Source: an uncultured Pelagibacteraceae bacterium (lineage in GTDB: Bacteria > Pseudomonadota > Alphaproteobacteria > Pelagibacterales > Pelagibacteraceae). From it: 64,000 bases of DNA. The translations under genes were made by a program, and so were the position numbers. Shown in pieces: positions 1-64,000 of this stretch (position 1 is the first letter of the stretch; every line of letters begins with the position of its first letter). Below the pieces are notes generated by a model. The model was not told the DNA's origin and made no database searches. It saw only the letters and a list, made by a program, of their open reading frames with translations. The stretch covers positions 1 to 64,000 of the forward strand of contig CACHWQ010000002.1 of the NCBI GenBank assembly GCA_902583645.1. The letters run 5' to 3'.

Positions 1-1043
1 GAGGAAACACTGGAAGAAATACAACGATTATAAGATCAAATTATTTATGGGATGCTAGTGCTGGATTATATGATCATGCGCTTAAAATTTGGGAAGGATT
101 ATCTCAAGAACTTAATTATAATGTAATGTTCAGTCAAAGGGGTGTTATGAATTTAGCACATAACCTTCAAGATGTAAGAGATCTTAAAAGAAGAACTCAT
201 GCAAATAGATTAAACGGAATAGATGCTGTTTGGTTGAATACTGATGAAGTAAAAAAATTCTGTCCAATAATAAATACATCTCCGGATATTAGGTATCCAG
301 TTTTAGGTGGTACATTACAAAGAAGAGCTGGCACAGCGCGTCACGATGCAGTTGCTTGGGGATATGCTAGAGGAGCGGATCAGTTAGGAGTTGATATAAT
401 TCAGAACTGTGAAGTTAAAGGAATTAAAAGAGATAGTGATCAAGTTATTGGCATTGAAACATCTAAAGGCTATATCAAATCTAAAAAAATTGGAGTAGTT
501 GCTGCAGGTCATTCAAGTGTGTTAGCAAATATGGCGGGTTTAAAATTACCATTGGAAAGTAAACCACTTCAAGCTTTAGTATCAGAGCCAGTTAAACCAA
601 TTATTGATACTGTTGTTATGTCAAATGCTGTTCATGCTTATGTTAGTCAATCTGATAAAGGTGAATTAGTTATAGGTGCTGGAACAGACTCATATGTATC
701 TTATACTCAAAAAGGAAGTCATAATATTGTAGAGGAGACTTTGAGAGCAATATTAGAGCTGTATCCAATTTTTAGTAGAATGAAAATGTTAAGGCAATGG
801 GGAGGTATAGTTGACATTTGTCCTGATGCAAGTCCAATAATAAGTAAAACACAAGTCAAAGGTCTTTATTTCAATTGTGGCTGGGGTACCGGTGGTTTTA
901 AAGCAACACCAGGCTCTGGTGATCTTTTTGCTCATACTATTGCAAATGATGAACCCCATAAACTAAATGCAGCATTTAACATAAATAGATTTGTAAGTGG
1001 CGATCTTGTAGACGAACATGGGGCAGCAGCAGTTGCACACTAA
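1..1043 (+). CDS. soxB: sarcosine oxidase beta subunit, 5' end outside window
   Basis: Flavin subunit of heterotetrameric sarcosine oxidase, which demethylates sarcosine to glycine with transfer of the one-carbon unit to tetrahydrofolate. The frame is open from base 3 (reading [17 protein letters not shown]...) to the TAA at 1041-1043, so about 347 residues are visible of a protein usually a little over 400. The N-terminal dinucleotide-binding part lies outside the window, and the ATG at 126 is internal. The C-terminal FAD-contact stretch [15 protein letters not shown] is intact. It is followed two bases later by soxD, which fixes the order soxB-soxD-soxA-soxG. Assignment is firm from the conserved text and the operon. 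Confidence 0.95.
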
Positions 1044-1045
1044 AG

Positions 1046-1324
1046 ATGTTTATAATTAATTGCCCTTATTGTGGAGAAAGAGATCAAACAGAATTTTCAT
1101 CAGGTGGTGAAGCACATATTGTAAGACCAAAACAGCCAACAGAACTAAGTGACGATGAGTGGGCCAAGTTTTTATTCATGAGAAAAAATATAAAAGGAAT
1201 TCAATTTGAAAGATGGAACCACAGTCATGGCTGTAGAAAGTGGTTTAACGTTGTTAGAGACACTTCTAATGATAAAATTCATGCAGTTTATAAAATGGGT
1301 GAAAAACCTCCGGTAAATAAATAA
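1046..1324 (+). CDS. soxD: sarcosine oxidase delta subunit
   Basis: Small zinc-binding subunit of tetrameric sarcosine oxidase (92 aa, a normal length). The N-terminal CPYCGERD knuckle plus a later His-Gly-Cys (HGCRKWF) give the Cys/His ligands expected for the structural zinc. The FMRKNIKG and RKWFNVVRDT segments are typical of the family. The ATG lies two bases after the soxB stop, and the stop shares one base with the soxA ATG (TAATG), so translation is probably coupled. Confidence 0.95.
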   Translation: MFIINCPYCGERDQTEFSSGGEAHIVRPKQPTELSDDEWAKFLFMRKNIKGIQFERWNHSHGCRKWFNVVRDTSNDKIHAVYKMGEKPPVNK

Positions 1325-2688
1325 TGTCCAAAGAGTTAAGAATAAATAGTAACAAATTCATTGATCAGACAACTAGATTATCTTTTAAATTTAATGGTGA
1401 AAAATTATATGGTTACAAAGGAGATACCTTAGCCTCTGCATTATTAGCAAATAATATACATTTGGTAGGTAGAAGTTTCAAATATCATAGACCAAGAGGT
1501 ATAATGACATGTGGATCTGAAGAGCCAAATGCAATTGTTCAAATTGGAAACGATCCGTCACTTACAGACCCAAACGTTAGAGCTACTGAAATAGAACTTT
1601 ACGAGGGTTTAGAAGCATTCAGTCAAAATTGTTGGCCTAATGTAAAATTTGATATTGGTGGTATAAACAATCTTTTGTCCCCTCTTCTTCCTGCTGGATT
1701 TTATTATAAAACTTTTATGTGGCCTGCTAGTTTTTGGGAAAAATACGAATTCTTTATTCGTCATTCTGCAGGACTGGGTAAATCACCAACAAAACCTGAT
1801 CCAGATATATACGATCATAAGTATTATCACTGTGATGTCTTAGTTGTTGGTGGAGGTATTTCAGGTATAATGGCTGCAAAATTATCAGCTGAAAATAATA
1901 ATGAGACATTGCTACTTGATGATAAAAATATTTTGGGAGGTGCAACAATTTATCAAAATAATGATTGTTTTCAAATTGACAGCACTCATACAAATTATTG
2001 GTTAGAAAAAGAAATTAAGAACATTAAAAATATTAAAAATTTAACTATTAAAACAAGAACAAGTTTAGCGGCTTATCATGGATATAATTATTTATTGGCT
2101 AAGGAAAATCTAACTGATCATTTAAGCCCAGATGAAAGAAAGGGTAAAATAAGACAAAGACTTTGGAAAATAAGAGCTAAAAAAGTTATAATTGCAACAG
2201 GTTCTATAGAAAGGCCATTAATTTTTAATAATAACGACAGACCTGGTATTATGCTTTCATCTGCAATTAAGAAATTTATCGATTTTTATGGTGTAAAAGC
2301 AGGAAAAGAAATCACATTATTTACTAATAATGATAGCGCTTATGAAACAGCAATTTCATTGAAGAAAAGTGGAGTAAATATTGTATCTATTATTGATATT
2401 AGAGATAAATCATCATCAAAAATTGTTAAAGAAGTAGAGAAACATAATATAAAAATTTATTGGAAACATACAATTGTAAATACTGAAGGTTATAGAAGAA
2501 TTAGTTTTATAGAAATTATGCAGCTATCAGATGATGGGTCTGGTGTAATAGGAAAAAAAATTAAATTAAAAACAGATTGTTTGGGGATTTCAGGTGGTTG
2601 GACACCAATGGTTCATTTATTCACACAATCTGGTGGGAAATTAAAATTTAGATCAGATGATAATGTTTTTTTTACCAGACAAGAATAA
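1324..2688 (+). CDS. soxA: sarcosine oxidase alpha subunit, N-terminal part (frameshifted)
   Basis: First part of SoxA, the roughly 1000-residue subunit that carries NAD and folate sites. This frame holds the small 2Fe-2S-type ferredoxin-like N-terminal domain (RSFKYHRPRGIMTCGSEEPNA near residues 50-70) and then the nucleotide-binding domain (DVLVVGGGISGIMAAKLSAE near residue 170). It ends prematurely at 2688, just after a run of eight T at 2666-2673. With seven T the frame would continue directly into the C-terminal part without a stop (DNVFLPDKNK). The first soxA half is otherwise undamaged, so this is a recent mutation, a sequencing error, or a site rescued by slippage. The product, if translated as written, would be 454 aa. 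Confidence 0.85.
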   Translation: MSKELRINSNKFIDQTTRLSFKFNGEKLYGYKGDTLASALLANNIHLVGRSFKYHRPRGIMTCGSEEPNAIVQIGNDPSLTDPNVRATEIELYEGLEAFSQNCWPNVKFDIGGINNLLSPLLPAGFYYKTFMWPASFWEKYEFFIRHSAGLGKSPTKPDPDIYDHKYYHCDVLVVGGGISGIMAAKLSAENNNETLLLDDKNILGGATIYQNNDCFQIDSTHTNYWLEKEIKNIKNIKNLTIKTRTSLAAYHGYNYLLAKENLTDHLSPDERKGKIRQRLWKIRAKKVIIATGSIERPLIFNNNDRPGIMLSSAIKKFIDFYGVKAGKEITLFTNNDSAYETAISLKKSGVNIVSIIDIRDKSSSKIVKEVEKHNIKIYWKHTIVNTEGYRRISFIEIMQLSDDGSGVIGKKIKLKTDCLGISGGWTPMVHLFTQSGGKLKFRSDDNVFFTRQE

Positions 2689-4336
2689 AACCCCATCGGA
2701 TCAAATAAGTATAGGATCATGTAATGGAGATTTTGATATTAAAGATATAATTTTAAACTCTAATAAAGATGTTAAAACATTTTTAGGTATAGAAAATTCA
2801 TCCTTTGATAATCTAAAAGTTGAGTCATCAAAAGAGGAAATGAAGAGAAATATTTGGTTGCTACCTTCAGATAAACCGATCGGAAAAACAAAACCCTTTT
2901 TAGATTTCCAAAACGACTCTACAGCAAAAGATGTCAAACTTGCATTGCGTGAGGGATTTAAATCTATTGAACATGTAAAAAGATATACAACAACTGGAAT
3001 GGGGACTGATCAAGGAAAATTATCTAATATGCATGCTCTAGGTATTATAGCTGAAACAACTGGAACAAATATGGGTGAGCTAGGTACAACAACTTTTAGA
3101 CCTCCCTACACTCCTCTTACCTTCGGTGCAATTGTTGGAAGAAATGTTGGAGAATTTTTTGATCATACAAGAAAAACTGCAATGCATAATTGGCATGTTC
3201 AAAATAAAGCTAAATTTGAAAATGTTGGTCAATGGAAAAGAGCCTGGTATTATCCAAAAAATGGTGAGACAATGTTTGAAGCAGTTCAAAGAGAATGCAA
3301 AGCTGCTAGAGAAAGTGTTGGTATACTAGATGCTTCTACGCTTGGAAAGATTGATATTCAAGGCACTGATGCATCAGAATTTTTAAATCGTGTATATACA
3401 AATGCTTGGTCAAAGTTAGCAATAGGCAAATGTAGATATGGTTTAATGTTAAATGAGGATGGAATGGTTTATGATGACGGTGTAACTACAAGATTAGGTG
3501 AAAATCACTATATAATGACGACTACAACTGGTGGTGCAGCAAATGTACTTACTAAACTAGAGGATTATCTTCAAACAGAGTGGCCTGAACTAGATGTTTA
3601 TTTAACAACAGTTACTGATCATTTTTCAACAATAAGTATCTGTGGACCTAACTCGAAAAAAATATTGAGTAAAGTCATACCGGATCTGGATCTATCAGAT
3701 GAAAAATTTCCTCATATGTCTTTCAAAAATTCTATAATAAATGGAATTAAATGTAGGGTGATGCGAATTAGTTTCACAGGTGAACATAGCTATGAAATTA
3801 ATATTCAATCAAATTACGCTAAACATGTTTGGGAATTGTTTATGGATGCTGGCAAAAATTATAATATAACTCCTTACGGCACTGAAACTATGCACCTATT
3901 AAGAGCGGAAAAAGGATTTATAATTACTGGTCAAGATACGGATGGAACAATGACACCATCAGATTTACAAATGGATTGGATTATTGGTAAGAAAAAATTT
4001 GATTTTATTGGTAAAAGATCGCTTTATAGAAGCGATACAATAAGAGATGATAGAAAACAATTAGTAGGTCTTTTAACTGATGATCCTAAGGAGATTTTAG
4101 AGGAAGGTGCACAAATTGTTGAAAAGTTAAATCAAAAGCCTGTCGAGATGTTAGGGCATGTAACATCAAGTTATTTTAGCCCAAATTTAAATAAATCAAT
4201 TGCTTTAGCAGTAATGAAGAGTGGAAAAAAACTAAAAGGTAAAAAATTTTTTGTACCAATGGAAAATAAAAACATTAACGTAACTGTTACTGACACAGTT
4301 TTTTTTGATAAGGAAAATAAAAGATTAAATGCTTAA
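2657..4336 (+). CDS. soxA: sarcosine oxidase alpha subunit, C-terminal part (frameshifted)
   Basis: Second part of SoxA in the +1 frame relative to the upstream half. It completes the amine-oxidase-like domain and adds the aminomethyltransferase (GcvT-like) folate-binding domain; HNWHVQNKAKFENVGQWKRAWYYP opens that region and GCV-T-type text such as SFTGEHSYEINIQ and RAEKGFIITGQDTDGTMTPSDL follows. No ribosome-binding site supports the ATG at 2657, so I read this as the continuation of the gene starting at 1324 and not as an independent gene. Its coding quality is intact to the stop at 4336. The last eight bases overlap soxG. Confidence 0.85.
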   Translation: MIMFFLPDKNKTPSDQISIGSCNGDFDIKDIILNSNKDVKTFLGIENSSFDNLKVESSKEEMKRNIWLLPSDKPIGKTKPFLDFQNDSTAKDVKLALREGFKSIEHVKRYTTTGMGTDQGKLSNMHALGIIAETTGTNMGELGTTTFRPPYTPLTFGAIVGRNVGEFFDHTRKTAMHNWHVQNKAKFENVGQWKRAWYYPKNGETMFEAVQRECKAARESVGILDASTLGKIDIQGTDASEFLNRVYTNAWSKLAIGKCRYGLMLNEDGMVYDDGVTTRLGENHYIMTTTTGGAANVLTKLEDYLQTEWPELDVYLTTVTDHFSTISICGPNSKKILSKVIPDLDLSDEKFPHMSFKNSIINGIKCRVMRISFTGEHSYEINIQSNYAKHVWELFMDAGKNYNITPYGTETMHLLRAEKGFIITGQDTDGTMTPSDLQMDWIIGKKKFDFIGKRSLYRSDTIRDDRKQLVGLLTDDPKEILEEGAQIVEKLNQKPVEMLGHVTSSYFSPNLNKSIALAVMKSGKKLKGKKFFVPMENKNINVTVTDTVFFDKENKRLNA

Positions 4337-4889
4337 TTTTGAAACTACAGTACAAGATAGTAAATCATATGGAGATCTAACTTTATCTGAGGTAGAACCT
4401 ATTTTAAAAATTAACCTAAGAAGTAACAAAAGAGAATTTTCAACTAAAATAGGCAAACTTCTTTCAATAATACCACCTATAGAAGCAAATACCTCATCAA
4501 GTAATGAGGATTATTCTATTTTGTGGTTGAGCCCTGATGAGTGGTTAATTTATTCAAATAACAAAATCTCATATGAACAACAAAATCTATTGGAAGAAAA
4601 TTTGTTTAACAATATTTCTAATACAAACCAAGGTTCAGTCACTAATGTTACAGATCATTGGGTAATGATCAATCTTAAAGGTTCTAAAATTTATGATTTA
4701 TTATCGAAATCTTCACCATATGATTTTAAAAACTTTAAAATGAAAAAAGGTTCTGTGGCTCAAACTTTGTTAAATCATACTGATGTTATTTTACATAACA
4801 TAGACGATAATAATTTAAATTTATTTGTGAGAAGGTCTTTTTCTGAAGATTTATGGCTGTGGATTAACGACAGCGCTCGTTTTCTCTAA
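4329..4889 (+). CDS. soxG: sarcosine oxidase gamma subunit
   Basis: Last gene of the soxBDAG operon (186 aa). SoxG is a small GcvT-like subunit of the complex without a known catalytic role. Family features seen are the ILWLSPDEWLIYS stretch, the VTDHWVMINLKG segment and the C-terminal SFSEDLWLWINDSARFL. Its ATG overlaps the soxA stop by eight bases, and its 3' end overlaps the convergent MATE gene by 39 bases, so no terminator can sit between them. Confidence 0.9.
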   Translation: MLNFETTVQDSKSYGDLTLSEVEPILKINLRSNKREFSTKIGKLLSIIPPIEANTSSSNEDYSILWLSPDEWLIYSNNKISYEQQNLLEENLFNNISNTNQGSVTNVTDHWVMINLKGSKIYDLLSKSSPYDFKNFKMKKGSVAQTLLNHTDVILHNIDDNNLNLFVRRSFSEDLWLWINDSARFL

Positions 4890-6212
4890 TCTAAATTTTA
4901 AATATAATATTAAAATACTAAAATAAATTCCTGAAAAAATCCAATTTACTCCTGCCCAGAGCCAAAAAAAGGTTTCAAAACTTGCATTTATATATTTGGC
5001 AAAAAGAAATACCATTATTGGATTAAAGCCATTTCTAAATAAATTTGAAATCATTGCATTTTCCGATTTCTTTATTGCCATAAATAAACCGTTTGAGAGA
5101 AAAAATATTGGGTATGCAGGCAAAATAAATGCACAAATTTTTAAGTATTTAGAACCAAAATCGATAACAATTAGATCGCTAGAAAAAAAACTAATTATAA
5201 GATCTGACAATGTGTACAAAAATATTCCAGATACAATCATGATAAGAAAAGAATATTTTATAGAGGTAAAATATGTTTCTTTAACTCTTTCGAAATTTTT
5301 AGCACCAAAATTTTGAGAAATGATAGAAATAATTGCTGTATTAATACCTAATATCGGAAGTAATACTACTTGCTCAATCCTTGTACCTGCCCCATAACCG
5401 GCTACGGCATATTCACCTGATTGACCAATATAAGCAAGTACAATTCCTGCTGTGATAGAGTATGCAAGTATTGAAACTACAATAGGCATTGATGTAAAGA
5501 AAATCTTTATAAAATAGAATAATTTTGGAATAAGAAATTTATTAGTAATTTCTTTAATTCTAGGATTTTTCAAAATTTTTAATAAAATTATAAAAAAAGC
5601 TACAGACTGAGAAAATATTGTAGATATTGCAATTCCTTTAACTCCTAAAGCTGGAAAGAACAAAAGACCAAATATTAAAATTGGATTCAATATTAAATTT
5701 ATAAAGAATGATAAAATTAATACATTTCTATAGGTTTTTGTATCTCCTTCAGCGTGTAGCAAAGAATTTAAAGCTACAACCAAAATAAATAATATTGAAC
5801 CCGAAAAAATTATATCTGTATACTGAAGACCTAGTTCAGTAACTTCTTTCGTAGTTACCATTAAAGAAAAAATTTTATCGGAAAAATTTAAACCTATTAG
5901 TGTAATTACAACTGATATCAAGACTCCAAAATAAATGATGTGAGTGAAATAATTTAATATATTTTCTTTATTCTTTTCACCAATACTATTTCCTATCAAG
6001 GAGGTTCCTGCTACAGTAACTCCTATAGAGGTTGCTACAATAATAAAGTATATTGGAAATGATTTACTTAATGCCGCTAATGCCTCGGGTGATATTTTTC
6101 CAGCATAAAAAGTATCAACAATATTATACAAGGTTTGAAATAACATCCCCACCATAGCAGGTAGTGCTAATTTACGAACTAAATGAGGAATGTTGTCCTT
6201 TAGTAAATTCAT
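4851..6212 (-). CDS. MATE family efflux transporter
   Basis: Multi-antimicrobial-extrusion-type membrane transporter of about 453 aa with roughly twelve hydrophobic segments in two halves. The opening VRKLALPAMVGMLFQTLYNIVDTFYAG and the later LLPILGINTAIISIISQNFGAKN are typical MATE repeats; family members are Na+- or H+-coupled exporters, and the substrate cannot be told from sequence. I chose the ATG at 6212 because it follows the trhO stop by one base and has an AAGAGA ribosome-binding sequence. An upstream in-frame ATG at 6248 lacks one. It is last in the gatCAB-OMT-trhO run and overlaps soxG tail to tail. Confidence 0.85.
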   Translation of the reverse strand: MNLLKDNIPHLVRKLALPAMVGMLFQTLYNIVDTFYAGKISPEALAALSKSFPIYFIIVATSIGVTVAGTSLIGNSIGEKNKENILNYFTHIIYFGVLISVVITLIGLNFSDKIFSLMVTTKEVTELGLQYTDIIFSGSILFILVVALNSLLHAEGDTKTYRNVLILSFFINLILNPILIFGLLFFPALGVKGIAISTIFSQSVAFFIILLKILKNPRIKEITNKFLIPKLFYFIKIFFTSMPIVVSILAYSITAGIVLAYIGQSGEYAVAGYGAGTRIEQVVLLPILGINTAIISIISQNFGAKNFERVKETYFTSIKYSFLIMIVSGIFLYTLSDLIISFFSSDLIVIDFGSKYLKICAFILPAYPIFFLSNGLFMAIKKSENAMISNLFRNGFNPIMVFLFAKYINASFETFFWLWAGVNWIFSGIYFSILILYLKFRLEKTSAVVNPQP

Positions 6213-6213
6213 T

Positions 6214-7113
6214 TTAAGCTTCTCTTTGGAAAAAGTATTTTTTTCCATGTTTTTTTGCTGTTAATATCTGCTTTTGTCTCATTCTAAATCTCTGTTTTTG
6301 TGAATTTGTTAAGTTATTATAACAATTTGGACAACTAACACCTTGCTCATAAAAGTTAGATTTTCTCTCAGAAAGTTTGATTGGATTTCTACAACCTGGA
6401 CATATTTTTAAATTTCCAGGCTTCAATCCATGTTTAATTGATACACGATTATCAAATACGAAGCAGTCCCCACTCCATAAACTATCCTTTTTCTTAACAT
6501 TATCTAAATAATTTATTATTCCACCTTTTAATTGGTAAACATTTTTAAAACCTTTTTTTTTTAAATAAGCACTAGCCTTTTCACATCTTATACCACCCGT
6601 GCAAAACATACCTATGTTTTGATCTTTTTTTAAGGTTTTAAAATATTGTGGAAAATCTCTAAAATTATTTAATTCTGGATTAATAGATCCTTTAAATGTT
6701 CCAACTTTAAATTCAAAATTTTTTCTAGTATCAATAAGAACAGTTTCTTTTTTTAATATAAACTTATTCCAATCTTTAGGTTCTATTTTGTTTTTTGTAA
6801 CAATTTTATTTAATTTCATTCCTATTGGAACAACTTCTTTTTTAATTTTAATTTTACCTTTTTTAAAAACTTGATAATTATAATAGGATATATTTTCATT
6901 ATCTAACTTTCTGATATTTAGTAAATTTAAAATCTTATTCTTGACTTTTTTATATTTAGTAGGCCTGAAACTAATTGTACCGTTTATCCCTTCAATAGAA
7001 ATTATAATGGTACCCCTAACCTGTTCTTCTTCAATGAAATTTTTGAGATTTTTTTTTAATAATTTTATATTTTTAATCTTCTTAAACTTATAAAAACCAA
7101 ATATCTTATACAT
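6214..7113 (-). CDS. trhO: tRNA uridine(34) hydroxylase, rhodanese type
   Basis: TrhO (YceA) family protein, 299 aa, which hydroxylates U34 of certain tRNAs in an O2-dependent route to 5-hydroxyuridine derivatives. The N-terminal part carries GTIIISIEGINGTIS, the central rhodanese domain carries the active-site loop FCTGGIRCEKASAYL near residues 170-185, and the C-terminus has a cysteine-rich segment (CPGCRNP ... CPNCYN) that may bind metal. The start shares one base with the stop of the methyltransferase upstream. It sits downstream of gatCAB, another tRNA-related function. Confidence 0.88.
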   Translation of the reverse strand: MYKIFGFYKFKKIKNIKLLKKNLKNFIEEEQVRGTIIISIEGINGTISFRPTKYKKVKNKILNLLNIRKLDNENISYYNYQVFKKGKIKIKKEVVPIGMKLNKIVTKNKIEPKDWNKFILKKETVLIDTRKNFEFKVGTFKGSINPELNNFRDFPQYFKTLKKDQNIGMFCTGGIRCEKASAYLKKKGFKNVYQLKGGIINYLDNVKKKDSLWSGDCFVFDNRVSIKHGLKPGNLKICPGCRNPIKLSERKSNFYEQGVSCPNCYNNLTNSQKQRFRMRQKQILTAKKHGKKYFFQREA

Positions 7114-7769
7114 TATAATTTCCTACATATAGACAAACCGTCACCAATAGGAAGGATTAGAGACTCAACTTTATTATTTTTTTTTATATATGAATTGAAT
7201 TCCCTTATCTTTACCGTAAGCCTGTCATTCTTATCTTCATTGGCTACATCACCATACCATAATACATTATCTGTAATTATAATTCCCGACTTATTAGTAA
7301 TTTTTAAAGATTTTTCAAAATAATCTATATAATTCTCTTTATCAGCATCAATAAATACCATATCAAAATATTTATTTGAATTTACTAAATCTTCTAAACT
7401 TTTCTTAGCATTATTTACTAATAAATTAATTTTTTTACTAAGATTAGCTTTGTCAAAAAATGATCTTGCTGTTTTAGAGGTTTCCTTGTTCTTATCTAAA
7501 GCTGTGATCGAAGTATCATCATTTGATGCCAAGGCCATAGTTAAAGTACTTAACCCTGTAAATGTACCAATTTCCAAAATATTTTTTGGATTAGTGATTT
7601 TAATAATAAAGTGTAAGAAATGACATTGGCTAACTGATATTTGCATTTTTTTAATTTCACCAAGTTTTTCATTATATTTTATGATCTCTTTTTGAACTGG
7701 GTGTAAATCTATTGAATAATTATTAATATAATTTTCAATTTGACTGTTTAACTGAAGATTTGAACCCAT
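7113..7769 (-). CDS. class I SAM-dependent O-methyltransferase
   Basis: 218-aa methyltransferase of the caffeoyl-CoA O-methyltransferase-like group (COG4122 type). Motif I is LEIGTFTGLSTLTMALA near residues 60-76. The metal-binding acid is in DMVFIDADKENYIDYF, and IIITDNVLWYGDV is the characteristic later motif. The methyl acceptor in bacteria is not predictable. It lies between gatB (one intervening base) and trhO (one-base overlap), so it is almost certainly co-transcribed with both. Confidence 0.85.
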   Translation of the reverse strand: MGSNLQLNSQIENYINNYSIDLHPVQKEIIKYNEKLGEIKKMQISVSQCHFLHFIIKITNPKNILEIGTFTGLSTLTMALASNDDTSITALDKNKETSKTARSFFDKANLSKKINLLVNNAKKSLEDLVNSNKYFDMVFIDADKENYIDYFEKSLKITNKSGIIITDNVLWYGDVANEDKNDRLTVKIREFNSYIKKNNKVESLILPIGDGLSICRKL

Positions 7770-7770
7770 T

Positions 7771-9249
7771 TTAGTTCAATTTTTTTTTTAGTATTTCATT
7801 AACTAATTGTGGATTTGCTTTTCCACCAGAGCTTTTCATAACCTGGCCAACAAAAAAGCCAAATAGTTTATCTTTTCCAGATTTATACAACTCAACGTTT
7901 TTTGGATTTTCAGATATTATTTTATCTATAATTTTTTCTAATTCTTTTGGATCACTTTGTTGTTTTAGACCCTTTTCTTCAACAATTTTTTCTGGATCCT
8001 TATCTCCATCAGACATTAATTCAAAAATTGTTTTTGCGATTTTTCCTGAAATTGTACCCTTTTTGATGAGATTTATTAATTTTGATAAATTTTTAGATGA
8101 AATAGGACTTTCGGTAATTTCTAAATTTTTTTCATTTAATAATGCAAATAATTCACCTGTAATCCAATTTGTAGCGAGTTTTACATCAGAATTTTTTGAT
8201 ACTTCCTCAAAATATTTTGATGTATCTATATCAGATACTAAAATATTAGCCTCATAAGGTGATAGCTTAAACTTTTCTATAAATCTTTTCTTTTTTTCAT
8301 CTGGTAATTCTGGAATATTTTTTTTAATATCATTAATAAAATTTTCATCTAACTCCAAAGGAAGCAAATCTGGATCTGGAAAGTATCTATAGTCGTGAGC
8401 ATCTTCTTTAGATCTCATAGATCTAGTTTCATTTTTTTTTGTATCAAATAATCTGGTTTCTTGATCAATAGATCCACCCTCTTCTAAAACATCAACTTGT
8501 CTATTTGCTTCATAATCAATGGCCATTTGCATAAATTTGATTGAGTTAACATTCTTTATTTCACATCTTGTTCCAAGTTCCTTACTACCCTTTTTTCTTA
8601 CTGAAACATTCACATCAGCTCTTAATGATCCCTCTTGCATATTGCCATCACATGTACCTAAATATCTCATTATAGATCTTAGTTTTTTTATATATGAATT
8701 TACTTCATCTAATGATCTTAAATCGGGTTTACTTACGATTTCCATCAATGCAACCCCTGATCTGTTTAAGTCAACTAATGTATTATTTGGATCTATATCA
8801 TGAATGCTTTTACCAGCATCTTGCTCAAGATGTAATCTTTCAATTCCAATTTTTTTTTCACCATTTGGTAAATCTAATGTGACTGTTCCTTCCCCCACAA
8901 TAGGATTTTTGTATTGTGATATTTGATATCCCTGAGGTAAATCGGCATAGAAATAATTCTTCCTATCAAAAATTGATTTTTTATTTATTTTGGCATTAAG
9001 TCCTATACCTGTTTTAATTGCTTGTTTAATGCAAAACTCATTTATAACAGGTAACATTCCAGGAAAAGCAGCATCTACTAAACTTACTTGTGTATTTGGT
9101 TCTGAACCAAATTTCGTTGGAGAAGTTGAAAATAACTTAGACTCAGACAATACTTGAGCATGTACCTCAAGACCAATAACTACTTCATATTCATTAGTGT
9201 TTCTTTTAATTAAATATTCTTTATTTTCCTTACTCAATTTATCCACCAA
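7771..9249 (-). CDS. gatB: Asp/Glu-tRNA amidotransferase subunit B
   Basis: Kinase/tRNA-binding subunit of GatCAB, which converts misacylated Glu-tRNA(Gln) and/or Asp-tRNA(Asn) to the amides. At 492 aa it is a normal length. [19 protein letters not shown] opens the catalytic cradle, [20 protein letters not shown] follows, and the C-terminal YqeY-like tail ends [17 protein letters not shown]. There is no ATG before the first conserved residues; the possible starts are TTG at 9249, GTG at 9246 or TTG at 9237, all overlapping or touching the gatA end. The start is therefore non-ATG and probably translationally coupled to gatA. Confidence 0.95.
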
Positions 9250-10691
9250 TCATTAATATTATTTTTAAAATTAATATTTTTTTCAATTGAATAAGCTATA
9301 TTAAGAATATTTTGTTCATCAAAAGCTTTGCCTATCACTTGAAGCCCTAAAGGGTAACCTGATTTATCATGACCAGCCGGTATAGATATAGCTGGTAAGC
9401 CTGCTAAGTTAATCGGTACAGTAAATATATCATTTAAATACATTGAGACAGGATCATTTGTTTTTTCACCAATCTTAAAAGCTGAGCTCGGAGTTGACGG
9501 TGTTAATATAGCATCAACCTTTTTATAAGCTTCATCAAAATCATTTTTAATCAATCTTCTTACTTTTTGTGCTTTTAAATAATATGCATCATAATAACCA
9601 GAAGATAGAACATATGTTCCAATCATTATTCGTCTCTTTACTTCATCACCAAATCCTTCAGATCTCGTCTTTTCATACATGTCAATCAGATTTTCTCCCT
9701 TTGATCTAAACCCATACTTTACGCCATCGTATCTAGCTAAATTTGACGAAGCTTCTGCAGGAGCTACAATGTAATAAGTTGGCAAGGCATAATTAGTGTT
9801 TGGTAAATTAATTTCAATTATTTCTCCTCCATTGTCCTCGATTATTTTCATACCTTTTTTCCAGAGTTCTTCTATTTCTTTAGCCATTCCATCAACTCTA
9901 TATTGCTTAGGTATTCCTATTTTTTTTCCTTTAATATTTTCATTAATATCTTTTAGATATTGACCTCTTTTAAAATCAACAGATGTAGAGTCTTTATTGT
10001 CATAAGAACTAATAACTTCTAGCATCAAAGCACAGTCTTTTACATTTTGTGTCATTGGACCGGCCTGGTCCAAAGAGGATGCAAAAGCTACGATGCCATA
10101 CCTTGAGCAGCTTCCATATGTTGGTTTTAGTCCAACTGTACCTGTGAAAGAGGCTGGTTGTCTAATTGAACCACCCGTGTCTGTTCCTATTGTAGCAGGT
10201 GTTAACTTTGCAGCAAGAGCTGAAGATGAACCACCAGATGAACCTCCTGGAACTAAATTTTCAGATATAGGATTTTGTACATTTCCAAAAAAACTAGTTT
10301 CATTAGACGATCCCATTGCAAATTCATCACAATTCAATTTTCCAATGATAATGCCCCCTTCATTTAAAATATTTTGGGTAACAGTCGATTCATATGTTGG
10401 AATAAAATTTTCTAAAATTTTACTACCAGCTGTAGTTCTAATATTTTTGGTACAAAAAAGATCTTTTACTGCTAAAGGAATACCGGGTAATTTTTTATTA
10501 AAATCTGGTTTTTCATCAAATTGTTTAGCTTTTTGTAATGCGTTTTCAAAATTTTCCGTAATATAAGAATTTAGTTTTTTTGATTTTTGTGACCTGTCAA
10601 TAAATGCTTTAGTAACTTCTGTAGATGAAATTTCTTTTTTTTTTATTTTTTCAACTAACTCAAACAGCTTTAAATCAATTATATTAGACAT
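9234..10691 (-). CDS. gatA: Asp/Glu-tRNA amidotransferase subunit A
   Basis: Amidase-signature subunit of GatCAB, releasing ammonia from glutamine for the transamidation. At 485 aa it has the full Ser-cis-Ser-Lys triad: Lys76 in PLAVKDLF, Ser151 in [13 protein letters not shown], and Ser175 in [14 protein letters not shown]. The start shares one base with the gatC stop, and the gene end overlaps the gatB reading frame by up to 16 bases. Confidence 0.97.
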
Positions 10692-10978
10692 TATTCAACA
10701 ACCTTTGGGACTACAAAAAAATCTTTATTATCTTCAGGTGAGTTTTTAAGTATATCTTCTCTTATATTTTTTGATTTAATTTCGTCCTTTCTTAGTTTTA
10801 AATTTGTTTCAGCAATTGATGTAAGTGGTTCAATTTTTTCAGTATCTAGCTCTTCTAGTTTTTCGATAAATTTAAATATTGAATTTAAATCATCACTTAA
10901 TTTTTTAGCTTTATTATCATCTATTGATATTCTGGACAATTTAGAGATATGCTTTACTGTTTTAAGATCTATAGTCAT
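10691..10978 (-). CDS. gatC: Asp/Glu-tRNA amidotransferase subunit C
   Basis: Small GatC subunit (95 aa) that wraps around GatA and stabilises its contact with GatB. The family core is visible in VKHISKLSRISIDDNKAKKLSDDLNSIFKFIEKLEELDTEKIEPLTS, and the C-terminus FFVVPKVVE is typical. It is the first gene of the minus-strand run gatC-gatA-gatB-methyltransferase-trhO-MATE and is divergent from ruvX across 45 bases, in which I see no confident promoter. Confidence 0.93.
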   Translation of the reverse strand: MTIDLKTVKHISKLSRISIDDNKAKKLSDDLNSIFKFIEKLEELDTEKIEPLTSIAETNLKLRKDEIKSKNIREDILKNSPEDNKDFFVVPKVVE

Positions 10979-11023
10979 ATGATAAGAATATTGAAAACTA
11001 TCATTTAATCTGAAAATTACAAT

Positions 11024-11479
11024 ATGATCACAATCGATGCCCTAAAAGATAAATTAGATAATAATTCAAGATTGTTAGGTTTAGACCTGGGATCTAAAAG
11101 AATTGGCGTTTCTGTCTGTGATGATAGGAGGAAAATTGCCACTCCTTATAAAACTATTCAATTTACCAACATAGAAAATTTATCTTCTGAACTTGCAAAT
11201 ATAATAAAAGAAAATAACATTTCAGGTATAATTGTTGGAAATCCGTTAAATATGGACGGGTCATTTGGTAAAAGTTCACAATCAATCAGAGATAAAGCTA
11301 AAATTATTGAAGAAAAAACTGCTATTCCGGTTTGTTTGTGGGATGAAAGGCTATCGACATCAGGGGCTTATAGTTTATCGAGTGATCTCGACATAAAATT
11401 TTCTCAAAAAAAAAAGAAAATTGACGAAAAAGCGGCTACATTTATACTTCAAGGAGCTATTGATTATTTAAATAATTAA
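11024..11479 (+). CDS. ruvX: Holliday junction resolvase-like RuvX (YqgF)
   Basis: 151-aa RNase H-fold protein of the YqgF/RuvX family, implicated in pre-16S rRNA 5' processing and/or junction resolution. The N-terminal LLGLDLGSKRIGVSVCD carries the first catalytic acid. ISGIIVGNPLNMDGSFGKSS and VCLWDERLSTSGA supply the remaining family motifs, and KKIDEKAATFILQGAIDYL is the usual C-terminus. First gene of a plus-strand group with pyrB. Confidence 0.92.
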   Translation: MITIDALKDKLDNNSRLLGLDLGSKRIGVSVCDDRRKIATPYKTIQFTNIENLSSELANIIKENNISGIIVGNPLNMDGSFGKSSQSIRDKAKIIEEKTAIPVCLWDERLSTSGAYSLSSDLDIKFSQKKKKIDEKAATFILQGAIDYLNN

Positions 11480-11522
11480 ACCCTTGCCTTAGTGGCATTA
11501 AAAGTTTATAGAGTTGGTTTTA

Positions 11523-12464
11523 ATGGCAATTAATAAAAAAGCTATTAAAATTTCAAAAAAACACCTTCTAGGAATACAAGACCTCTCTATTTCTGATATA
11601 AATTTAATTTTAGACGAAGCTAAATCATTTATAACTTTAAATAAGAGCAAAAATAAAAAAATTGATATTTTAAGAGGTAAAACTCAAATTAATCTCTTTT
11701 TTGAACCATCAACAAGAACGCAAAGCTCTTTTGAGTTAGCAGGTAAGAGATTAGGCGCAGATGTAATGTCAATGAATATTGTAAATTCAGCAATTAAAAA
11801 AGGTGAAACTTTAATTGATACTGCAATGACATTAAATGCGATGCATCCAGATATAATCGTTATCAGACATCAGGATTCTGGAGCATGTAATCTACTTTCA
11901 CAAAAAGTAAATTGCGCTGTATTAAATGCTGGAGACGGAAGAAGAGAACATCCAACTCAAGCTTTATTAGATGCATTAACAATAATAGATAGAAAGAAAA
12001 AAATTAGTGGATTAAAAATTGCAATTTGCGGTGATATTCTCCATTCAAGAGTAGCAAGATCAAATATTTATTTATTAAATATGCTAGGTGCTGAATTAAA
12101 TATTGTTGCACCATCAAATTTAATGCCAAAGGATATTGAAAAATTAGGAATAAACAAATTTACTAATATGAAAGATGGTGTCAAAGATTGTGATATTGTC
12201 ATGATGTTAAGATTACAAAATGAAAGAATGACAAGCTCATTTTTATCATCAAACAGAGAGTATTATGAATATTACGGACTAACACCAGATAAACTTAAAT
12301 TAGCAAAAGATGATGCCCTAATAATGCATCCTGGACCTATGAATAGAGGTATCGAGATAGATACAAAACTAGCTGATGATATTAACAAAAGTGTTATTAA
12401 GGAACAAGTTGAACTTGGGGTAGCTGTACGAATGGCTTGCTTAAAAATTTTTGGACAACAATGA
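11523..12464 (+). CDS. pyrB: aspartate carbamoyltransferase, catalytic chain
   Basis: Second step of pyrimidine synthesis: carbamoyl phosphate plus aspartate to carbamoyl aspartate. The carbamoyl-phosphate loop [20 protein letters not shown], the [12 protein letters not shown] motif and [11 protein letters not shown] are intact. I chose the ATG at 11523 over an in-frame TTG at 11514, giving about 313 aa. The stop overlaps the next gene's ATG (ATGA at 12461-12464). Pairing with an inactive dihydroorotase-like subunit is a known alphaproteobacterial and pseudomonad arrangement. Confidence 0.95.
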
Positions 12465-13750
12465 AGAAAAAGTTTTTTTTAAATGCAAATATAATAGATC
12501 CTCATAATGCAATTGATGAAGTTGGAGGATTGATAGTAAATGAAGAAGGTAAAATCGAGGCTGTTGGAAAAAAAGTAAATAAAAATAATATTCCATCTAG
12601 AGAAAAATTTATTGATTTAAATGGTAAACATATATTCCCGGGGCTAGTAGATATGAGAGTATTTGTGGGTGAGCCTGGTTTTGAATATAAAGAGAATTTT
12701 AAAACGTTAAGTAATGCTGCTCTATCTGGAGGTGTAACATCAGTTGTTACAATGCCAAACACATCGCCAGTTATAGATAATGTATCTATTGTAGACTTTT
12801 TAAAACGTAGAGGTCGAGATAAATCCAAGATAAATATTTATCCCTCTGCATCACTGACTAAAAATTTAGAAAGTACAAACATGACTGAATTTGGACTTTT
12901 AAAAAAGAAAGGAATTATTGCATTTACAGACGGTATTCAAACAATTCAAAATACTCGATTAATGTCCAGAATTATGAGATCAGCTTATGATCTTGATTGC
13001 TTAGTAATGCAACATGCAGAAGATTTTGAATTATCTAAAAATGGAAGCGTAAATGACGGCATAGTCGCAACACGTTTGGGCTTGCAGGGTATACCTGACT
13101 TGGCGGAAAGAATAATTATTGAAAGAGACTTAACTTTATTAGAAGATTTTAATTGTAGGTATCATATTTCACAAATCTCATCATCAAAGTCTGTTGATGT
13201 AATTAAAAAAAAGAAAGATGCTGTGAAATTTACTACTGGTGTATCAATTAATAATTTGTCTTTAAATGAAAATGATATCGGTGATTTTAGAACCTTCTTA
13301 AAACTGTCTCCCCCTTTAAGAACTGAAGAGGATAGGATATCACTTGTAGATGCAATAAATAAAGATCTTATTGATGTGATTGTTTCAGATCATAAGCCAG
13401 AAGATGAGGAGTCTAAAAGATTAACCTTTTCACAAGCTGCAACTGGCGCGTCAGGCATAGAAACACTTTTACCATTAGCTTTAGAACAGTATCATAATAA
13501 TTCAATTAAACTTTTTAAAATAATTGAATTATTAACGAGTAATCCAGCTAAAATACTTAAAATAAATAAAGGAACTCTCTCTATAGGAAGTAATGCAGAT
13601 TTTTGTATAGTAGATATAAATAAACCTTGGATAATCAAAAAAGAAAATTTGATTTCTAAGTCTAAAAATACATCCATAGAAGATAAAAAGATGCAAGGAA
13701 AAGTTTTATCAACATTTGTTAACGGTGAAGAGTTATATAAAACGAATTAG
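12461..13750 (+). CDS. pyrX: dihydroorotase-like protein lacking the HxH metal motif
   Basis: 429-aa amidohydrolase-fold protein of the class I dihydroorotase family. The usual DxHxH metal site after strand 1 reads [18 protein letters not shown]: both histidines are replaced, by Arg and Phe. Later ligand-type positions remain (HAED, HISQISS, VSDHKPE). This matches the non-catalytic PyrC'/PyrX subunit that holds aspartate carbamoyltransferase together in pseudomonads and many Alphaproteobacteria, so an active pyrC should lie elsewhere. The start is the ATG overlapping the pyrB stop; a TTG 24 bases upstream is less likely. If the family name is assigned by similarity alone it would be called pyrC. 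Confidence 0.85.
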
Positions 13751-13752
13751 AT

Positions 13753-14328
13753 ATGTTATTCTTAATTTTATTTATTAGTTATTTAATAGGTTCGATTCCA
13801 TTTGGATTTTTATTAACAAAAATATTTTTGAAAAAAGATATACGTGATATTGGATCAGGTAACATTGGTGCAACAAATGCATTAAGAACAGGTAATAAAT
13901 TAATTGGCTATAGCACTTTAGTCCTAGATATTGGTAAAGCAGTAATTTTACTTTTAGTAATAAAGTTTAATTTTTCAGAATACTTATTTACATCTTCAAT
14001 TGCAGTTTTTTTAGGACATGTTTTTCCTATATGGTTAAAGTTTAAGGGTGGAAAAGGAGTTGCTACGTATATTGGTATACTTTTTTGTATAAATATTTAT
14101 TTAGCAATCATTTTTATAATTGTCTGGCTTGTAGTGTTTGTTATATCAAAGTATTCTTCACTTGCTTCAATGGTAGCATCATTTTTTGTTCCACTTTCGA
14201 GTTATTTTTTAACTAATGATATCAACTATTATTTTTATATTATTTTATTTTTCCTAATATTGATTACCCACAAAAAAAATATAAAACGCCTAAAAAATAA
14301 TACTGAATCTAAGACAAGAATTTATTAA
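13753..14328 (+). CDS. plsY: glycerol-3-phosphate acyltransferase PlsY
   Basis: Integral membrane acyltransferase that uses acyl-phosphate to make lysophosphatidic acid, the first step of phospholipid synthesis. At 191 aa it has about five hydrophobic segments. The substrate loops GSIPFGFLLTK, DIRDIGSGNIGATNALRTG and the glycine-rich FKGGKGVATYIG are all present. It starts two bases after the pyrX stop. The dprA gene often found after plsY in relatives is absent, and topA follows. Confidence 0.93.
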   Translation: MLFLILFISYLIGSIPFGFLLTKIFLKKDIRDIGSGNIGATNALRTGNKLIGYSTLVLDIGKAVILLLVIKFNFSEYLFTSSIAVFLGHVFPIWLKFKGGKGVATYIGILFCINIYLAIIFIIVWLVVFVISKYSSLASMVASFFVPLSSYFLTNDINYYFYIILFFLILITHKKNIKRLKNNTESKTRIY

Positions 14329-14367
14329 TTTGACTAAAAGTACAATTTATGTGTAGTTTTAGACAAT

Positions 14368-16950
14368 ATGAATCTTGTAATTGTTGAAAGTCCCGCAAAA
14401 GCAAAAACCATAAATAAATATTTAGGAGAGAATTATACTGTTTTAGCAAGCTATGGTCACATAAGAGATCTGCCATCGAAAAATGGATCTGTTGATCCTG
14501 AAAATAAATTTAAAATGATATGGGAAGTTGATAGTTTTTCAAAAAAATATTTAAAAGAAATTACTGATGTTGCGAAAGATTCAGATAAGATAATTCTAGC
14601 AACCGATCCTGATCGTGAAGGTGAGGCTATTGCCTGGCATGTGAAAGAATTTCTAGATGAAAAAAAACTATTAAAAGATAAAAAAATAGAAAGAGTAGTT
14701 TTTAATGAAATAACCAAAACAGCTGTCACTAAAGGTATTGAAAATCCAAGAAAAATTGAGGATCAGTTAGTAGACGCTTATATGGCAAGAAGAGCCTTAG
14801 ACTATCTAGTTGGTTTTAACATTTCACCAATACTTTGGACAAAACTTCCAGGTTCAAAATCTGCAGGTAGGGTTCAATCTGTAGCTCTAAAATTACTAAC
14901 GGAAAGAGAGCATGAAATAGAAATATTCAAACCGGATGAGTTTTGGACACTAAATGTAAACTTTAATACAAATGATAATTCAAAAATTAATTCAACAATA
15001 GTGAAAATAGATGGAAATAAAATTGAAAAATTTAGTTTTAAAAATAAAGAGGATATTAATTTAGCAATCGAAAAAATTAAAAGTAATAATTATAAAATTA
15101 CTGATATTACATCTAAAATATTTACTAGAAATCCTGTTGGACCATTTACAACATCTACTTTACAACAAACAGCGTCAAGTAAATTAGGTTTTGGTGCATC
15201 ACGAACTATGCAAATAGCACAGAGATTATATCAAGGTATAGATATTGATGGTGATACAAAAGGTTTGATAACATATATGAGAACTGATGGAACGAACATT
15301 TCCAAAGAGGCTGTAAATGAATTTAGATCTTATATAAATGATAATTTTGGTAAGAATTATTTACCTGAACAACAATTAAATTATTCTGGTAAGAAAGCTA
15401 AGAACGCTCAAGAGGCGCATGAAGCTATAAGACCAACGAATATCGAAAATTCGCCTGAAAAAATGAAAAAATATTTAAGCTCTGATCAAAATAAACTTTA
15501 TAATTTAATTTGGTCAAGAGCTTTATCTTCACAAATGGAATCTGCAAAGTTCGATAGAAAAACTATATCTATACAATCAGATGACTCTAAAAATATATTA
15601 AGATCAAGTGGATCAGTGATTAAATTTGATGGTTTTTTAAAACTTTATAAAATTGAAGATGATCAAAATGATGAAAAAATACTTCCAGAGGTAAACAAAG
15701 GTCCAATAAATATTGAAAGTTTTGTTGATGAACAGCATTTTACTCAACCTCCTCCCAGATACTCAGAAGCTAGTTTAGTTAAGAAACTTGAAGAATTAGG
15801 TATTGGTAGACCATCAACATATGCCAGCATCATCTCAGTTATTGCTAATAGAGGATATGCAGATATCGTAAATAAGAGATTTTTTCCTACAGATAGAGGT
15901 AAGTTAATATCAGCATTTTTGGAAAAACTTTTCACTAAATATGTTGATTATGGATTTACAGCTAAACTAGAAGATCAACTAGATGATATTACGTCTGGTA
16001 AAGAAGACTGGATTAAAGTTCTTGAACAATTTTGGGCAGATTTTAATAAAAATATAACAAGTGTAAAAGAAAAAAGAACTAGAGAGGTATTAGATTTGCT
16101 TAACGAAAGCTTGGGGAGTCTTGTTTTTGATACAAACTCAGAGGGAAAAGTAGATAGAAGTTGTAAATTGTACAATAAATCATGCAAATCATCTATCGAA
16201 GGTATGTTAAGTTTGAAAAATAGTTTTAGAGGTGGTGCATTTATAGGCTGTTCTAATTATCCAGAATGTAAATTTACAAGACCTCTTTCAAAAACAAAAG
16301 CAGCAGAGCAATTAAACCTAGCAGAGCCAAAATTAATTGGAAAACATGAAAATGGTAAAGATATATTTTTAAAGAACGGAAGATTTGGTCCTTATCTCCA
16401 ATATGAAATTGACAATGATGTAGTTGAGAAAAAAACTAAAAAAAAGAAAAAACTTAAGAAGCAAAAAGATGACAATTTGAAAAATGTATCTATACCTAAA
16501 GGTATTGATATTGATACTATAGATTTAGATAAGGCCAAGTATTTATGTTCTCTACCAAAAAATCTTGGTTTAAATCCAGAAAACCAAAAAGAAATTTTTT
16601 TAAATTCAGGAAGATTTGGACCATATCTAAAATGTGAAAATAAATCTGCAAGACTAGAGAATGTTGAAGATATTTTTACTATAGGATTAAATAGAGCTAT
16701 AACATTAATAGCTGAAGCTAAACCAGGTAGAATCTCTTCATCACTAATTAAAGATTTGGGTGAACATCCTGAAGATAAAAAACCAGTAAGGATTATGAAA
16801 GGTCAGTATGGACCTTACATTAAATATAAATCTTTAAACGCAACTATACCTGAAGAAAAAGATCCCACGGAACTAACTATGGAGGAAGCTTTAATTTTGA
16901 TTGAGAAAAGAAAAGAGTACGATAGAAATAAGAAAAAGAAAAAAAAATGA
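14368..16950 (+). CDS. topA: DNA topoisomerase I
   Basis: Type IA topoisomerase relaxing negative supercoils (860 aa). The Toprim domain opens with VESPAKAKTINKYLG and holds ILATDPDREGEAIAWH; the active-site Tyr lies in GLITYMRTDGTNIS. A cysteine cluster (CKLYNKSC ... CSNYPEC, near residues 605-635) forms one zinc finger. The C-terminus has three repeats with a GRFGPYL/GQYGPYI core separated by a Lys-rich linker, as in many alphaproteobacterial TopA proteins. A TTGACT box lies at 14330-14335, but I see no convincing -10 for a private promoter. It overlaps the next gene by four bases. Confidence 0.97.
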   Translation: MNLVIVESPAKAKTINKYLGENYTVLASYGHIRDLPSKNGSVDPENKFKMIWEVDSFSKKYLKEITDVAKDSDKIILATDPDREGEAIAWHVKEFLDEKKLLKDKKIERVVFNEITKTAVTKGIENPRKIEDQLVDAYMARRALDYLVGFNISPILWTKLPGSKSAGRVQSVALKLLTEREHEIEIFKPDEFWTLNVNFNTNDNSKINSTIVKIDGNKIEKFSFKNKEDINLAIEKIKSNNYKITDITSKIFTRNPVGPFTTSTLQQTASSKLGFGASRTMQIAQRLYQGIDIDGDTKGLITYMRTDGTNISKEAVNEFRSYINDNFGKNYLPEQQLNYSGKKAKNAQEAHEAIRPTNIENSPEKMKKYLSSDQNKLYNLIWSRALSSQMESAKFDRKTISIQSDDSKNILRSSGSVIKFDGFLKLYKIEDDQNDEKILPEVNKGPINIESFVDEQHFTQPPPRYSEASLVKKLEELGIGRPSTYASIISVIANRGYADIVNKRFFPTDRGKLISAFLEKLFTKYVDYGFTAKLEDQLDDITSGKEDWIKVLEQFWADFNKNITSVKEKRTREVLDLLNESLGSLVFDTNSEGKVDRSCKLYNKSCKSSIEGMLSLKNSFRGGAFIGCSNYPECKFTRPLSKTKAAEQLNLAEPKLIGKHENGKDIFLKNGRFGPYLQYEIDNDVVEKKTKKKKKLKKQKDDNLKNVSIPKGIDIDTIDLDKAKYLCSLPKNLGLNPENQKEIFLNSGRFGPYLKCENKSARLENVEDIFTIGLNRAITLIAEAKPGRISSSLIKDLGEHPEDKKPVRIMKGQYGPYIKYKSLNATIPEEKDPTELTMEEALILIEKRKEYDRNKKKKKK

Positions 16951-17408
16951 ACTTTGAAGAAAATATAAAAAAAAATAATATTAGGCTTCCTAATGCTGCT
17001 GATCCTGTTGGCTCATATGTTGCAACTAAGATAGTAGGAAAGTTACTTTATATATCGGGACAAATATCAATTGATGCAGATGGTAAACTCATCAAAGGGA
17101 AAGTTGGAAAAGATTTAACCATAGATGAGGGTTATCAGGCTGCAATTAGATGTGCATTAAGTATAGTTGCACAGTCAAAAAAAGCTACTAACGGAGATCT
17201 ATCAAAAATAAAATCGTGTATAAAACTAACTGGTTTTGTAAATTCAGTTGATACGTTTACAGATCAACCTAAGGTTATTAATGGTGCATCTGATACAATA
17301 TCAAAAATATTTGGTGATGCAGGGATGCATACAAGAGCTGCTGTAAGCGTAAATAGTTTACCTCTAGGGGTAGCAGTTGAAGTTGATGCTATATTTGAGC
17401 TAAATTAG
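16947..17408 (+). CDS. RidA family protein
   Basis: 153-aa member of the RidA/YjgF/YER057c superfamily, probably the longer subgroup that begins with an N-terminal helix (LPNAADPVGSYVATKIVGKLLYISGQI). RidA itself deaminates reactive enamine/imine intermediates; for this subgroup the substrate is unknown. The C-terminal AAVSVNSLPLGVAVEVDAIFEL carries the conserved VxSLP..VEVDAI text, but I cannot assign the catalytic Arg with confidence. ATGA overlap with topA implies co-translation. The 8-base gap to convergent ugd leaves no room for a terminator. Confidence 0.85.
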   Translation: MNFEENIKKNNIRLPNAADPVGSYVATKIVGKLLYISGQISIDADGKLIKGKVGKDLTIDEGYQAAIRCALSIVAQSKKATNGDLSKIKSCIKLTGFVNSVDTFTDQPKVINGASDTISKIFGDAGMHTRAAVSVNSLPLGVAVEVDAIFELN

Positions 17409-17416
17409 TTTTTAAT

Positions 17417-18715
17417 CTATCTACCAACACCAAAATATTTAAAACCTTGTTGATTAATTTTTGTAGGCGTATAAATATTTCTCATGTCAAATATAATTGG
17501 TTTTTTACCTTTTGCGTAGGATTTAAAATTTATTGATTTAAAATCATTCCATTCAGTATGAATAATTACTAAATCTGAATTTTTTAAAGCATCTTTGATA
17601 TTTTCTTTGAAAGTCACGTTTTTATATTTACTTAACTCTTTTTTTAATCCTGTAGGATCATAATAAGTAATTTTGGCTCCCTTTTTACTCAACACCGGTA
17701 TCATGGTTAAACTTGATGAATCTCTCATATCGTCAGTATTAGCTTTAAAAGTAACGCCTAAAAAACATATAGTTTTGTTCCTAAATCTGTTTTTTAGTAG
17801 CTTGCTTACTCGATTTAATAATAGATTTGACCTATTCTTATTTGATTTGACTACACTTTTAATTACTGAAAGATTTGTTTTAAATCTGTCTGCGGTGTTA
17901 ATTATTGCTTTAGTATCCTTTGGGAAACATGATCCTCCATATGCTGGTCCTGCTCTCAAGAAACGACCTCCTATACGTTTATCAAGTCCCATACCTATTG
18001 ATATATCCTCAATATTAATATTTGTTTTTTCACACAGATTAGCTAGTTCATTTATAAATGTAATTTTTGTTGCTAAAAAAGCATTTGAAGCATATTTGAT
18101 TAATTCTGCTGCTCTTCTTGATGTGTTCAGATATTGAGCACCTTTAGAAATTAATGGCGCATACAATGCTTTAAGTATTTTATTTGATTTAATATCATTA
18201 GTTCCAACCACAACTCTATCAGGAAAAATAAAATCTCTAATAGCTTCTCCTTCCCTCAAAAATTCAGGATTTGAAACTATTGAAAAATTTTTTTTTTTAT
18301 TTTTTTTTCGAATAATTTTTTCAATTTCATCACCAGTTGTGACAGGTACAGTTGATTTAGTAATTATTATTTTAAATTTATTTATTGATTTTCCAATTTG
18401 TTTTGCAACATTATATACCTGACTAAGATCAGCGTTGTTTCCACCTTTTTTTGTAGGGGTGCCAACGCATATAAAAATTATATCAGATTTTTTAACTGAG
18501 TCTTTAAGATCAGTTGAAAAATTGAGTCTTTTATTTCTGTAATTTTTTAACACCAATTCTTCTAATCCTGGTTCATAAATAGGTATCTTTCCTTTTTTTA
18601 ATGAATTAATTTTATTTTGATCTTTATCAACACAAATAACGTTGTTTCCTAAATCAGCAAAACAAACACCGCTAACAAGACCTACATAGCCAGTTCCAAT
18701 CATACAAAGTTTCAT
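17417..18715 (-). CDS. ugd: UDP-glucose 6-dehydrogenase
   Basis: Oxidises UDP-glucose to UDP-glucuronate with two NAD+, supplying acidic sugars for surface polysaccharide. The 432-aa protein has the N-terminal Rossmann motif MIGTGYVGLVSGVCFADLG, the IIFICVGTPT and NPEFLREGEAIRDF segments, and the catalytic cysteine in GPAYGGSCFPKDTKAI. The C-terminal domain holds LGVTFKANTDDMRDSSS. It overlaps galU by four bases, so the two consecutive steps are made from one transcript. Confidence 0.95.
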   Translation of the reverse strand: MKLCMIGTGYVGLVSGVCFADLGNNVICVDKDQNKINSLKKGKIPIYEPGLEELVLKNYRNKRLNFSTDLKDSVKKSDIIFICVGTPTKKGGNNADLSQVYNVAKQIGKSINKFKIIITKSTVPVTTGDEIEKIIRKKNKKKNFSIVSNPEFLREGEAIRDFIFPDRVVVGTNDIKSNKILKALYAPLISKGAQYLNTSRRAAELIKYASNAFLATKITFINELANLCEKTNINIEDISIGMGLDKRIGGRFLRAGPAYGGSCFPKDTKAIINTADRFKTNLSVIKSVVKSNKNRSNLLLNRVSKLLKNRFRNKTICFLGVTFKANTDDMRDSSSLTMIPVLSKKGAKITYYDPTGLKKELSKYKNVTFKENIKDALKNSDLVIIHTEWNDFKSINFKSYAKGKKPIIFDMRNIYTPTKINQQGFKYFGVGR

Positions 18716-19527
18716 AATTTAGCTATCTCCAATGAAGATTTGATATATCCATGCATTGTTCCGCAATCTAAATATTTGCCTTCAAAATTATGGCCGATAA
18801 ATTTATTATTTTGTTTTATCAAAGTTCTAATAGCGTCTGTAATATGAATTTCCCCACCCTTACCTTTTTTTTGATTTTTTAAAATACTAAAAATCTTTTT
18901 TGGCAAAATGTATCGACCTATTACTGCATTATTTGAAGGGGCATCTTTTATATTAGGTTTTTCAACTACGTCTTTGACAAAAAAGTTTTTTTTATCTATA
19001 TTTTTTTCTTTCATATAAATTCCCCATCTATTAACTGTCTTTCTTTGGACTTTCATACTTGCCATAACAGAACAATTTTTCTTTTTATGAATTGATATCA
19101 TAGCTTTTGAACAATTTTTTTTTATTATAAGGTCGTCTGGTAATAACATTAAAAAAAAATTATCTTTTATCTTGCTTTTTGTTTTGTAAACTGCATCACC
19201 TGTTCCTAATGGTGTATTTTGATAAACAAATTTTATTATATTTTTATATTTTTTAATTTTTTTATATTCCTCTATTACCCTTTTATCTTTTTTTTTTTTT
19301 ATTATTTTTTTAAAAAAAGAATCGTTATAAAAATATTTTTTTATAATTTTTTTTTTATTTGATATAATGAAGATTACTTCTTTAATGCCAGCCTCTATAC
19401 ATTCATCTAGTATATATTCAACACCTGGCTTACCATTCATAGGTAGAAGTTCTTTTGCAAAAACACTAGTAAGAGGCAAAAGTCTTGTGCCTAATCCTGC
19501 TAATGGTATTATGGCTTGTTTAATCAT
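18712..19527 (-). CDS. galU: UTP-glucose-1-phosphate uridylyltransferase
   Basis: Forms UDP-glucose, the substrate of the adjacent ugd product. At 271 aa it is slightly short for GalU but complete: nucleotide loop IIPLAGLGTRLLPLTSVFAKELLPMNGKP, FVYQNTPLGTGDAVY, and VVEKPNIKDAPSNNAVIGRYIL. The stretch around residues 70-90 is unusually Lys-rich, in line with the A-rich codon use here. It is divergent from panC across only 31 bases. Confidence 0.93.
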   Translation of the reverse strand: MIKQAIIPLAGLGTRLLPLTSVFAKELLPMNGKPGVEYILDECIEAGIKEVIFIISNKKKIIKKYFYNDSFFKKIIKKKKDKRVIEEYKKIKKYKNIIKFVYQNTPLGTGDAVYKTKSKIKDNFFLMLLPDDLIIKKNCSKAMISIHKKKNCSVMASMKVQRKTVNRWGIYMKEKNIDKKNFFVKDVVEKPNIKDAPSNNAVIGRYILPKKIFSILKNQKKGKGGEIHITDAIRTLIKQNNKFIGHNFEGKYLDCGTMHGYIKSSLEIAKL

Positions 19528-19558
19528 TGTGCGTTGTAATATTTAATGGCTATCATAA

Positions 19559-20368
19559 ATGATAATATTTAAAAGTATTAATAAATTAAAAGAAAAAGTT
19601 AATATTATGGCAAATATTGGCTTTGTGCCAACAATGGGATCGCTTCATAAGGGCCATATTGCTTTAATAAAAATCTCAAAACAAAGATGTAATAAAACAC
19701 TTGTTAGTATTTTTGTAAATCCATCACAATTTAATAAAAAGACAGATTATCGAAAGTATCCACGAAACTTAAATAATGATCTTAAAATCTTAAAAAAATT
19801 AAAAGTTGATTATGTATTGGTACCCAAAATAAAGGATATTTATAAAACTAAAAAGCAAATGAAAATTAAGCTAAAAAAAAAAGATAAAGTTCTTTGCTCA
19901 AAATGTAGACCTGGCCATTTTGAAGGCGTTTTAGGAGTAATTTCAATCTTTTTAAAAAATATTAGAGCAAAATTTATGTTTTTAGGTAATAAAGACTTTC
20001 AGCAAGTTTATCTAGTAAAAAAATATTTAGGAAAAAAATTTAAAACAAAAATAATTAATTGTAAAACTATTAGATTTAAAAATTCACTTGCTTATTCTTC
20101 AAGAAATAAACTGCTTACAAAAAAATATTTAAATAATGGAATTGCTATATCAAAAATAATTAAAAATTTTCATTATAAAATAACTAAAGATTTTTCTAAA
20201 ATAAAAGAAATTGAAAATATTAGATATAAAATTTCTAATATTTGTTCTCAAATTGAATACTTGGAAATTAGAAATAAAAATAATCTTACAACTAATATAA
20301 ATAAAAAAAATTTTAAAATTTTTATAGCTTATTATTTAGGAAATATAAGACTTATTGATAATTTTTAA
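19559..20368 (+). CDS. panC: pantothenate synthetase
   Basis: Condenses pantoate and beta-alanine with ATP to form pantothenate, the precursor of coenzyme A. The 269-aa protein has the class I nucleotidyltransferase signature PTMGSLHKGH, VSIFVNPSQF, RPGHFEGVLGVIS, GNKDFQQVYLVK and a SSRN motif (YSSRN instead of the usual MSSRN). It stands alone on the plus strand, and its stop overlaps the convergent mgtE stop by four bases. Confidence 0.93.
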   Translation: MIIFKSINKLKEKVNIMANIGFVPTMGSLHKGHIALIKISKQRCNKTLVSIFVNPSQFNKKTDYRKYPRNLNNDLKILKKLKVDYVLVPKIKDIYKTKKQMKIKLKKKDKVLCSKCRPGHFEGVLGVISIFLKNIRAKFMFLGNKDFQQVYLVKKYLGKKFKTKIINCKTIRFKNSLAYSSRNKLLTKKYLNNGIAISKIIKNFHYKITKDFSKIKEIENIRYKISNICSQIEYLEIRNKNNLTTNINKKNFKIFIAYYLGNIRLIDNF

Positions 20369-21744
20369 TTATAAAAAAAGAAAGCGCCTACACCTAAAAA
20401 AGATAAAAATCCAATTACATCAGTTATTGTTGTGACAAAAACACTTGATGCTATAGCTGGATCAATATTGAACTTTTTTAAGGTAATTGGTACTAAAATT
20501 CCAAATAGACCTGCTACAATCATATTTAAAACCATTGATATAGAAATAATCAAAGACAATGTAAGGTCATTGAACCATATATGAACAACAATCGCACTAA
20601 TGATTGCAAAAATGACTCCATTTAAAATCCCTATGGAAAACTCTTTTATTACATTCTGACTGAAGTTATTTTTAGTTAATTCATTTGTGGCAATACTTCT
20701 GATGGTTACAGCTAATGTTTGCATACCAGCGTTACCACCCATAGATGCTACGATTGGCATTAAAACTGCTAGCGCCACTACTTTTTCAATATCTTCCTGA
20801 AAAAAACCTATAACCACTGAGGCAATTATTGCAGTAAACAAATTTAATAGAAGCCAATTAAATCTTCTTTTTGTTTTTTTTAAAATTCCATCTGTAATTT
20901 CTTCATCACCAACACCTGCTAGTCTTAACGCATCTTCCTCAGCTTCCTCTTTAAGAACTGTTAAAACGTCATCACTTGTAATCATGCCAACAAGTTTATT
21001 GCTTTTATCAACCACACATGCAGAATTTAAATTATAATTTTCAAATAAATGGCCAACTTCTTCTCTATCCATATCAACAGGTATTAAAAGTTGTGATTCA
21101 TTCATTATAGAAATCATTTTTGAATCTCTTGGTGTTCTAAGTACCTTTGAAGATGGGACAGTTCCAATTGGTTTAAATTCACTATCAACGATGAAAATTT
21201 CTAAAAATTCTTCCGGTAAATCTTTATTTTCTCTCAAGTAATCGATGGTCTGACCTACTGACCAATTACTCGGTATTGCTGTGAATTCTCTTTGCATTAT
21301 TCTAGCAGCTGAGTCTTCTGGGTAGCTTAAACTTTCTAATAATACAAATCTATCTTTTGGTGGCAACGATCCTAGTATATCATTTTTATTTTTCTCTTCT
21401 AAATTTTCCAAAATCTTAATAGCATCGTCAGACTCTAAATTCTTTAGAATGTCTACTATTGTATCTTTTGATAAATATTTAATTATTTCTGTTTGAATAG
21501 ACTCGTTTAGTTCAACAAATACTTGTGGTTCAAGTTTAAAATTATTGAGTTTTATTAAATTTTCCCTATCTGTTTCATTTAAATGTTCAATAATATCAGC
21601 AGCATCAGATGGGTGCATTTCTTTAAATGAATTTGTTATAAAAACAGCGTCATTATTCGAAATCTTTTCAGTTACTACTTTGATATACTCTTTATTAAAT
21701 TCAAAGTTAACTTTTTTATCTTTAATTTTTTTTACTATGGTCAT
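20365..21744 (-). CDS. mgtE: magnesium transporter MgtE
   Basis: Mg2+-gated channel of 459 aa. Order seen: cytosolic N-terminal superhelix domain (about 1-130, MHPSDAADIIEHL), tandem CBS domains (about 130-260, VTSSKVL and MITSDDVLTVLKEEAEEDALR), then five hydrophobic segments carrying the pore text VLMPIVASMGGNAGMQTLAVTIRS. The acidic EEAEEDA stretch lies in the Mg-sensing connecting region. A TATAAT on the minus strand at 21761-21766 lies 17 bases before the ATG, but its -35 is weak. Confidence 0.93.
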   Translation of the reverse strand: MTIVKKIKDKKVNFEFNKEYIKVVTEKISNNDAVFITNSFKEMHPSDAADIIEHLNETDRENLIKLNNFKLEPQVFVELNESIQTEIIKYLSKDTIVDILKNLESDDAIKILENLEEKNKNDILGSLPPKDRFVLLESLSYPEDSAARIMQREFTAIPSNWSVGQTIDYLRENKDLPEEFLEIFIVDSEFKPIGTVPSSKVLRTPRDSKMISIMNESQLLIPVDMDREEVGHLFENYNLNSACVVDKSNKLVGMITSDDVLTVLKEEAEEDALRLAGVGDEEITDGILKKTKRRFNWLLLNLFTAIIASVVIGFFQEDIEKVVALAVLMPIVASMGGNAGMQTLAVTIRSIATNELTKNNFSQNVIKEFSIGILNGVIFAIISAIVVHIWFNDLTLSLIISISMVLNMIVAGLFGILVPITLKKFNIDPAIASSVFVTTITDVIGFLSFLGVGAFFFYN

Positions 21745-21805
21745 AAAATTCTATAATTAAATTATATGCCTTATTAATGCATAATTAATATAATACAAAT
21801 ATTTA

Positions 21806-22426
21806 ATGAGAATTAAGATCAAAATATCAAGAAAACCTGTAGAATATGATAAAGCAATTAGATATCTAGAAAAAAAAGTTCAAACATTAAGTGGCCAAAA
21901 AGCGGATGAATTATTATGGATATTAAGTCATCCAAACACATATACAGCTGGGATCTCCGCTAATAGTGACGAAATATTAGATAAAAGTATTAATATTGTA
22001 AACACAAACCGTGGTGGTAAAATTACATGGCATGGAGAAGGTCAAAAAATATTTTATTTTGTAATAAATTTATCAAATAGAGGTAAAGATATACGGAAGT
22101 TTGTAGGTTTAATTGAAAAGACAATTATAGATACTCTTAAAGAGTATAAAATTAAATCATTTTCAGATAAGAAAAATATTGGCATCTGGGTAAAAAAAGA
22201 TAAAAAAATTAAAAAGATAGCAGCGATTGGCATTAGGGTTAAAAAGTGGATTGCTTACCATGGTTGCTCGATCAATATTAACAATGACTTAAAAAAATAC
22301 GATAAAATTATCCCGTGTGGTATTAAAAATAGAGGAGTGACTAACCTTAATGAAATCAAAAAGCAAAACTATAAAAATTTCAACAATGTTTTCATTAAAA
22401 ATTTTTTAAAAAATTTAAAATCTTAA
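21806..22426 (+). CDS. lipB: octanoyltransferase LipB
   Basis: Moves octanoyl from acyl carrier protein to lipoyl domains, the first step of de novo lipoate attachment. The 206-aa protein shows the signature NRGGKITWHGEGQKIFYFVINL, the Lys loop KIAAIGIRVKKWIAYHGCSINI and the catalytic Cys in IIPCGIKNRGVTNL. A TATAAT at 21789-21794 lies 11 bases before the ATG, with no good -35. Its end overlaps the convergent pseudouridine synthase by 12 bases. Confidence 0.92.
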   Translation: MRIKIKISRKPVEYDKAIRYLEKKVQTLSGQKADELLWILSHPNTYTAGISANSDEILDKSINIVNTNRGGKITWHGEGQKIFYFVINLSNRGKDIRKFVGLIEKTIIDTLKEYKIKSFSDKKNIGIWVKKDKKIKKIAAIGIRVKKWIAYHGCSININNDLKKYDKIIPCGIKNRGVTNLNEIKKQNYKNFNNVFIKNFLKNLKS

Positions 22427-23323
22427 TCTTTTAATTTTTAGATATTTTTCAAAATATGAGGGTACAGGGGCCTTAAAAGTATATTTTTTTTTATTTATCA
22501 TAAATTTAATTTGGCTTGAATGAAGCATTAAATTTTTATTTTTATTCAAATCAATTTGATTTTCAAGATTATACTTATTATCACCAACTATTGGATGTCC
22601 TAATATCAACAGTTGCTTTCTCAATTGATGTTTGCGACCAGTAATTGGTTTCATTTCAACAAGTGTACATAATGCATTTTTATCAATTACTCTAAATAAT
22701 GTTTCAGCATTTTCATTAATTTTTTTGTTATTATCATAACGAACTAGAGTGTTTTTTAGTATTCCTTTGTTATTGTTAATAGATCCATGACACAAAGCTA
22801 AATATGTTTTATGAACTCTTCTAAGCCTAAACAGTGTAGTTAGTAATTGTGCTGATTTTCTATTTTTTGCAATTAAAAATATCCCCGATGTATCTTTGTC
22901 TAATCTATGAACCGAATATGGTTTAGTATTTTTAAAAATCTTACTATCTCTGAATATATCTATTAAATTTTTTTTTGATTTTGTTCCACCTTGTACTGAA
23001 ATACCGGAGTCTTTATTTATAACAACAAAATCTTCATTATCCTCTATTATCAATTTTTCATTTGATTTAATTATTCTTTTAGAGGGCCTATAAGATTTTA
23101 TATTTTTAGTTATATTTTCATGAAAATTAATATTAAAAAACATTAATTTATCATTAATTTTGACTCTTTGAGAGCTTTTAATTTTTTTATTATTAAGCTT
23201 TATTTTTCCATTCCTTAAATTTTTTTCTATTAAACCTTGTGGTATATCCTTGATTGTTTTTTTTATAAATCGATCAATTCTCATATCTGAAAATTGCTCG
23301 TCTACTTTAAAGATTTTTATCAT
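22415..23323 (-). CDS. rluC: 23S rRNA pseudouridine synthase, RluC/RluD type
   Basis: 302-aa RluA-family enzyme. An N-terminal S4 RNA-binding domain (about residues 12-75: RIDRFIKKTIKDIPQGLIEKNLRNGKIKLN) precedes the catalytic domain with the Asp-bearing loop VHRLDKDTSGIFLIAKN. ITGRKHQLRKQLLILGHPIVGDNKY is the second family signature. The overall form fits RluC; RluD cannot be excluded. It follows rplQ by 18 bases and is probably read through from the ribosomal cluster, fitting an rRNA-modifying role. Confidence 0.88.
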   Translation of the reverse strand: MIKIFKVDEQFSDMRIDRFIKKTIKDIPQGLIEKNLRNGKIKLNNKKIKSSQRVKINDKLMFFNINFHENITKNIKSYRPSKRIIKSNEKLIIEDNEDFVVINKDSGISVQGGTKSKKNLIDIFRDSKIFKNTKPYSVHRLDKDTSGIFLIAKNRKSAQLLTTLFRLRRVHKTYLALCHGSINNNKGILKNTLVRYDNNKKINENAETLFRVIDKNALCTLVEMKPITGRKHQLRKQLLILGHPIVGDNKYNLENQIDLNKNKNLMLHSSQIKFMINKKKYTFKAPVPSYFEKYLKIKRLRF

Positions 23324-23341
23324 TAAAATGATAAGTCTGTT

Positions 23342-23791
23342 CTAGGCTGTGGCTACTTTCTTCTCTTCTTTTTTTGGTTTAACTGCAGCTTTAGATGCGT
23401 CGTCCTTCTTTTTATCGACTTTTTTAGCTTCTATATCTCTATCTACAAATTCAATAATCGCTACTGGCGCTTTGTCCCCATATCTAAAACCAGCTTTTAT
23501 AATTCTAGTGTACCCACCACTTCTTTTTTCATATCTTTTTGATAAAGTTTTAACCACTTTAGAAGTTGATTTTTTATCTTGAAGCTTTGAAAAAAGGATT
23601 TTTTTATTTTTTAAACTATCCTTTTTTCCTAAAGTTATAATTTTATCTGCCTCAGGTTTTAAAACTTTTGCTTTGGGAAGGGTTGTTTTAATTTGCTCAT
23701 ATTTAATAAGTGAATTTAGCATATTTTTTATCAATGCTTTTCTATGCTCTGATGTTCTGTTAAGCTTTTTATTAGCAAATCTATGTCGCAT
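23342..23791 (-). CDS. rplQ: 50S ribosomal protein L17
   Basis: L17 sits near the peptide-exit tunnel. The core RHRFANKKLNRTSEHRKALIKNMLNSL and the RSGGYTRIIKAGFRYGDKAPVAIIEFVDR end are intact. After the core there is a Lys/Ala-rich tail of about 25 residues (KKDDASKAAVKPKKEEKK) that makes the protein 149 aa, compared with about 127 in E. coli. Last ribosomal gene of the cluster; it begins one base after the rpoA stop codon. Confidence 0.96.
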   Translation of the reverse strand: MRHRFANKKLNRTSEHRKALIKNMLNSLIKYEQIKTTLPKAKVLKPEADKIITLGKKDSLKNKKILFSKLQDKKSTSKVVKTLSKRYEKRSGGYTRIIKAGFRYGDKAPVAIIEFVDRDIEAKKVDKKKDDASKAAVKPKKEEKKVATA

Positions 23792-24820
23792 TTATATAGC
23801 TTCCTCAAGCTTTTTAGACAACTCTGCAATATTGTCTGGAGGCCAGTTTGGTATTTCCATTCCTAGATATAAAGACATGCCAGTTAATACTTCTTTAATC
23901 TCATTTAAAGATTTTCTACCAAAATTTGGTGTTCTTAGCATTTCTCCTTCTGATTTTTGAACCAGATCTCCAATATAAATAATATTATCATTTTTAAGAC
24001 AATTCATTGATCTTACTGATAATTCTAACTCATCAACTTTTCTTAAAAGATTTTTATTAAATTCAGGTTCTGTGGGCTGTTCTCTAACTAAAACCTCTTG
24101 TGGTTCATCAAAATTAACAAACATTCCCAGTTGGTCTTGAAAAATTCTTGCAGCATAAGCAACGGCGTCCTCTGCAGAAATTGAACCATTTGTCTCGATT
24201 TCCATAGTAAGCTTATCGTAGTCAAGAGCCTTACCTTCTCTAGCCGTACTTATTGAATAAGAAACTCTTTTAACTGGGCTAAATAAAGAGTCGATAGGAA
24301 TTAAGCCTAGTGGAGGATCATCTGGTTTATTCATATCTGCTGATACATATCCTTTACCAGTGCCAACGTTCATTTCCATATGGAAATTAGTATTTTCATC
24401 TAAGTTACAAATTACTAATTCTGGATTTAGAATTTCAATATCAGTTACAGGTACTATATTTGAGGCTTTAATTTCCCCAGGTCCTTTGGCGTCTAAAATT
24501 AATTTTTTATTTACATCTGAATGATTTTTTAATGCAAGTGATTTTATATTTAATACAATATCAGTTACATCTTCTCTAACTCCTTTAATTGAACTAAACT
24601 CGTGTAAAACACCATCAATTTGAATTGAAGTTACTGCTGCACCTCTAATAGATGATAAAAGAATCCTTCTAAGTGAATTCCCTAAAGTTAATCCATAACC
24701 TTTTTCTAGAGGTTCAGCGATTATTTTAGCGTAAGATTTATCATCACTTAATTTAATCTCAAGTTTAGGTGGTTTAATTAAAGATTTCCAGTTTTTAGTA
24801 TTTACATTTGTACTTTCCAT
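23792..24820 (-). CDS. rpoA: RNA polymerase alpha subunit
   Basis: Assembly platform and upstream-promoter-contacting subunit (342 aa). The N-terminal dimerisation domain has [30 protein letters not shown]; the C-terminal domain (about 260-330) has [33 protein letters not shown] with the helix-hairpin-helix DNA-binding surface. The start shares one base with the rpsK stop. Part of rpsM-rpsK-rpoA-rplQ, which has its own promoter at 25677-25704. Confidence 0.97.
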
Positions 24821-25266
24821 TATACTCTCCTTTTTTTGGGTGGTCGCGTTCCATTGTGTGGCATGGGTGTTGTGTCTTTAATAGATAAGATTTTAAATCC
24901 TCTGGCTTGAAGCGCTCTTAATGCAGTTTCTCGTCCAGATCCAGGACCTTTAATCTCAACAGTCAAGGTTTTCATTCCGTATTCCAAAGCTTTTACAGCA
25001 GCAGAGTCTGCAGCAACTTGCGCTGCATAAGGAGTTGATTTACGCGAGCCCTTAAACCCTTTTTGTCCTGCAGATGACCATGAAACAACATTACCACTAT
25101 TATCAGAAATAGATATTATAGTATTGTTAAATGTTGATAGAACAAATGCTTTACCGTTTAAAATATTTTTTTTAACTTTTTTTTTCTTCGAATAAGAGCT
25201 TTTTTTGGAACTTTTCGTTTCCGTATCTTTTTGGTTTTCTTTTTTTTCTAATTTTTCTTTACTCAT
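24820..25266 (-). CDS. rpsK: 30S ribosomal protein S11 with extended N-terminus
   Basis: Platform protein of the small subunit contacting the decoding region. The core runs from [23 protein letters not shown] to [16 protein letters not shown], which includes the Asn-Gly that is isomerised in E. coli. The start is followed by about 30 Lys/Glu/Ser-rich residues, about 19 more than E. coli S11 has, giving 148 aa. The whole extension is in frame from an ATG close to the rpsM stop, so it appears real. Confidence 0.96.
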
Positions 25267-25270
25267 ATAT

Positions 25271-25654
25271 TTATTTCTTTAACGGAGTAAGTTTCTTGCC
25301 TGCTATCGCAATAGCCTTACCTTTTCTTGTTCTTGCATTACATCTGGTTCTCTGACCTCTAACTGGAAGTTTTTTTCTATGTCTTGAACCTCGATAACAT
25401 GCTAAATCAATTAATCTTTTGATGCTAAGAGAAGTTTCTCTTCTTAAGTCACCCTCAACTGTAAAATTTTTATCAATATATTCCCTAATTTTTAAAATCT
25501 GCTCATCAGTTAATTGATTGACTCTTTTATCTTTTGGAATTTCAAGATCTTTACATATTTGGTTCGAAAATTTATCACCTATACCATGTATATATGTAAG
25601 CCCAACCTGGACAATTTTATTTTGTGGTATGTTTACACCTGCAATACGAGCCAT
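25271..25654 (-). CDS. rpsM: 30S ribosomal protein S13
   Basis: Head protein of the small subunit that bridges to L5 and contacts P-site tRNA. Complete at 127 aa: [26 protein letters not shown] at the N-terminus, the helix-two-turn-helix region, and the basic tail [22 protein letters not shown]. First gene after the alpha-operon promoter, with a leader of only about 16 bases. No rpmJ lies between secY and rpsM; adk occupies this place. Confidence 0.97.
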
Positions 25655-25676
25655 AATATGTGTTAAAAGATAGCCT

Positions 25677-25704
25677 TTTATATAAGAAGTTTATTTAATG
25701 TCAA
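25677..25704 (-). promoter_or_regulatory. sigma70-type promoter for rpsM-rpsK-rpoA-rplQ
   Basis: On the minus strand a perfect -35 TTGACA (25704-25699) is followed after 16 bases by TATAAA (25682-25677). It fills most of the 54-base gap between adk and rpsM; transcription would begin near 25670, leaving about 16 bases of leader. One of the clearest promoters in the window by eye. Confidence 0.65.
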
Positions 25705-25708
25705 TGTG

Positions 25709-26272
25709 TTAAACCCCAATAATTTCGTCAATTTTGATACTAATATCAGCAATTTCCATTGCTCCATTAAGCTCATGATAGTTTTCATTTTTTGAGTAAT
25801 AATCCAACACAGGTTTCGTGTTTTTCATATAAGTATCATATCTTTTTAAAATAATTTGGTCATCATCATCTGACCTTTTCTCTAAAATTTTTCTTTTCTC
25901 AATTCTTTTTATTATTGCATCTTTATTTACATTTAGAAAAAAAATATGTTTAATTTTTTGATTTGATTTAGTTAGCAAATTTTCTAAATTTTTAATTTGA
26001 TTAGTTGTTCTTGGATATCCGTCAAAAATAAGTTTATCTTTTTTAGTAGGGTCAAAAATTATATTTTCAAGTAGTTTATTAACTATTTGATCATCAACAA
26101 ATTTTCCATCATTCATATTATTTATAATTTTTTTTCCTATTTCTGTATCTCTTTTTATTTCCTCTCTTAACATGTCTCCCGTAGAAACTTGAAAACTATT
26201 TAATTTTTTTACCAAATATTTGGCCTGAGTTCCTTTTCCAGCGCCAGGCGGACCAAAAATAATTATATTCAC
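25709..26272 (-). CDS. adk: adenylate kinase, short form
   Basis: Interconverts ATP plus AMP and two ADP. At 187 aa it is the short type, with a reduced LID (KRKILEKRSDDDDQIILKRYDTY) and no four-Cys zinc site. The P-loop GPPGAGKGTQAKYL and the NMP-binding DGYPRTTNQIKNL are intact. Its start follows the secY stop directly, the usual alphaproteobacterial secY-adk-rpsM order. The promoter of the alpha operon lies just downstream of its stop. Confidence 0.96.
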   Translation of the reverse strand: MNIIIFGPPGAGKGTQAKYLVKKLNSFQVSTGDMLREEIKRDTEIGKKIINNMNDGKFVDDQIVNKLLENIIFDPTKKDKLIFDGYPRTTNQIKNLENLLTKSNQKIKHIFFLNVNKDAIIKRIEKRKILEKRSDDDDQIILKRYDTYMKNTKPVLDYYSKNENYHELNGAMEIADISIKIDEIIGV

Positions 26273-27553
26273 TTATTTACCAAACTTTGTTTTTTTTATT
26301 AATTGCTCGTATTGTGAACTCATTAGTCTAGTTTGAATTTGTGTAACTGTATCAATCGCAACAACAACAACGATCAATATTGATGTACCACCTAAGTAGA
26401 ATGGTATAGGATAATTAGCAATTAAAAATTCTGGCATTAAACAAACAAGTGTCAAATATAAAGCTCCAATTGTTGTTAGTTTTGTCAAAATATTATCAAT
26501 ATAAATAGCTGTGCTTTCACCAGGTCTTATCCCGGGCACAAAACCACCATATTTTCTTAAGTTTTCAGCTGTCTCATTAGGATTAAAAACTATTGATGTA
26601 TAAAAAAAAGTAAAAAATATAATGCCTGACGCATAAAGCAACATATAAAGCGGTTGTCCTTGCGAAAAGTATGATGAGAAATTTAAAAAAGTCTCATTCT
26701 TTGAAAAATTAAAGTTTGAAAAAGTGACAGGTAAAAGTAGAAGTGCTGATGCAAAAATTGCCGGTATAACTCCTGCAGAATTAATTTTTAATGGCAAATG
26801 AGAAGAGTCACCACCATACATTTTGTTACCCATCTGTCTTTTAGGGTAATTTATTAAAATTTTTCTTAATGCTCTCTCCATGAAGACAATAAATATTATA
26901 GTTCCAATCAAAATAACTAATATTAGAAAAATCATAAATCCGGAAATTGCGCCAGTTTTTCCTAACTCAAATGTGGTAACTAAAGCTCTAGGTATTTCAG
27001 CTACTATTCCAGAAAAAATGATTAATGAGATACCATTTCCTATACCTCTTTGCGTAATTTGTTCTCCTAACCACATCAAAAACATTGTGCCTGCTACAAT
27101 AGTAGTAACTGTTGATATTTTAAAGAAAGCACCCGGGTTAATAACTAAATTAGCAGAAGACTCTAATCCTACTGCTAAGCCATACCCTTGTATAGTTGCC
27201 AAAAGCACAGTACCATACCTCGTAATTTGTGTAATTTTTTTTCTTCCAATTTCACCTTGATTTTTAAGATTCTTAAAATACTCTGATACACCAGTTAACA
27301 ACTGTACGATAATTGATGATGATATGTAGGGCATTATACCTAAGGCAAAAATTGCCATTCTACTTATTGCACCACCTGCAAAAACATTGAACATTCCAAG
27401 AAGACCTTGCTGATTTCCTTCCATCATGTTTTGAAGTTGCCCGGGATCAATGCCTGGCAAGGGTACAAAAGTACCTAATCTATAGATTGATAATATTAAA
27501 ATAGTGAATATTATCCTGTTTCTTAAATCATTAGAAGTTGCTGTAGAACTCAT
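26273..27553 (-). CDS. secY: protein translocase channel subunit SecY
   Basis: Ten-helix channel of the Sec translocon (426 aa). TFVPLPGIDP near the N-terminus, GIMPYISSSIIVQLLTGV, the GIGNGISLIIFSGI segment and the cytosolic loop YPKRQMGNKMYGGDSSHLPLKINSAGVIPAIFAS are diagnostic. FVPGIRPGESTAIYIDNILTKLT precedes the last helices. It lies between rplO (three bases away) and adk. Confidence 0.97.
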   Translation of the reverse strand: MSSTATSNDLRNRIIFTILILSIYRLGTFVPLPGIDPGQLQNMMEGNQQGLLGMFNVFAGGAISRMAIFALGIMPYISSSIIVQLLTGVSEYFKNLKNQGEIGRKKITQITRYGTVLLATIQGYGLAVGLESSANLVINPGAFFKISTVTTIVAGTMFLMWLGEQITQRGIGNGISLIIFSGIVAEIPRALVTTFELGKTGAISGFMIFLILVILIGTIIFIVFMERALRKILINYPKRQMGNKMYGGDSSHLPLKINSAGVIPAIFASALLLLPVTFSNFNFSKNETFLNFSSYFSQGQPLYMLLYASGIIFFTFFYTSIVFNPNETAENLRKYGGFVPGIRPGESTAIYIDNILTKLTTIGALYLTLVCLMPEFLIANYPIPFYLGGTSILIVVVVAIDTVTQIQTRLMSSQYEQLIKKTKFGK

Positions 27554-27556
27554 TAA

Positions 27557-28006
27557 TTATTTCTTAATTTTAATGGTACTTCCATTTTTTGACAATTTTT
27601 CTTTTACTGCACTAGATACAAAATCGACTTCTAATATGATTTTATCTTTGAGTTCACCATTTCCTAAGATTTTAAGTTTTTTTACTTTTTTATTCAAAAT
27701 TTTTAGTTTTTTTAGTAAGTCAACATTAATTGTTTCAGTATTCTTAATTCTATTCTTGTCAATATATTCTTGAATATTTTTTAAATTTAATTTTGCAAGT
27801 TTTGTTCTTGTTATCGGATTAAAACCTCTTTTTGGCAATCTTCTATATAATGGCATCTGTCCACCCTCAAAACTTTTAATTGCTACACCTCTTCTGGATT
27901 TTTGTCCTTTATGACCTCTGCCAGATGTTTTTCCTTTTCCTGAACCTATCCCTCTGCCTGGGCGTATTTTTTTTATTTTTACAGAGTTTGTTGAATTTAA
28001 ATACAT
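27557..28006 (-). CDS. rplO: 50S ribosomal protein L15
   Basis: Late-assembly large-subunit protein. [38 protein letters not shown] is the Gly/Lys-rich N-terminal tail; the globular domain follows (149 aa). I chose the ATG at 28006, one base after the rpsE stop, because it is preceded by AGAGGGTGAT; the upstream in-frame TTG at 28024 is unlikely. In E. coli and many others rpmD (L30) sits between rpsE and rplO; here there is no room for it. Confidence 0.96.
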
Positions 28007-28007
28007 A

Positions 28008-28508
28008 TCACCCTCTTTTTTCAATTATCTCAGAAATTTTTTTATTTCTTATATTAGAAATTTGTTTAGGTGAAGTTTGTTTTGATAATGCTTTCATACA
28101 AGCTCTAATAACATTATGTGGATTTGCTGTTCCTAGAGACTTAGCAACTATATCTTTAATACCCAGTACCTCGCATACAGCTCTCACAGGTCCTCCAGCA
28201 ATAATCCCAGTTCCTTTCGGGGCAGCTCTCATTTTAATTTTTCCAGCACCGTCTTTGCCATAAATATCATGGTGAATAGTTCTACCTTCTCTAAGTGGAA
28301 TTTGAGTTAGGTTTCGTCTTGCAAGCTCGTTTGCTTTTTTAATTGCATCTGGCACTTGTTTTGCTTTGGCATGCGCAACACCTATTTTACCGTTTTGATT
28401 TCCTACAACAACTAGTGCTGAGAAACCAAATCTTCTTCCACCTTTAACCACTTTGGTAATTCTATTTATATGCACTAGCTTTTCTATAAAATCGTTATTC
28501 TTTTCCAT
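28008..28508 (-). CDS. rpsE: 30S ribosomal protein S5
   Basis: Shoulder protein near the mRNA entry site, important for accuracy. The double-stranded-RNA-binding-like domain holds [46 protein letters not shown], and the C-terminal domain has [31 protein letters not shown]. The protein is complete at 166 aa. It is separated from rplR by two bases. Confidence 0.97.
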
Positions 28509-28510
28509 AA

Positions 28511-28864
28511 TTAAAATTTCATCCCATTTTTTCTAAGCGTTTCTGCAAATGTTTTAACTCTACCATGATATTTGTATATTCCTCGATCAAAATAAATGTT
28601 TGTAATTTTTTTTTCCTGCGCCTTTTTAGCGAGCTTTTCAGCGACCATCATGGAAATTTCTGTTTTATTTTTTTTTATATTTTTTATATCTTTTTCCTCT
28701 GATGAAGCTGAAAGTAAAGTTTTTTGACTCAAATCATCTATTATTTGGGCTGAAATATTTTTTGAAGACCTATAAATACTCAATCTTAATCTATCTCTAC
28801 TAGAAACTTTTTTAAGTTTATTTCTAATTCTATATTTTCTTCTCACGAATGAAGTTAATTTCAT
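28511..28864 (-). CDS. rplR: 50S ribosomal protein L18
   Basis: 5S rRNA-binding protein of the central protuberance (117 aa). Basic N-terminus [36 protein letters not shown] and C-terminal [26 protein letters not shown] are conserved. Its start shares one base with the rplF stop. Confidence 0.97.
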
Positions 28865-29403
28865 TATTTCTTTTTCCCTTCTTTCCTTAATATATATTGT
28901 CCTTTTTCTTTAATACCTTTGCCTTTATAAGGTTCTGGTGGTCGCAGAGATTTAATTTTTGAGGCGGTCATACCAACTTCTTGTTTGTCTATGCCAGATA
29001 TTTTAATAGTAGTTTGTTTTTCAACAGTGATTTTAATACTTTTAGGTATATCAAAATTAATATCATGACTAAATCCAAGTTGTAAATTTAATATATCACC
29101 TTTTAATGAAGCTCGATATCCAACTCCTACAAGTTCAAGGGTTTTTTCATAACCAGTATGAGCACCTTGAATTGCATTATTTATTAAACTTCTTTTCATA
29201 CCCCATAATCTCTTTGAGTTTTGATCTAATTTTTTGGGCTTAATCTTTACTTCTTTACCATCCAAGATTTCAAGGTTGAAATTTTCAACATCGAAAGGAA
29301 CTGTTTTTTTACCAAAAGGACCCTCAACATTAAAATTATTTCCTATTAATGCAACTTTTACTTTATCGGGTATTGTTATATTTATTTTTCCAATCTTTGA
29401 CAT
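28864..29403 (-). CDS. rplF: 50S ribosomal protein L6
   Basis: Two-domain protein near the factor-binding site of the large subunit (179 aa). [34 protein letters not shown] and the C-terminal [26 protein letters not shown] are intact. One-base overlaps on both sides, with rpsH and rplR, indicate coupled translation. Confidence 0.97.
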
Positions 29404-29798
29404 TAAAAAACCTTACAAATTATTTCTCCACCTATTTTTTGTTTTCTTGCATTCACGTCAGTCATTACACCTTTCGGTGTTGAAATTATAGCAATCCCTA
29501 AACCATTATTTATTTTAGGTAGACTCTCTGCGCTAGAAAAAATTCTTCTACCAGGCTTTGAAACTCTTTCAATAACGTTTATAACTGGGTTTCCAAGGTT
29601 ATATTTTAAGTCTATAACTAATTCAGATTTGCCCTCCTTCTCAATTATTTTAAAGTCCAAGATAAATCCTTCCTCTTTTAATACTTCCGCTATTTTAATT
29701 TTAAATTTAGATGAAGGAAGACTTACTTTTTTTTGACTTCTAAGCTGTGAATTTTTAATTCTTGCTAACATATCTCCAATTGGGTCGCTCATGCTCAT
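29403..29798 (-). CDS. rpsH: 30S ribosomal protein S8
   Basis: Primary 16S rRNA binder, and in E. coli the autogenous repressor of the spc operon through an rplE leader site. The protein is 131 aa with DPIGDMLARIKNSQLRSQKKVSLPSSKFK and the C-terminal IISTPKGVMTDVNARKQKIGGEIICKVF. No comparable S8 target was recognised by eye around the rplX-rplE junction. Confidence 0.97.
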   Translation of the reverse strand: MSMSDPIGDMLARIKNSQLRSQKKVSLPSSKFKIKIAEVLKEEGFILDFKIIEKEGKSELVIDLKYNLGNPVINVIERVSKPGRRIFSSAESLPKINNGLGIAIISTPKGVMTDVNARKQKIGGEIICKVF

Positions 29799-29810
29799 AA
29801 TTTTTCCTTT

Positions 29811-30116
29811 CTACCAGCTAGATTTAACCATGCCAGGTATTTTTCCTTCCAAACCTAATTTTCTTAATGCTATTCTTGATATTTTTAACTTTCTATAAAC
29901 ACCATGAGGTCTTCCAGTTATTTGACAACGATTCATAACTCTATTTTTGGCAGAATTTCTCGGCATTTTTGATAATTTTTGCTGAGCTTTAAATCTTTCT
30001 TCCAAAGAAAGTTTTTTATTCATTATAATTTTTTTTAGCTTCTGTCTTTTTGAAAAATATTTGTTAGATAACTTCATTCTTCTATTATTTTTATTTATAG
30101 CACTTAACTTGGCCAT
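29811..30116 (-). CDS. rpsN: 30S ribosomal protein S14, zinc-free type
   Basis: 101-aa S14 of the long type without the CxxC zinc knuckle. KFSKRQKL-type N-terminal text, [46 protein letters not shown] and the C-terminal GMVKSSW are conserved. A twelve-base gap precedes rpsH, and two bases separate it from rplE upstream. Confidence 0.97.
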
Positions 30117-30118
30117 AT

Positions 30119-30673
30119 TTAGTTACTCCTTTCAGATTTAAATGGAAAATTCAATTTTTTTAACAATTCTAGACTATGATTTTTATCAGTTGATGAAATA
30201 TTAATTGTTATATCAAGACCTCTTATTTTATCTACTTTATCAAAATTTACTTCAGGAAAAATTATATGTTCCTTAACACCAAATGAGTAATTTCCAAATT
30301 TATCAAAACCTGAAATAGATAAACCTCTAAAATCTTTTATTCTTGGTAAAGCAATATTTACTAATCTGTCAATAAATTCATACATTTTATCTTTCCTTAA
30401 AGTAACTTTTAAACCTGCATTTGAATTTTTTCTTGTTTTAAAGTTTGAAATTGATTTTTTAAATTTTGTAGATACAGGTTTTTGACCTGTTATTTTCGAC
30501 AAATCTTCCTCACAAGATTTTAAAATTTTATTATCATTGCCATCTACACCAAGACCCATATTGATAACAACTTTATTCACTTTGGGAACCATAAGGCTAT
30601 TTTTTAATCCAAATTTATTTTTTAAATCATTTTGAATTTCTTTTTTATATAAGTCTTTCAACCTTGGTATCAT
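30119..30673 (-). CDS. rplE: 50S ribosomal protein L5
   Basis: 5S rRNA binder that contacts P-site tRNA and S13 (184 aa). [46 protein letters not shown], the [34 protein letters not shown] block and [28 protein letters not shown] are typical. Its start overlaps the rplX end by four bases. Confidence 0.97.
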
Positions 30674-30930
30674 TTTTTAACTTTCTCTTTAGGTTTAATT
30701 TTTGTTTTTTTTATTTCGTTTATAATTGATAAATTTGATAAATTTATGAAATTTTCTTTTTCAAAAATACCACCTTTTTTTTCTTTAGTTGTTTTTACAT
30801 GTTTTTTAATGATATTCAGACCTTTTACTTTTGCTCTATATTTAGGCCTATCAATTTCAATTATCTCTCCTTCTTTGTTTCTATCCTTGCCTGCTAAAAC
30901 TTTTACTTTTGTCCCTTTTTTCAAACTCAT
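30670..30930 (-). CDS. rplX: 50S ribosomal protein L24
   Basis: Assembly-initiating large-subunit protein (86 aa, slightly short). An N-terminal KOW motif [43 protein letters not shown] is followed by a shortened C-terminal part ending [10 protein letters not shown]. It overlaps rplN by one base and rplE by four. Confidence 0.96.
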
Positions 30931-31298
30931 TATAAAACCTCCGGTGCCAATGAAATTATTTTCATTTGACCTCTACTTCTTAACTCACGAGTTACAGGTC
31001 CAAAGATTCTTGTTCCTACTGGTTCGCCTTTATCGTCTACCAATACCGCAGCGTTATTATCAAATTTTACTTTGGATCCATCATCTCTATGTATTCCTTT
31101 TTTTACTCTAACAACCACTGCTTTGTGAACTGATCCTTTTTTTACCTTGCCTTTTGGTAAAGCTTCCTTTACTGCAATAACTATTGTGTCACCAATACTT
31201 GCGTACCTTCTTTTTGAGCCACCCAAGACTTTAATACACTCGATTCTTTTAGCACCAGTATTATCTGCAACCTGTAATTCTGTTTGTATTTGAATCAT
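30930..31298 (-). CDS. rplN: 50S ribosomal protein L14
   Basis: Highly conserved intersubunit-bridge protein (122 aa). [37 protein letters not shown] and the C-terminal [23 protein letters not shown] match the family end to end. Overlaps rpsQ by four bases. Confidence 0.98.
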
Positions 31299-31531
31299 TT
31301 TTTTTCCTGCAAAACCTCAAATTTTTTATTTTTTGAATAAGGTTTGCTTTCTACAATTGAAACCTTATCTCCAATTTTAAATCTATTTTCCTCATCATGG
31401 GCACTATATTTTTTTTTACTTTTAACAACTTTTTTAAATAAAGGATGTTGATATTTTCTCTCTACCATTACTTTGATAGTTTTATTTTCTTTATCACTTA
31501 CAACAATACCGTTTAATATTTTTTTAGGCAT
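31295..31531 (-). CDS. rpsQ: 30S ribosomal protein S17
   Basis: Primary 16S rRNA-binding OB-fold protein (78 aa). [60 protein letters not shown] is the full family pattern. It overlaps rpmC by eight bases, unusually long for this operon, and rplN by four. Confidence 0.97.
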
Positions 31532-31715
31532 TAACTTTCCTATCTATTATAAATTTAAGTCTTGCAATATTTTTCTTTGTTATATTTATTTTTGAAGGAT
31601 TGGGAATTTGACCATTTATCTTTTGAAATCTTAGATTAAAAAGATCTTTTTTTAATTTATCTAAATCTTTCAAAGCTTGTTCTTTAGTAATTTTTTTTGT
31701 GTCTTTTTTTTTCAT
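31524..31715 (-). CDS. rpmC: 50S ribosomal protein L29
   Basis: Small helical protein beside the exit tunnel that forms part of the signal-recognition-particle docking area (63 aa). EQALKDLDKLKKDLFNLRFQKINGQIPNPSKINITKKNIARLKFII gives the two-helix pattern with the conserved LFNLRFQ text. One-base overlap with rplP. Confidence 0.95.
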   Translation of the reverse strand: MKKKDTKKITKEQALKDLDKLKKDLFNLRFQKINGQIPNPSKINITKKNIARLKFIIDRKVNA

Positions 31716-32125
31716 TAAGTTAATCTTCTTATAAATTTTGTTTTTATTGGTAATTTTGCTGATGCCTTATATAAAGCTTCTTTTGCTATTTGCTCAGAAA
31801 CACCATCCACTTCAAATAATATTCTTCCAGGTTTCACTCTGCAAGCCCAAAACTCTGGTGATCCCTTGCCTTTACCCATTCTTACCTCTGTAGGTTTTTT
31901 AGAGACCGGTATATTTGGAAATATTCTTGTCCAAACTCGGCCTTGTCTTTTCATATGTCTTGTAAGAGCTACTCGTGCAGCTTCTATTTGTTTTGATATT
32001 ATTCTATCTGGTGACATAGCTTTTAATCCGAAAGATCCATAATTCATAAAATTACATCTTGATGCATTTCCGTGTATTCTTCCTTTGTGTGCTTTTCTAA
32101 ATTTTGTTCTTGTAGGCTGTAACAT
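31715..32125 (-). CDS. rplP: 50S ribosomal protein L16
   Basis: Sits at the A-site side of the large subunit and helps tRNA accommodation (136 aa). [72 protein letters not shown] and [19 protein letters not shown] are diagnostic. Confidence 0.98.
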
Positions 32126-32127
32126 AA

Positions 32128-32787
32128 TTATTTTTTATTTGTCTCCTGACTGAATTCTCTAGTAAATATTTCTCCTTTATAAATCCAAACTTTAATACCA
32201 ATTATTCCGTACGTAGTTAAAGCTTCAGCTTCTGCATAGTCAATATCCGCCCTCAATGTATGAGAAGGAATACTTCCATCTCTTAACCATTCGGTTCTGG
32301 CAATTTCATTTCCTCCTAATCTTCCACTTACAGATACTTTAATTCCTTTAGCCCCCAGCCTAAGAGCTGATTGCATTGATCTTTTCATTGCTCTTCTATA
32401 TGAAACTCTTTTCACTAATTGTTGAGCTATGTTTTCAGCTACTAAATAGCTATTTGTTTCAGGTTTTTTTACCTCTTTAATATTTAGATTAACTTCATTT
32501 TTTGTTAAACCAGAAAGTTTATTTTTAATTTTTTCAATATCGCTCCCTTTTTTACCAATAACAAAACCGGGTCTTGAGGTATAAATAGTTACAAAACATT
32601 TCTTGCTTGTTCTCTCAATCATTACCTTTGATACTCCTGAATTTATAACATTCTTTTTTATGTATTCTCTTATTTTAAAATCCTCTATAAGATAATTTCC
32701 AAAATTCTTTTTGCTTGCATACCATACGGAGTCCCATCCTCTATTAATTCCCAATCTTAAACCTACTGGATTAACCTTTTGACCCAT
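32128..32787 (-). CDS. rpsC: 30S ribosomal protein S3
   Basis: mRNA-entry protein with ribosomal helicase role. [24 protein letters not shown] fixes the start at 32787; an in-frame TTG at 32799 is unlikely. The KH domain ([16 protein letters not shown]) and the C-terminal [32 protein letters not shown] are conserved (219 aa). The start overlaps rplV by 17 bases. Confidence 0.97.
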
Positions 32788-33163
32788 GTTTTTCCTCAAT
32801 TTTTTGTTTTTCTGTTAATACTATAGTTAAATTTGAAATAGGTTTTTTAATTGGTGCAGCTCTTCCTTTAGCACGGGCTCTAAACCTTTTCATGATCACT
32901 TGCTTGCCGCAGTAAGCTTCTTTAACAATAAGTTTATCGATATCATATTGGAAGTTATTCTCAGCATTTGCTATTGCAGACGATAACGTTTTTTTTACAT
33001 CATTTGAAATTCTTTTATCAGAAAAAGATAGATCCCTTACAGCAACGTCAACTTTTTTTCCAACTATGGATCTTAATATAGGCTTAAGTTTTCTTGTGCT
33101 AGATCTTACACTTTTGTTAATAGATTTAACAAGTTTTTCTGATTTATTTTCTTTTGTTGCCAT
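32771..33163 (-). CDS. rplV: 50S ribosomal protein L22
   Basis: Forms part of the peptide-exit tunnel with its long beta-hairpin. At 130 aa: [46 protein letters not shown], then the hairpin [28 protein letters not shown]. The SRAR-type hairpin text (FRARAKGRA), the usual site of macrolide-resistance changes, looks normal. Confidence 0.97.
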
Positions 33164-33165
33164 TC

Positions 33166-33474
33166 TTATTTTTTCACCTCAGGTTTGTCGCCGCCAGTTT
33201 CTTTTGCTTTTTTATCTGCTGGAGTATGACCAAAAAATTGTCTAGTTGGTGCAAATTCACCAAATTTATGTCCAACCATGTCCTCTGAAATGGTTATAGG
33301 TATAAATTTTTTACCATTATAAATTAAAAAACTTATTCCCACGAAATCAGGTATAATCGTTGATTTTCTTGACCAAATTTTAATTGGTTTTTTGTTTGGT
33401 TCGCTTTTCTGCTTATCCACTTTCTTGATAACACTTTCTTCTACAAATGGTCCTTTCCAAATTGATCTAGCCAT
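33166..33474 (-). CDS. rpsS: 30S ribosomal protein S19
   Basis: Head protein interacting with S13 (102 aa). [70 protein letters not shown] is the family pattern. A short Lys/Gly-rich tail follows ([17 protein letters not shown]). Confidence 0.98.
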
Positions 33475-33476
33475 AA

Positions 33477-34313
33477 TTATCTATTTTTTTTTGCCTTTCT
33501 TCTTGTTATTATAAATCTATCGGTTCTTTTGTTATCTCTAGTTTTTAATCCTTTTGCTGATTGACCTGTTGGCGACACAGGATGTCTTCCTCCAGCTGAT
33601 TTACCTTCACCACCTCCATGTGGATGGTCAACAGGGTTTTTTACAACACCCCTTGTGTGAGGTCTTATTCCTAGCCACCTTGATCTTCCCGCTTTACCAA
33701 TTTTTATATTTTTTTGATCTGGGTTTGATAAAACTCCAATTGTTGCCATGCATCTTGAGTTAATTTTTCTAACCTCGCCAGAAGTCATTTTAATCAATGA
33801 GTAATTTCCATCTACGCCGGCAATACTTACAGAGGTTCCTGCAGATCTAGCTATTTTTCCACCTGCGCCTGGTTGTAACTCAACATTATGTATCTCGATA
33901 CCTGTGGGGATATCCTGCAGAGGCATACAATTTCCATTTTTTATTTCAATATTTGAACCATTTTGTATCTTGTCACCAACTTTAATTTTTTGTGGTGCTA
34001 GGTAATAAAACTGCTTACCATCCTCAAATTTTACTAGCATTATATGACAAGATCTATTTGGATCGTATTCTATTCTTTGTATTTCACCAATGGAGTTAAA
34101 TTTTCTTCTATAAAAATCTATATTTCTATATTTCTGTTTATGCCCCCCACCATGATTTTTTGAAGTAATTCTTCCATAATTATTTCGACCTTTAGATGAG
34201 TTATTTACTGATGTTAAAGGCTTAAAGGGCTTGCCTTTCCATAAATTTGATCTGTCAATAAGAACTGTTCCTCTTGTTGACTTTGTATACGGTTTAAAAG
34301 ATTTTAATGCCAT
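33477..34313 (-). CDS. rplB: 50S ribosomal protein L2
   Basis: Core 23S rRNA-binding protein at the peptidyl-transferase centre (278 aa). [68 protein letters not shown] and the catalytic-centre loop [24 protein letters not shown] including the functionally important His are intact. Confidence 0.98.
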
Positions 34314-34315
34314 AA

Positions 34316-34609
34316 TTAAATACCTGTTGTTAGATCAATAGTTTGACCTTTTTTAAGAGTTATAATCGCTTTCTTATATCCTTTAACTTTTACTTTTCTA
34401 CCTCTGGAAATTTTATTTCTTGAGTGTTTGTTAATAATATTTACTTTTGTTACATTAACCTTAAATATTTTTTCTATATTTTTTTTAATAACTTTTTTAT
34501 TTGAAGAATTGGGAACTTTAAATACTATTTTATTTTGTTCAGATAAATTTGTAGATTTTTCTGTAACTATAGGTGAAATTATTTTATCGTAAATATGAAA
34601 CTTATGCAT
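34316..34609 (-). CDS. rplW: 50S ribosomal protein L23
   Basis: Tunnel-exit protein and docking site for trigger factor and SRP (97 aa). YDKIISPIVTEKSTNLSEQNKIVFKVPNSSNKKVIKKNIEKIFKVNVTKVNI and the GRKVKVKGYKKAIITLKKGQTIDL end are typical. It overlaps rplD by eight bases. Confidence 0.97.
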   Translation of the reverse strand: MHKFHIYDKIISPIVTEKSTNLSEQNKIVFKVPNSSNKKVIKKNIEKIFKVNVTKVNIINKHSRNKISRGRKVKVKGYKKAIITLKKGQTIDLTTGI

Positions 34610-35225
34610 ACTTTTTTTCCAATTCTCTCATAGAAGTTTCTGTAAAAATGATTTTTTTAAACTTAATAACATCGTAGCTACTAAAATGATTTACATCGGT
34701 TACCTTTACATTTGGTATATTCTTAATAGATCTAATAATTTTATCTTTAGAAATTTTATCTAAAATAATTAGAGAATTGTGAGCCTGAAATTTTCGCAAA
34801 ATTTTATTCATTTCTTTTGTTTTAGTAATTTCATTTTTAAAGTCTGAAAAAATTATTAAATTTTTATTATTATTTTTTTCAGTTATTAGTGACGAAATAC
34901 TTTTTTTTTTTTCACTTTTATTTATTTTTCTAGTTTTATATTTATCCTCACCTTTTGGTCCATGAGCTATACCACCACCAACAAAAATCGGGGCTTTTCT
35001 ACTAGCATGTCTAGCATTACCTGTACCCTTTTGTGCATAGATTTTTGATGTAGAGCCAATAATTTCATTTTTTTGTTTTGTTTTTGCTTTTCTTCCTTTG
35101 TAATTAGCATTTGTTTTGTATAGCAAACTACTAACTAATTTTTTATTAATCTTTGCTGACACTATTGAGTCTAATATTTCAATTGTATCTTTTTTCCCAT
35201 CTAAGTTTATTTTATCAATTTTCAT
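34602..35225 (-). CDS. rplD: 50S ribosomal protein L4
   Basis: Exit-tunnel protein, and in E. coli the autogenous repressor of the S10 operon (207 aa). The tunnel loop IYAQKGTGNARHASRKAPIFVGGGIAHGPKG is conserved. The rest is Lys/Ile-rich and more divergent. No S10-type leader precedes rpsJ here because fusA abuts it, so an L4 leader mechanism is unlikely. Confidence 0.95.
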   Translation of the reverse strand: MKIDKINLDGKKDTIEILDSIVSAKINKKLVSSLLYKTNANYKGRKAKTKQKNEIIGSTSKIYAQKGTGNARHASRKAPIFVGGGIAHGPKGEDKYKTRKINKSEKKKSISSLITEKNNNKNLIIFSDFKNEITKTKEMNKILRKFQAHNSLIILDKISKDKIIRSIKNIPNVKVTDVNHFSSYDVIKFKKIIFTETSMRELEKKYA

Positions 35226-35226
35226 A

Positions 35227-35937
35227 TTATTTCTTTTTCTTTTCTGGAATTTTTTTTAATTTTTCTAAAGCCTCTACTTTTTCTTTTGTTGTAAGTTTGC
35301 TTATATTTTTTACTGATTTTTTTACCAATACCTCAGAATTTTTTGCCCCTGGAATTGAGCCCTTAATAAATAAAAGATCGTTTTCCAAATCTGACTTAAT
35401 AATTTCTATATTTTGCATTGTTCTTACTTTATCGCCCATGTGACCAGCCATTTTTTTTCCTTTAAATACCTTACCTGGGTCTTGTCTTTGACCAGTTGAT
35501 CCGTGTGATCTATGAGATACTGAAACACCGTGAGTTGCTCTTAGCCCACTAAAGTTATGCCTTTTCATTCCTCCAGCAAAACCTTTTCCGATCGTCTTCG
35601 ACTTAACATCTACAAATTTTATATCCTTGAATATTTCCAAACCAAATTCGTTTCCTGGTTTGTAATTTTCTGTATCCTTAACTCTAAACTCTTTTAATTT
35701 TTTTTTTGGTTCAGTGTTTTTTTTTGTGAAATATCCCTTCATTGATTTAGTAAGCTTAGAATTTTTTATTTTTCCAAACCCTAGTTGAATAGCATTGTAT
35801 CCTCTATCTTTTTTCTCTATTACATTGATTACTCTTCCTTTTTCAATTTTTAAAACAGTGACAGGTATGGACTGTCCAGTTTTATAAAATTCTCTGGTCA
35901 TTCCAATTTTTTTTCCTATTAAACCAATTTCATTCAT
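35227..35937 (-). CDS. rplC: 50S ribosomal protein L3
   Basis: Assembly-initiating protein reaching toward the peptidyl-transferase centre. GLIGKKIGMTREFYKTGQSIPVTVLKIEKGRV starts the protein, and GFAGGMKRHNFSGLRATHGVSVSHRSHGSTGQRQDPGKVFKGKKMAGHMGDKVRT contains the Gln that is methylated in E. coli. At 236 aa it has a Lys-rich C-terminal tail (EKVEALEKLKKIPEKKKK) beyond the core. Confidence 0.97.
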   Translation of the reverse strand: MNEIGLIGKKIGMTREFYKTGQSIPVTVLKIEKGRVINVIEKKDRGYNAIQLGFGKIKNSKLTKSMKGYFTKKNTEPKKKLKEFRVKDTENYKPGNEFGLEIFKDIKFVDVKSKTIGKGFAGGMKRHNFSGLRATHGVSVSHRSHGSTGQRQDPGKVFKGKKMAGHMGDKVRTMQNIEIIKSDLENDLLFIKGSIPGAKNSEVLVKKSVKNISKLTTKEKVEALEKLKKIPEKKKK

Positions 35938-35942
35938 AATTT

Positions 35943-36251
35943 TTAAATTTTAATTTCAACATCAACACCAGATGCCAAGTCTAGCTTCATTAAAGCTTCA
36001 ACAGTCTGTGGTGTTGGTTCGATTATATCTATTAGTCGTTTGTGGGTTCTTGTTTCAAATTGTTCTCTACTTTTTTTATCTATATGTGGAGATCTTAAAA
36101 CTGTATATCTCTCAATTTTTGTTGGAAGAGGTATTGGGCCTTTAATATTAGCTCCAGTTCTTTTTACTGTGTTTACAATTTCTTCTGTTGATTGATCTAA
36201 AACTTTGTTATCGTAGGCTCTTAATTTTATTCTAATATTTTGTTTCTGCAT
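35943..36251 (-). CDS. rpsJ: 30S ribosomal protein S10 (NusE)
   Basis: Small-subunit head protein, also the NusE transcription-antitermination partner (102 aa). [73 protein letters not shown] is the full family pattern. Only three bases separate it from fusA, so S10 is joined to the str operon; tuf, normally between fusA and rpsJ, is elsewhere at 50479-51669. Confidence 0.98.
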
Positions 36252-36254
36252 TTT

Positions 36255-38330
36255 TTATCCGGTTTTTTTTGTTACTTCATCTTGAACATTTTGAGGTACT
36301 TTTGCATAATGATCAAAAAACATTGAATACTGTGCTCTACCTTGCGACATAGATCTTAAATTATTAATATAACCAAACATATTAGCTAAAGGTACCATAG
36401 CAGTTATTACTGTTGCATTTCCTCTTTGCTCTTGAGTATTAATTTGACCCCTTCTACTATTAAGGTCTCCTATAACATCACCCATGTAATCTTCAGGAGT
36501 TACAACTTCAACTCTCATCACCGGTTCTAATAATTTTAAAGTTGCTCTTGTGCATGCTTCTTTAAAACATTGTCTTGAAGCTAACTCAAAAGCTAAAACA
36601 CTTGAGTCTACATCGTGATGTAATCCATCTAATATTGTTACTTTGTAATCTATCAATGGAAAGCCAGCTAAAATACCATTATCTGCTACTGTCTCTACTC
36701 CTTTTTCAACACCTGGAATAAATTCTTTTGGAATAGCGCCACCTTTAATTTTGCTTTCAATTTCCCTACCTTTACCAGGTTCTAAAGGTTCCACAGAGAG
36801 TTTTACTCGTGCAAATTGACCAGCACCACCGCTTTGTTTTTTATGAGTATAATCAAATTCAGTATTTTTTTCTATTGTCTCTCTGTAGGCCACTTGAGGA
36901 GCTCCAACATTAGCTTCAACTTTAAATTCTCTTTTCATTCTATCCACAATTATATCCAAGTGTAATTCTCCCATTCCTTTAATTATAGTTTGACCAGACT
37001 CTTCGTCTGAACTTACCCTGAATGATGGATCCTCTTTTGCAAGTCTACCAAGAGCTTCGCCCATTTTTTCTTGGTCACCTTTGGTTTTTGGTTCAACAGC
37101 TATTTCAATTACTGGATCAGGAAACTCCATAGGTTCGAGTAAAACGGGGTTGTCTTCATCTGACAATGTGTGGCCTGTGATTGTATTTTTTAAACCCGCT
37201 AAAGCAACTATATCTCCAGAATTAGCCTCTTTTATATCCTCTCTCGAATTTGCATGCATTAATAGCATTCTTCCTACTCTTTCCTCTCTATCTTTTGAAG
37301 TATTATAAATGGCAGTACCTGTTTTAACTGTTCCAGAATAAACTCTAATAAATGTTAGTGATCCAACAAATGGATCGTTTGCAACTTTAAACGCAAGTGC
37401 TGAAAATGGTGCATTGTCTTCGAATTTCATTACAATATTATCTTCAGAATTAGGTTTTGTTCCATTTATTGAACCAATATCTTGTGGACTAGGAAGGTAA
37501 TCTACCACAGCATCCAATAATGGCTGTACACCTTTATTTTTAAATGCTGAGCCTGTTAGAACTGGCACAAAATCAAAATTTAGACAACCTTTTCTCACAC
37601 ATTTGATTAAATCATCTTTAGAAATTTCATCCCCATTAAGATAGCTTTCCATAAGTTTTTCATCTTGTTCCACAGCTGTTTCTACTAATTCTTGTCTGTA
37701 TTTATCGCATGAATCTTTAAGATCTGATGGTATATCTATCTCTTCCCATTCAGCACCTAGATCTTCGTTCTTCCAGACAATTGCTTTCATTTTAACAAGA
37801 TCAACGACTCCTTTTAAATCAGCCTCAATTCCAATTGGAATTTGCATGACTAGAGGTTTTGCTCCTAGTCTTTCTTTAATCATATCAACACATCTAAAAA
37901 AATCTGCTCCAGTTCTGTCTAGTTTATTAACAAAACAAATTCTTGGTACTTTATATTTATCTGCTTGCCTCCACACAGTTTCAGATTGCGGTTCTACTCC
38001 AGCAACTCCATCAAATACTGCTACGGCTCCATCTAGAACTTTTAATGATCTTTCAACCTCAATTGTAAAGTCTACATGTCCAGGGGTATCTATAATATTA
38101 ATTCTGTGATCTCTCCAAAAACATGTAGTTGCCGCAGAAGTAATAGTTATACCTCTTTCTTGTTCTTGTTCCATCCAGTCCATAGTTGCGGCTCCATCAT
38201 GAACCTCACCTATCTTATGACTTTTACCAGTGTAGTATAAAATTCTTTCTGTCGTAGTTGTTTTTCCAGCATCTATGTGAGCCATAATACCAATGTTTCT
38301 ATATTTATCTAATGTATGCGTTCTAGTCAT
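36255..38330 (-). CDS. fusA: elongation factor G
   Basis: Translocation and ribosome-recycling GTPase (691 aa, full length). G1 [20 protein letters not shown]3 [10 protein letters not shown]4 NKLDR; C-terminal domains with [22 protein letters not shown] and [16 protein letters not shown]. It lies between rpsG and rpsJ with gaps of three to six bases. Confidence 0.98.
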
Positions 38331-38336
38331 AAATTT

Positions 38337-38807
38337 TTACCATCTAAAATGTGCAAATGCTTTGTTTGACTCTGCCATTTTATGTGTATCCTCTTTTTTT
38401 TTTATTGCAGAACCTCTATTTTGGTAAGCATCAAATATTTCATTAAATATCTTATCTGACATATTTTTGTCTTTTCTTTTTCTCGAAGCATCTATAAGCC
38501 ATCTTAAAGCTAGAGCCTGAGATCTTTTAGCTTTAACCTCAACAGGAACTTGATATGTAGCTCCACCAACTCTTCTTGATCTTACTTCAACAGTTGGTTT
38601 GATATTATTGATAGCTTGGTTAAAAATATTTATTGGCTCGTCTTTTGTTTTTAATTTTATTTTATCTATAGCGTCATAAATTATTTTTTCTGCTACAGTT
38701 TTTTTTCCATCATACATTATAGAATTTATTAGTTTTGGTATTACAACAGACTTAAATTTTGGATCAACAATTGGAATTTTTTTGGGTGCTCTTTTTTTTC
38801 TAGACAT
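38337..38807 (-). CDS. rpsG: 30S ribosomal protein S7
   Basis: Head-nucleating protein at the E site (156 aa). MSRKKRAPKKIPIVDPKFKSVVIPKLINSIMYDGKKTVAEKIIYDAI and RVGGATYQVPVEVKAKRSQALALRWLIDASRKR are conserved. In E. coli S7 represses its own operon through the rpsL-rpsG spacer; here that spacer is only two bases, so that form of control is not possible. Confidence 0.97.
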   Translation of the reverse strand: MSRKKRAPKKIPIVDPKFKSVVIPKLINSIMYDGKKTVAEKIIYDAIDKIKLKTKDEPINIFNQAINNIKPTVEVRSRRVGGATYQVPVEVKAKRSQALALRWLIDASRKRKDKNMSDKIFNEIFDAYQNRGSAIKKKEDTHKMAESNKAFAHFRW

Positions 38808-38809
38808 TA

Positions 38810-39181
38810 CTATTTACCTTTTTTAGCACCGTATTTAGAACGCTGTTGTTTTCTTGCAGTAACACCCTGGGTATCAAGGTTGCCTCTTAAAATGTGATAT
38901 CTTACTCCAGGTAAGTCTTTAACACGACCTCCTCTAATCAAAACTACAGAATGCTCTTGTAGATTATGTCCTTCACCTGGGATATATGAAGTCACTTCAT
39001 GCCCATTTGATAATCTAACTCTAGCAACTTTTCTAAGTGCAGAATTTGGTTTCTTGGGTGTCGTCGTATAAACTTTTACACATACACCTCTTTTCTGAGG
39101 AGATTTTTCTAATGCAGGGACTTTGTCCCTTGAAGCGGGTTTTTGTCGTCTTTTTCTTAGCAACTGGTTAATAGTCGGCAT
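38810..39181 (-). CDS. rpsL: 30S ribosomal protein S12
   Basis: Decoding-centre protein (123 aa), first gene of the long ribosomal run. [60 protein letters not shown] includes the Lys in [10 protein letters not shown] that is mutated in streptomycin resistance; it is wild type here. It is preceded by a leader of about 95 bases with a 7-bp hairpin and a promoter at 39283-39310. Confidence 0.98.
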
Positions 39182-39240
39182 AAATTTTATATATTTTTTT
39201 GAATGAAATAAAAAACGACCAAATGTGTTGTGGCAGCGTT

Positions 39241-39259
39241 TAATACCCCAATGGTATTA
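39241..39259 (-). promoter_or_regulatory. 7-bp hairpin in the rpsL leader
   Basis: Perfect inverted repeat TAATACC / GGTATTA with a five-base loop, between the likely transcription start near 39276 and the rpsL ATG at 39181. No U-run follows, so it is not an intrinsic terminator. It could be a protein-binding or stability element in the leader of the rpsL-to-rplQ cluster; its function is unknown. Confidence 0.4.
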
Positions 39260-39282
39260 CATTCCAACCAAAAATTATCGTC

Positions 39283-39310
39283 AAAATACTATAGAATTTT
39301 TATTTGTCAA
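39283..39310 (-). promoter_or_regulatory. sigma70-type promoter for the rpsL-led ribosomal cluster
   Basis: On the minus strand TTGACA (39310-39305), 16-base spacer, TATTTT (39288-39283). It lies in the 158-base gap between rpoC and rpsL, the largest gap inside the ribosomal block. The spacing equals that of the alpha-operon and tuf-operon promoters in this window. Confidence 0.55.
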
Positions 39311-39339
39311 TTCAAAAGGCTACTTGTGATTGAGTATTT

Positions 39340-42300
39340 TTATTGATTTACTTGGGTTTCTGAAGGTTCTGCAGATTGCTGTTCAGATAGAAATTTTTCA
39401 TCATCTTTAAGAGCTTTTCTGTTCCAATCATTTTTAATACTTCCTGTTCCAGCAGGTACTAAACGTCCAACGATAACATTTTCTTTTAGTCCTTGTAGAA
39501 CATCTACTTTACCTTTAATTGCTGCATCAGTTAGAACTCTTGTGGTTTCTTGGAAAGACGCTGCTGAAATAAATGACTCGGTTTGTAAAGATGCTTTTGT
39601 TATCCCCATCAAAACTCTTTCTCCTACTGCAGGTTTTTTATTATTTTTCTTTAATTCCTCATTCATGCCCTCAAATTTTATCCTGTCCACAACCTCACCT
39701 GGTAATAAACTAGAATCCCCTGAGTTTTTAACCTCAACCTTTTTGAGCATTTGTCGAAGTATAGTTTCAATATGCTTATCATTAATTACTACACCTTGAA
39801 GCCTATAAACTTCTTGAACTTGGTTAACAAAATACTCAGTCAATTCTTCTATACCTAAAATTCTTAAAATATCGTGAGGCAATGGTTGACCATCCAATAA
39901 ATACTCTCCTTTTTTAATCTTCTCACCTTCGTTGAAGTTAATGTGTTTACCTTTTGGAATTAAATAATTTGAACTTACCCCGTCTTCAGACATAATAGAT
40001 ACTCTTTGCTTTCCTCTAACCTCTTTGCCAAATAAAACTTTTCCATCATTTTCAGCAATTATTGCGCTATCTTTTGCTTTTCTTGCCTCAAATAATTCTG
40101 CAACTCGAGGCAAACCACCAGTGATATCTTTTGTTTTAGATGTTTCTTTTGGTAAACGTGCAATTACGTCTCCTGCTGATATTTTCTGACCATCTTTTAC
40201 TGACAAAATTGAATCTGGAACTAAGTAATATCTAGCTTCATTATCATCAGCTTTTTTTATTATGTTACCCTTATCATCTCTTAAAGTAATTCTTGGTTTA
40301 AGATCAGTATTTTTCGATTGTGATCTCCAATCGATAACAGATTTTGAGGATATACCAGTAGCATCATCAACAGTTTCTGATAACGATACACCATCAATCA
40401 AGTCAACAAAATTTGCTATTCCACTTTTTTCTGCAATTACAGGTGTAGTATATGGATCCCACTCACAAATTTTCGAATTTTTCTTGATCTTTTCTCCATT
40501 TTTAAAAAATAATTTTGAACCATAAGGAACTTTGTAAATTGCTATTTGAAGACCTTTGTCATCTTCTAGTGATAGCTGAGTATTTCTACCCATTACAATT
40601 GAACTTTTCTTAGAATCCTCAATTAAGTTTGTATTAATTATTTTTAATGTTCCCTCATTTTTACTTACAATTTGAGAGTCCTGTTTAATTGAAGCTGTAC
40701 CACCAACGTGAAATGTTCTCATTGTAAGCTGTGTTCCTGGTTCACCAATTGACTGAGCCGATATCATTCCGATTGCTTCACCAACATGTACCATTTTTCC
40801 TCTAGATAAATCTCTTCCATAACTCTTTGCGCAAACACCTTCTTTGGATCCACAAGTTATAACTGAGTAAACTCTTATTAATTTAACACCTGCTGAATCT
40901 ATTTTCTCACAACCTGCCTCATCAATCATTTCATCTTTTTTAATAATAACTTCGCCAGAAATTGGATTTTTTATGTCACTAGCAACCACTCTCCCTAATG
41001 CTCTCTCTGACAATGCTACAATAACATTTCCACCCTCAATGATTTCCGATAAAGCTATACTTCCTTTGCTTTTACAATCACAATCTTTCTTAGTTATTGT
41101 TAAATCTTGAGCCACATCACATAGTCTTCTTGTTAAATAGCCTGAATTAGCAGTTTTAAGAGCTGTATCAGCTAAACCTTTTCTGGCACCGTGAGTAGAG
41201 TTAAAATACTCTAATGCTGTTAAACCTTCTTTAAAATTTGATGTAATTGGAGACTCAATAATTTCACCAGATGGTTTTGCTATCAAGCCTCTCATACCAG
41301 CTAATTGCTTCATTTGTGCCGCAGATCCTCTAGCTCCTGAATCAGCCATCATAAAAACTGAATTTATTTTTAAACCATCTTTTGTTGTCTCAGTTGCTGA
41401 TATTCTTTTCATCATTTCACCTGCAACACGATCGGTACATTTTGACCAAGCGTCTACTACTTTATTATACTTCTCACCTCTTGTAATTAAACCTTCTGAG
41501 TATTGATTTTCATAATCTGCTATAAGTTTTTTTGTTTCATCAATTAATTGAGATTTGTTCTCTGGAATAATTAAATCATCTTTACCAAAGGAAATGCCTG
41601 CTTTAAAAGCATGTTTGAAACCAAGATCTTTTAATTTATCGCAAAATATAACTGTATTTTTTTGTCCTGCAAATCTAAATACAAGATCTATTATTTCAGA
41701 AACAGTCCTTTTAGGTAAAAGTCTATCTATTAAAGAAAAATTTATATCCTTATGTTTAGGAAGTAAATTTGCTAAAAGAAATCTTCCGGCTGTACTTGTA
41801 TATTTTTGATAAATCGATTTTCCATTTTCATCCACAGACTCAAATCTTGATATTATTCTAGAATGAACATTTATACTTCCCGATTCTAAACCTTGCTCTA
41901 TTTCAGAGTTGTCAACAAAATATCCCTCAACTTTTTCTGTTTGATAAGGTGGTTGGGACAAATAATATATTCCTAAAATCATATCTTGGCTTGGCACAAT
42001 GATTGGTTTGCCATTTGAAGGACTTAAAATATTGTTTGTTGACATCATTAAAACTCTTGCCTCTAGCTGGGCTTCTAAACTTAACGGTATGTGTACGGCC
42101 ATCTGATCACCGTCAAAGTCAGCATTGAAAGCAGCACACGTTAAAGGATGCAACTCTATAGCATCTCCTTCAATTAATTTTGGTTCAAATGCTTGTACAC
42201 CCAATCTATGCAAAGTTGGCGCTCTATTTAGTAAGATAGGATGTTCTCTTACAATTAGTTCAAGCGCGTCCCATACAGCATTTGTTTCTTTCTCGACTAG

Positions 42301-43509
42301 TTTTTTTGCTTGTTTAATAGTTGAAGCAAGACCTAGTTTATTTAATCTAGCATATAGAAAAGGTTTAAATAATTCTAAAGCCATTTTTTTTGGTAATCCA
42401 CATTCATGCAATTTAAGATCAGGTCCAACAACTATTACTGATCTACCAGAATAATCTACTCTCTTTCCAAGAAGGTTTTGTCTAAATCTGCCTTGTTTAC
42501 CCTTAAGCATTTCTGCTAAAGATTTCAATGGACGTTTTCCCGTTCCAGTAATAACCCTGCCTCTTCGTCCATTATCAAATAATGCATCTACAGACTCTTG
42601 AAGCATTCTTTTTTCGTTCCTTATAATTATATCTGGTGCTTTCAAATCCATTAATCTTTTTAATCTATTATTTCTATTTATTACTCTTCTATAAAGATCA
42701 TTAAGATCCGAAGTTGCAAATCGACCGCCATCAAGAGGGACTAAAGGTCTTAGCTCCGGTGGAATAACCGGTATAGTTGTTAAAATCATCCATTCTGGTT
42801 TATTTCCTGTCTCTATAAAAGAGTCTATGAGCTTCAATCTTTTGATCGATCTTTCTTCGGCTACTTTGGATTTTGTTTCATTTATATTTTTTAAAAGAAT
42901 TTCTTTCTCTTTATTTAAATCTATAGATTTTAATATTTCCAATATAGCTTCAGCACCTATACCTGCTGTGAATGATTCTTCGCCAAACTCCTCTTGATAT
43001 TTGTTTAACTCATCCTCATTTAAAAGTTGATTTTTTTTAAGACTTGTTAGACCTGGTTCAATAACTATAAAGCTTTCAAAATATAGCACTCTCTCAACCT
43101 CTTTTAGTTTCATATCAATAGCTAATGAAATTCTGCTAGGTAGTGATTTCAAAAACCATATATGAGCAACTGGTGTTGCTAAATTTATATGACCCATCCT
43201 TTCTCTTCTTACGTTTGATTTGGTAACTTCGACTCCACATTTTTCACAAATTATTCCTCTAAATTTCATTCTTTTATATTTACCGCATAAACACTCGTAA
43301 TCTTTTATAGGTCCAAAAATTCTTGCACAAAATAGTCCATCTTTTTCAGGTCTAAAAGTTCTATAATTAATAGTTTCTGGTTTTTTTATCTCGCCATAAG
43401 TCCAGGATTTTATTTTTTCTGGGCTTGCTAAAGTTATTTTTATACTACTAAAATTTTGAGCTTCAGAAATATCTGTTTCTTTAAATAAATCTTTTAAGTC
43501 TTTTTTCAT
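39340..43509 (-). CDS. rpoC: RNA polymerase beta' subunit
   Basis: Catalytic largest subunit (1389 aa). The N-terminal zinc site is [20 protein letters not shown]; the Mg2+-binding triad lies in [12 protein letters not shown]; the second zinc site is CDCKSKGS ... [16 protein letters not shown]. The trigger-loop area ([16 protein letters not shown]) is intact. The C-terminus ends in a polar tail. It starts one base after the rpoB stop codon. Confidence 0.98.
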
Positions 43510-43510
43510 T

Positions 43511-46500
43511 TTAATTTAACTCCACATTTAAGGCTAAAGCTTTTATTTCTTTAACTAGAACATTGAATGATTCTGGTATACCAGATTCAAAGTTTTCTTC
43601 ACCTTTAACAATTGTCTCATAAACTTTCACTCTTCCTGCAACGTCATCAGATTTAACTGTCAGAATTTCTTGCAAAGTATAGGAAGCACCATATGCCTCA
43701 AGAGCCCAAACTTCCATTTCTCCAAAACGCTGCCCTCCTAACTGAGCCTTTCCACCAAGTGGTTGTTGGGTAACCAAACTGTAAGGTCCAGTTGATCGAG
43801 CATGAATTTTATCTTCTACTAAATGATGAAGTTTTAACATATATATCGTGCCCACTGTTACTTCTCTATCGAATTTCTCTCCTGTTCTTCCATCCCATAA
43901 TTTTGTCTGTCCAGTTTTTGGTAGGGTTGCTAGATCAAGCATATTTGTAACATCATGCTCTTTAGCACCATCAAATACAGGTGTAGAAATCGGAACACCA
44001 TTCTGTAAATTTTCACATAGATCTTTAAACTCAGTTTTTGATAATTTATCTAAATTATCTGAAAATACATCTTTTCCATACACAGATTTTAGGAAATTTG
44101 AAATTTTCTCATTTTTTTCAATTTTTTTTTGATTTTCGTTAACCAATCTTTTCATATTTTCGCCTAGCTCTGAGCAAGCCCATCCTAAGTGAGTTTCCAA
44201 TATTTGCCCTACGTTCATCCTGCTAGGCACACCCAAAGGATTTAAAACTATATCTACAGGTTTACCATTTTCTCTATATGGCATATCCTCAACTGGAACA
44301 ATTTTACTAACAACTCCTTTATTTCCATGCCTACCAGACATTTTATCTCCTGGACGTAATCTTCTTTTAATTGCAACAAAAACTTTTACCATCTTCATTA
44401 CACTTGGTAGAAGTTCGTCACCCTGTCTAATTTTAAGAACCTTATCTTCAAATCGTTCCTGAATATCTTGTTTAGCTTTATTGTATTGATCTTTTAGTTG
44501 TTCTAACGTGTCTGATTTTTTTGAGTCATCTATAGAGATCTTTAATATTTCAGAAACGTTAATTTTTTCTATTAAATCACTAGTTATTTTGCCTCCTATA
44601 TCTAATTCTTTTATTTTTTTATTAATATTTACTCCATTTAAGATTTCAGAAGCTCTTTGTTTTATACTTCTTTCAAGTATTTCTTCCTCAACTATTTTAT
44701 CCTGTTGAACTGAGTCTATTTCTGCTCTCTCAATCGTTATTGATCTCTCGTCTTTTTCTATCCCATGCCTGTTAAAAACTCTAACATCGACAACTATACC
44801 TCCACTACCACTTGGCATTTTTAATGAGGTATCTGTTACATCAATAGCCTTCTCTCCAAAAATTGATCTTAAAAGTTTTTCTTCTGGGCCTGAGGCAGAG
44901 TCACCTTTTGGCGTTACTTTTCCTACAAGAATATCTCCTGGTTTAACTTCTGCTCCAATATAAACTATTCCTGACTCATCTAAATTTTTTAGAGCTTCCT
45001 CATTTACATTAGGAATATCTCTTGTTATGTCTTCCTCACCTAATTTTGTATCTCTAGCCATAATTTCATATTCTTCAATATGAATTGATGTAAAAACATC
45101 GTCTGTTACACATCTTTCTGAAATTAATATAGAGTCTTCAAAGTTATATCCTTGCCAAGGCATAAATGCGACTGTTACATTTTTTCCTAAAGCTAATTCT
45201 CCTAACTTTGTAGATGGTCCGTCTGCAATAATATCTCCTACTTTAACTTTATCTCCAACTCTAACCAAAGGTTTTTGGTTAATACATGTATTCTGATTTG
45301 ATCTTTTAAATTTTTGTAAATTATAGATGTCGACACCAGATTTGGTAAAATCAGTTTCACTAATTGCTTTAATCACAATTCTTTTACCGTCTATTTTATC
45401 AACTACACCATCTCTTTTTGCTACAATTGTTACACCAGAGTCTAGGGCTACATCGCTTTCAATCCCAGTTCCCACAAGTGGAGACTCTGGTTTAAGCAAT
45501 GGAACAGCCTGTCTCATCATGTTTGATCCCATAAGGGCTCTATTCGCATCATCATTCTCTAAAAATGGTATAAGTGAAGCTGCTACTGAAACTAGCTGTT
45601 TTGGAGACACGTCAATGTAATCAATATTTTCTGGTTTGGAGAGAATAAAATTTAAATTTTGTCTGCAGGAAACTAATTCTTCAGTAAATTTTCCGTTTTT
45701 ATCAATTTTTGAGTTTGCTTGGGCTATAGTAAACTTTGTCTCCTCCATTGCCGACAAATATTCTATTTTATCTTCAACTATCCCGTTATTTACTCTTTTA
45801 TAAGGACTTTCGATGAAACCATATTTATTAATTTTTGAGTAAGTAGATAAACTGTTTATCAAACCAATGTTTGGTCCTTCAGGTGTTTCTATTGGACATA
45901 TTCTGCCATAATGGGTTGGGTGAACGTCTCTTACCTCAAAACCTGCTCTTTCTCTAGTTAAGCCCCCAGGTCCCAAAGCGGAGACTCTTCTTTTATGTGT
46001 AATTTCTGACAAAGGATTAGTCTGATCCATAAACTGAGATAACTGAGATGTTGCAAAAAAATCTTTTAGTGAAACTGTTAATGGTTTTGCATTAATTAAA
46101 TCTTGCGGCATTGCTGATTCTACATCAAGAGTGGTCATTTTTTCTTTTATAGCTCTTTCCATTCTATAAACACCAATTCTTGCCTGATTTTCAACAAGCT
46201 CACCCACCGACCTTACTCGTCTGTTGGCTAAATGATCAATATCATCGATTTCATCTTTTCCATCTCTAAGGTCTAACATTTTTTTAATAATTGCTATAAT
46301 GTCATCGTTTCTTAAAATAGTAATTTTATCTGAACACTCCAAACTTAATCTTGAATTCATTTTAACCCTACCGACATCTGATAAATCGTATCTGTCTGAA
46401 CTAAAAAATAAATTATTAAATATCTGGGTAGCAATTTCTGTTGTTGGTGGTTCTCCGGGTCTTAAAACTTTGTAAATCTCAGTTACAGCTTCTATTTTTG

Positions 46501-47593
46501 TTTCATTTTTATCATTAAAAATTGTTTGAAGTAGATATGGACCTTTATTTATAGAATTCGTAGATGAAACAAATATTTGAGTAACGTTTTTTTCTAAAAT
46601 TTTTTCAATAATAGTTTCATTTAATTCAGTACCAATTTTAAAACTTTCTTCTCCTAAATTTATATCTTTATGAAGATATTTTCCTACTATTGTGCTGCCT
46701 GAAACAAATATTTCTTTTAATCCATCGTTAAAAAGTTTTTTTGCTGTAAGGAAATTAATTTTTTCACCTTTTTTTACAACAACTTTTTGATTTTTGGCGT
46801 CAACTATTTCTTCTGAGAAGTTTTTAGATTTGAAAATTTCTGGATTAAATTTAGTTTTCCATTTATTTACCTTATTGTCGTAAATATATATTTCTTTATC
46901 GTAATATTCATCAACTATATCTTGTTTGGAATAACCGAGGGCTAAAAGCAAAGTTGAAACGAAAATCTTCTTTTTTCTGTCTATTCTAAAATACAAAAGA
47001 TCTTTTACGTCATATTCAAAATCTAACCAGGATCCTCTATTTGGTATTACTCTACAGTTAAACAAAAGCTTTCCACTAGCATGAGATTTTCCTTTATCAT
47101 GATCAAAAAATACTCCAGGACTTCTATGCATTTGGTTAACCACAACCCTTTGAACTCCATTAGTTATAAAGGTTCCACTGTTAGTCATCATAGGAACTTC
47201 CCCCATATAAACTTCTTGTTCTTTTGCAGAAAGAATTTCCTTAGTGTTATTTTCTTGATCTATTTCGTAAACCACCAATCTTAACGTACATTTTAATGCT
47301 GAGGAATATGTTAAACCCCTTTGAATACACTCTTCCACATCAAATTTAGGTTTTTCCAATCTATAAGATACATACTCAAGAGTTGCTTTATCATTCAGAT
47401 CTTCAATAGGAAATATACTCTTAAAAACTCTATCAAAACCTTTTACAAGATTATTATCAATTTTTTCTTTAAGTTCAGTTAATTCTTTATAAGAATTTTT
47501 TTGTACTTCGATTAAGTTTGGAATTGACAGGCCTTCTTTTAGTTTACCAAAATTTTTTCTGATATTTTTTTTCTCAGTAAAAGATAATTGCAT
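43511..47593 (-). CDS. rpoB: RNA polymerase beta subunit
   Basis: Beta subunit of about 1360 aa. The rifampicin pocket reads [34 protein letters not shown], i.e. the wild-type pattern. [25 protein letters not shown] and the C-terminal [24 protein letters not shown] are intact. Two ATGs are possible. I prefer 47593 ([16 protein letters not shown]) because the ATG at 47605 lies inside the stem of the hairpin at 47604-47630; the longer form would add only MVTL. Confidence 0.96.
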
Positions 47594-47603
47594 CAATGTT
47601 ACC

Positions 47604-47630
47604 ATTGCTGATTATAACCTAATCAGCAAT
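47604..47630 (-). promoter_or_regulatory. 11-bp hairpin between rplL and rpoB
   Basis: Perfect inverted repeat ATTGCTGATTA / TAATCAGCAAT with a five-base loop in the rplL-rpoB spacer, ending about ten bases before the preferred rpoB ATG. In the sense direction no U-run follows, so an intrinsic terminator is unlikely. In E. coli the same spacer carries an attenuator and an RNase III cleavage site; a processing or differential-expression role here is inference. Confidence 0.5.
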
Positions 47631-47644
47631 TTTAATTTTGTTAA

Positions 47645-48019
47645 TTACTTAAGTTCTACTTTTGCTCCAGCAGCTTCTAATTTTGCTTTGATCTCTTCAG
47701 CTTCTTTTTTGTTTACACCAGCTTTAACTTCTTTAGGTGCGCCTTCAACTAGATCTTTTGCTTCTTTAAGACCAAGAGATGTTACTCCTCTAATCTCTTT
47801 AATCACATTAATTTTTTTATCACCTGCAGACGCTAGTACTACAGTGAATTCACTTTTTTCTTCTGCTGGTGCAGCTCCTGCTCCACCTGCTGCGGGCGCT
47901 GCTGCAACTGCAGCCGCTGCTGTTACTCCCCACTTTTCTTCAAGTTGTTTAGAAAGTTCTGCTGCTTCAACTACTGTTAAGCTTGATAGATCTTCTATGA
48001 TTTTATTTAAGTCAGCCAT
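47645..48019 (-). CDS. rplL: 50S ribosomal protein L7/L12
   Basis: Stalk protein recruiting GTPase factors (124 aa). N-terminal dimerisation helices [29 protein letters not shown], an Ala/Gly-rich hinge ([21 protein letters not shown]), and the factor-binding domain with [21 protein letters not shown]. Eleven codon-rich GCT/GCA positions in the hinge make this the most GC-rich patch nearby. Confidence 0.97.
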
Positions 48020-48031
48020 AATTTGTACCGG

Positions 48032-48541
48032 TTATTTTTTTGATTTTTCGAGCGCTAAAATAGCGATTTTTGAAGCAGGTGCAAGTAAAATACTTGCTAT
48101 TTTTTGGGCTGGAGACCTCAATATTCCCACAATTTTTGCTCTAGCCTCATCAAGTGTAGGTAAAGTTGCTACATTTTGTACACCCGCTACATCCAAAATG
48201 TCAGTTCCCATTATTCCACCAAGAATCTTTAGGTTAGAATTCTCTTTAGAAAATTTTGTTAATATTTTTGCTGAAGTGATAGCATCTTCTGATAAAGCAA
48301 CAGCAGTAGGCCCAGTAAACAAATTAGATAAATCTTTGCATCTAGTTTTTTGAAGCGCGAGTTTAGTAATTCTATTTTTGGTTATCTTGAATTGTATTCC
48401 GTGCTCTCTCATTCTGTTTCTTAAATCATCAAGTTGCTGCATTGTTAAACCTTGATAATGAGTAACAATTATAGCATCAGATTTATCAAACTGAGAGCTC
48501 ATTTTCTCGATATATTCTTGTTTCTTAACTTTATCCATCAT
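48032..48541 (-). CDS. rplJ: 50S ribosomal protein L10
   Basis: Base of the L7/L12 stalk (169 aa). IVTHYQGLTMQQLDDLRNRMREHGIQFKITKNRITKLAL and LFTGPTAVALSEDAITSAKILTKFSKEN are typical; the C-terminal helix that binds L12 dimers is AKIVGILRSPAQKIASILLAPASKIAILALEKSKK. Two adjacent Met codons make the start uncertain by one codon. Confidence 0.96.
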   Translation of the reverse strand: MMDKVKKQEYIEKMSSQFDKSDAIIVTHYQGLTMQQLDDLRNRMREHGIQFKITKNRITKLALQKTRCKDLSNLFTGPTAVALSEDAITSAKILTKFSKENSNLKILGGIMGTDILDVAGVQNVATLPTLDEARAKIVGILRSPAQKIASILLAPASKIAILALEKSKK

Positions 48542-48543
48542 AA

Positions 48544-49233
48544 TTATATATTCTTATTTAGTTTAAGTTTATAAGAAACGCCCATAGTTGAAGTGATAAA
48601 AGAACTTTTAATTAAATCACCTTTTACTGTGATATTTGATTTTTCTTTTTCTAAGGTATCAATGATTGCATTAAAATTTTTAATTAAGTTTTCATTAGAG
48701 AATGATTTTTTTCCTAATGTCACTCCAATATTTCCATCTTTATCATTTCGTATTTCTACCTGACCAGATTTTGCATCTTTCACTGCTTTTTTAACATCAT
48801 CAGTGACAGTTCCTAATTTTGGATTTGGCATCAAACCCTTTGGACCTAAAACCTTACCCAACTTAGATAGCTTAACCATCATAGATGGAGTACAAATTAA
48901 TTTTTCAAAATCTAAATATCCACCTTTAATTTTTTCAATCAATTCATCTCCTCCTACAGTATCTGCGCCAGCATCATTTGCATCTTTAATTTTAGATTCT
49001 TCACAAACTACTGCAACTTTTACCGTTTTACCTGTTCCACCTGGCATATTAATTACAGTTCGTAAATTAATTTCATTTTTCTTTTGTTTATTATTAATTT
49101 GAAAACTTAAATCTATTGCTTCATCAAATTTAGTAGTACAATTTTTCTTTACAATTGATAATAGTTTATCAATACTTTCTGGACTGTTTTCTCTTGAATT
49201 TTCTGGAAGTTTTTTAAATCTTTTTGACGTCAT
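48544..49233 (-). CDS. rplA: 50S ribosomal protein L1
   Basis: Mobile E-site stalk protein and, in E. coli, translational repressor of rplKA (229 aa). FDEAIDLSFQINNKQKKNEINLRTVINMPGGTGKTVKVAVV and LICTPSMMVKLSKLGKVLGPKGLMPNPKLGTVTDDV are the family signatures. It shares one base with the rplK stop. Confidence 0.97.
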   Translation of the reverse strand: MTSKRFKKLPENSRENSPESIDKLLSIVKKNCTTKFDEAIDLSFQINNKQKKNEINLRTVINMPGGTGKTVKVAVVCEESKIKDANDAGADTVGGDELIEKIKGGYLDFEKLICTPSMMVKLSKLGKVLGPKGLMPNPKLGTVTDDVKKAVKDAKSGQVEIRNDKDGNIGVTLGKKSFSNENLIKNFNAIIDTLEKEKSNITVKGDLIKSSFITSTMGVSYKLKLNKNI

Positions 49234-49661
49234 TATTCTTTTACCTCAATTCCCATTGATCTTGCAGACCCCATAATTATTTTAGTCGCTTGGTCCAAGT
49301 CATGAGCATTTAGATCTTGCATTTTTTTCTTAGCTATTTCTTCAGCTTGTTTTTTTGTAATGGATGCAACTATATTTCTTCCAGGTTCTTGAGATCCTCC
49401 TTTTAACTTGGCAGCTTCCTTTATAAAATGTGATGCTGGAGGAGATTTTATTATAAAATCAAATTTTTTATCTTTATAAACGGTTATAACAACTGGAACT
49501 GGTTTCCCCATAAAATCTTTTGTTTTTTCATTAAACGCTTTACAAAATTCCATTATGTTAATTCCTCTTTGACCTAATGCTGGTCCAACAGGTGGCGCAG
49601 GATTAGCTTGTCCTCCTTTAATTTGTAATTTTACATATCCGCTAATTTCTTTTTTTGCCAT
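49233..49661 (-). CDS. rplK: 50S ribosomal protein L11
   Basis: GTPase-associated-centre protein (142 aa). [70 protein letters not shown] is the classic pattern including the Pro-rich thiostrepton-site loop. It overlaps nusG and rplA by one base each. Confidence 0.98.
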
Positions 49662-50191
49662 CAGCTTACCTTTTCTACTTGGTTATATTCTAGTTCAACT
49701 GGTGTTGGTCTTCCAAAGATTAGTACAGAAACTTTTAGTTTAGATTTATCTTCGTCTATATCTTCAACTAAACCATTAAACGATGCAAAAGGTCCGTCTA
49801 TTACTTGAACTTTCTCGCCAACAGAATATTCAATACTTGTTTGAGCTTGAGAAATTCCATCTTTTATTTGACCCAATATTTTTTCTATTTCTTTGTCTGA
49901 AACTGGTATCGGTATTCCTTTGGATCCTAAAAATCCACTTACTTTTTTAATATTTTTAATCATATGATAAATGTTATCATCCATTTCGCTCTTTATTAAA
50001 ACATATCCAGGAAAATATTTTTTTTTTCTCTGAACTCTTTTACCACGCTTAACTTCTGTTACATCTTGTGTTGGTACGACTATTTCCTCAAATTTCTCAG
50101 ATATTTTAGCTTTTTCAGCTTCGTCTTTTATATTTTGAGCAACTTTGTTCTCAAAACTAGAGTGAGATTGAACGATATACCAATTTTTCAT
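49661..50191 (-). CDS. nusG: transcription termination/antitermination factor NusG
   Basis: Elongation factor linking RNA polymerase to ribosome or Rho (176 aa). The N-terminal NGN domain begins [25 protein letters not shown] and contains [27 protein letters not shown]; the C-terminal KOW domain holds [31 protein letters not shown]. It shares one base with the secE stop. Confidence 0.97.
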
Positions 50192-50382
50192 TATATACTT
50201 ACCTTTAAAATTATATCTAAGAAAAATTTTAAAACCTGATCTACAAGAAGAAAAAAAATAGCTGCAACAATTGCCATTGCTACAACCATCAAGCTACCCT
50301 GAATTGTTTCCTTCCCAGTTGGCCAAGTAACTCTGAAAGCTTCTTGTTTAACTTCTTGTAAAAATTTTAATGGGTTTTTCAT
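50191..50382 (-). CDS. secE: preprotein translocase subunit SecE
   Basis: Minimal single-helix SecE (63 aa). MKNPLKFLQEVKQEAFRVTWPTGKETIQGSLMVVAMAIVAAIFFLLVDQVLKFFLDIILK has the conserved amphipathic segment VTWPTGKE before the membrane helix. The true start is the ATG at 50382; a longer frame from 50454 would be translated through the tRNA-Trp gene and is an artefact. Confidence 0.95.
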   Translation of the reverse strand: MKNPLKFLQEVKQEAFRVTWPTGKETIQGSLMVVAMAIVAAIFFLLVDQVLKFFLDIILKVSI

Positions 50383-50393
50383 AATTTTTATTT

Positions 50394-50469
50394 TGGCAGG
50401 AGCGGAGGGAATCGAACCCCCAACCTCCGGTTTTGGAGACCGGCGCTCTACCAATTGAGCTACACTCCT
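50394..50469 (-). tRNA. trnW: tRNA-Trp (CCA anticodon)
   Basis: 76-nt cloverleaf with acceptor AGGAGTG/CGCTCCT, anticodon loop CTCCAAA (anticodon CCA), normal GGTTCGATTCC T-arm, discriminator G and encoded CCA. It lies between tuf and secE, 11 bases upstream of the secE ATG, so the tRNA must be cut out of the tuf-secE-nusG transcript. Confidence 0.97.
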
Positions 50470-50478
50470 ATTGGTAGC

Positions 50479-51669
50479 TTATTTAATAATTTTAGTTACT
50501 ACTCCTGCTCCTACAGTTCTACCACCTTCTCGAATAGCAAAGTTTAATTTTTCACTCATTGCAATAGGTGTAATTAACTTAACTTTAAATTTTGCATCAT
50601 CTCCAGGCATTACCATTTCTGTTCCTGAAGGTAACTCCACTTCACCAGTAACATCAGTTGTTCTAAAATAAAACTGAGGTCTATATTTAGTAAAAAAAGG
50701 AGTGTGTCTTCCACCCTCTTCTTTTTTAAGAACATACGCTTGCGCTTCAAATTCAGTATGTGGAGTTATCGAGCCTGGTTTACAAAGAACCTGACCTCTT
50801 TCAACGTCAGTTCTTTCTACACCTCTTAGAAGAGCTCCGATGTTATCACCAGCTTCGCCAGTATCTAATATCTTTCTAAACATTTCAACTCCTGTACAAA
50901 CTGATTTTTTTGTATCTCTTATTCCTACTATTTCAATTTCTTCCCCTGTTTTAACAACTCCTTGTTCTACTCTTCCTGTTACCACTGTTCCTCTTCCAGA
51001 AATAGAAAATACGTCCTCTACAGGCATTAGAAACGGTTTATCTTTAGGTCTATCAGGCTGCGGGATATGTTCGTCAACTGCTTTCATTAATTCCATAATA
51101 GCTTTTTTTCCGATTTCCTCATCTTTACCTTCGACTGCAGCCAATGCTGAACCTTTTATAATTGGAGTTTTATCTCCTGGGAATTTATATGATGTAAGAA
51201 GTTCTTTAATTTCTTCCTCTACTAATTCTATTAACTCCTTGTCTTTTACTTGATCAACTTTATTTAAGAATACCACAATCGCTGGTACACCAACTTGTCT
51301 AGCCAAAAGTATATGCTCTCTAGTTTGTGGCATTGGTCCGTCAGCTGCGTTAACAACTAAAATTGCTCCGTCCATTTGAGCTGCACCAGTAATCATATTT
51401 TTTACGTAATCGGCGTGACCAGGGCAGTCAACGTGAGCGTAATGTCTTTTTTCAGTTTCATATTCTACGTGAGCTGTTGATATAGTTATACCTCTCTCTT
51501 TCTCCTCAGGTGCTTTATCTATTTGATCATATGCTGTAAATTGTGCACCACCAGTTTCTGATAATACTTTTGTTATGGCCGCGGTAAGAGTTGTTTTACC
51601 ATGGTCTACGTGTCCAATTGTACCTATATTACAATGTGGTTTATTTCTGTTAAATTTTTCCTTCGACAT
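50479..51669 (-). CDS. tuf: elongation factor Tu
   Basis: GTPase delivering aminoacyl-tRNA (396 aa). [57 protein letters not shown] and the domain 3 text [21 protein letters not shown] are complete. It is the only tuf in the window, in the tufB-like place before secE and absent from the fusA-rpsJ junction. It is placed between tRNA-Gly and tRNA-Trp. Confidence 0.98.
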
Positions 51670-51703
51670 TACTTTTATATCCTCACTTTATTTTTTAATT
51701 TAT

Positions 51704-51777
51704 TGGAGCGGGTAAAGGGAATCGAACCCTTACATCCAGCTTGGAAGGCTAGCGTTCTACCATTGAACTACACCCGC
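51704..51777 (-). tRNA. trnG: tRNA-Gly (TCC anticodon)
   Basis: 74-nt cloverleaf, acceptor GCGGGTG/TACCCGC, anticodon stem CTAGC/GCTGG around loop CTTCCAA (anticodon TCC), standard GGTTCGATTCC T-arm, encoded CCA. It is about 35 bases upstream of tuf on the same strand, reminiscent of the tyrU-glyT-thrT-tufB order in E. coli. Confidence 0.96.
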
Positions 51778-51819
51778 GTAACCAAGTACTACACTCCAAG
51801 TTTTTAAAACCTTTATGAA

Positions 51820-51905
<86 letters not shown>

Positions 51906-51959
51906 TATTATAGTTGGGGAAGCGTCCCCTTGTTCAATAAAGCTTTAAACAACATGGGT

Positions 51960-51987
51960 TTTATATATTTTTATCGCATAAATGCAA
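51960..51987 (-). promoter_or_regulatory. candidate promoter for tRNA-Tyr/tRNA-Gly/tuf/secE/nusG run
   Basis: On the minus strand TTGCAT (51987-51982), 16-base spacer, TATAAA (51965-51960). The start would fall near 51953, about 48 bases before the tRNA-Tyr 5' end. A TATAAT nearer the tRNA (51912-51907) would start transcription inside the tRNA and was not chosen. Confidence 0.45.
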
Positions 51988-52040
51988 TATTAGAAATTGG
52001 GGGAAATTCGCAGAAAATTAGATATAAATGGCGTAATTTT

Positions 52041-52775
52041 ATGTCAAAATCATCATTTTTTATTATTGGTAAACATGCTGTTATTGAAGCACTTAAAAAT
52101 CCTAAAAGAAAAGTTTTAAGACTCTTCTTAACCGAGGAAAGTAAAAAAATAATTCATAGAAGTAGTCCTAGAAAAAATCTTTTAAAAGACCAAAAAATAT
52201 ATTTCAAAACAAAAAAAGAATTAGATAGATATACAAAAAATGAGAATATTCAACATCAAGGGTTTGTTGCTGAGATAGAGCATTTAGAAAAAATTGATTT
52301 AAAAAAATTTATTAAAGATAAATTAAATTCGACTTTAGTATGTTTGGATGAAATTACCGACCCTAGAAATATTGGCTCAATAATTAGAAGTGCTGCATCA
52401 TTTAATATAGATGGAATAATAATTAAAGAAAGATCTTTTCCTTCAGATAGTAAACTTATGTATAAATCAGCTAGTGGTGCAGTTGAAAATATGGAAATAT
52501 TTGAGGTACCAAATATTAATACAACACTAAAGTATTTAAGAGAAAATAACTTTTGGGTTTATGGTTTTGACTCAAATTCAAATAAAGATTTTACAGAAAT
52601 TAAATGGTCAGGAAATACAGTTTTATTATTTGGATCAGAGGGTTATGGTATTAAAATGCATACAAAAAAATATACAGATTTTATGGTTAAGATAAAAATT
52701 GATAATAAAGTTGAAAGTCTTAACGTATCAAATAGTGCAGCAATAGCTTTTCACTATATTAAATCAAAAAAATAA
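52041..52775 (+). CDS. rlmB: 23S rRNA 2'-O-methyltransferase RlmB-like (SpoU/TrmH family)
   Basis: SPOUT-fold RNA methyltransferase of 244 aa, likely RlmB (Gm2251 in E. coli numbering). An N-terminal L30e-like substrate-binding domain (FFIIGKHAVIEALKNPKRKVLRLFLTEE) is followed by the SpoU motifs LDEITDPRNIGSIIRSAASF, LLFGSEGYGI and SLNVSNSAAIAFHY, which form the knotted SAM site. I chose the ATG at 52041; a TTG-initiated frame from 51930 would cross the opposite tuf-operon promoter. It is upstream of tRNA-Thr on the same strand. Confidence 0.92.
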   Translation: MSKSSFFIIGKHAVIEALKNPKRKVLRLFLTEESKKIIHRSSPRKNLLKDQKIYFKTKKELDRYTKNENIQHQGFVAEIEHLEKIDLKKFIKDKLNSTLVCLDEITDPRNIGSIIRSAASFNIDGIIIKERSFPSDSKLMYKSASGAVENMEIFEVPNINTTLKYLRENNFWVYGFDSNSNKDFTEIKWSGNTVLLFGSEGYGIKMHTKKYTDFMVKIKIDNKVESLNVSNSAAIAFHYIKSKK

Positions 52776-52813
52776 CTTGATAATCCTATAAATAATATTA
52801 AAAAACTCTTTAT

Positions 52814-52889
52814 GCCCTTGTAGCTCAGCTGGTAGAGCAATTGATTTGTAATCAATAGGTCCGCGGTTCGAATCCGTGCGGGGGCACCA
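52814..52889 (+). tRNA. trnT: tRNA-Thr (TGT anticodon), integration target
   Basis: 76-nt cloverleaf: acceptor GCCCTTG/CGGGGGC with two G-U pairs, D-arm GCTC/GAGC, anticodon stem ATTGA/TCAAT with loop TTTGTAA (anticodon TGT), T-arm GGTTCGAATCC, discriminator A, encoded CCA. Its 3' half from 52841 is repeated perfectly at 58999-59048. This copy keeps the 5' half and is therefore the functional gene. Confidence 0.97.
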
Positions 52890-52890
52890 T
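52841..52890 (+). repeat. left attachment repeat (tRNA-Thr 3' half)
   Basis: 50 bases from the anticodon stem to the base after CCA, identical to 58999-59048. Identity stops sharply on both sides (A versus T before it, C versus T after it). This copy completes the functional tRNA. Confidence 0.93.
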
Positions 52891-52992
52891 CAAATACTCA
52901 TTAATTTTCAATAAACTTAAAAATTACTTTATTTTTTTTAAAAATAAAAATCGTTGAATAAGACTATAGAATGGAAGGAAGAAGAACTGACT

Positions 52993-53014
52993 GTAGTGAA
53001 TTTGTAGTGAATTT
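52993..53014 (+). repeat. tandem 11-mer GTAGTGAATTT x2, left end of element
   Basis: Two exact head-to-tail copies of GTAGTGAATTT. The identical 22-bp unit, plus the preceding T, recurs at the other end of the element in the same orientation. Position and symmetry about the core repeat suggest recombinase arm-type binding sites; an operator or replication iteron is the alternative. The surrounding 183 bases between tRNA-Thr and the first gene hold no other feature I can support. Confidence 0.75.
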
Positions 53015-53072
53015 CAATTATCAATCAAAAACTTCTAGACCAAATGACTTAGTTCAATAATAATCAAAATTT

Positions 53073-54272
53073 CTAACATTTTATTATCTTATTTTGTAGA
53101 TGATCAAATTTATAACTTTGATGTTGGTTGTTAATAATTAGTTGAATTGCTTCCTCAATTGCATTTATAGGAACAATATACCACTCTTTTGGCATTTTAT
53201 AATTTCCTTTGTTATCAGCTATTTTAACATCAAGACATCTTTCAGAAAAAAAACTATGAATAATGCTCTCAAATTTTTTAGAAGGATAATTATAAACTTT
53301 ATATGTAGAAATAATTTTCACATCAGCCATTAAAAATGTAGTTTCATTAGGAGCATTTTTGATTCTTTCTTCTACAGAGGTGGTGCAAAAACCAATTTTA
53401 TATAAATCATTTATTGATTTAATTTCAGATTTTTTACTTAATGACGATAAAATATAGATATAACCAGTTGCTTTATCTTGACTATTGATATCGTTTTTAT
53501 GATAAGGGTCACTAAAACTTTCATTGAATTCTTTTAAAACCTCTTCGTTAGATTGAATAACAGAGCTTCCATTGTTATAAAGTTCTTTACCCAGTGATCT
53601 TAAATACATATTAGATTCTAATCCATTCTCAAAAATACAGCGAGTTCTTGGATCATTTCTTTTATCTCCTGTTTTACCTTCAAAATTTTTAATATTTTTT
53701 TCTTCTATTTTTTCTAAATATAATAATATACCATCTAGAATATAATATCTGTCTTCCTTTAATTGATGTTCTTTAAATTTAATTAATTTTCTTTTCCCAT
53801 TATTAATTTCTTTTTGAATCTGTTTAAAATTATTCTCATAATCTTTGAAATTTTTACATGGTTTTCTTCTTGCAACAAAGTCGGTATTAGCTCTATTTTT
53901 TGGGATGTTTTTTAAATTAAAAATATCTTCTTGATCGTTATCAAGTAAACCGAGAACATCATTTTCTAAAATATCATCAACAGTTTTATGTTCTTTTACT
54001 TTTGCAAGTAAATTATGTCTATCAAGGTCTTTTAAAATTGAAGCTTTATTAAAATCTTTTCTTAATTCTTTTAAACGAGAAAATAATTTTCTCTCAGTAA
54101 TATCGATACTTTCCTCAGGTTCTCTTTTATTTTCATCTATAAATCTATTAATTTCTTGAAAGGAGTCTATTAATCTTTGGTCTATAGTTATCGTTTGGCT
54201 AACTCTTAACTTTAAAATTCCAAGAGGATCATCGTTTAATATTTTTTTTAATTCACTTTCAAAATCTAACAT
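53073..54272 (-). CDS. GIY-YIG nuclease domain protein (T5orf172-like)
   Basis: 399-aa protein, last of the island operon. The C-terminal third holds a GIY-YIG nuclease fold: TGYIYILSS (first Tyr strand), NDLYKIGFCTTSVEERI (second strand and conserved Arg) and KFESIIHSFF (likely catalytic Glu), of the T5orf172/MUG113-like sort. Residues about 39-75 (FQEINRFIDENKREPEESID... ERKLFSRLKELR) match a module at the C-terminus of the adjacent helicase. The middle has a conserved-looking ARRKPCKNFKDYENNF. I chose ATG at 54272 over GTG at 54275; six bases separate it from the helicase stop. Probably the DNA-cleaving subunit; exact function unproven. Confidence 0.82.
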   Translation of the reverse strand: MLDFESELKKILNDDPLGILKLRVSQTITIDQRLIDSFQEINRFIDENKREPEESIDITERKLFSRLKELRKDFNKASILKDLDRHNLLAKVKEHKTVDDILENDVLGLLDNDQEDIFNLKNIPKNRANTDFVARRKPCKNFKDYENNFKQIQKEINNGKRKLIKFKEHQLKEDRYYILDGILLYLEKIEEKNIKNFEGKTGDKRNDPRTRCIFENGLESNMYLRSLGKELYNNGSSVIQSNEEVLKEFNESFSDPYHKNDINSQDKATGYIYILSSLSKKSEIKSINDLYKIGFCTTSVEERIKNAPNETTFLMADVKIISTYKVYNYPSKKFESIIHSFFSERCLDVKIADNKGNYKMPKEWYIVPINAIEEAIQLIINNQHQSYKFDHLQNKIIKC

Positions 54273-54278
54273 CACTAT

Positions 54279-56195
54279 CTATTTATTTTGTTGTCTTTTT
54301 TTATTCTTTAAAAAGACAATTGCTTCTGCCATTCTTCTTTCTAGGGGGTCGTTAGAACTCAACTTTGGCTCTCTATTATTTTTTTTCATAAATTCAGCTA
54401 TTTTTTTGTAAAGTATTACCGCTTCCTCATCTGTCATTAATATTTTTCGAGACTCAATTGTTTCACTTACTACTTTCAATAGCTTGGTGGTTACATTTTT
54501 AGACAAAACTTCAAAAGCTTTTTGAAATGGGTTTACCTTATCGATTAAATCAATATGCAATTCATCTATATTTATAAATGTATTTGCCATCCTAACCCAT
54601 TTCTTACCTCCTACTTCTTTGATCTCTCCATTTTTAATTACTGAGTCAGCCATAATATGTTGTCTTACTTGTTCTACTTCTTCTTTTGATATTTCTGGGT
54701 ACCTTGTTTGTATTATTTTCGGAATTAAAACTTTACTAATTACTTCAGGATCAACATTGCCAGGTATGGCTTTCATCATTTGTTCGTCCTGAAGAATTGT
54801 GGCCTTCAAATCATTTAGATCACTTTCTAATATTTGCTTTACTTTCTTTGTGCTTGGTTCTTTAAATCCATCAATTTCAATTGAACCTGGTTCTGCATTG
54901 CCTTGATTATTTTTTGTTCTAAAATTTACATGGGGTGCCAAGACTTGTTCCATTAATAATGAAGCTGTAATTGCTTTAAGAAGATTATTTACTGATATTT
55001 TGACTTCTCCATCAGCAACATCTGGCTGAGCAATCAAATTAGTAAACTGTGAGTGATTTTTATTTTCACTATCTCTCGTGGCTCTACCAATTATTTGGAT
55101 AATTTCTGTTAAAGAACCTCTCGCACCGATTGTTAAAGCATGTTCACAATATGGCCAATCAAAACCCTCTTTAGCCATGCCTAGTGCAATTATAATATCA
55201 ATGTCATCAACATGTTTAATTTTTCTCAAATAATCAACGATCTTATCTCTTTCTTTTTGATCATCATTTACTAGATCTGCTACCTTTATGATTTTCCCAT
55301 CCTTTCTTTTTATATGAATCACTCCTGTTTTTGGATCTTGTTTCTCTATATCCCCAATTAAATCTAAAATTGTATCCACTTCTTCGTGTTTACGTTTTGT
55401 GGACTCACCTGCATTAACGTTTGGTATATGAACAATAGTTTTTTGATCAGTATCTAATACTTCTCCTATGGCACTAAGATATCTACCCTGATAAAAATGA
55501 TAACCTATCCCTAAAGATTTTAAATATCTATAGCCATTTAATTGTTCATAATAATTATATGTTACAGGTGTAAATTTTATTTCATCCTCTGGCAAAAGAA
55601 CTGGAATATTATCACCTCTAAAATATGATCCAGTCATTGCAATTATATGTGCGTTTGTTTTATTCATCACCTTATTTAAAACTTCACCCAATCTACTTTC
55701 TATTGCTGCAGATACATGATGAAATTCATCAATTGCCAAAAGCGTATTATCAAATACTGATATATCACTTTGATTAAATGCAAATCTTAAAGTTGCATGT
55801 GTACAAATCATTATAGATTGTGATTTATCAGTTAAAAAAGTTTTAAAAGCTCTAACTTTCTTTTCATCACCACCGGGAGTACATAGGTTAAAATTTTCAT
55901 CATAATCCCAATTTGCAAAAAAACCATAATCTTTAAGGTTGGTTCTATCAAAAGATCCACCAATTGATCTTTCGGGCACAGCTACAATTACTTTTTTAAT
56001 GTTCTGATTGTAAAGCTTATCCAGGGCTAAAAACATTAATGCTCTAGACTTTCCTGATGCTGGTGGAGCTTTTAATAAAAGATATTGAGCTTCACGTTCT
56101 GCAAAAGCTCGGCGCTGCATCTCTCTCATGCCAAGTTTGTCTATATCTAAACTTTTACCGGTCTGTTCATATGGTACATTCACAAAATTTGGCAT
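54279..56195 (-). CDS. SF2 DEAD/DEAH-like helicase (DEFH box)
   Basis: 638-aa superfamily 2 ATPase. The Q-tip/Walker A region is LLLKAPPASGKSRALMFLALD near residue 45; motif II reads AIDEFHH (DEFH instead of DEAD/DEAH); motif III is MTGSY; the second RecA domain has IIALGMAKEGFDWPYCEHALTIGARGS and motif VI QIIGRATRD. No nuclease motif is visible, unlike type I HsdR or type III Res subunits. The last roughly 40 residues (IAEFMKKNNREPKLSS... ERRMAEAI) resemble the N-terminal module of the GIY-YIG partner. Two bases separate it from the methyltransferase, so it is translated in step. Likely the translocating motor of the system. Confidence 0.88.
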   Translation of the reverse strand: MPNFVNVPYEQTGKSLDIDKLGMREMQRRAFAEREAQYLLLKAPPASGKSRALMFLALDKLYNQNIKKVIVAVPERSIGGSFDRTNLKDYGFFANWDYDENFNLCTPGGDEKKVRAFKTFLTDKSQSIMICTHATLRFAFNQSDISVFDNTLLAIDEFHHVSAAIESRLGEVLNKVMNKTNAHIIAMTGSYFRGDNIPVLLPEDEIKFTPVTYNYYEQLNGYRYLKSLGIGYHFYQGRYLSAIGEVLDTDQKTIVHIPNVNAGESTKRKHEEVDTILDLIGDIEKQDPKTGVIHIKRKDGKIIKVADLVNDDQKERDKIVDYLRKIKHVDDIDIIIALGMAKEGFDWPYCEHALTIGARGSLTEIIQIIGRATRDSENKNHSQFTNLIAQPDVADGEVKISVNNLLKAITASLLMEQVLAPHVNFRTKNNQGNAEPGSIEIDGFKEPSTKKVKQILESDLNDLKATILQDEQMMKAIPGNVDPEVISKVLIPKIIQTRYPEISKEEVEQVRQHIMADSVIKNGEIKEVGGKKWVRMANTFINIDELHIDLIDKVNPFQKAFEVLSKNVTTKLLKVVSETIESRKILMTDEEAVILYKKIAEFMKKNNREPKLSSNDPLERRMAEAIVFLKNKKRQQNK

Positions 56196-56197
56196 TA

Positions 56198-58870
56198 TTA
56201 AAACAACTTCCTTTTTTCATTATTAACACATTTTTCATATTTTGAAAAAAGATAAGAAATTTTATCATCGTTGTTATTAATAATATGATCTTTAAAAATA
56301 ATCCTATCTACGAAATTATCATTAATTTCATGAACTCTTTTTAAACTATTTGGCATATCCGAGCTGTAAAGTTTTGCGATAGTTTGATCTGAAAATTTTT
56401 CCCTTTCATCGATTATTTTTAAAGAGAGATTTTCTAATTTCTTTATTTCATCATTGGTTAACTCATTTAATGGGAAAGTATTAAAGCACAAACCAGAAGA
56501 ATATCTTACATTGGTTTCTAACTTTCCACCGACACTTTTGACCCAGAGCATATGTATTTTAGATGATAGTATTGAAAATATGAACAATGGTGGATCATTA
56601 ATTATTTGAGCTGAGTTCATTGAAATATATCTTTTGTCAAAAAATCCAACAGGAAGATATTCACGATTTGATGAACTAGTACAAGGAATTAATAAAAAAT
56701 TTTTTTTGGCCTCATGTCTATATCTAAATTGATGCGATCTATTAACTAAAGATTTTGCAACATCTCCCCCACTTTTTCTAAACTTTTTAACCTTTTCAAT
56801 TCTTAATTTAATCTCAGGAATTTTTAGGGCATCATTTAGATCTTTATCATCTATCCAAATACACCATCTTTTTGTTCCATTAATAAATTCACTTCCACCT
56901 ATTAAAGGTCTAATAAATTTTTGAATTTTTTCATTCTGATTTAAAATCTCAACATATTCTCTCTGATTTAATTTTAAAAAACCACCTTCCAGAGGCATAT
57001 TTCCATAAATCATTTCTGGAATGATTTTCAAAAAATGATTTTCTCTATTTGAAACATTTATATTATTATTAGTTGTTAAATAAGGAGATATATAGTTGGT
57101 TTCCAGTATCGATGGACCGTCAATTAAAATTTTTTTTTTATTATCTTTCTTTCCTAAAGCAACTATAACGCAACTAACACCTGCATTATCTTTTGCGTTA
57201 TTTTTCCACTTAAAGGTTTTTACAGCAAAAATAATCTCAACATTTTTTAAAATTTCTGGCCAAAGAAGACTTACATGTTCTCCTTGGCAAATAGAATTGG
57301 TAGAAACAAAACAGCTTAAACTATGTTTTGTATTTTCAACAAACTTACTTGCTTTAAAATACCATAAAGAGACATAGTCTAATCGTTTAAAACCATGGAT
57401 ATGCCTTATGGAATTATAAACATCTTTTTTCTGTAAAAGATTTTGTTTTCTGGAGCCTTTAAATGGTGGGTTGCCAAATATATAAATAAAACTTGTTTTT
57501 TTTTCAAATTTGCAAAAATCTTGCCAATCAATACTTATAGAATTTTCACAAATTATTACTCCTGTTTCACTTAAGGGCAAAGAAGGTTTTATAACACCAA
57601 ATATATTTTTAAAAAGTAGATTCATTTGATGTTCTGCTAACCATAAAGATAATTTTGTAGTTTCTGTGGCATAATGAGATTTTTCTATTCCATAAAATTG
57701 ATTTAAGGAGATTCCAGAAACTGACATACGCCAATCATTAGGATTAATTTCTAATAATTTCTCAAAAATTTTGATTTCTAGTAAACAAAGCTGCTTATAG
57801 GCTATAATTAAAAAATTTCCAGATCCACATGCTGGATCAAAAACTTTTATATTGTAAATATATTTTAATATTTTTTTAATTTTAAATTCATCATTACCTG
57901 CTAATTCAATTTTTCTCTCAATATCATCGAGAAATAAGGGTTTAATTACTTTTAGAATATTTGGAACCGAGGTATAATGCATTTCATCTTCATCTCTTTC
58001 ATCTGGACTTACAACAGCTTGCAACATGGATCCCAAAATATCTGGATTAATTAAATGCCAATCAAGTGAAGCGCCGTCTATAATCATTTGCCGAGTTATT
58101 TTTGAAAATTCAGGTAAAATTATTTTACCATGAAATAAATTGCCATTCACATATGGAAAATCCTTAAGATAACTTTTTGTATTTAATCTATCTTCAATAT
58201 TCAAAACAGAAAATAAATTATTGAAAAATGTTTTTAAATCTGAACCATCTTTTTCTGTAAATTTTGTTATAGAATTTAAAAATTGATTTTTATTAAAAAT
58301 CTCTGAATCATCTGCATAATATAAAAATAGCAATCTAGTAAAAAAAAGATTTAAATGGTCCCTATATTTATCTAGATCATAATCAGTGTCATCCCTAATG
58401 ATTTGATCATATAATTTACCCATCTGATTAGCTGCTCTAATATCTGCAGGATTTTCTTTATCTAAAATTATCTTTTCTCGTCCAATTAAAGGTAAAAAAA
58501 AATTTAAATTTTCATCTAGTTTTGATAATTCTATATCCAAAGTATCACCAGTTTTAACATCTCTTGATAAAAAAGTTTTATAATCTGTAACAATTACGAA
58601 GCGGATTTTATATTTTTCTATTTTACTACTTTTTAAAATTTCATCTATAATGTCATGAACATCTTCATTTTCTAAAACATTTCTAAAATAAATTTTTTTT
58701 GACCAAATAATTTCATTACTATATTTAGATTGATTATAATCACCTTTTTTCAACCTATTAATTGAGGATTTAGGCAGCCCAAAAGCTAATAAAAAATCAT
58801 ATATAAAATTATTTTTATCTAATTTTAAAATAATTTTTTTTAAATTATCTTCAATTATATCAATGTTCAT
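56198..58870 (-). CDS. MmeI-like DNA adenine methyltransferase with degenerate nuclease domain
   Basis: 890-aa protein, first gene of the island operon. Order: N-terminal domain (1-125) in the position of the MmeI nuclease; helicase-spacer-like region (NPADIRAANQMGKLYDQI ... LNLFFTRLLFLYYADD); amino-methyltransferase with motif I FDPACGSGNFLIIAY near residue 345 and motif IV IFGNPPFKGSR near 465; then target-recognition and C-terminal regions (IRPLIGGSEFINGTKRWCIWID, ILSSKIHMLWVKSVGGKLETNVRYSSGLCFNTFPL, KLYSSDMPNSLKRVHEINDNFVD) that match type IIL enzymes closely. Where MmeI has the D...EMK nuclease residues this protein reads IYFRN, so the built-in nuclease appears dead. Expected activity is N6-adenine methylation at a specific asymmetric site. 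Confidence 0.88.
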   Translation of the reverse strand: MNIDIIEDNLKKIILKLDKNNFIYDFLLAFGLPKSSINRLKKGDYNQSKYSNEIIWSKKIYFRNVLENEDVHDIIDEILKSSKIEKYKIRFVIVTDYKTFLSRDVKTGDTLDIELSKLDENLNFFLPLIGREKIILDKENPADIRAANQMGKLYDQIIRDDTDYDLDKYRDHLNLFFTRLLFLYYADDSEIFNKNQFLNSITKFTEKDGSDLKTFFNNLFSVLNIEDRLNTKSYLKDFPYVNGNLFHGKIILPEFSKITRQMIIDGASLDWHLINPDILGSMLQAVVSPDERDEDEMHYTSVPNILKVIKPLFLDDIERKIELAGNDEFKIKKILKYIYNIKVFDPACGSGNFLIIAYKQLCLLEIKIFEKLLEINPNDWRMSVSGISLNQFYGIEKSHYATETTKLSLWLAEHQMNLLFKNIFGVIKPSLPLSETGVIICENSISIDWQDFCKFEKKTSFIYIFGNPPFKGSRKQNLLQKKDVYNSIRHIHGFKRLDYVSLWYFKASKFVENTKHSLSCFVSTNSICQGEHVSLLWPEILKNVEIIFAVKTFKWKNNAKDNAGVSCVIVALGKKDNKKKILIDGPSILETNYISPYLTTNNNINVSNRENHFLKIIPEMIYGNMPLEGGFLKLNQREYVEILNQNEKIQKFIRPLIGGSEFINGTKRWCIWIDDKDLNDALKIPEIKLRIEKVKKFRKSGGDVAKSLVNRSHQFRYRHEAKKNFLLIPCTSSSNREYLPVGFFDKRYISMNSAQIINDPPLFIFSILSSKIHMLWVKSVGGKLETNVRYSSGLCFNTFPLNELTNDEIKKLENLSLKIIDEREKFSDQTIAKLYSSDMPNSLKRVHEINDNFVDRIIFKDHIINNNDDKISYLFSKYEKCVNNEKRKLF

Positions 58871-58903
58871 TTTTTAAAGATTATCAAATTTATTTTTTTA
58901 AGT

Positions 58904-58925
58904 GTAGTGAATTTGTAGTGAATTT
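58904..58925 (+). repeat. tandem 11-mer GTAGTGAATTT x2, right end of element
   Basis: Exact copy of the 22-bp unit at 52993-53014, same orientation. It lies 34 bases upstream of the methyltransferase ATG, so it could also act as an operator of the operon. The 185 bases from that ATG to the next gene contain only this unit and the attachment repeat; a weak TTTGGA-16-TAGAAT promoter on the minus strand lies just upstream of the repeat. Confidence 0.75.
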
Positions 58926-58998
58926 ATTCTACTTGCTTGACGAGGATTCCAAAAGTTACTAATATCAACATTAATGAAAGGAAATTTTAAGAAGCTTT

Positions 58999-59048
58999 TT
59001 GATTTGTAATCAATAGGTCCGCGGTTCGAATCCGTGCGGGGGCACCAT
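58999..59048 (+). repeat. right attachment repeat, displaced tRNA-Thr 3' half
   Basis: Perfect 50-base copy of the tRNA-Thr 3' half including CCA. It lacks the acceptor 5' strand and D-arm, so it is not a second tRNA gene but the ancestral 3' end pushed aside by the insertion. The glycosyltransferase stop lies eight bases further. Confidence 0.93.
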
Positions 59049-59055
59049 TATTTAT

Positions 59056-60174
59056 TTAAATTTTTAAAGATTTTTCAACAATAGATAAATATTTGTTTAA
59101 ATTTTCAGTGTAATCAAATCTTTTCAAAGCTTTGTGCGCAATAATAATTTTTTTGTTTAATTTTTTTTTATTTAAATTAAAAAATAAAATTTTTTTAGCT
59201 AAACCTTTGTAATCTTCGACTCTTACTAGTTCTCCTCCTTGACCGTTTATTAAAATTTCCCTTGGTCCAGTCGGACAATTAGTTGAAATAACAAATTTTT
59301 TTAATGTTATTGCCTCTAATAAAACGTTTGGTAATCCTTCGTAACTAGACGATAGAACAAATAAATCTGCTAATCTAATATATTTGAATGGATTTGATTG
59401 AAAATTTATAAGCTTAACTTTATTTTTTAATTTATTATTTTTAATATAATTAATCATTTTTTTTTTATTTATACCCCTGCCAATTATTAAAAGTCTAAAA
59501 TTAATTTTATCTTTTATCAAATTAACACTTTTTAAAAGTGTTAAATGATCCTTTTGATCTGTAAATCTTCCAACATTAATAATTTTTAAAGTGGCATTTT
59601 TTTTTGTAAAAAAAGGAAATTTAATTTTTACTTTTGACTTTTTAATAATTTCTTTTTTGTTAAGTGGGTTATAAATACAATGTGCATTAATTGAGAAAAA
59701 TTTTTTAAATTGTCTTTTAAAATCATAGCTATTTACAATTACTTTATCAGCAAGATTTAAAAGTTTGTTATACAAATATTTTTTAAAAAAATTTTTAGAC
59801 CATCCAGTCGGCGATGAATTGGATCTTACAATTACTTTAATTCCAAATAATTTACATAAAATTGTACAATATAAATTTGCTTGAAAAGCAAATATAACGT
59901 AATCTTTATTTTTCAAAAAAATTTGAAGTAAAATAAATAAACAAATTATATATTTTTTTCTTCTACCTGATTTTTTCAAATCAAAAGACTTCGGATAAAT
60001 TACCTCTAAATTACTATCAAAATTTTTTTTAAATTTTTTATCTGCTGTAATAATTTTTATATTATTTAACTTTTTTGATAAATAATTTGTAATTATAAAT
60101 AAATTTTTCTCAACTCCTCCACCTTCAATTGATGGCATAAAAATTATTAGTTTTTTCTTTTTCCTCTTTTTCAT
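59056..60174 (-). CDS. glycosyltransferase, GT4 family
   Basis: 372-aa GT-B glycosyltransferase. The N-terminal IFMPSIEGGGVEKNLFIITNYLS is the acceptor-side motif of this group. The C-terminal half has INVGRFTDQKDHLTLLKS and the donor-site VLSSSYEGLPNVLLEAITLKKFVISTNCPTGPREIL with the conserved E..LPNVLLEA. Sugar and acceptor are unknown, but it probably acts in surface polysaccharide assembly together with the ugd/galU products. There is no signal peptide, and the N-terminus is very Lys-rich. Confidence 0.88.
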   Translation of the reverse strand: MKKRKKKKLIIFMPSIEGGGVEKNLFIITNYLSKKLNNIKIITADKKFKKNFDSNLEVIYPKSFDLKKSGRRKKYIICLFILLQIFLKNKDYVIFAFQANLYCTILCKLFGIKVIVRSNSSPTGWSKNFFKKYLYNKLLNLADKVIVNSYDFKRQFKKFFSINAHCIYNPLNKKEIIKKSKVKIKFPFFTKKNATLKIINVGRFTDQKDHLTLLKSVNLIKDKINFRLLIIGRGINKKKMINYIKNNKLKNKVKLINFQSNPFKYIRLADLFVLSSSYEGLPNVLLEAITLKKFVISTNCPTGPREILINGQGGELVRVEDYKGLAKKILFFNLNKKKLNKKIIIAHKALKRFDYTENLNKYLSIVEKSLKI

Positions 60175-60203
60175 TAATAAATTTATAGTTTTGTAAACTT
60201 ATA

Positions 60204-60278
60204 TGGTGGGACTGGTAGGTTACGCTCCTACTACCCCCTCGATGTCAACGAGGTACTCTACTATTGAGCTACAGTCCC
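60204..60278 (-). tRNA. trnV: tRNA-Val (GAC anticodon) with altered elbow
   Basis: 75-nt cloverleaf with perfect stems: acceptor GGGACTG/CAGTCCC, anticodon stem CCTCG/CGAGG around TTGACAT (anticodon GAC), T-stem GTAGG/CCTAC, discriminator A, encoded CCA. The D-loop is AATAGTA (A where G18 is expected) and the T-loop is AGCGTAA in place of TTCGAAT. The T54-A58 pair is thus exchanged to A54-T58 and the 18-55 pair becomes A-G, while G19-C56 is kept. Intact stems and CCA argue for a working tRNA. It sits between a membrane-protein gene and a glycosyltransferase. Confidence 0.8.
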
Positions 60279-60292
60279 AAAGGCATTTAAAT

Positions 60293-61957
60293 TTACTCTA
60301 GTTTATTTAAATAAAAAATTCTATATGAATTGATTATTTTGCAACTTTCTCTTCCTTTCAATTCATTTTGGCAATTATTTGATTTTTTTAAAATATTATT
60401 CTTTCTATCAAATAAAGTGTAATCATTACTCTTATTGATATTATAAAAAGGAGACTTTAATGGATTATATTTATAAACTTCATATTCATCTACAATTCTA
60501 TTTATGTTTCTACCAACAAAAACCATAAGTGTAATTAATAAAACTATTTTTATTTTTTTTATATTTTTTGAATAAATATATTTTTGTTCAAATAAAATTA
60601 AAGCAAGTGGAATAATAAAAAAAAGTGCAACTAAATGGTATCCTCCATATCTTAATGATGGATGATTATAAAACCACTCACAAAAAAATAAAAAAAGTAT
60701 TGTTACAAAGGCAATATATTGTTTGGGAAAATTTATTTTAATTTTTTTTGGTTTAAAAACTGCAATAAATATTAATACAAGAAATAATAAACCTAATAAA
60801 TTATCGGTTACTTTGTTGTAAAAGTAGTTATCTATCCATATTTTAAACCAATTAAAACCTTTTATAAATTCATCTGGATTCTCAACTTTATAATTTGGTG
60901 TTGCCCCAGCTTTAGACCACAATTCATAGAAATTTCCTGCCCATTCAATTGTGGATATATCCATACCCCAGGTAAAGGATTGTGCACAGGTTATTGATAG
61001 TGGATAAATTAAACACCCTGTGTAAGCTATATTGTAAAATAACATTAATAATCCAAATAATATTGAAATATTAATAATTTTAAAGTCTTTGTAAAAAATA
61101 TTTATTTTTTTAAAATTATAAAACTTAAAATATATTACAAAAAATAATAATCCATAAATTCCATAAAAAGATTTTAAACTAACAATAAAAGTTATTAAGA
61201 TTAAAAAATTTTCTAATTTTTTTTTATCTAGCTTCTTTTGAATTAATATTTGAAATATTAACAAAATGCATAAAAATATTAAAATTATAGCTGATCTGTC
61301 AGTTCCATGCTCTGCTAATCTATAAAAAAAAGTATTTATAAAGGCAAAAATCAAAACGCTTAAAAAATTATGAAAAGTAATAATTTTACTATTCGTATTG
61401 AAAATTTCTTTAAAAATAATTGTATTAAAAAATATTAAAATTAAAGCTGGACCTAAAAAATAAAAATAATCTTGTGTAAATGGAAGCTTTAGTAATGAAT
61501 GAAAAAAAAATAATGATGAGATATGATTTAATGCTAAGTCAAAGATACCTATTCCAAATTCAAGCTTACTTGCAGTCAAATTACTTATAAAACTTAAATG
61601 ATAGTATGGAAAATCATCATGGCTTTTAAAGTATAGAATCGAAAAAATTGACAATATTAGGAAGAAAAAGAAATATTTATTATCTTTTTTTTTTAAAAAA
61701 TCTTTTGTTAGGAAGAAATATTTTATAGAGAGAAGAAAACCCATTAATATTATTAATGAATTGTGTAAATAATCGTGTTTGAAAAACAAATTTGATAAAT
61801 AAGATATTAAAGTCAAAGTAAATATTCCATATAAGCCTGTATATCCAATATTTGAATATTTATTATATTTCGTTAAATATTTTGAAAATAGAAATCCATA
61901 GCCAATTACTGAAAAAGTTAAAAAAAAATATATTAAAACAAAACTTACAAACTCCAT
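60293..61957 (-). CDS. large polytopic membrane protein of unknown function
   Basis: 554-aa protein made almost entirely of hydrophobic segments (roughly twelve to fourteen) starting VSFVLIYFFLTFSVIGYGFLF, with loops such as SHDDFPYYHLSFISNLTASKLEFGIGIFDLALNHISS and AEHGTDRSAIILIF. The layout of many helices with an acidic first loop (HDDF) and a short C-terminal soluble tail recalls GT-C glycosyltransferases or oligosaccharide polymerases, but I recognise no diagnostic motif. Its neighbours (glycosyltransferase, SDR, oxygenase) suggest a cell-surface role. Function unassigned. Confidence 0.75.
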   Translation of the reverse strand: MEFVSFVLIYFFLTFSVIGYGFLFSKYLTKYNKYSNIGYTGLYGIFTLTLISYLSNLFFKHDYLHNSLIILMGFLLSIKYFFLTKDFLKKKDNKYFFFFLILSIFSILYFKSHDDFPYYHLSFISNLTASKLEFGIGIFDLALNHISSLFFFHSLLKLPFTQDYFYFLGPALILIFFNTIIFKEIFNTNSKIITFHNFLSVLIFAFINTFFYRLAEHGTDRSAIILIFLCILLIFQILIQKKLDKKKLENFLILITFIVSLKSFYGIYGLLFFVIYFKFYNFKKINIFYKDFKIINISILFGLLMLFYNIAYTGCLIYPLSITCAQSFTWGMDISTIEWAGNFYELWSKAGATPNYKVENPDEFIKGFNWFKIWIDNYFYNKVTDNLLGLLFLVLIFIAVFKPKKIKINFPKQYIAFVTILFLFFCEWFYNHPSLRYGGYHLVALFFIIPLALILFEQKYIYSKNIKKIKIVLLITLMVFVGRNINRIVDEYEVYKYNPLKSPFYNINKSNDYTLFDRKNNILKKSNNCQNELKGRESCKIINSYRIFYLNKLE

Positions 61958-62743
61958 TTAGCTTGTCTCTTTTCTTATTTGCTCAAGTTTTATTTTTTTT
62001 TGAAGACTCCTGTTTTTATCATATAACAATTTAAATCTTATCTTTTTATTTATTCTTATTTTAATTGTTTTTGCATTCCTTACTTCAATGTTGTCAGCAA
62101 CAGCACTTATTGGCCTTTTATTTATATTTAAATTTTTAATAATTACTGTTTTACTATCTCCAATTATTTTAGCTTTCCATCTTCGTGGTCTAAATGGACT
62201 TATAGGAGCAATTGATAATTTTTTTGAATTCAGACTAAGTATTGGTCCTCTGACTGATAAATTATAAGCTGTACTACCAGCTGGTGTAGAAACTAATGCC
62301 CCATCAGATATTAATTTATTAATTAAAACTTTTGATCCAACTTTAATTTCTAATGATGCAGCTTGTCGACTTTGCCGAAGTATTGAAACCTCATTAATTG
62401 CTAGATAAGTTTTTTGATTTCTTTGTTTAGACAAAACTCTCATTTCAAGTGGTGAAATAATTATTATATTGGTGTTTCTTAAATTTTTAATTAAATTTTT
62501 TGGTGAAAATTTATTCATTAAAAAACCATAATTTCCAGAGTTAATCCCATAAAAGATTTTTTTTGAAAATTTATTTTTTTTGAGAGTCTTTAGCATAAAA
62601 CCATCTCCACCGACAATAATCGTTAAATTTTTTTTTAATTGTTTTTTTTTTAATAAATTACTAATTAGTTTTTTAATTTTAATTGATTTTTTATTTTTGT
62701 CTGAAATTATTATAATTTTATTGTTACTCAATTTATTTACCAT
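61958..62743 (-). CDS. nadK: NAD kinase
   Basis: Phosphorylates NAD+ to NADP+ (261 aa). The GGDG motif (VGGDGFMLKTLK, residues 45-48) and the GINSGNYGFLMN segment are followed by NEVSILRQSRQAASLEIKV and the SDGALVSTPAGSTAYNLSVRGPIL motif of the family. An essential gene lying among apparent accessory genes. It begins right after the SDR gene, whose end it overlaps by seven bases; the next gene starts at the base after its stop. Confidence 0.93.
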   Translation of the reverse strand: MVNKLSNNKIIIISDKNKKSIKIKKLISNLLKKKQLKKNLTIIVGGDGFMLKTLKKNKFSKKIFYGINSGNYGFLMNKFSPKNLIKNLRNTNIIIISPLEMRVLSKQRNQKTYLAINEVSILRQSRQAASLEIKVGSKVLINKLISDGALVSTPAGSTAYNLSVRGPILSLNSKKLSIAPISPFRPRRWKAKIIGDSKTVIIKNLNINKRPISAVADNIEVRNAKTIKIRINKKIRFKLLYDKNRSLQKKIKLEQIRKETS

Positions 62744-63477
62744 TCTAAGATTTTTTTATTTATATCTATAAATTTTCCAGATAAATTTCTATCATTTTCA
62801 TTGATAATATTTATAATTTTTTGAGCAGATTGATCTGCTGAAATTACACCTGCAGAGTTCATTTTTGTCTTAACACTTCCTGGATGAACACAGAAAATAT
62901 TTATATTTTTTGATTTAATATCATTTGATAAATTTTTTGAAAAAGAGTTAAGCAAAGTTTTGGATAATCGATAATAATAATACCCTCCCATATTATTGAG
63001 TGTTATGCTTCCCATTTCACTAGAAATATTTACTATTTGTTCTAATTGGTTTCCATTTAAACTTAACTGAACTAATTTTAAAGGTGAAAAAAAATTAATA
63101 TTTAAAATTTTTTTAAACTCAGAAATATGTAAATTCTCTAAACTCTGTTTTTCAGGACCAAAAATTGCAGCACAATTAATAATTATATTTGGTTTAAATT
63201 TTTCAATCTCGTAACAAAAATTCTCTGTGAGATTTTCATTTTGAAAATCTTCCTCTAGAATCTTTAAATTTTCATTTTTTATTTTATCGACCTCATTTTT
63301 TTTTTTGTTTACTGTAGAAATTACAGAATTAGTTGAAATTATTTTTTTTGTAAGCTCAAGACCTATCCCTGAATTGGATCCTGTAATGATTATTCTTTTA
63401 TTTTTAATAATTAATTTTTTTGAAAATTTATGGTTTATTTTTTCTATTTTTCTAATTATTGTTTTTTTAATGCCCAT
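62737..63477 (-). CDS. short-chain dehydrogenase/reductase
   Basis: 246-aa SDR protein. NAD(P)-binding motif IIITGSNSGIGLELTKKI (TGxxxGIG at residues 32-39), NCAAIFGP in the NNAG position, catalytic Ser in VNISSEMGSI and Tyr/Lys in YYYYRLSKTLL. A tail of about 27 basic residues precedes the Rossmann fold. Substrate not predictable; neighbours hint at sugar or lipid chemistry. It begins at the base after the stop of the upstream oxygenase. Confidence 0.87.
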   Translation of the reverse strand: MGIKKTIIRKIEKINHKFSKKLIIKNKRIIITGSNSGIGLELTKKIISTNSVISTVNKKKNEVDKIKNENLKILEEDFQNENLTENFCYEIEKFKPNIIINCAAIFGPEKQSLENLHISEFKKILNINFFSPLKLVQLSLNGNQLEQIVNISSEMGSITLNNMGGYYYYRLSKTLLNSFSKNLSNDIKSKNINIFCVHPGSVKTKMNSAGVISADQSAQKIINIINENDRNLSGKFIDINKKILEW

Positions 63478-64000
63478 TTAAAAAGTATATATTGCATCCC
63501 AAGCTACTGCTATTCTATCATTTTTACCATAATATCTATCTACAGAATGCATCAAATTTGAGTTAAATATTAGTAGATCATGTTTTTTTGGTTCATGTTT
63601 AATTTTTTTACTTTCTAAATTTATATTAATTAGTCCTCCAGAATTTTCTTCTACTTGAAAATAATAAACACCGGTTAATAAGGACTTTGGATGCATATGC
63701 TCACGGTGTCCCTCGTTTTCTTTTTGAATTGTAAACCATAAACTTTTAAGTGAAAAATTTCCTGAACAATTCTTACTAAGTATTTTTTTTTTAACATTGT
63801 TATTTATGGCTTTTTCTAATTTTTTAATAATTGGTTTAATTTCAGAAAAGTTTTGTAAATCATGATTAGATTGATAATGTTGTCTATTTTCACCATCTTG
63901 CATCCATTTTGTTGAAGGATAATTTTTTTTATATTCATAAAAAAAATTAGGATCAAATTCTAAATCAATATTGTCACAAATAAAAAATGGTTTTGATAAC
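63478..64000 (-). CDS. putative 2OG-Fe(II) oxygenase, N-terminus outside window
   Basis: The frame stays open from the stop at 63478 to the window end (about 174 codons), continuing upstream of the Met at 63903 as ...CDNIDLEFDPNFFYEYKKNYPSTKW; the gene therefore starts beyond base 64000. GHREHMHPKSLLTGVYYFQV carries the His cluster, followed by SGGLININL, HDLLIFNSNLMHSVDRYYG (distal His) and RIAVAWDAIYTF, the layout of the TIGR02466-type putative 2OG-Fe(II) oxygenases. Substrate unknown. Confidence 0.82.
   Translation of the reverse strand, partial: LSKPFFICDNIDLEFDPNFFYEYKKNYPSTKWMQDGENRQHYQSNHDLQNFSEIKPIIKKLEKAINNNVKKKILSKNCSGNFSLKSLWFTIQKENEGHREHMHPKSLLTGVYYFQVEENSGGLININLESKKIKHEPKKHDLLIFNSNLMHSVDRYYGKNDRIAVAWDAIYTF

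Follow-up and report, generated by a model that had tools for sequence, protein, structure and literature searches.

A probable DnmA-YeeB-YeeC-type split restriction-modification operon on a putatively trans-mobilised element in a Pelagibacteraceae genome

According to the papers that studied it in 2020 and 2023, the DnmA-YeeB-YeeC gene cluster was proposed to be a Type I-like system in 2009 (PMC7261158, PMC9973331). The same papers describe the cluster as conserved and horizontally acquired and report that DnmA methylates the non-palindromic sequence GACGAG. In B. subtilis, plasmid transformation is unchanged by dnmA deletion (PMC7261158), susceptibility to three phages is unchanged by deletion of yeeB or yeeC, and the system was called a relic by its authors (PMC9973331). 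In V. crassostreae, strains deleted for the dnmA or yeeB homologue were more sensitive to some phages (Piel et al., reported in PMC9973331).

We have compared with this cluster a three-gene operon in 64 kb of DNA from an uncultured Pelagibacteraceae bacterium, the whole stretch being referred to as the window. The first-pass annotation could not match the gene set to the named type I-IV, BREX, DISARM or Dnd layouts. That it matches nothing described is wrong: the methyltransferase gene is first, an SF2 helicase second and a T5orf172/GIY-YIG nuclease third on one strand, and the methyltransferase is missing the MmeI PD-ExK motif, the layout of the cluster in B. subtilis and V. crassostreae (PMC7261158, PMC9973331). 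The layout is not new, belonging to a known trio that has no established system name; an exact match to a described system was among the refuting conditions first set, and on that condition the layout counts as known. In the B. subtilis control genome only the methyltransferase family was found, the helicase and nuclease being likened to YeeB and YeeC by family and order. In the suggested check against DefenseFinder/PADLOC models, the PADLOC 2.0.0 models tested do not cover the full system, the helicase being without a full-length model.

The operon and its three genes

Table 1. Features of the element and its operon, in window coordinates.
Feature	Position	Strand	Basis or detail
tRNA-Thr(TGT), attachment gene	52814..52889	+	ARAGORN; att core = last 49 bp, 52841-52889
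Integrative element, 6,158 bp, three genes only	52890..59047		tRNA duplication, matched end repeats, empty site, copy boundary
Proximal tandem 11-bp repeat, GTAGTGAATTT x2, putative integrase arm-type sites	52993..53014	+	
YeeC-like nuclease gene	53073..54275	-	T5orf172/MUG113, GIY-YIG (Pfam)
YeeB-like SF2 helicase/translocase gene	54279..56195	-	DEAD + Helicase_C (Pfam); 638 aa
DnmA/MmeI-type N6-adenine methyltransferase gene	56198..58870	-	MmeI_N, hel, Mtase, TRD, C (Pfam); 890 aa
Distal tandem 11-bp repeat, GTAGTGAATTT x2, orientation as proximal	58904..58925	+	
Conserved distal end, arm repeat to att core	58926..58998	+	Alignment A1, profile R1
Far attachment site, 49-bp partial copy of tRNA-Thr 3' end	58999..59047	+	

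The three ORFs are tightly packed on the minus strand, bearing out the operon initially proposed, and their Pfam domains agree with an adenine methyltransferase with target recognition, an SF2 helicase and a GIY-YIG nuclease. Gaps of two and six bases had been claimed; the first is correct, while the length of the second varies with the start codon assigned to the nuclease (GTG, 400 aa; next ATG, 399 aa), being 3 or 6 bases.

The methyltransferase aligns with the MmeI structure 5hr4 (E=1.9e-160), homology being full-length and covering the MTase, TRD, spacer and N-domain. At the MmeI triad positions D70/E80/K82 it carries E/R/V, and its own PD-ExK nuclease has been lost. The helicase has an SF2 fold by Foldseek, with EcoR124I and LlaBIII among the matches. 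In the nuclease, a helical N-terminal domain is followed by a C-terminal T5orf172/GIY-YIG domain with the residues Y274, K293/I294/G295, R304, E336 and H340. A Foldseek search with its AF2 model (mean pLDDT 86) returned no confident match, the N-terminal part included, and was dominated by a small beta domain.

Comparison with defence models raised the alternative of BREX/DISARM-like exclusion, in which methylation marks self and the helicase-nuclease pair blocks foreign replication without site-linked cleavage. DrmMI and mad2 are secondary matches of the methyltransferase, whose scores against DISARM models are limited to DrmMI (secondary) and DrmD (weak); the helicase resembles PbeA and Cas3-type SF2 proteins, at low scores. 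However, hallmark genes are absent from the element: there is no PglZ or BrxC gene, PglX scores are marginal, and the DrmA, DrmB and DrmC models gave no match to any member of the trio. Since the invariant active site of the nuclease (see below) also suggests cutting, exclusion of this type is unlikely.

Conservation of the trio and its proposed function

The proposed co-occurrence check was run: among testable helicase loci, the methyltransferase lies upstream in 94/94 and the nuclease downstream in 115/116. Trio loci span many bacterial phyla and one archaeal MAG, with Bacillota members (L119, L176) among the carriers, and the helicase, the most conserved gene of the three, is also present in 263 plasmid records. 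The MmeI DEK triad is kept in none of 102 helicase-linked methyltransferases compared with 16 of 23 classed as unlinked, a class in which a helicase was found further downstream for 3 of the 5 clear non-DEK members. Nuclease residues Y274, K293, G295, R304, E336 and H340 are invariant in 42/42 relatives, as are the helicase motif I, II and VI residues in 34/34, and the catalytic motifs of the methyltransferase are intact and essentially invariant. Its most variable domain is the TRD (median 38.5% vs 52.3% for the MTase core). Between the window and another genome (G024), NG86 estimates are dN 0.10 and dS 1.6 for the helicase and dN 0.15 and dS 0.83 for the GIY-YIG gene, values which, at the level of sequence, indicate that both genes are under purifying selection.

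Combined, the co-occurrence, the loss of the methyltransferase nuclease triad and the preservation of catalytic motifs throughout the trio give good support to the split restriction-modification reading first put forward. The division of the MmeI family into helicase-linked, nuclease-less members and nuclease-bearing members is, as comparative evidence, a strong argument for a working restriction trio in most hosts, one that stands despite the negative B. subtilis results. We conclude, with a probability of roughly 0.78, that the operon encodes an ATP-dependent split Type I/ISP-like restriction-modification system of the DnmA-YeeB-YeeC type, carried by a putatively trans-moved element. By analogy with MmeI and DnmA, the MmeI-type protein would read an asymmetric site via its TRD and methylate one adenine on one strand. 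At unmodified sites it may load the SF2 protein, which would translocate DNA and bring the GIY-YIG nuclease to cut. Replication of DNA methylated on one strand would yield daughter strands that carry no modification, so that cutting probably depends, as it does in Type III/ISP systems, on the convergence of two complexes at sites in opposite orientation.

Two other readings bear on whether restriction is the selected function. The trio could be a selfish addiction module, restriction mainly killing cells that lose the element and thereby stabilising it, with phage defence secondary. It is consistent with this that a mobile element carries nothing but the trio and that the helicase is frequent on plasmids, and addiction is established for Type II restriction-modification systems. 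ATP-dependent systems, however, are usually poorly addictive. Moreover, B. subtilis dnmA deletion is without a growth defect (PMC7261158) and post-segregational killing is therefore absent, at least in that host, making addiction an improbable primary role. The second reading takes the system as a relic: only the methyltransferase would be functional, in an orphan role in epigenetic regulation as for B. subtilis DnmA, with the helicase and nuclease as passengers. It corresponds with B. subtilis genetics, in which neither restriction nor phage protection was observed (PMC7261158, PMC9973331), but not with the invariant catalytic residues of helicase and nuclease, the selection apparent on both genes, the movement of the trio as an intact unit or the enhanced phage sensitivity of the V. 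crassostreae deletions (PMC9973331). A relic is consequently quite unlikely.

The carrier element and its candidate helpers

The initial view that a mobile element carries this operon and nothing else is borne out by the 49-bp tRNA duplication, the 11-mers at the ends, an empty insertion site seen in relatives and the boundary of a second copy. Exact 11-bp tandems occur in the 64 kb only as the proximal and distal pairs inside the element ends. The second copy, in another Pelagibacteraceae species, is 99.4% identical and its match stops exactly at 59047, where the repeat ends; the adjoining nadK, by contrast, is 74% identical between the same two species. The element has evidently moved between species recently. 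No integrase ORF is present within it, and a tyrosine recombinase was not found in the window's genome (82% complete).

Profile R1, which matches 58902-59015 of the window, has matches in 15 of 218 Pelagibacter genomes; a weak match in one (G233, L099) was discarded, and sister elements are present in 14/218, the window's genome included. Their cargo comprises Type I restriction-modification, a IIG enzyme with an HKD-Snf2 helicase, and other genes, with no integrase in any. Pairs of 11-bp repeats are found in the sister elements also, and within any one element the repeat variant at one end matches that at the other. Homing-like service of the GIY-YIG and helicase genes in the element's own mobility, rather than in defence, has in its favour that the element has no integrase and that GIY-YIG/T5orf172 nucleases include phage homing endonucleases. 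It is nevertheless highly improbable, as other elements that share these ends and this insertion site lack a GIY-YIG gene and the trio also occurs in plasmids and unrelated genomes.

As the att core and arm-type sites are kept in the absence of an integrase, the element most likely relies for its movement on a recombinase acting in trans. A satellite-like contig (L054), encoding Rep/primase-like, TerS and integrase genes, has an attP with the same tRNA-Thr core and near-tandem 11-mers ~90 bp away on each side. The tRNA-Thr core is present in 24 viral contigs, of which 22 carry a complete tRNA-Thr gene; in another (L243) the core lies right at the contig end and neither a tRNA call nor an integrase match was obtained, which leaves L054 as the sole attP. 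The only relative of the L054 integrase among viral contigs is L054 itself. The helper is hypothetical, as the viral contigs searched yielded no integrase of the GTAGTGAATTT arm type: none of them has the exact repeat, and two matches to a degenerate arm pattern, in unrelated phages, were judged chance. A core tyrosine recombinase was rejected as an element-specific helper, being near-universal in the genus (182/218 genomes, usually in single copy) yet undetected in several of the genomes that bear an element.

We give even odds to a broader reading, in which a large SAR11 family of integrase-less tRNA-Thr(TGT) elements, each with a matched arm pair varying between elements, shuttles interchangeable defence between species by parasitising co-resident phage or satellite integrases, so that arm variants would act as addresses for different helpers. 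The element is a minimal, recently transferred vehicle, with three genes and no integrase, for acquisition of defence genes by streamlined SAR11 genomes; its boundary is known to the base, the unoccupied site is seen in relatives, and about a dozen sister elements carry other cargo. Through its arm-site sequences, it becomes possible to test what moves defence genes among the most abundant bacteria of the ocean.

Relation to known systems

Among carriers, phage satellites and tycheposons (PICI, PICMI, VEIME) are likewise small site-specific marine islands that can carry defence genes, but are described with their own integrase (PMC10803314). Neither the window element nor its sisters encodes one. 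CIMEs, which are att-flanked, recombinase-less and thought to be moved in trans, resemble the window element in its retention of att and arm-like sites without a recombinase. They are described as decayed ICEs, whereas the window family has conserved ends, matched 11-bp arm variants and interchangeable cargo. No description of integrase-less SAR11 elements was found in the literature searched, which is not proof of novelty.

Of the restriction systems, MmeI (Type IIL/IIG) is homologous to the window methyltransferase over its full length but has a functional N-terminal PD-ExK nuclease in one polypeptide; the window protein has no nuclease triad, its helicase and nuclease being separate. Type I and Type ISP enzymes likewise combine recognition, adenine methylation, ATP-dependent translocation and cleavage. 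In the window these functions are spread over three other proteins, with GIY-YIG replacing PD-ExK: separate HsdS, HsdM and HsdR were not found in the operon, and three ORFs take the place of the single nuclease-helicase-MTase-TRD polypeptide of Type ISP. With DnmA-YeeB-YeeC (yeeABC in B. subtilis) the trio shares gene order and all three families (nuclease-less MmeI homologue, SF2 helicase, T5orf172/GIY-YIG). The B. subtilis copy, however, seems inactive and lies within a defunct element, whereas the window trio makes up the entire cargo of an integrase-less element that has moved recently and resides in a streamlined SAR11 genome.

Organisation and distribution of the three-gene operon

The three open reading frames were found at the positions reported in the first-pass annotation, all on the minus strand. 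The intergenic gaps of two and six bases described there hold for the first gap, which is two bases, while the second is six bases under one choice of start codon and three under the other. PADLOC 2.0.0 recognised the methyltransferase (MTase) as a Type IIG enzyme-methyltransferase (E 6e-254) and yielded no full-length model for the helicase.

Operon genes and attachment cores at tRNA-Thr(TGT)
Feature	Position	Strand	Description
MTase	56198-58870	minus	ORF; full MmeI architecture in Pfam: N, helicase-spacer, MTase, TRD, C
Helicase	54279-56195	minus	ORF; Pfam DEAD + Helicase_C
Nuclease	53073-54275	minus	ORF; Pfam T5orf172/MUG113 (GIY-YIG)
att core, near copy	52841-52889		49 bp at 3' end of tRNA-Thr(TGT)
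att core, far copy	58999-59047		repeat of same 49 bp

The helicase, as the best-conserved protein of the trio (47–78% identity to the window in the helicase alignment), was the most suitable bait for finding relatives. A survey of a single genome for each species detected at least 584 loci with helicase relatives, the best 80 of which lie in Bacteroidota, Campylobacterota, Planctomycetota, Bacillota, candidate phyla, an archaeal MAG and others, and helicase matches also occurred at 41 further loci on viral contigs and in 263 plasmid records. Gene neighbourhoods were compared at the 80 best genomic and 41 viral-contig loci, a set of 121 chosen by helicase similarity that leaves more remote helicases outside its coverage. 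An MmeI-type MTase is present upstream of the helicase at all 94 loci with enough sequence and a GIY-YIG protein downstream at 115 of 116 testable loci, the helicase match being truncated at the sole exception. The co-occurrence in unrelated genomes that the first-pass annotation had proposed to look for is observed.

Catalytic motifs and sequence divergence

MmeI cuts DNA by means of residues D70, E80 and K82. The corresponding columns, located by alignment with MmeI 5hr4, were compared in 125 MmeI-family proteins, 102 helicase-linked and 23 classed as unlinked. The D-E-K triad is retained in none of the 102 linked MTases, nine of which have gaps at these columns, and in 16 of the 23 classed as unlinked; the window MTase carries E-R-V. 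Five proteins classed as unlinked clearly lack the triad and, with more flanking sequence included, the helicase and nuclease were detected further downstream in three and were absent in two. In contrast, the partner active sites are conserved, the tested helicase residues being invariant (34/34), as are nuclease residues Y274, K293, G295, R304, E336 and H340 (42/42), with I294 present in 40/42. Hardly any variation was seen in the MTase motifs DPACGSGNF and NPP[FY]. Loss of the triad alongside conservation of the partner active sites is therefore most naturally read as a division of labour, in which an MTase without its own nuclease would depend on partner proteins.

Comparison of the window with a relative, G024, by the Nei-Gojobori method gave low dN/dS for both the helicase (dN 0.10, dS 1.6, the latter near saturation) and the nuclease (dN 0.15, dS 0.83). 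The MTase is far more divergent (49% identity), its target recognition domain (TRD) most of all (40%), and across the family median TRD identity is 38.5% versus 52.3% for the MTase core, in line with expectation for a switch of specificity. The helicase C-terminus (591-635) and nuclease N-terminus (34-77) appear to share a weakly related 44-residue stretch (a single hhalign comparison gave a probability of 57% and E 1e-4), possibly a common docking or DNA-binding module.

The carrier element at tRNA-Thr

The element carrying the trio is bounded by the two att cores, and an exact tandem 11-mer, GTAGTGAATTT x2, lies just inside both ends in the same orientation; further exact 11-bp tandems were not detected elsewhere in the 64-kb window. 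nadK follows tRNA-Thr by 5–14 bp in five of nine well-assembled relatives and in a sixth by about 155 bp; genomes with an occupied site have it after the far tRNA copy rather than after tRNA-Thr itself. In the window, an extra 2.9 kb (59048-61957) encoding a glycosyltransferase, tRNA-Val and a 554-aa membrane protein separates the far copy from nadK. Most telling is the element in L100 (Pelagibacteraceae AG-414-J19), 99.4% identical to the window's over 5,148 bp, up to the L100 contig end, with the match stopping exactly at window position 59047 beside a nadK having only 74% DNA identity to that of the window. The element has therefore crossed between divergent lineages in recent times, moving as one unit that has an att boundary.

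A profile of the distal end matched 15 of 218 Pelagibacter genomes including the window's own, or 14 without one discarded weak match; the G289 match sits at a different site. The cargo of sister elements varies. G024 has the trio again, G284 Type I RM, and G237 a IIG-type MTase with an HKD-Snf2 helicase, the latter with similar PLD/Snf2 counterparts in G224 and G275. Mrr-helicase proteins that recall an ISP enzyme's N-terminal half occur in G567 (recognised by profile) and in G241 and G163 (by similarity); G130 and G555 have MotA/ExbB-like and SNase genes, G176 has TerB and PrsW genes, and other kinds of cargo are also present. Mrr-type nuclease–SF2 helicase proteins of 920–1047 aa in L097 (13074-15836), L094 and L098 resemble the Type ISP N-terminal half, and a scan of the L097 protein (920 aa) found no MTase domain.

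A recognisable integrase ORF was not seen in any sister element. Among the 16 elements inspected from core to core, 14 have tandem 11-bp repeats at both ends, the exceptions being L068, without the proximal partner, and L228, without any. Within each of the 14 the two ends have identical or near-identical variants, and variants differ among elements (for example TGTAGTGAATT, TGAAGTGAATT, TGAAGTGAAAT, TAAGTGAATT, TGAAGTCTTTT, TGTAGTCTTT, TGTAGTCGATT, TGTTGTCAGAT and AGTGTGACGTT). G220 and G013 each contain two elements stacked at tRNA-Thr (script-orientation cores 7223/8039/15861 in L096 and 2521/4437/5770 in L227), each with its own repeat variant, some just 0.8–1.9 kb long and coding for small proteins of secreted or pilin-like type. 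L054 (1-8916), a satellite-like marine contig encoding Rep/primase-like, TerS and integrase proteins, has an attP on the same tRNA-Thr core, with near-tandem 11-mers of a further, different sequence lying ∼90 bp off each side; a small lipoprotein encoded on the contig resembles one of element L067. From the anatomy of the end repeats and the L054 attP, the repeats are best read as putative integrase arm sites and mobility as probably mediated by a trans-acting integrase. A helper for the window's arm type was not found; it may be missing from the window's own genome assembly, which is 82% complete. A ∼319-aa tyrosine recombinase, present nearly throughout Pelagibacter and usually in single copy (G024 C2:306086-307042 and 181 further genomes), could be a chromosomal Xer-type enzyme. 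No earlier description of this element family was found in the part of the open-access literature that was searched.

Proposed mechanism and relation to known systems

With gene order, domain content, intact conserved active sites and loss of the MTase triad as observed features, the MTase would recognise an asymmetric site and methylate one strand only, the SF2 protein would translocate at unmodified sites and the GIY-YIG protein would perform the cutting. Because one-strand methylation would leave one daughter site unmodified per replication, a safeguard is expected, such as a requirement for two converging complexes of the kind known from Type III and ISP enzymes.

The first-pass annotation could not match the operon to a named layout. 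This stands for Type IIL, Type I, Type ISP, BREX and DISARM, to none of which the operon belongs, but not for dnmA-yeeB-yeeC of B. subtilis, which has the same layout; the operon is therefore a new member of an already described cluster. In PMC7261158, Morgan et al. 2009 are stated to have listed DnmA among MmeI homologues without a nuclease motif and flanked by yeeB/yeeC-like genes, and a Type I-like system to have been suggested. Neighbourhood analysis in PMC9973331 showed conservation of the order dnmA-yeeB-yeeC; three phages revealed no anti-phage effect in B. subtilis, and that paper cites V. crassostreae deletions that increased phage sensitivity. The window operon, though outside Type I and ISP, should work in a Type I/ISP manner.
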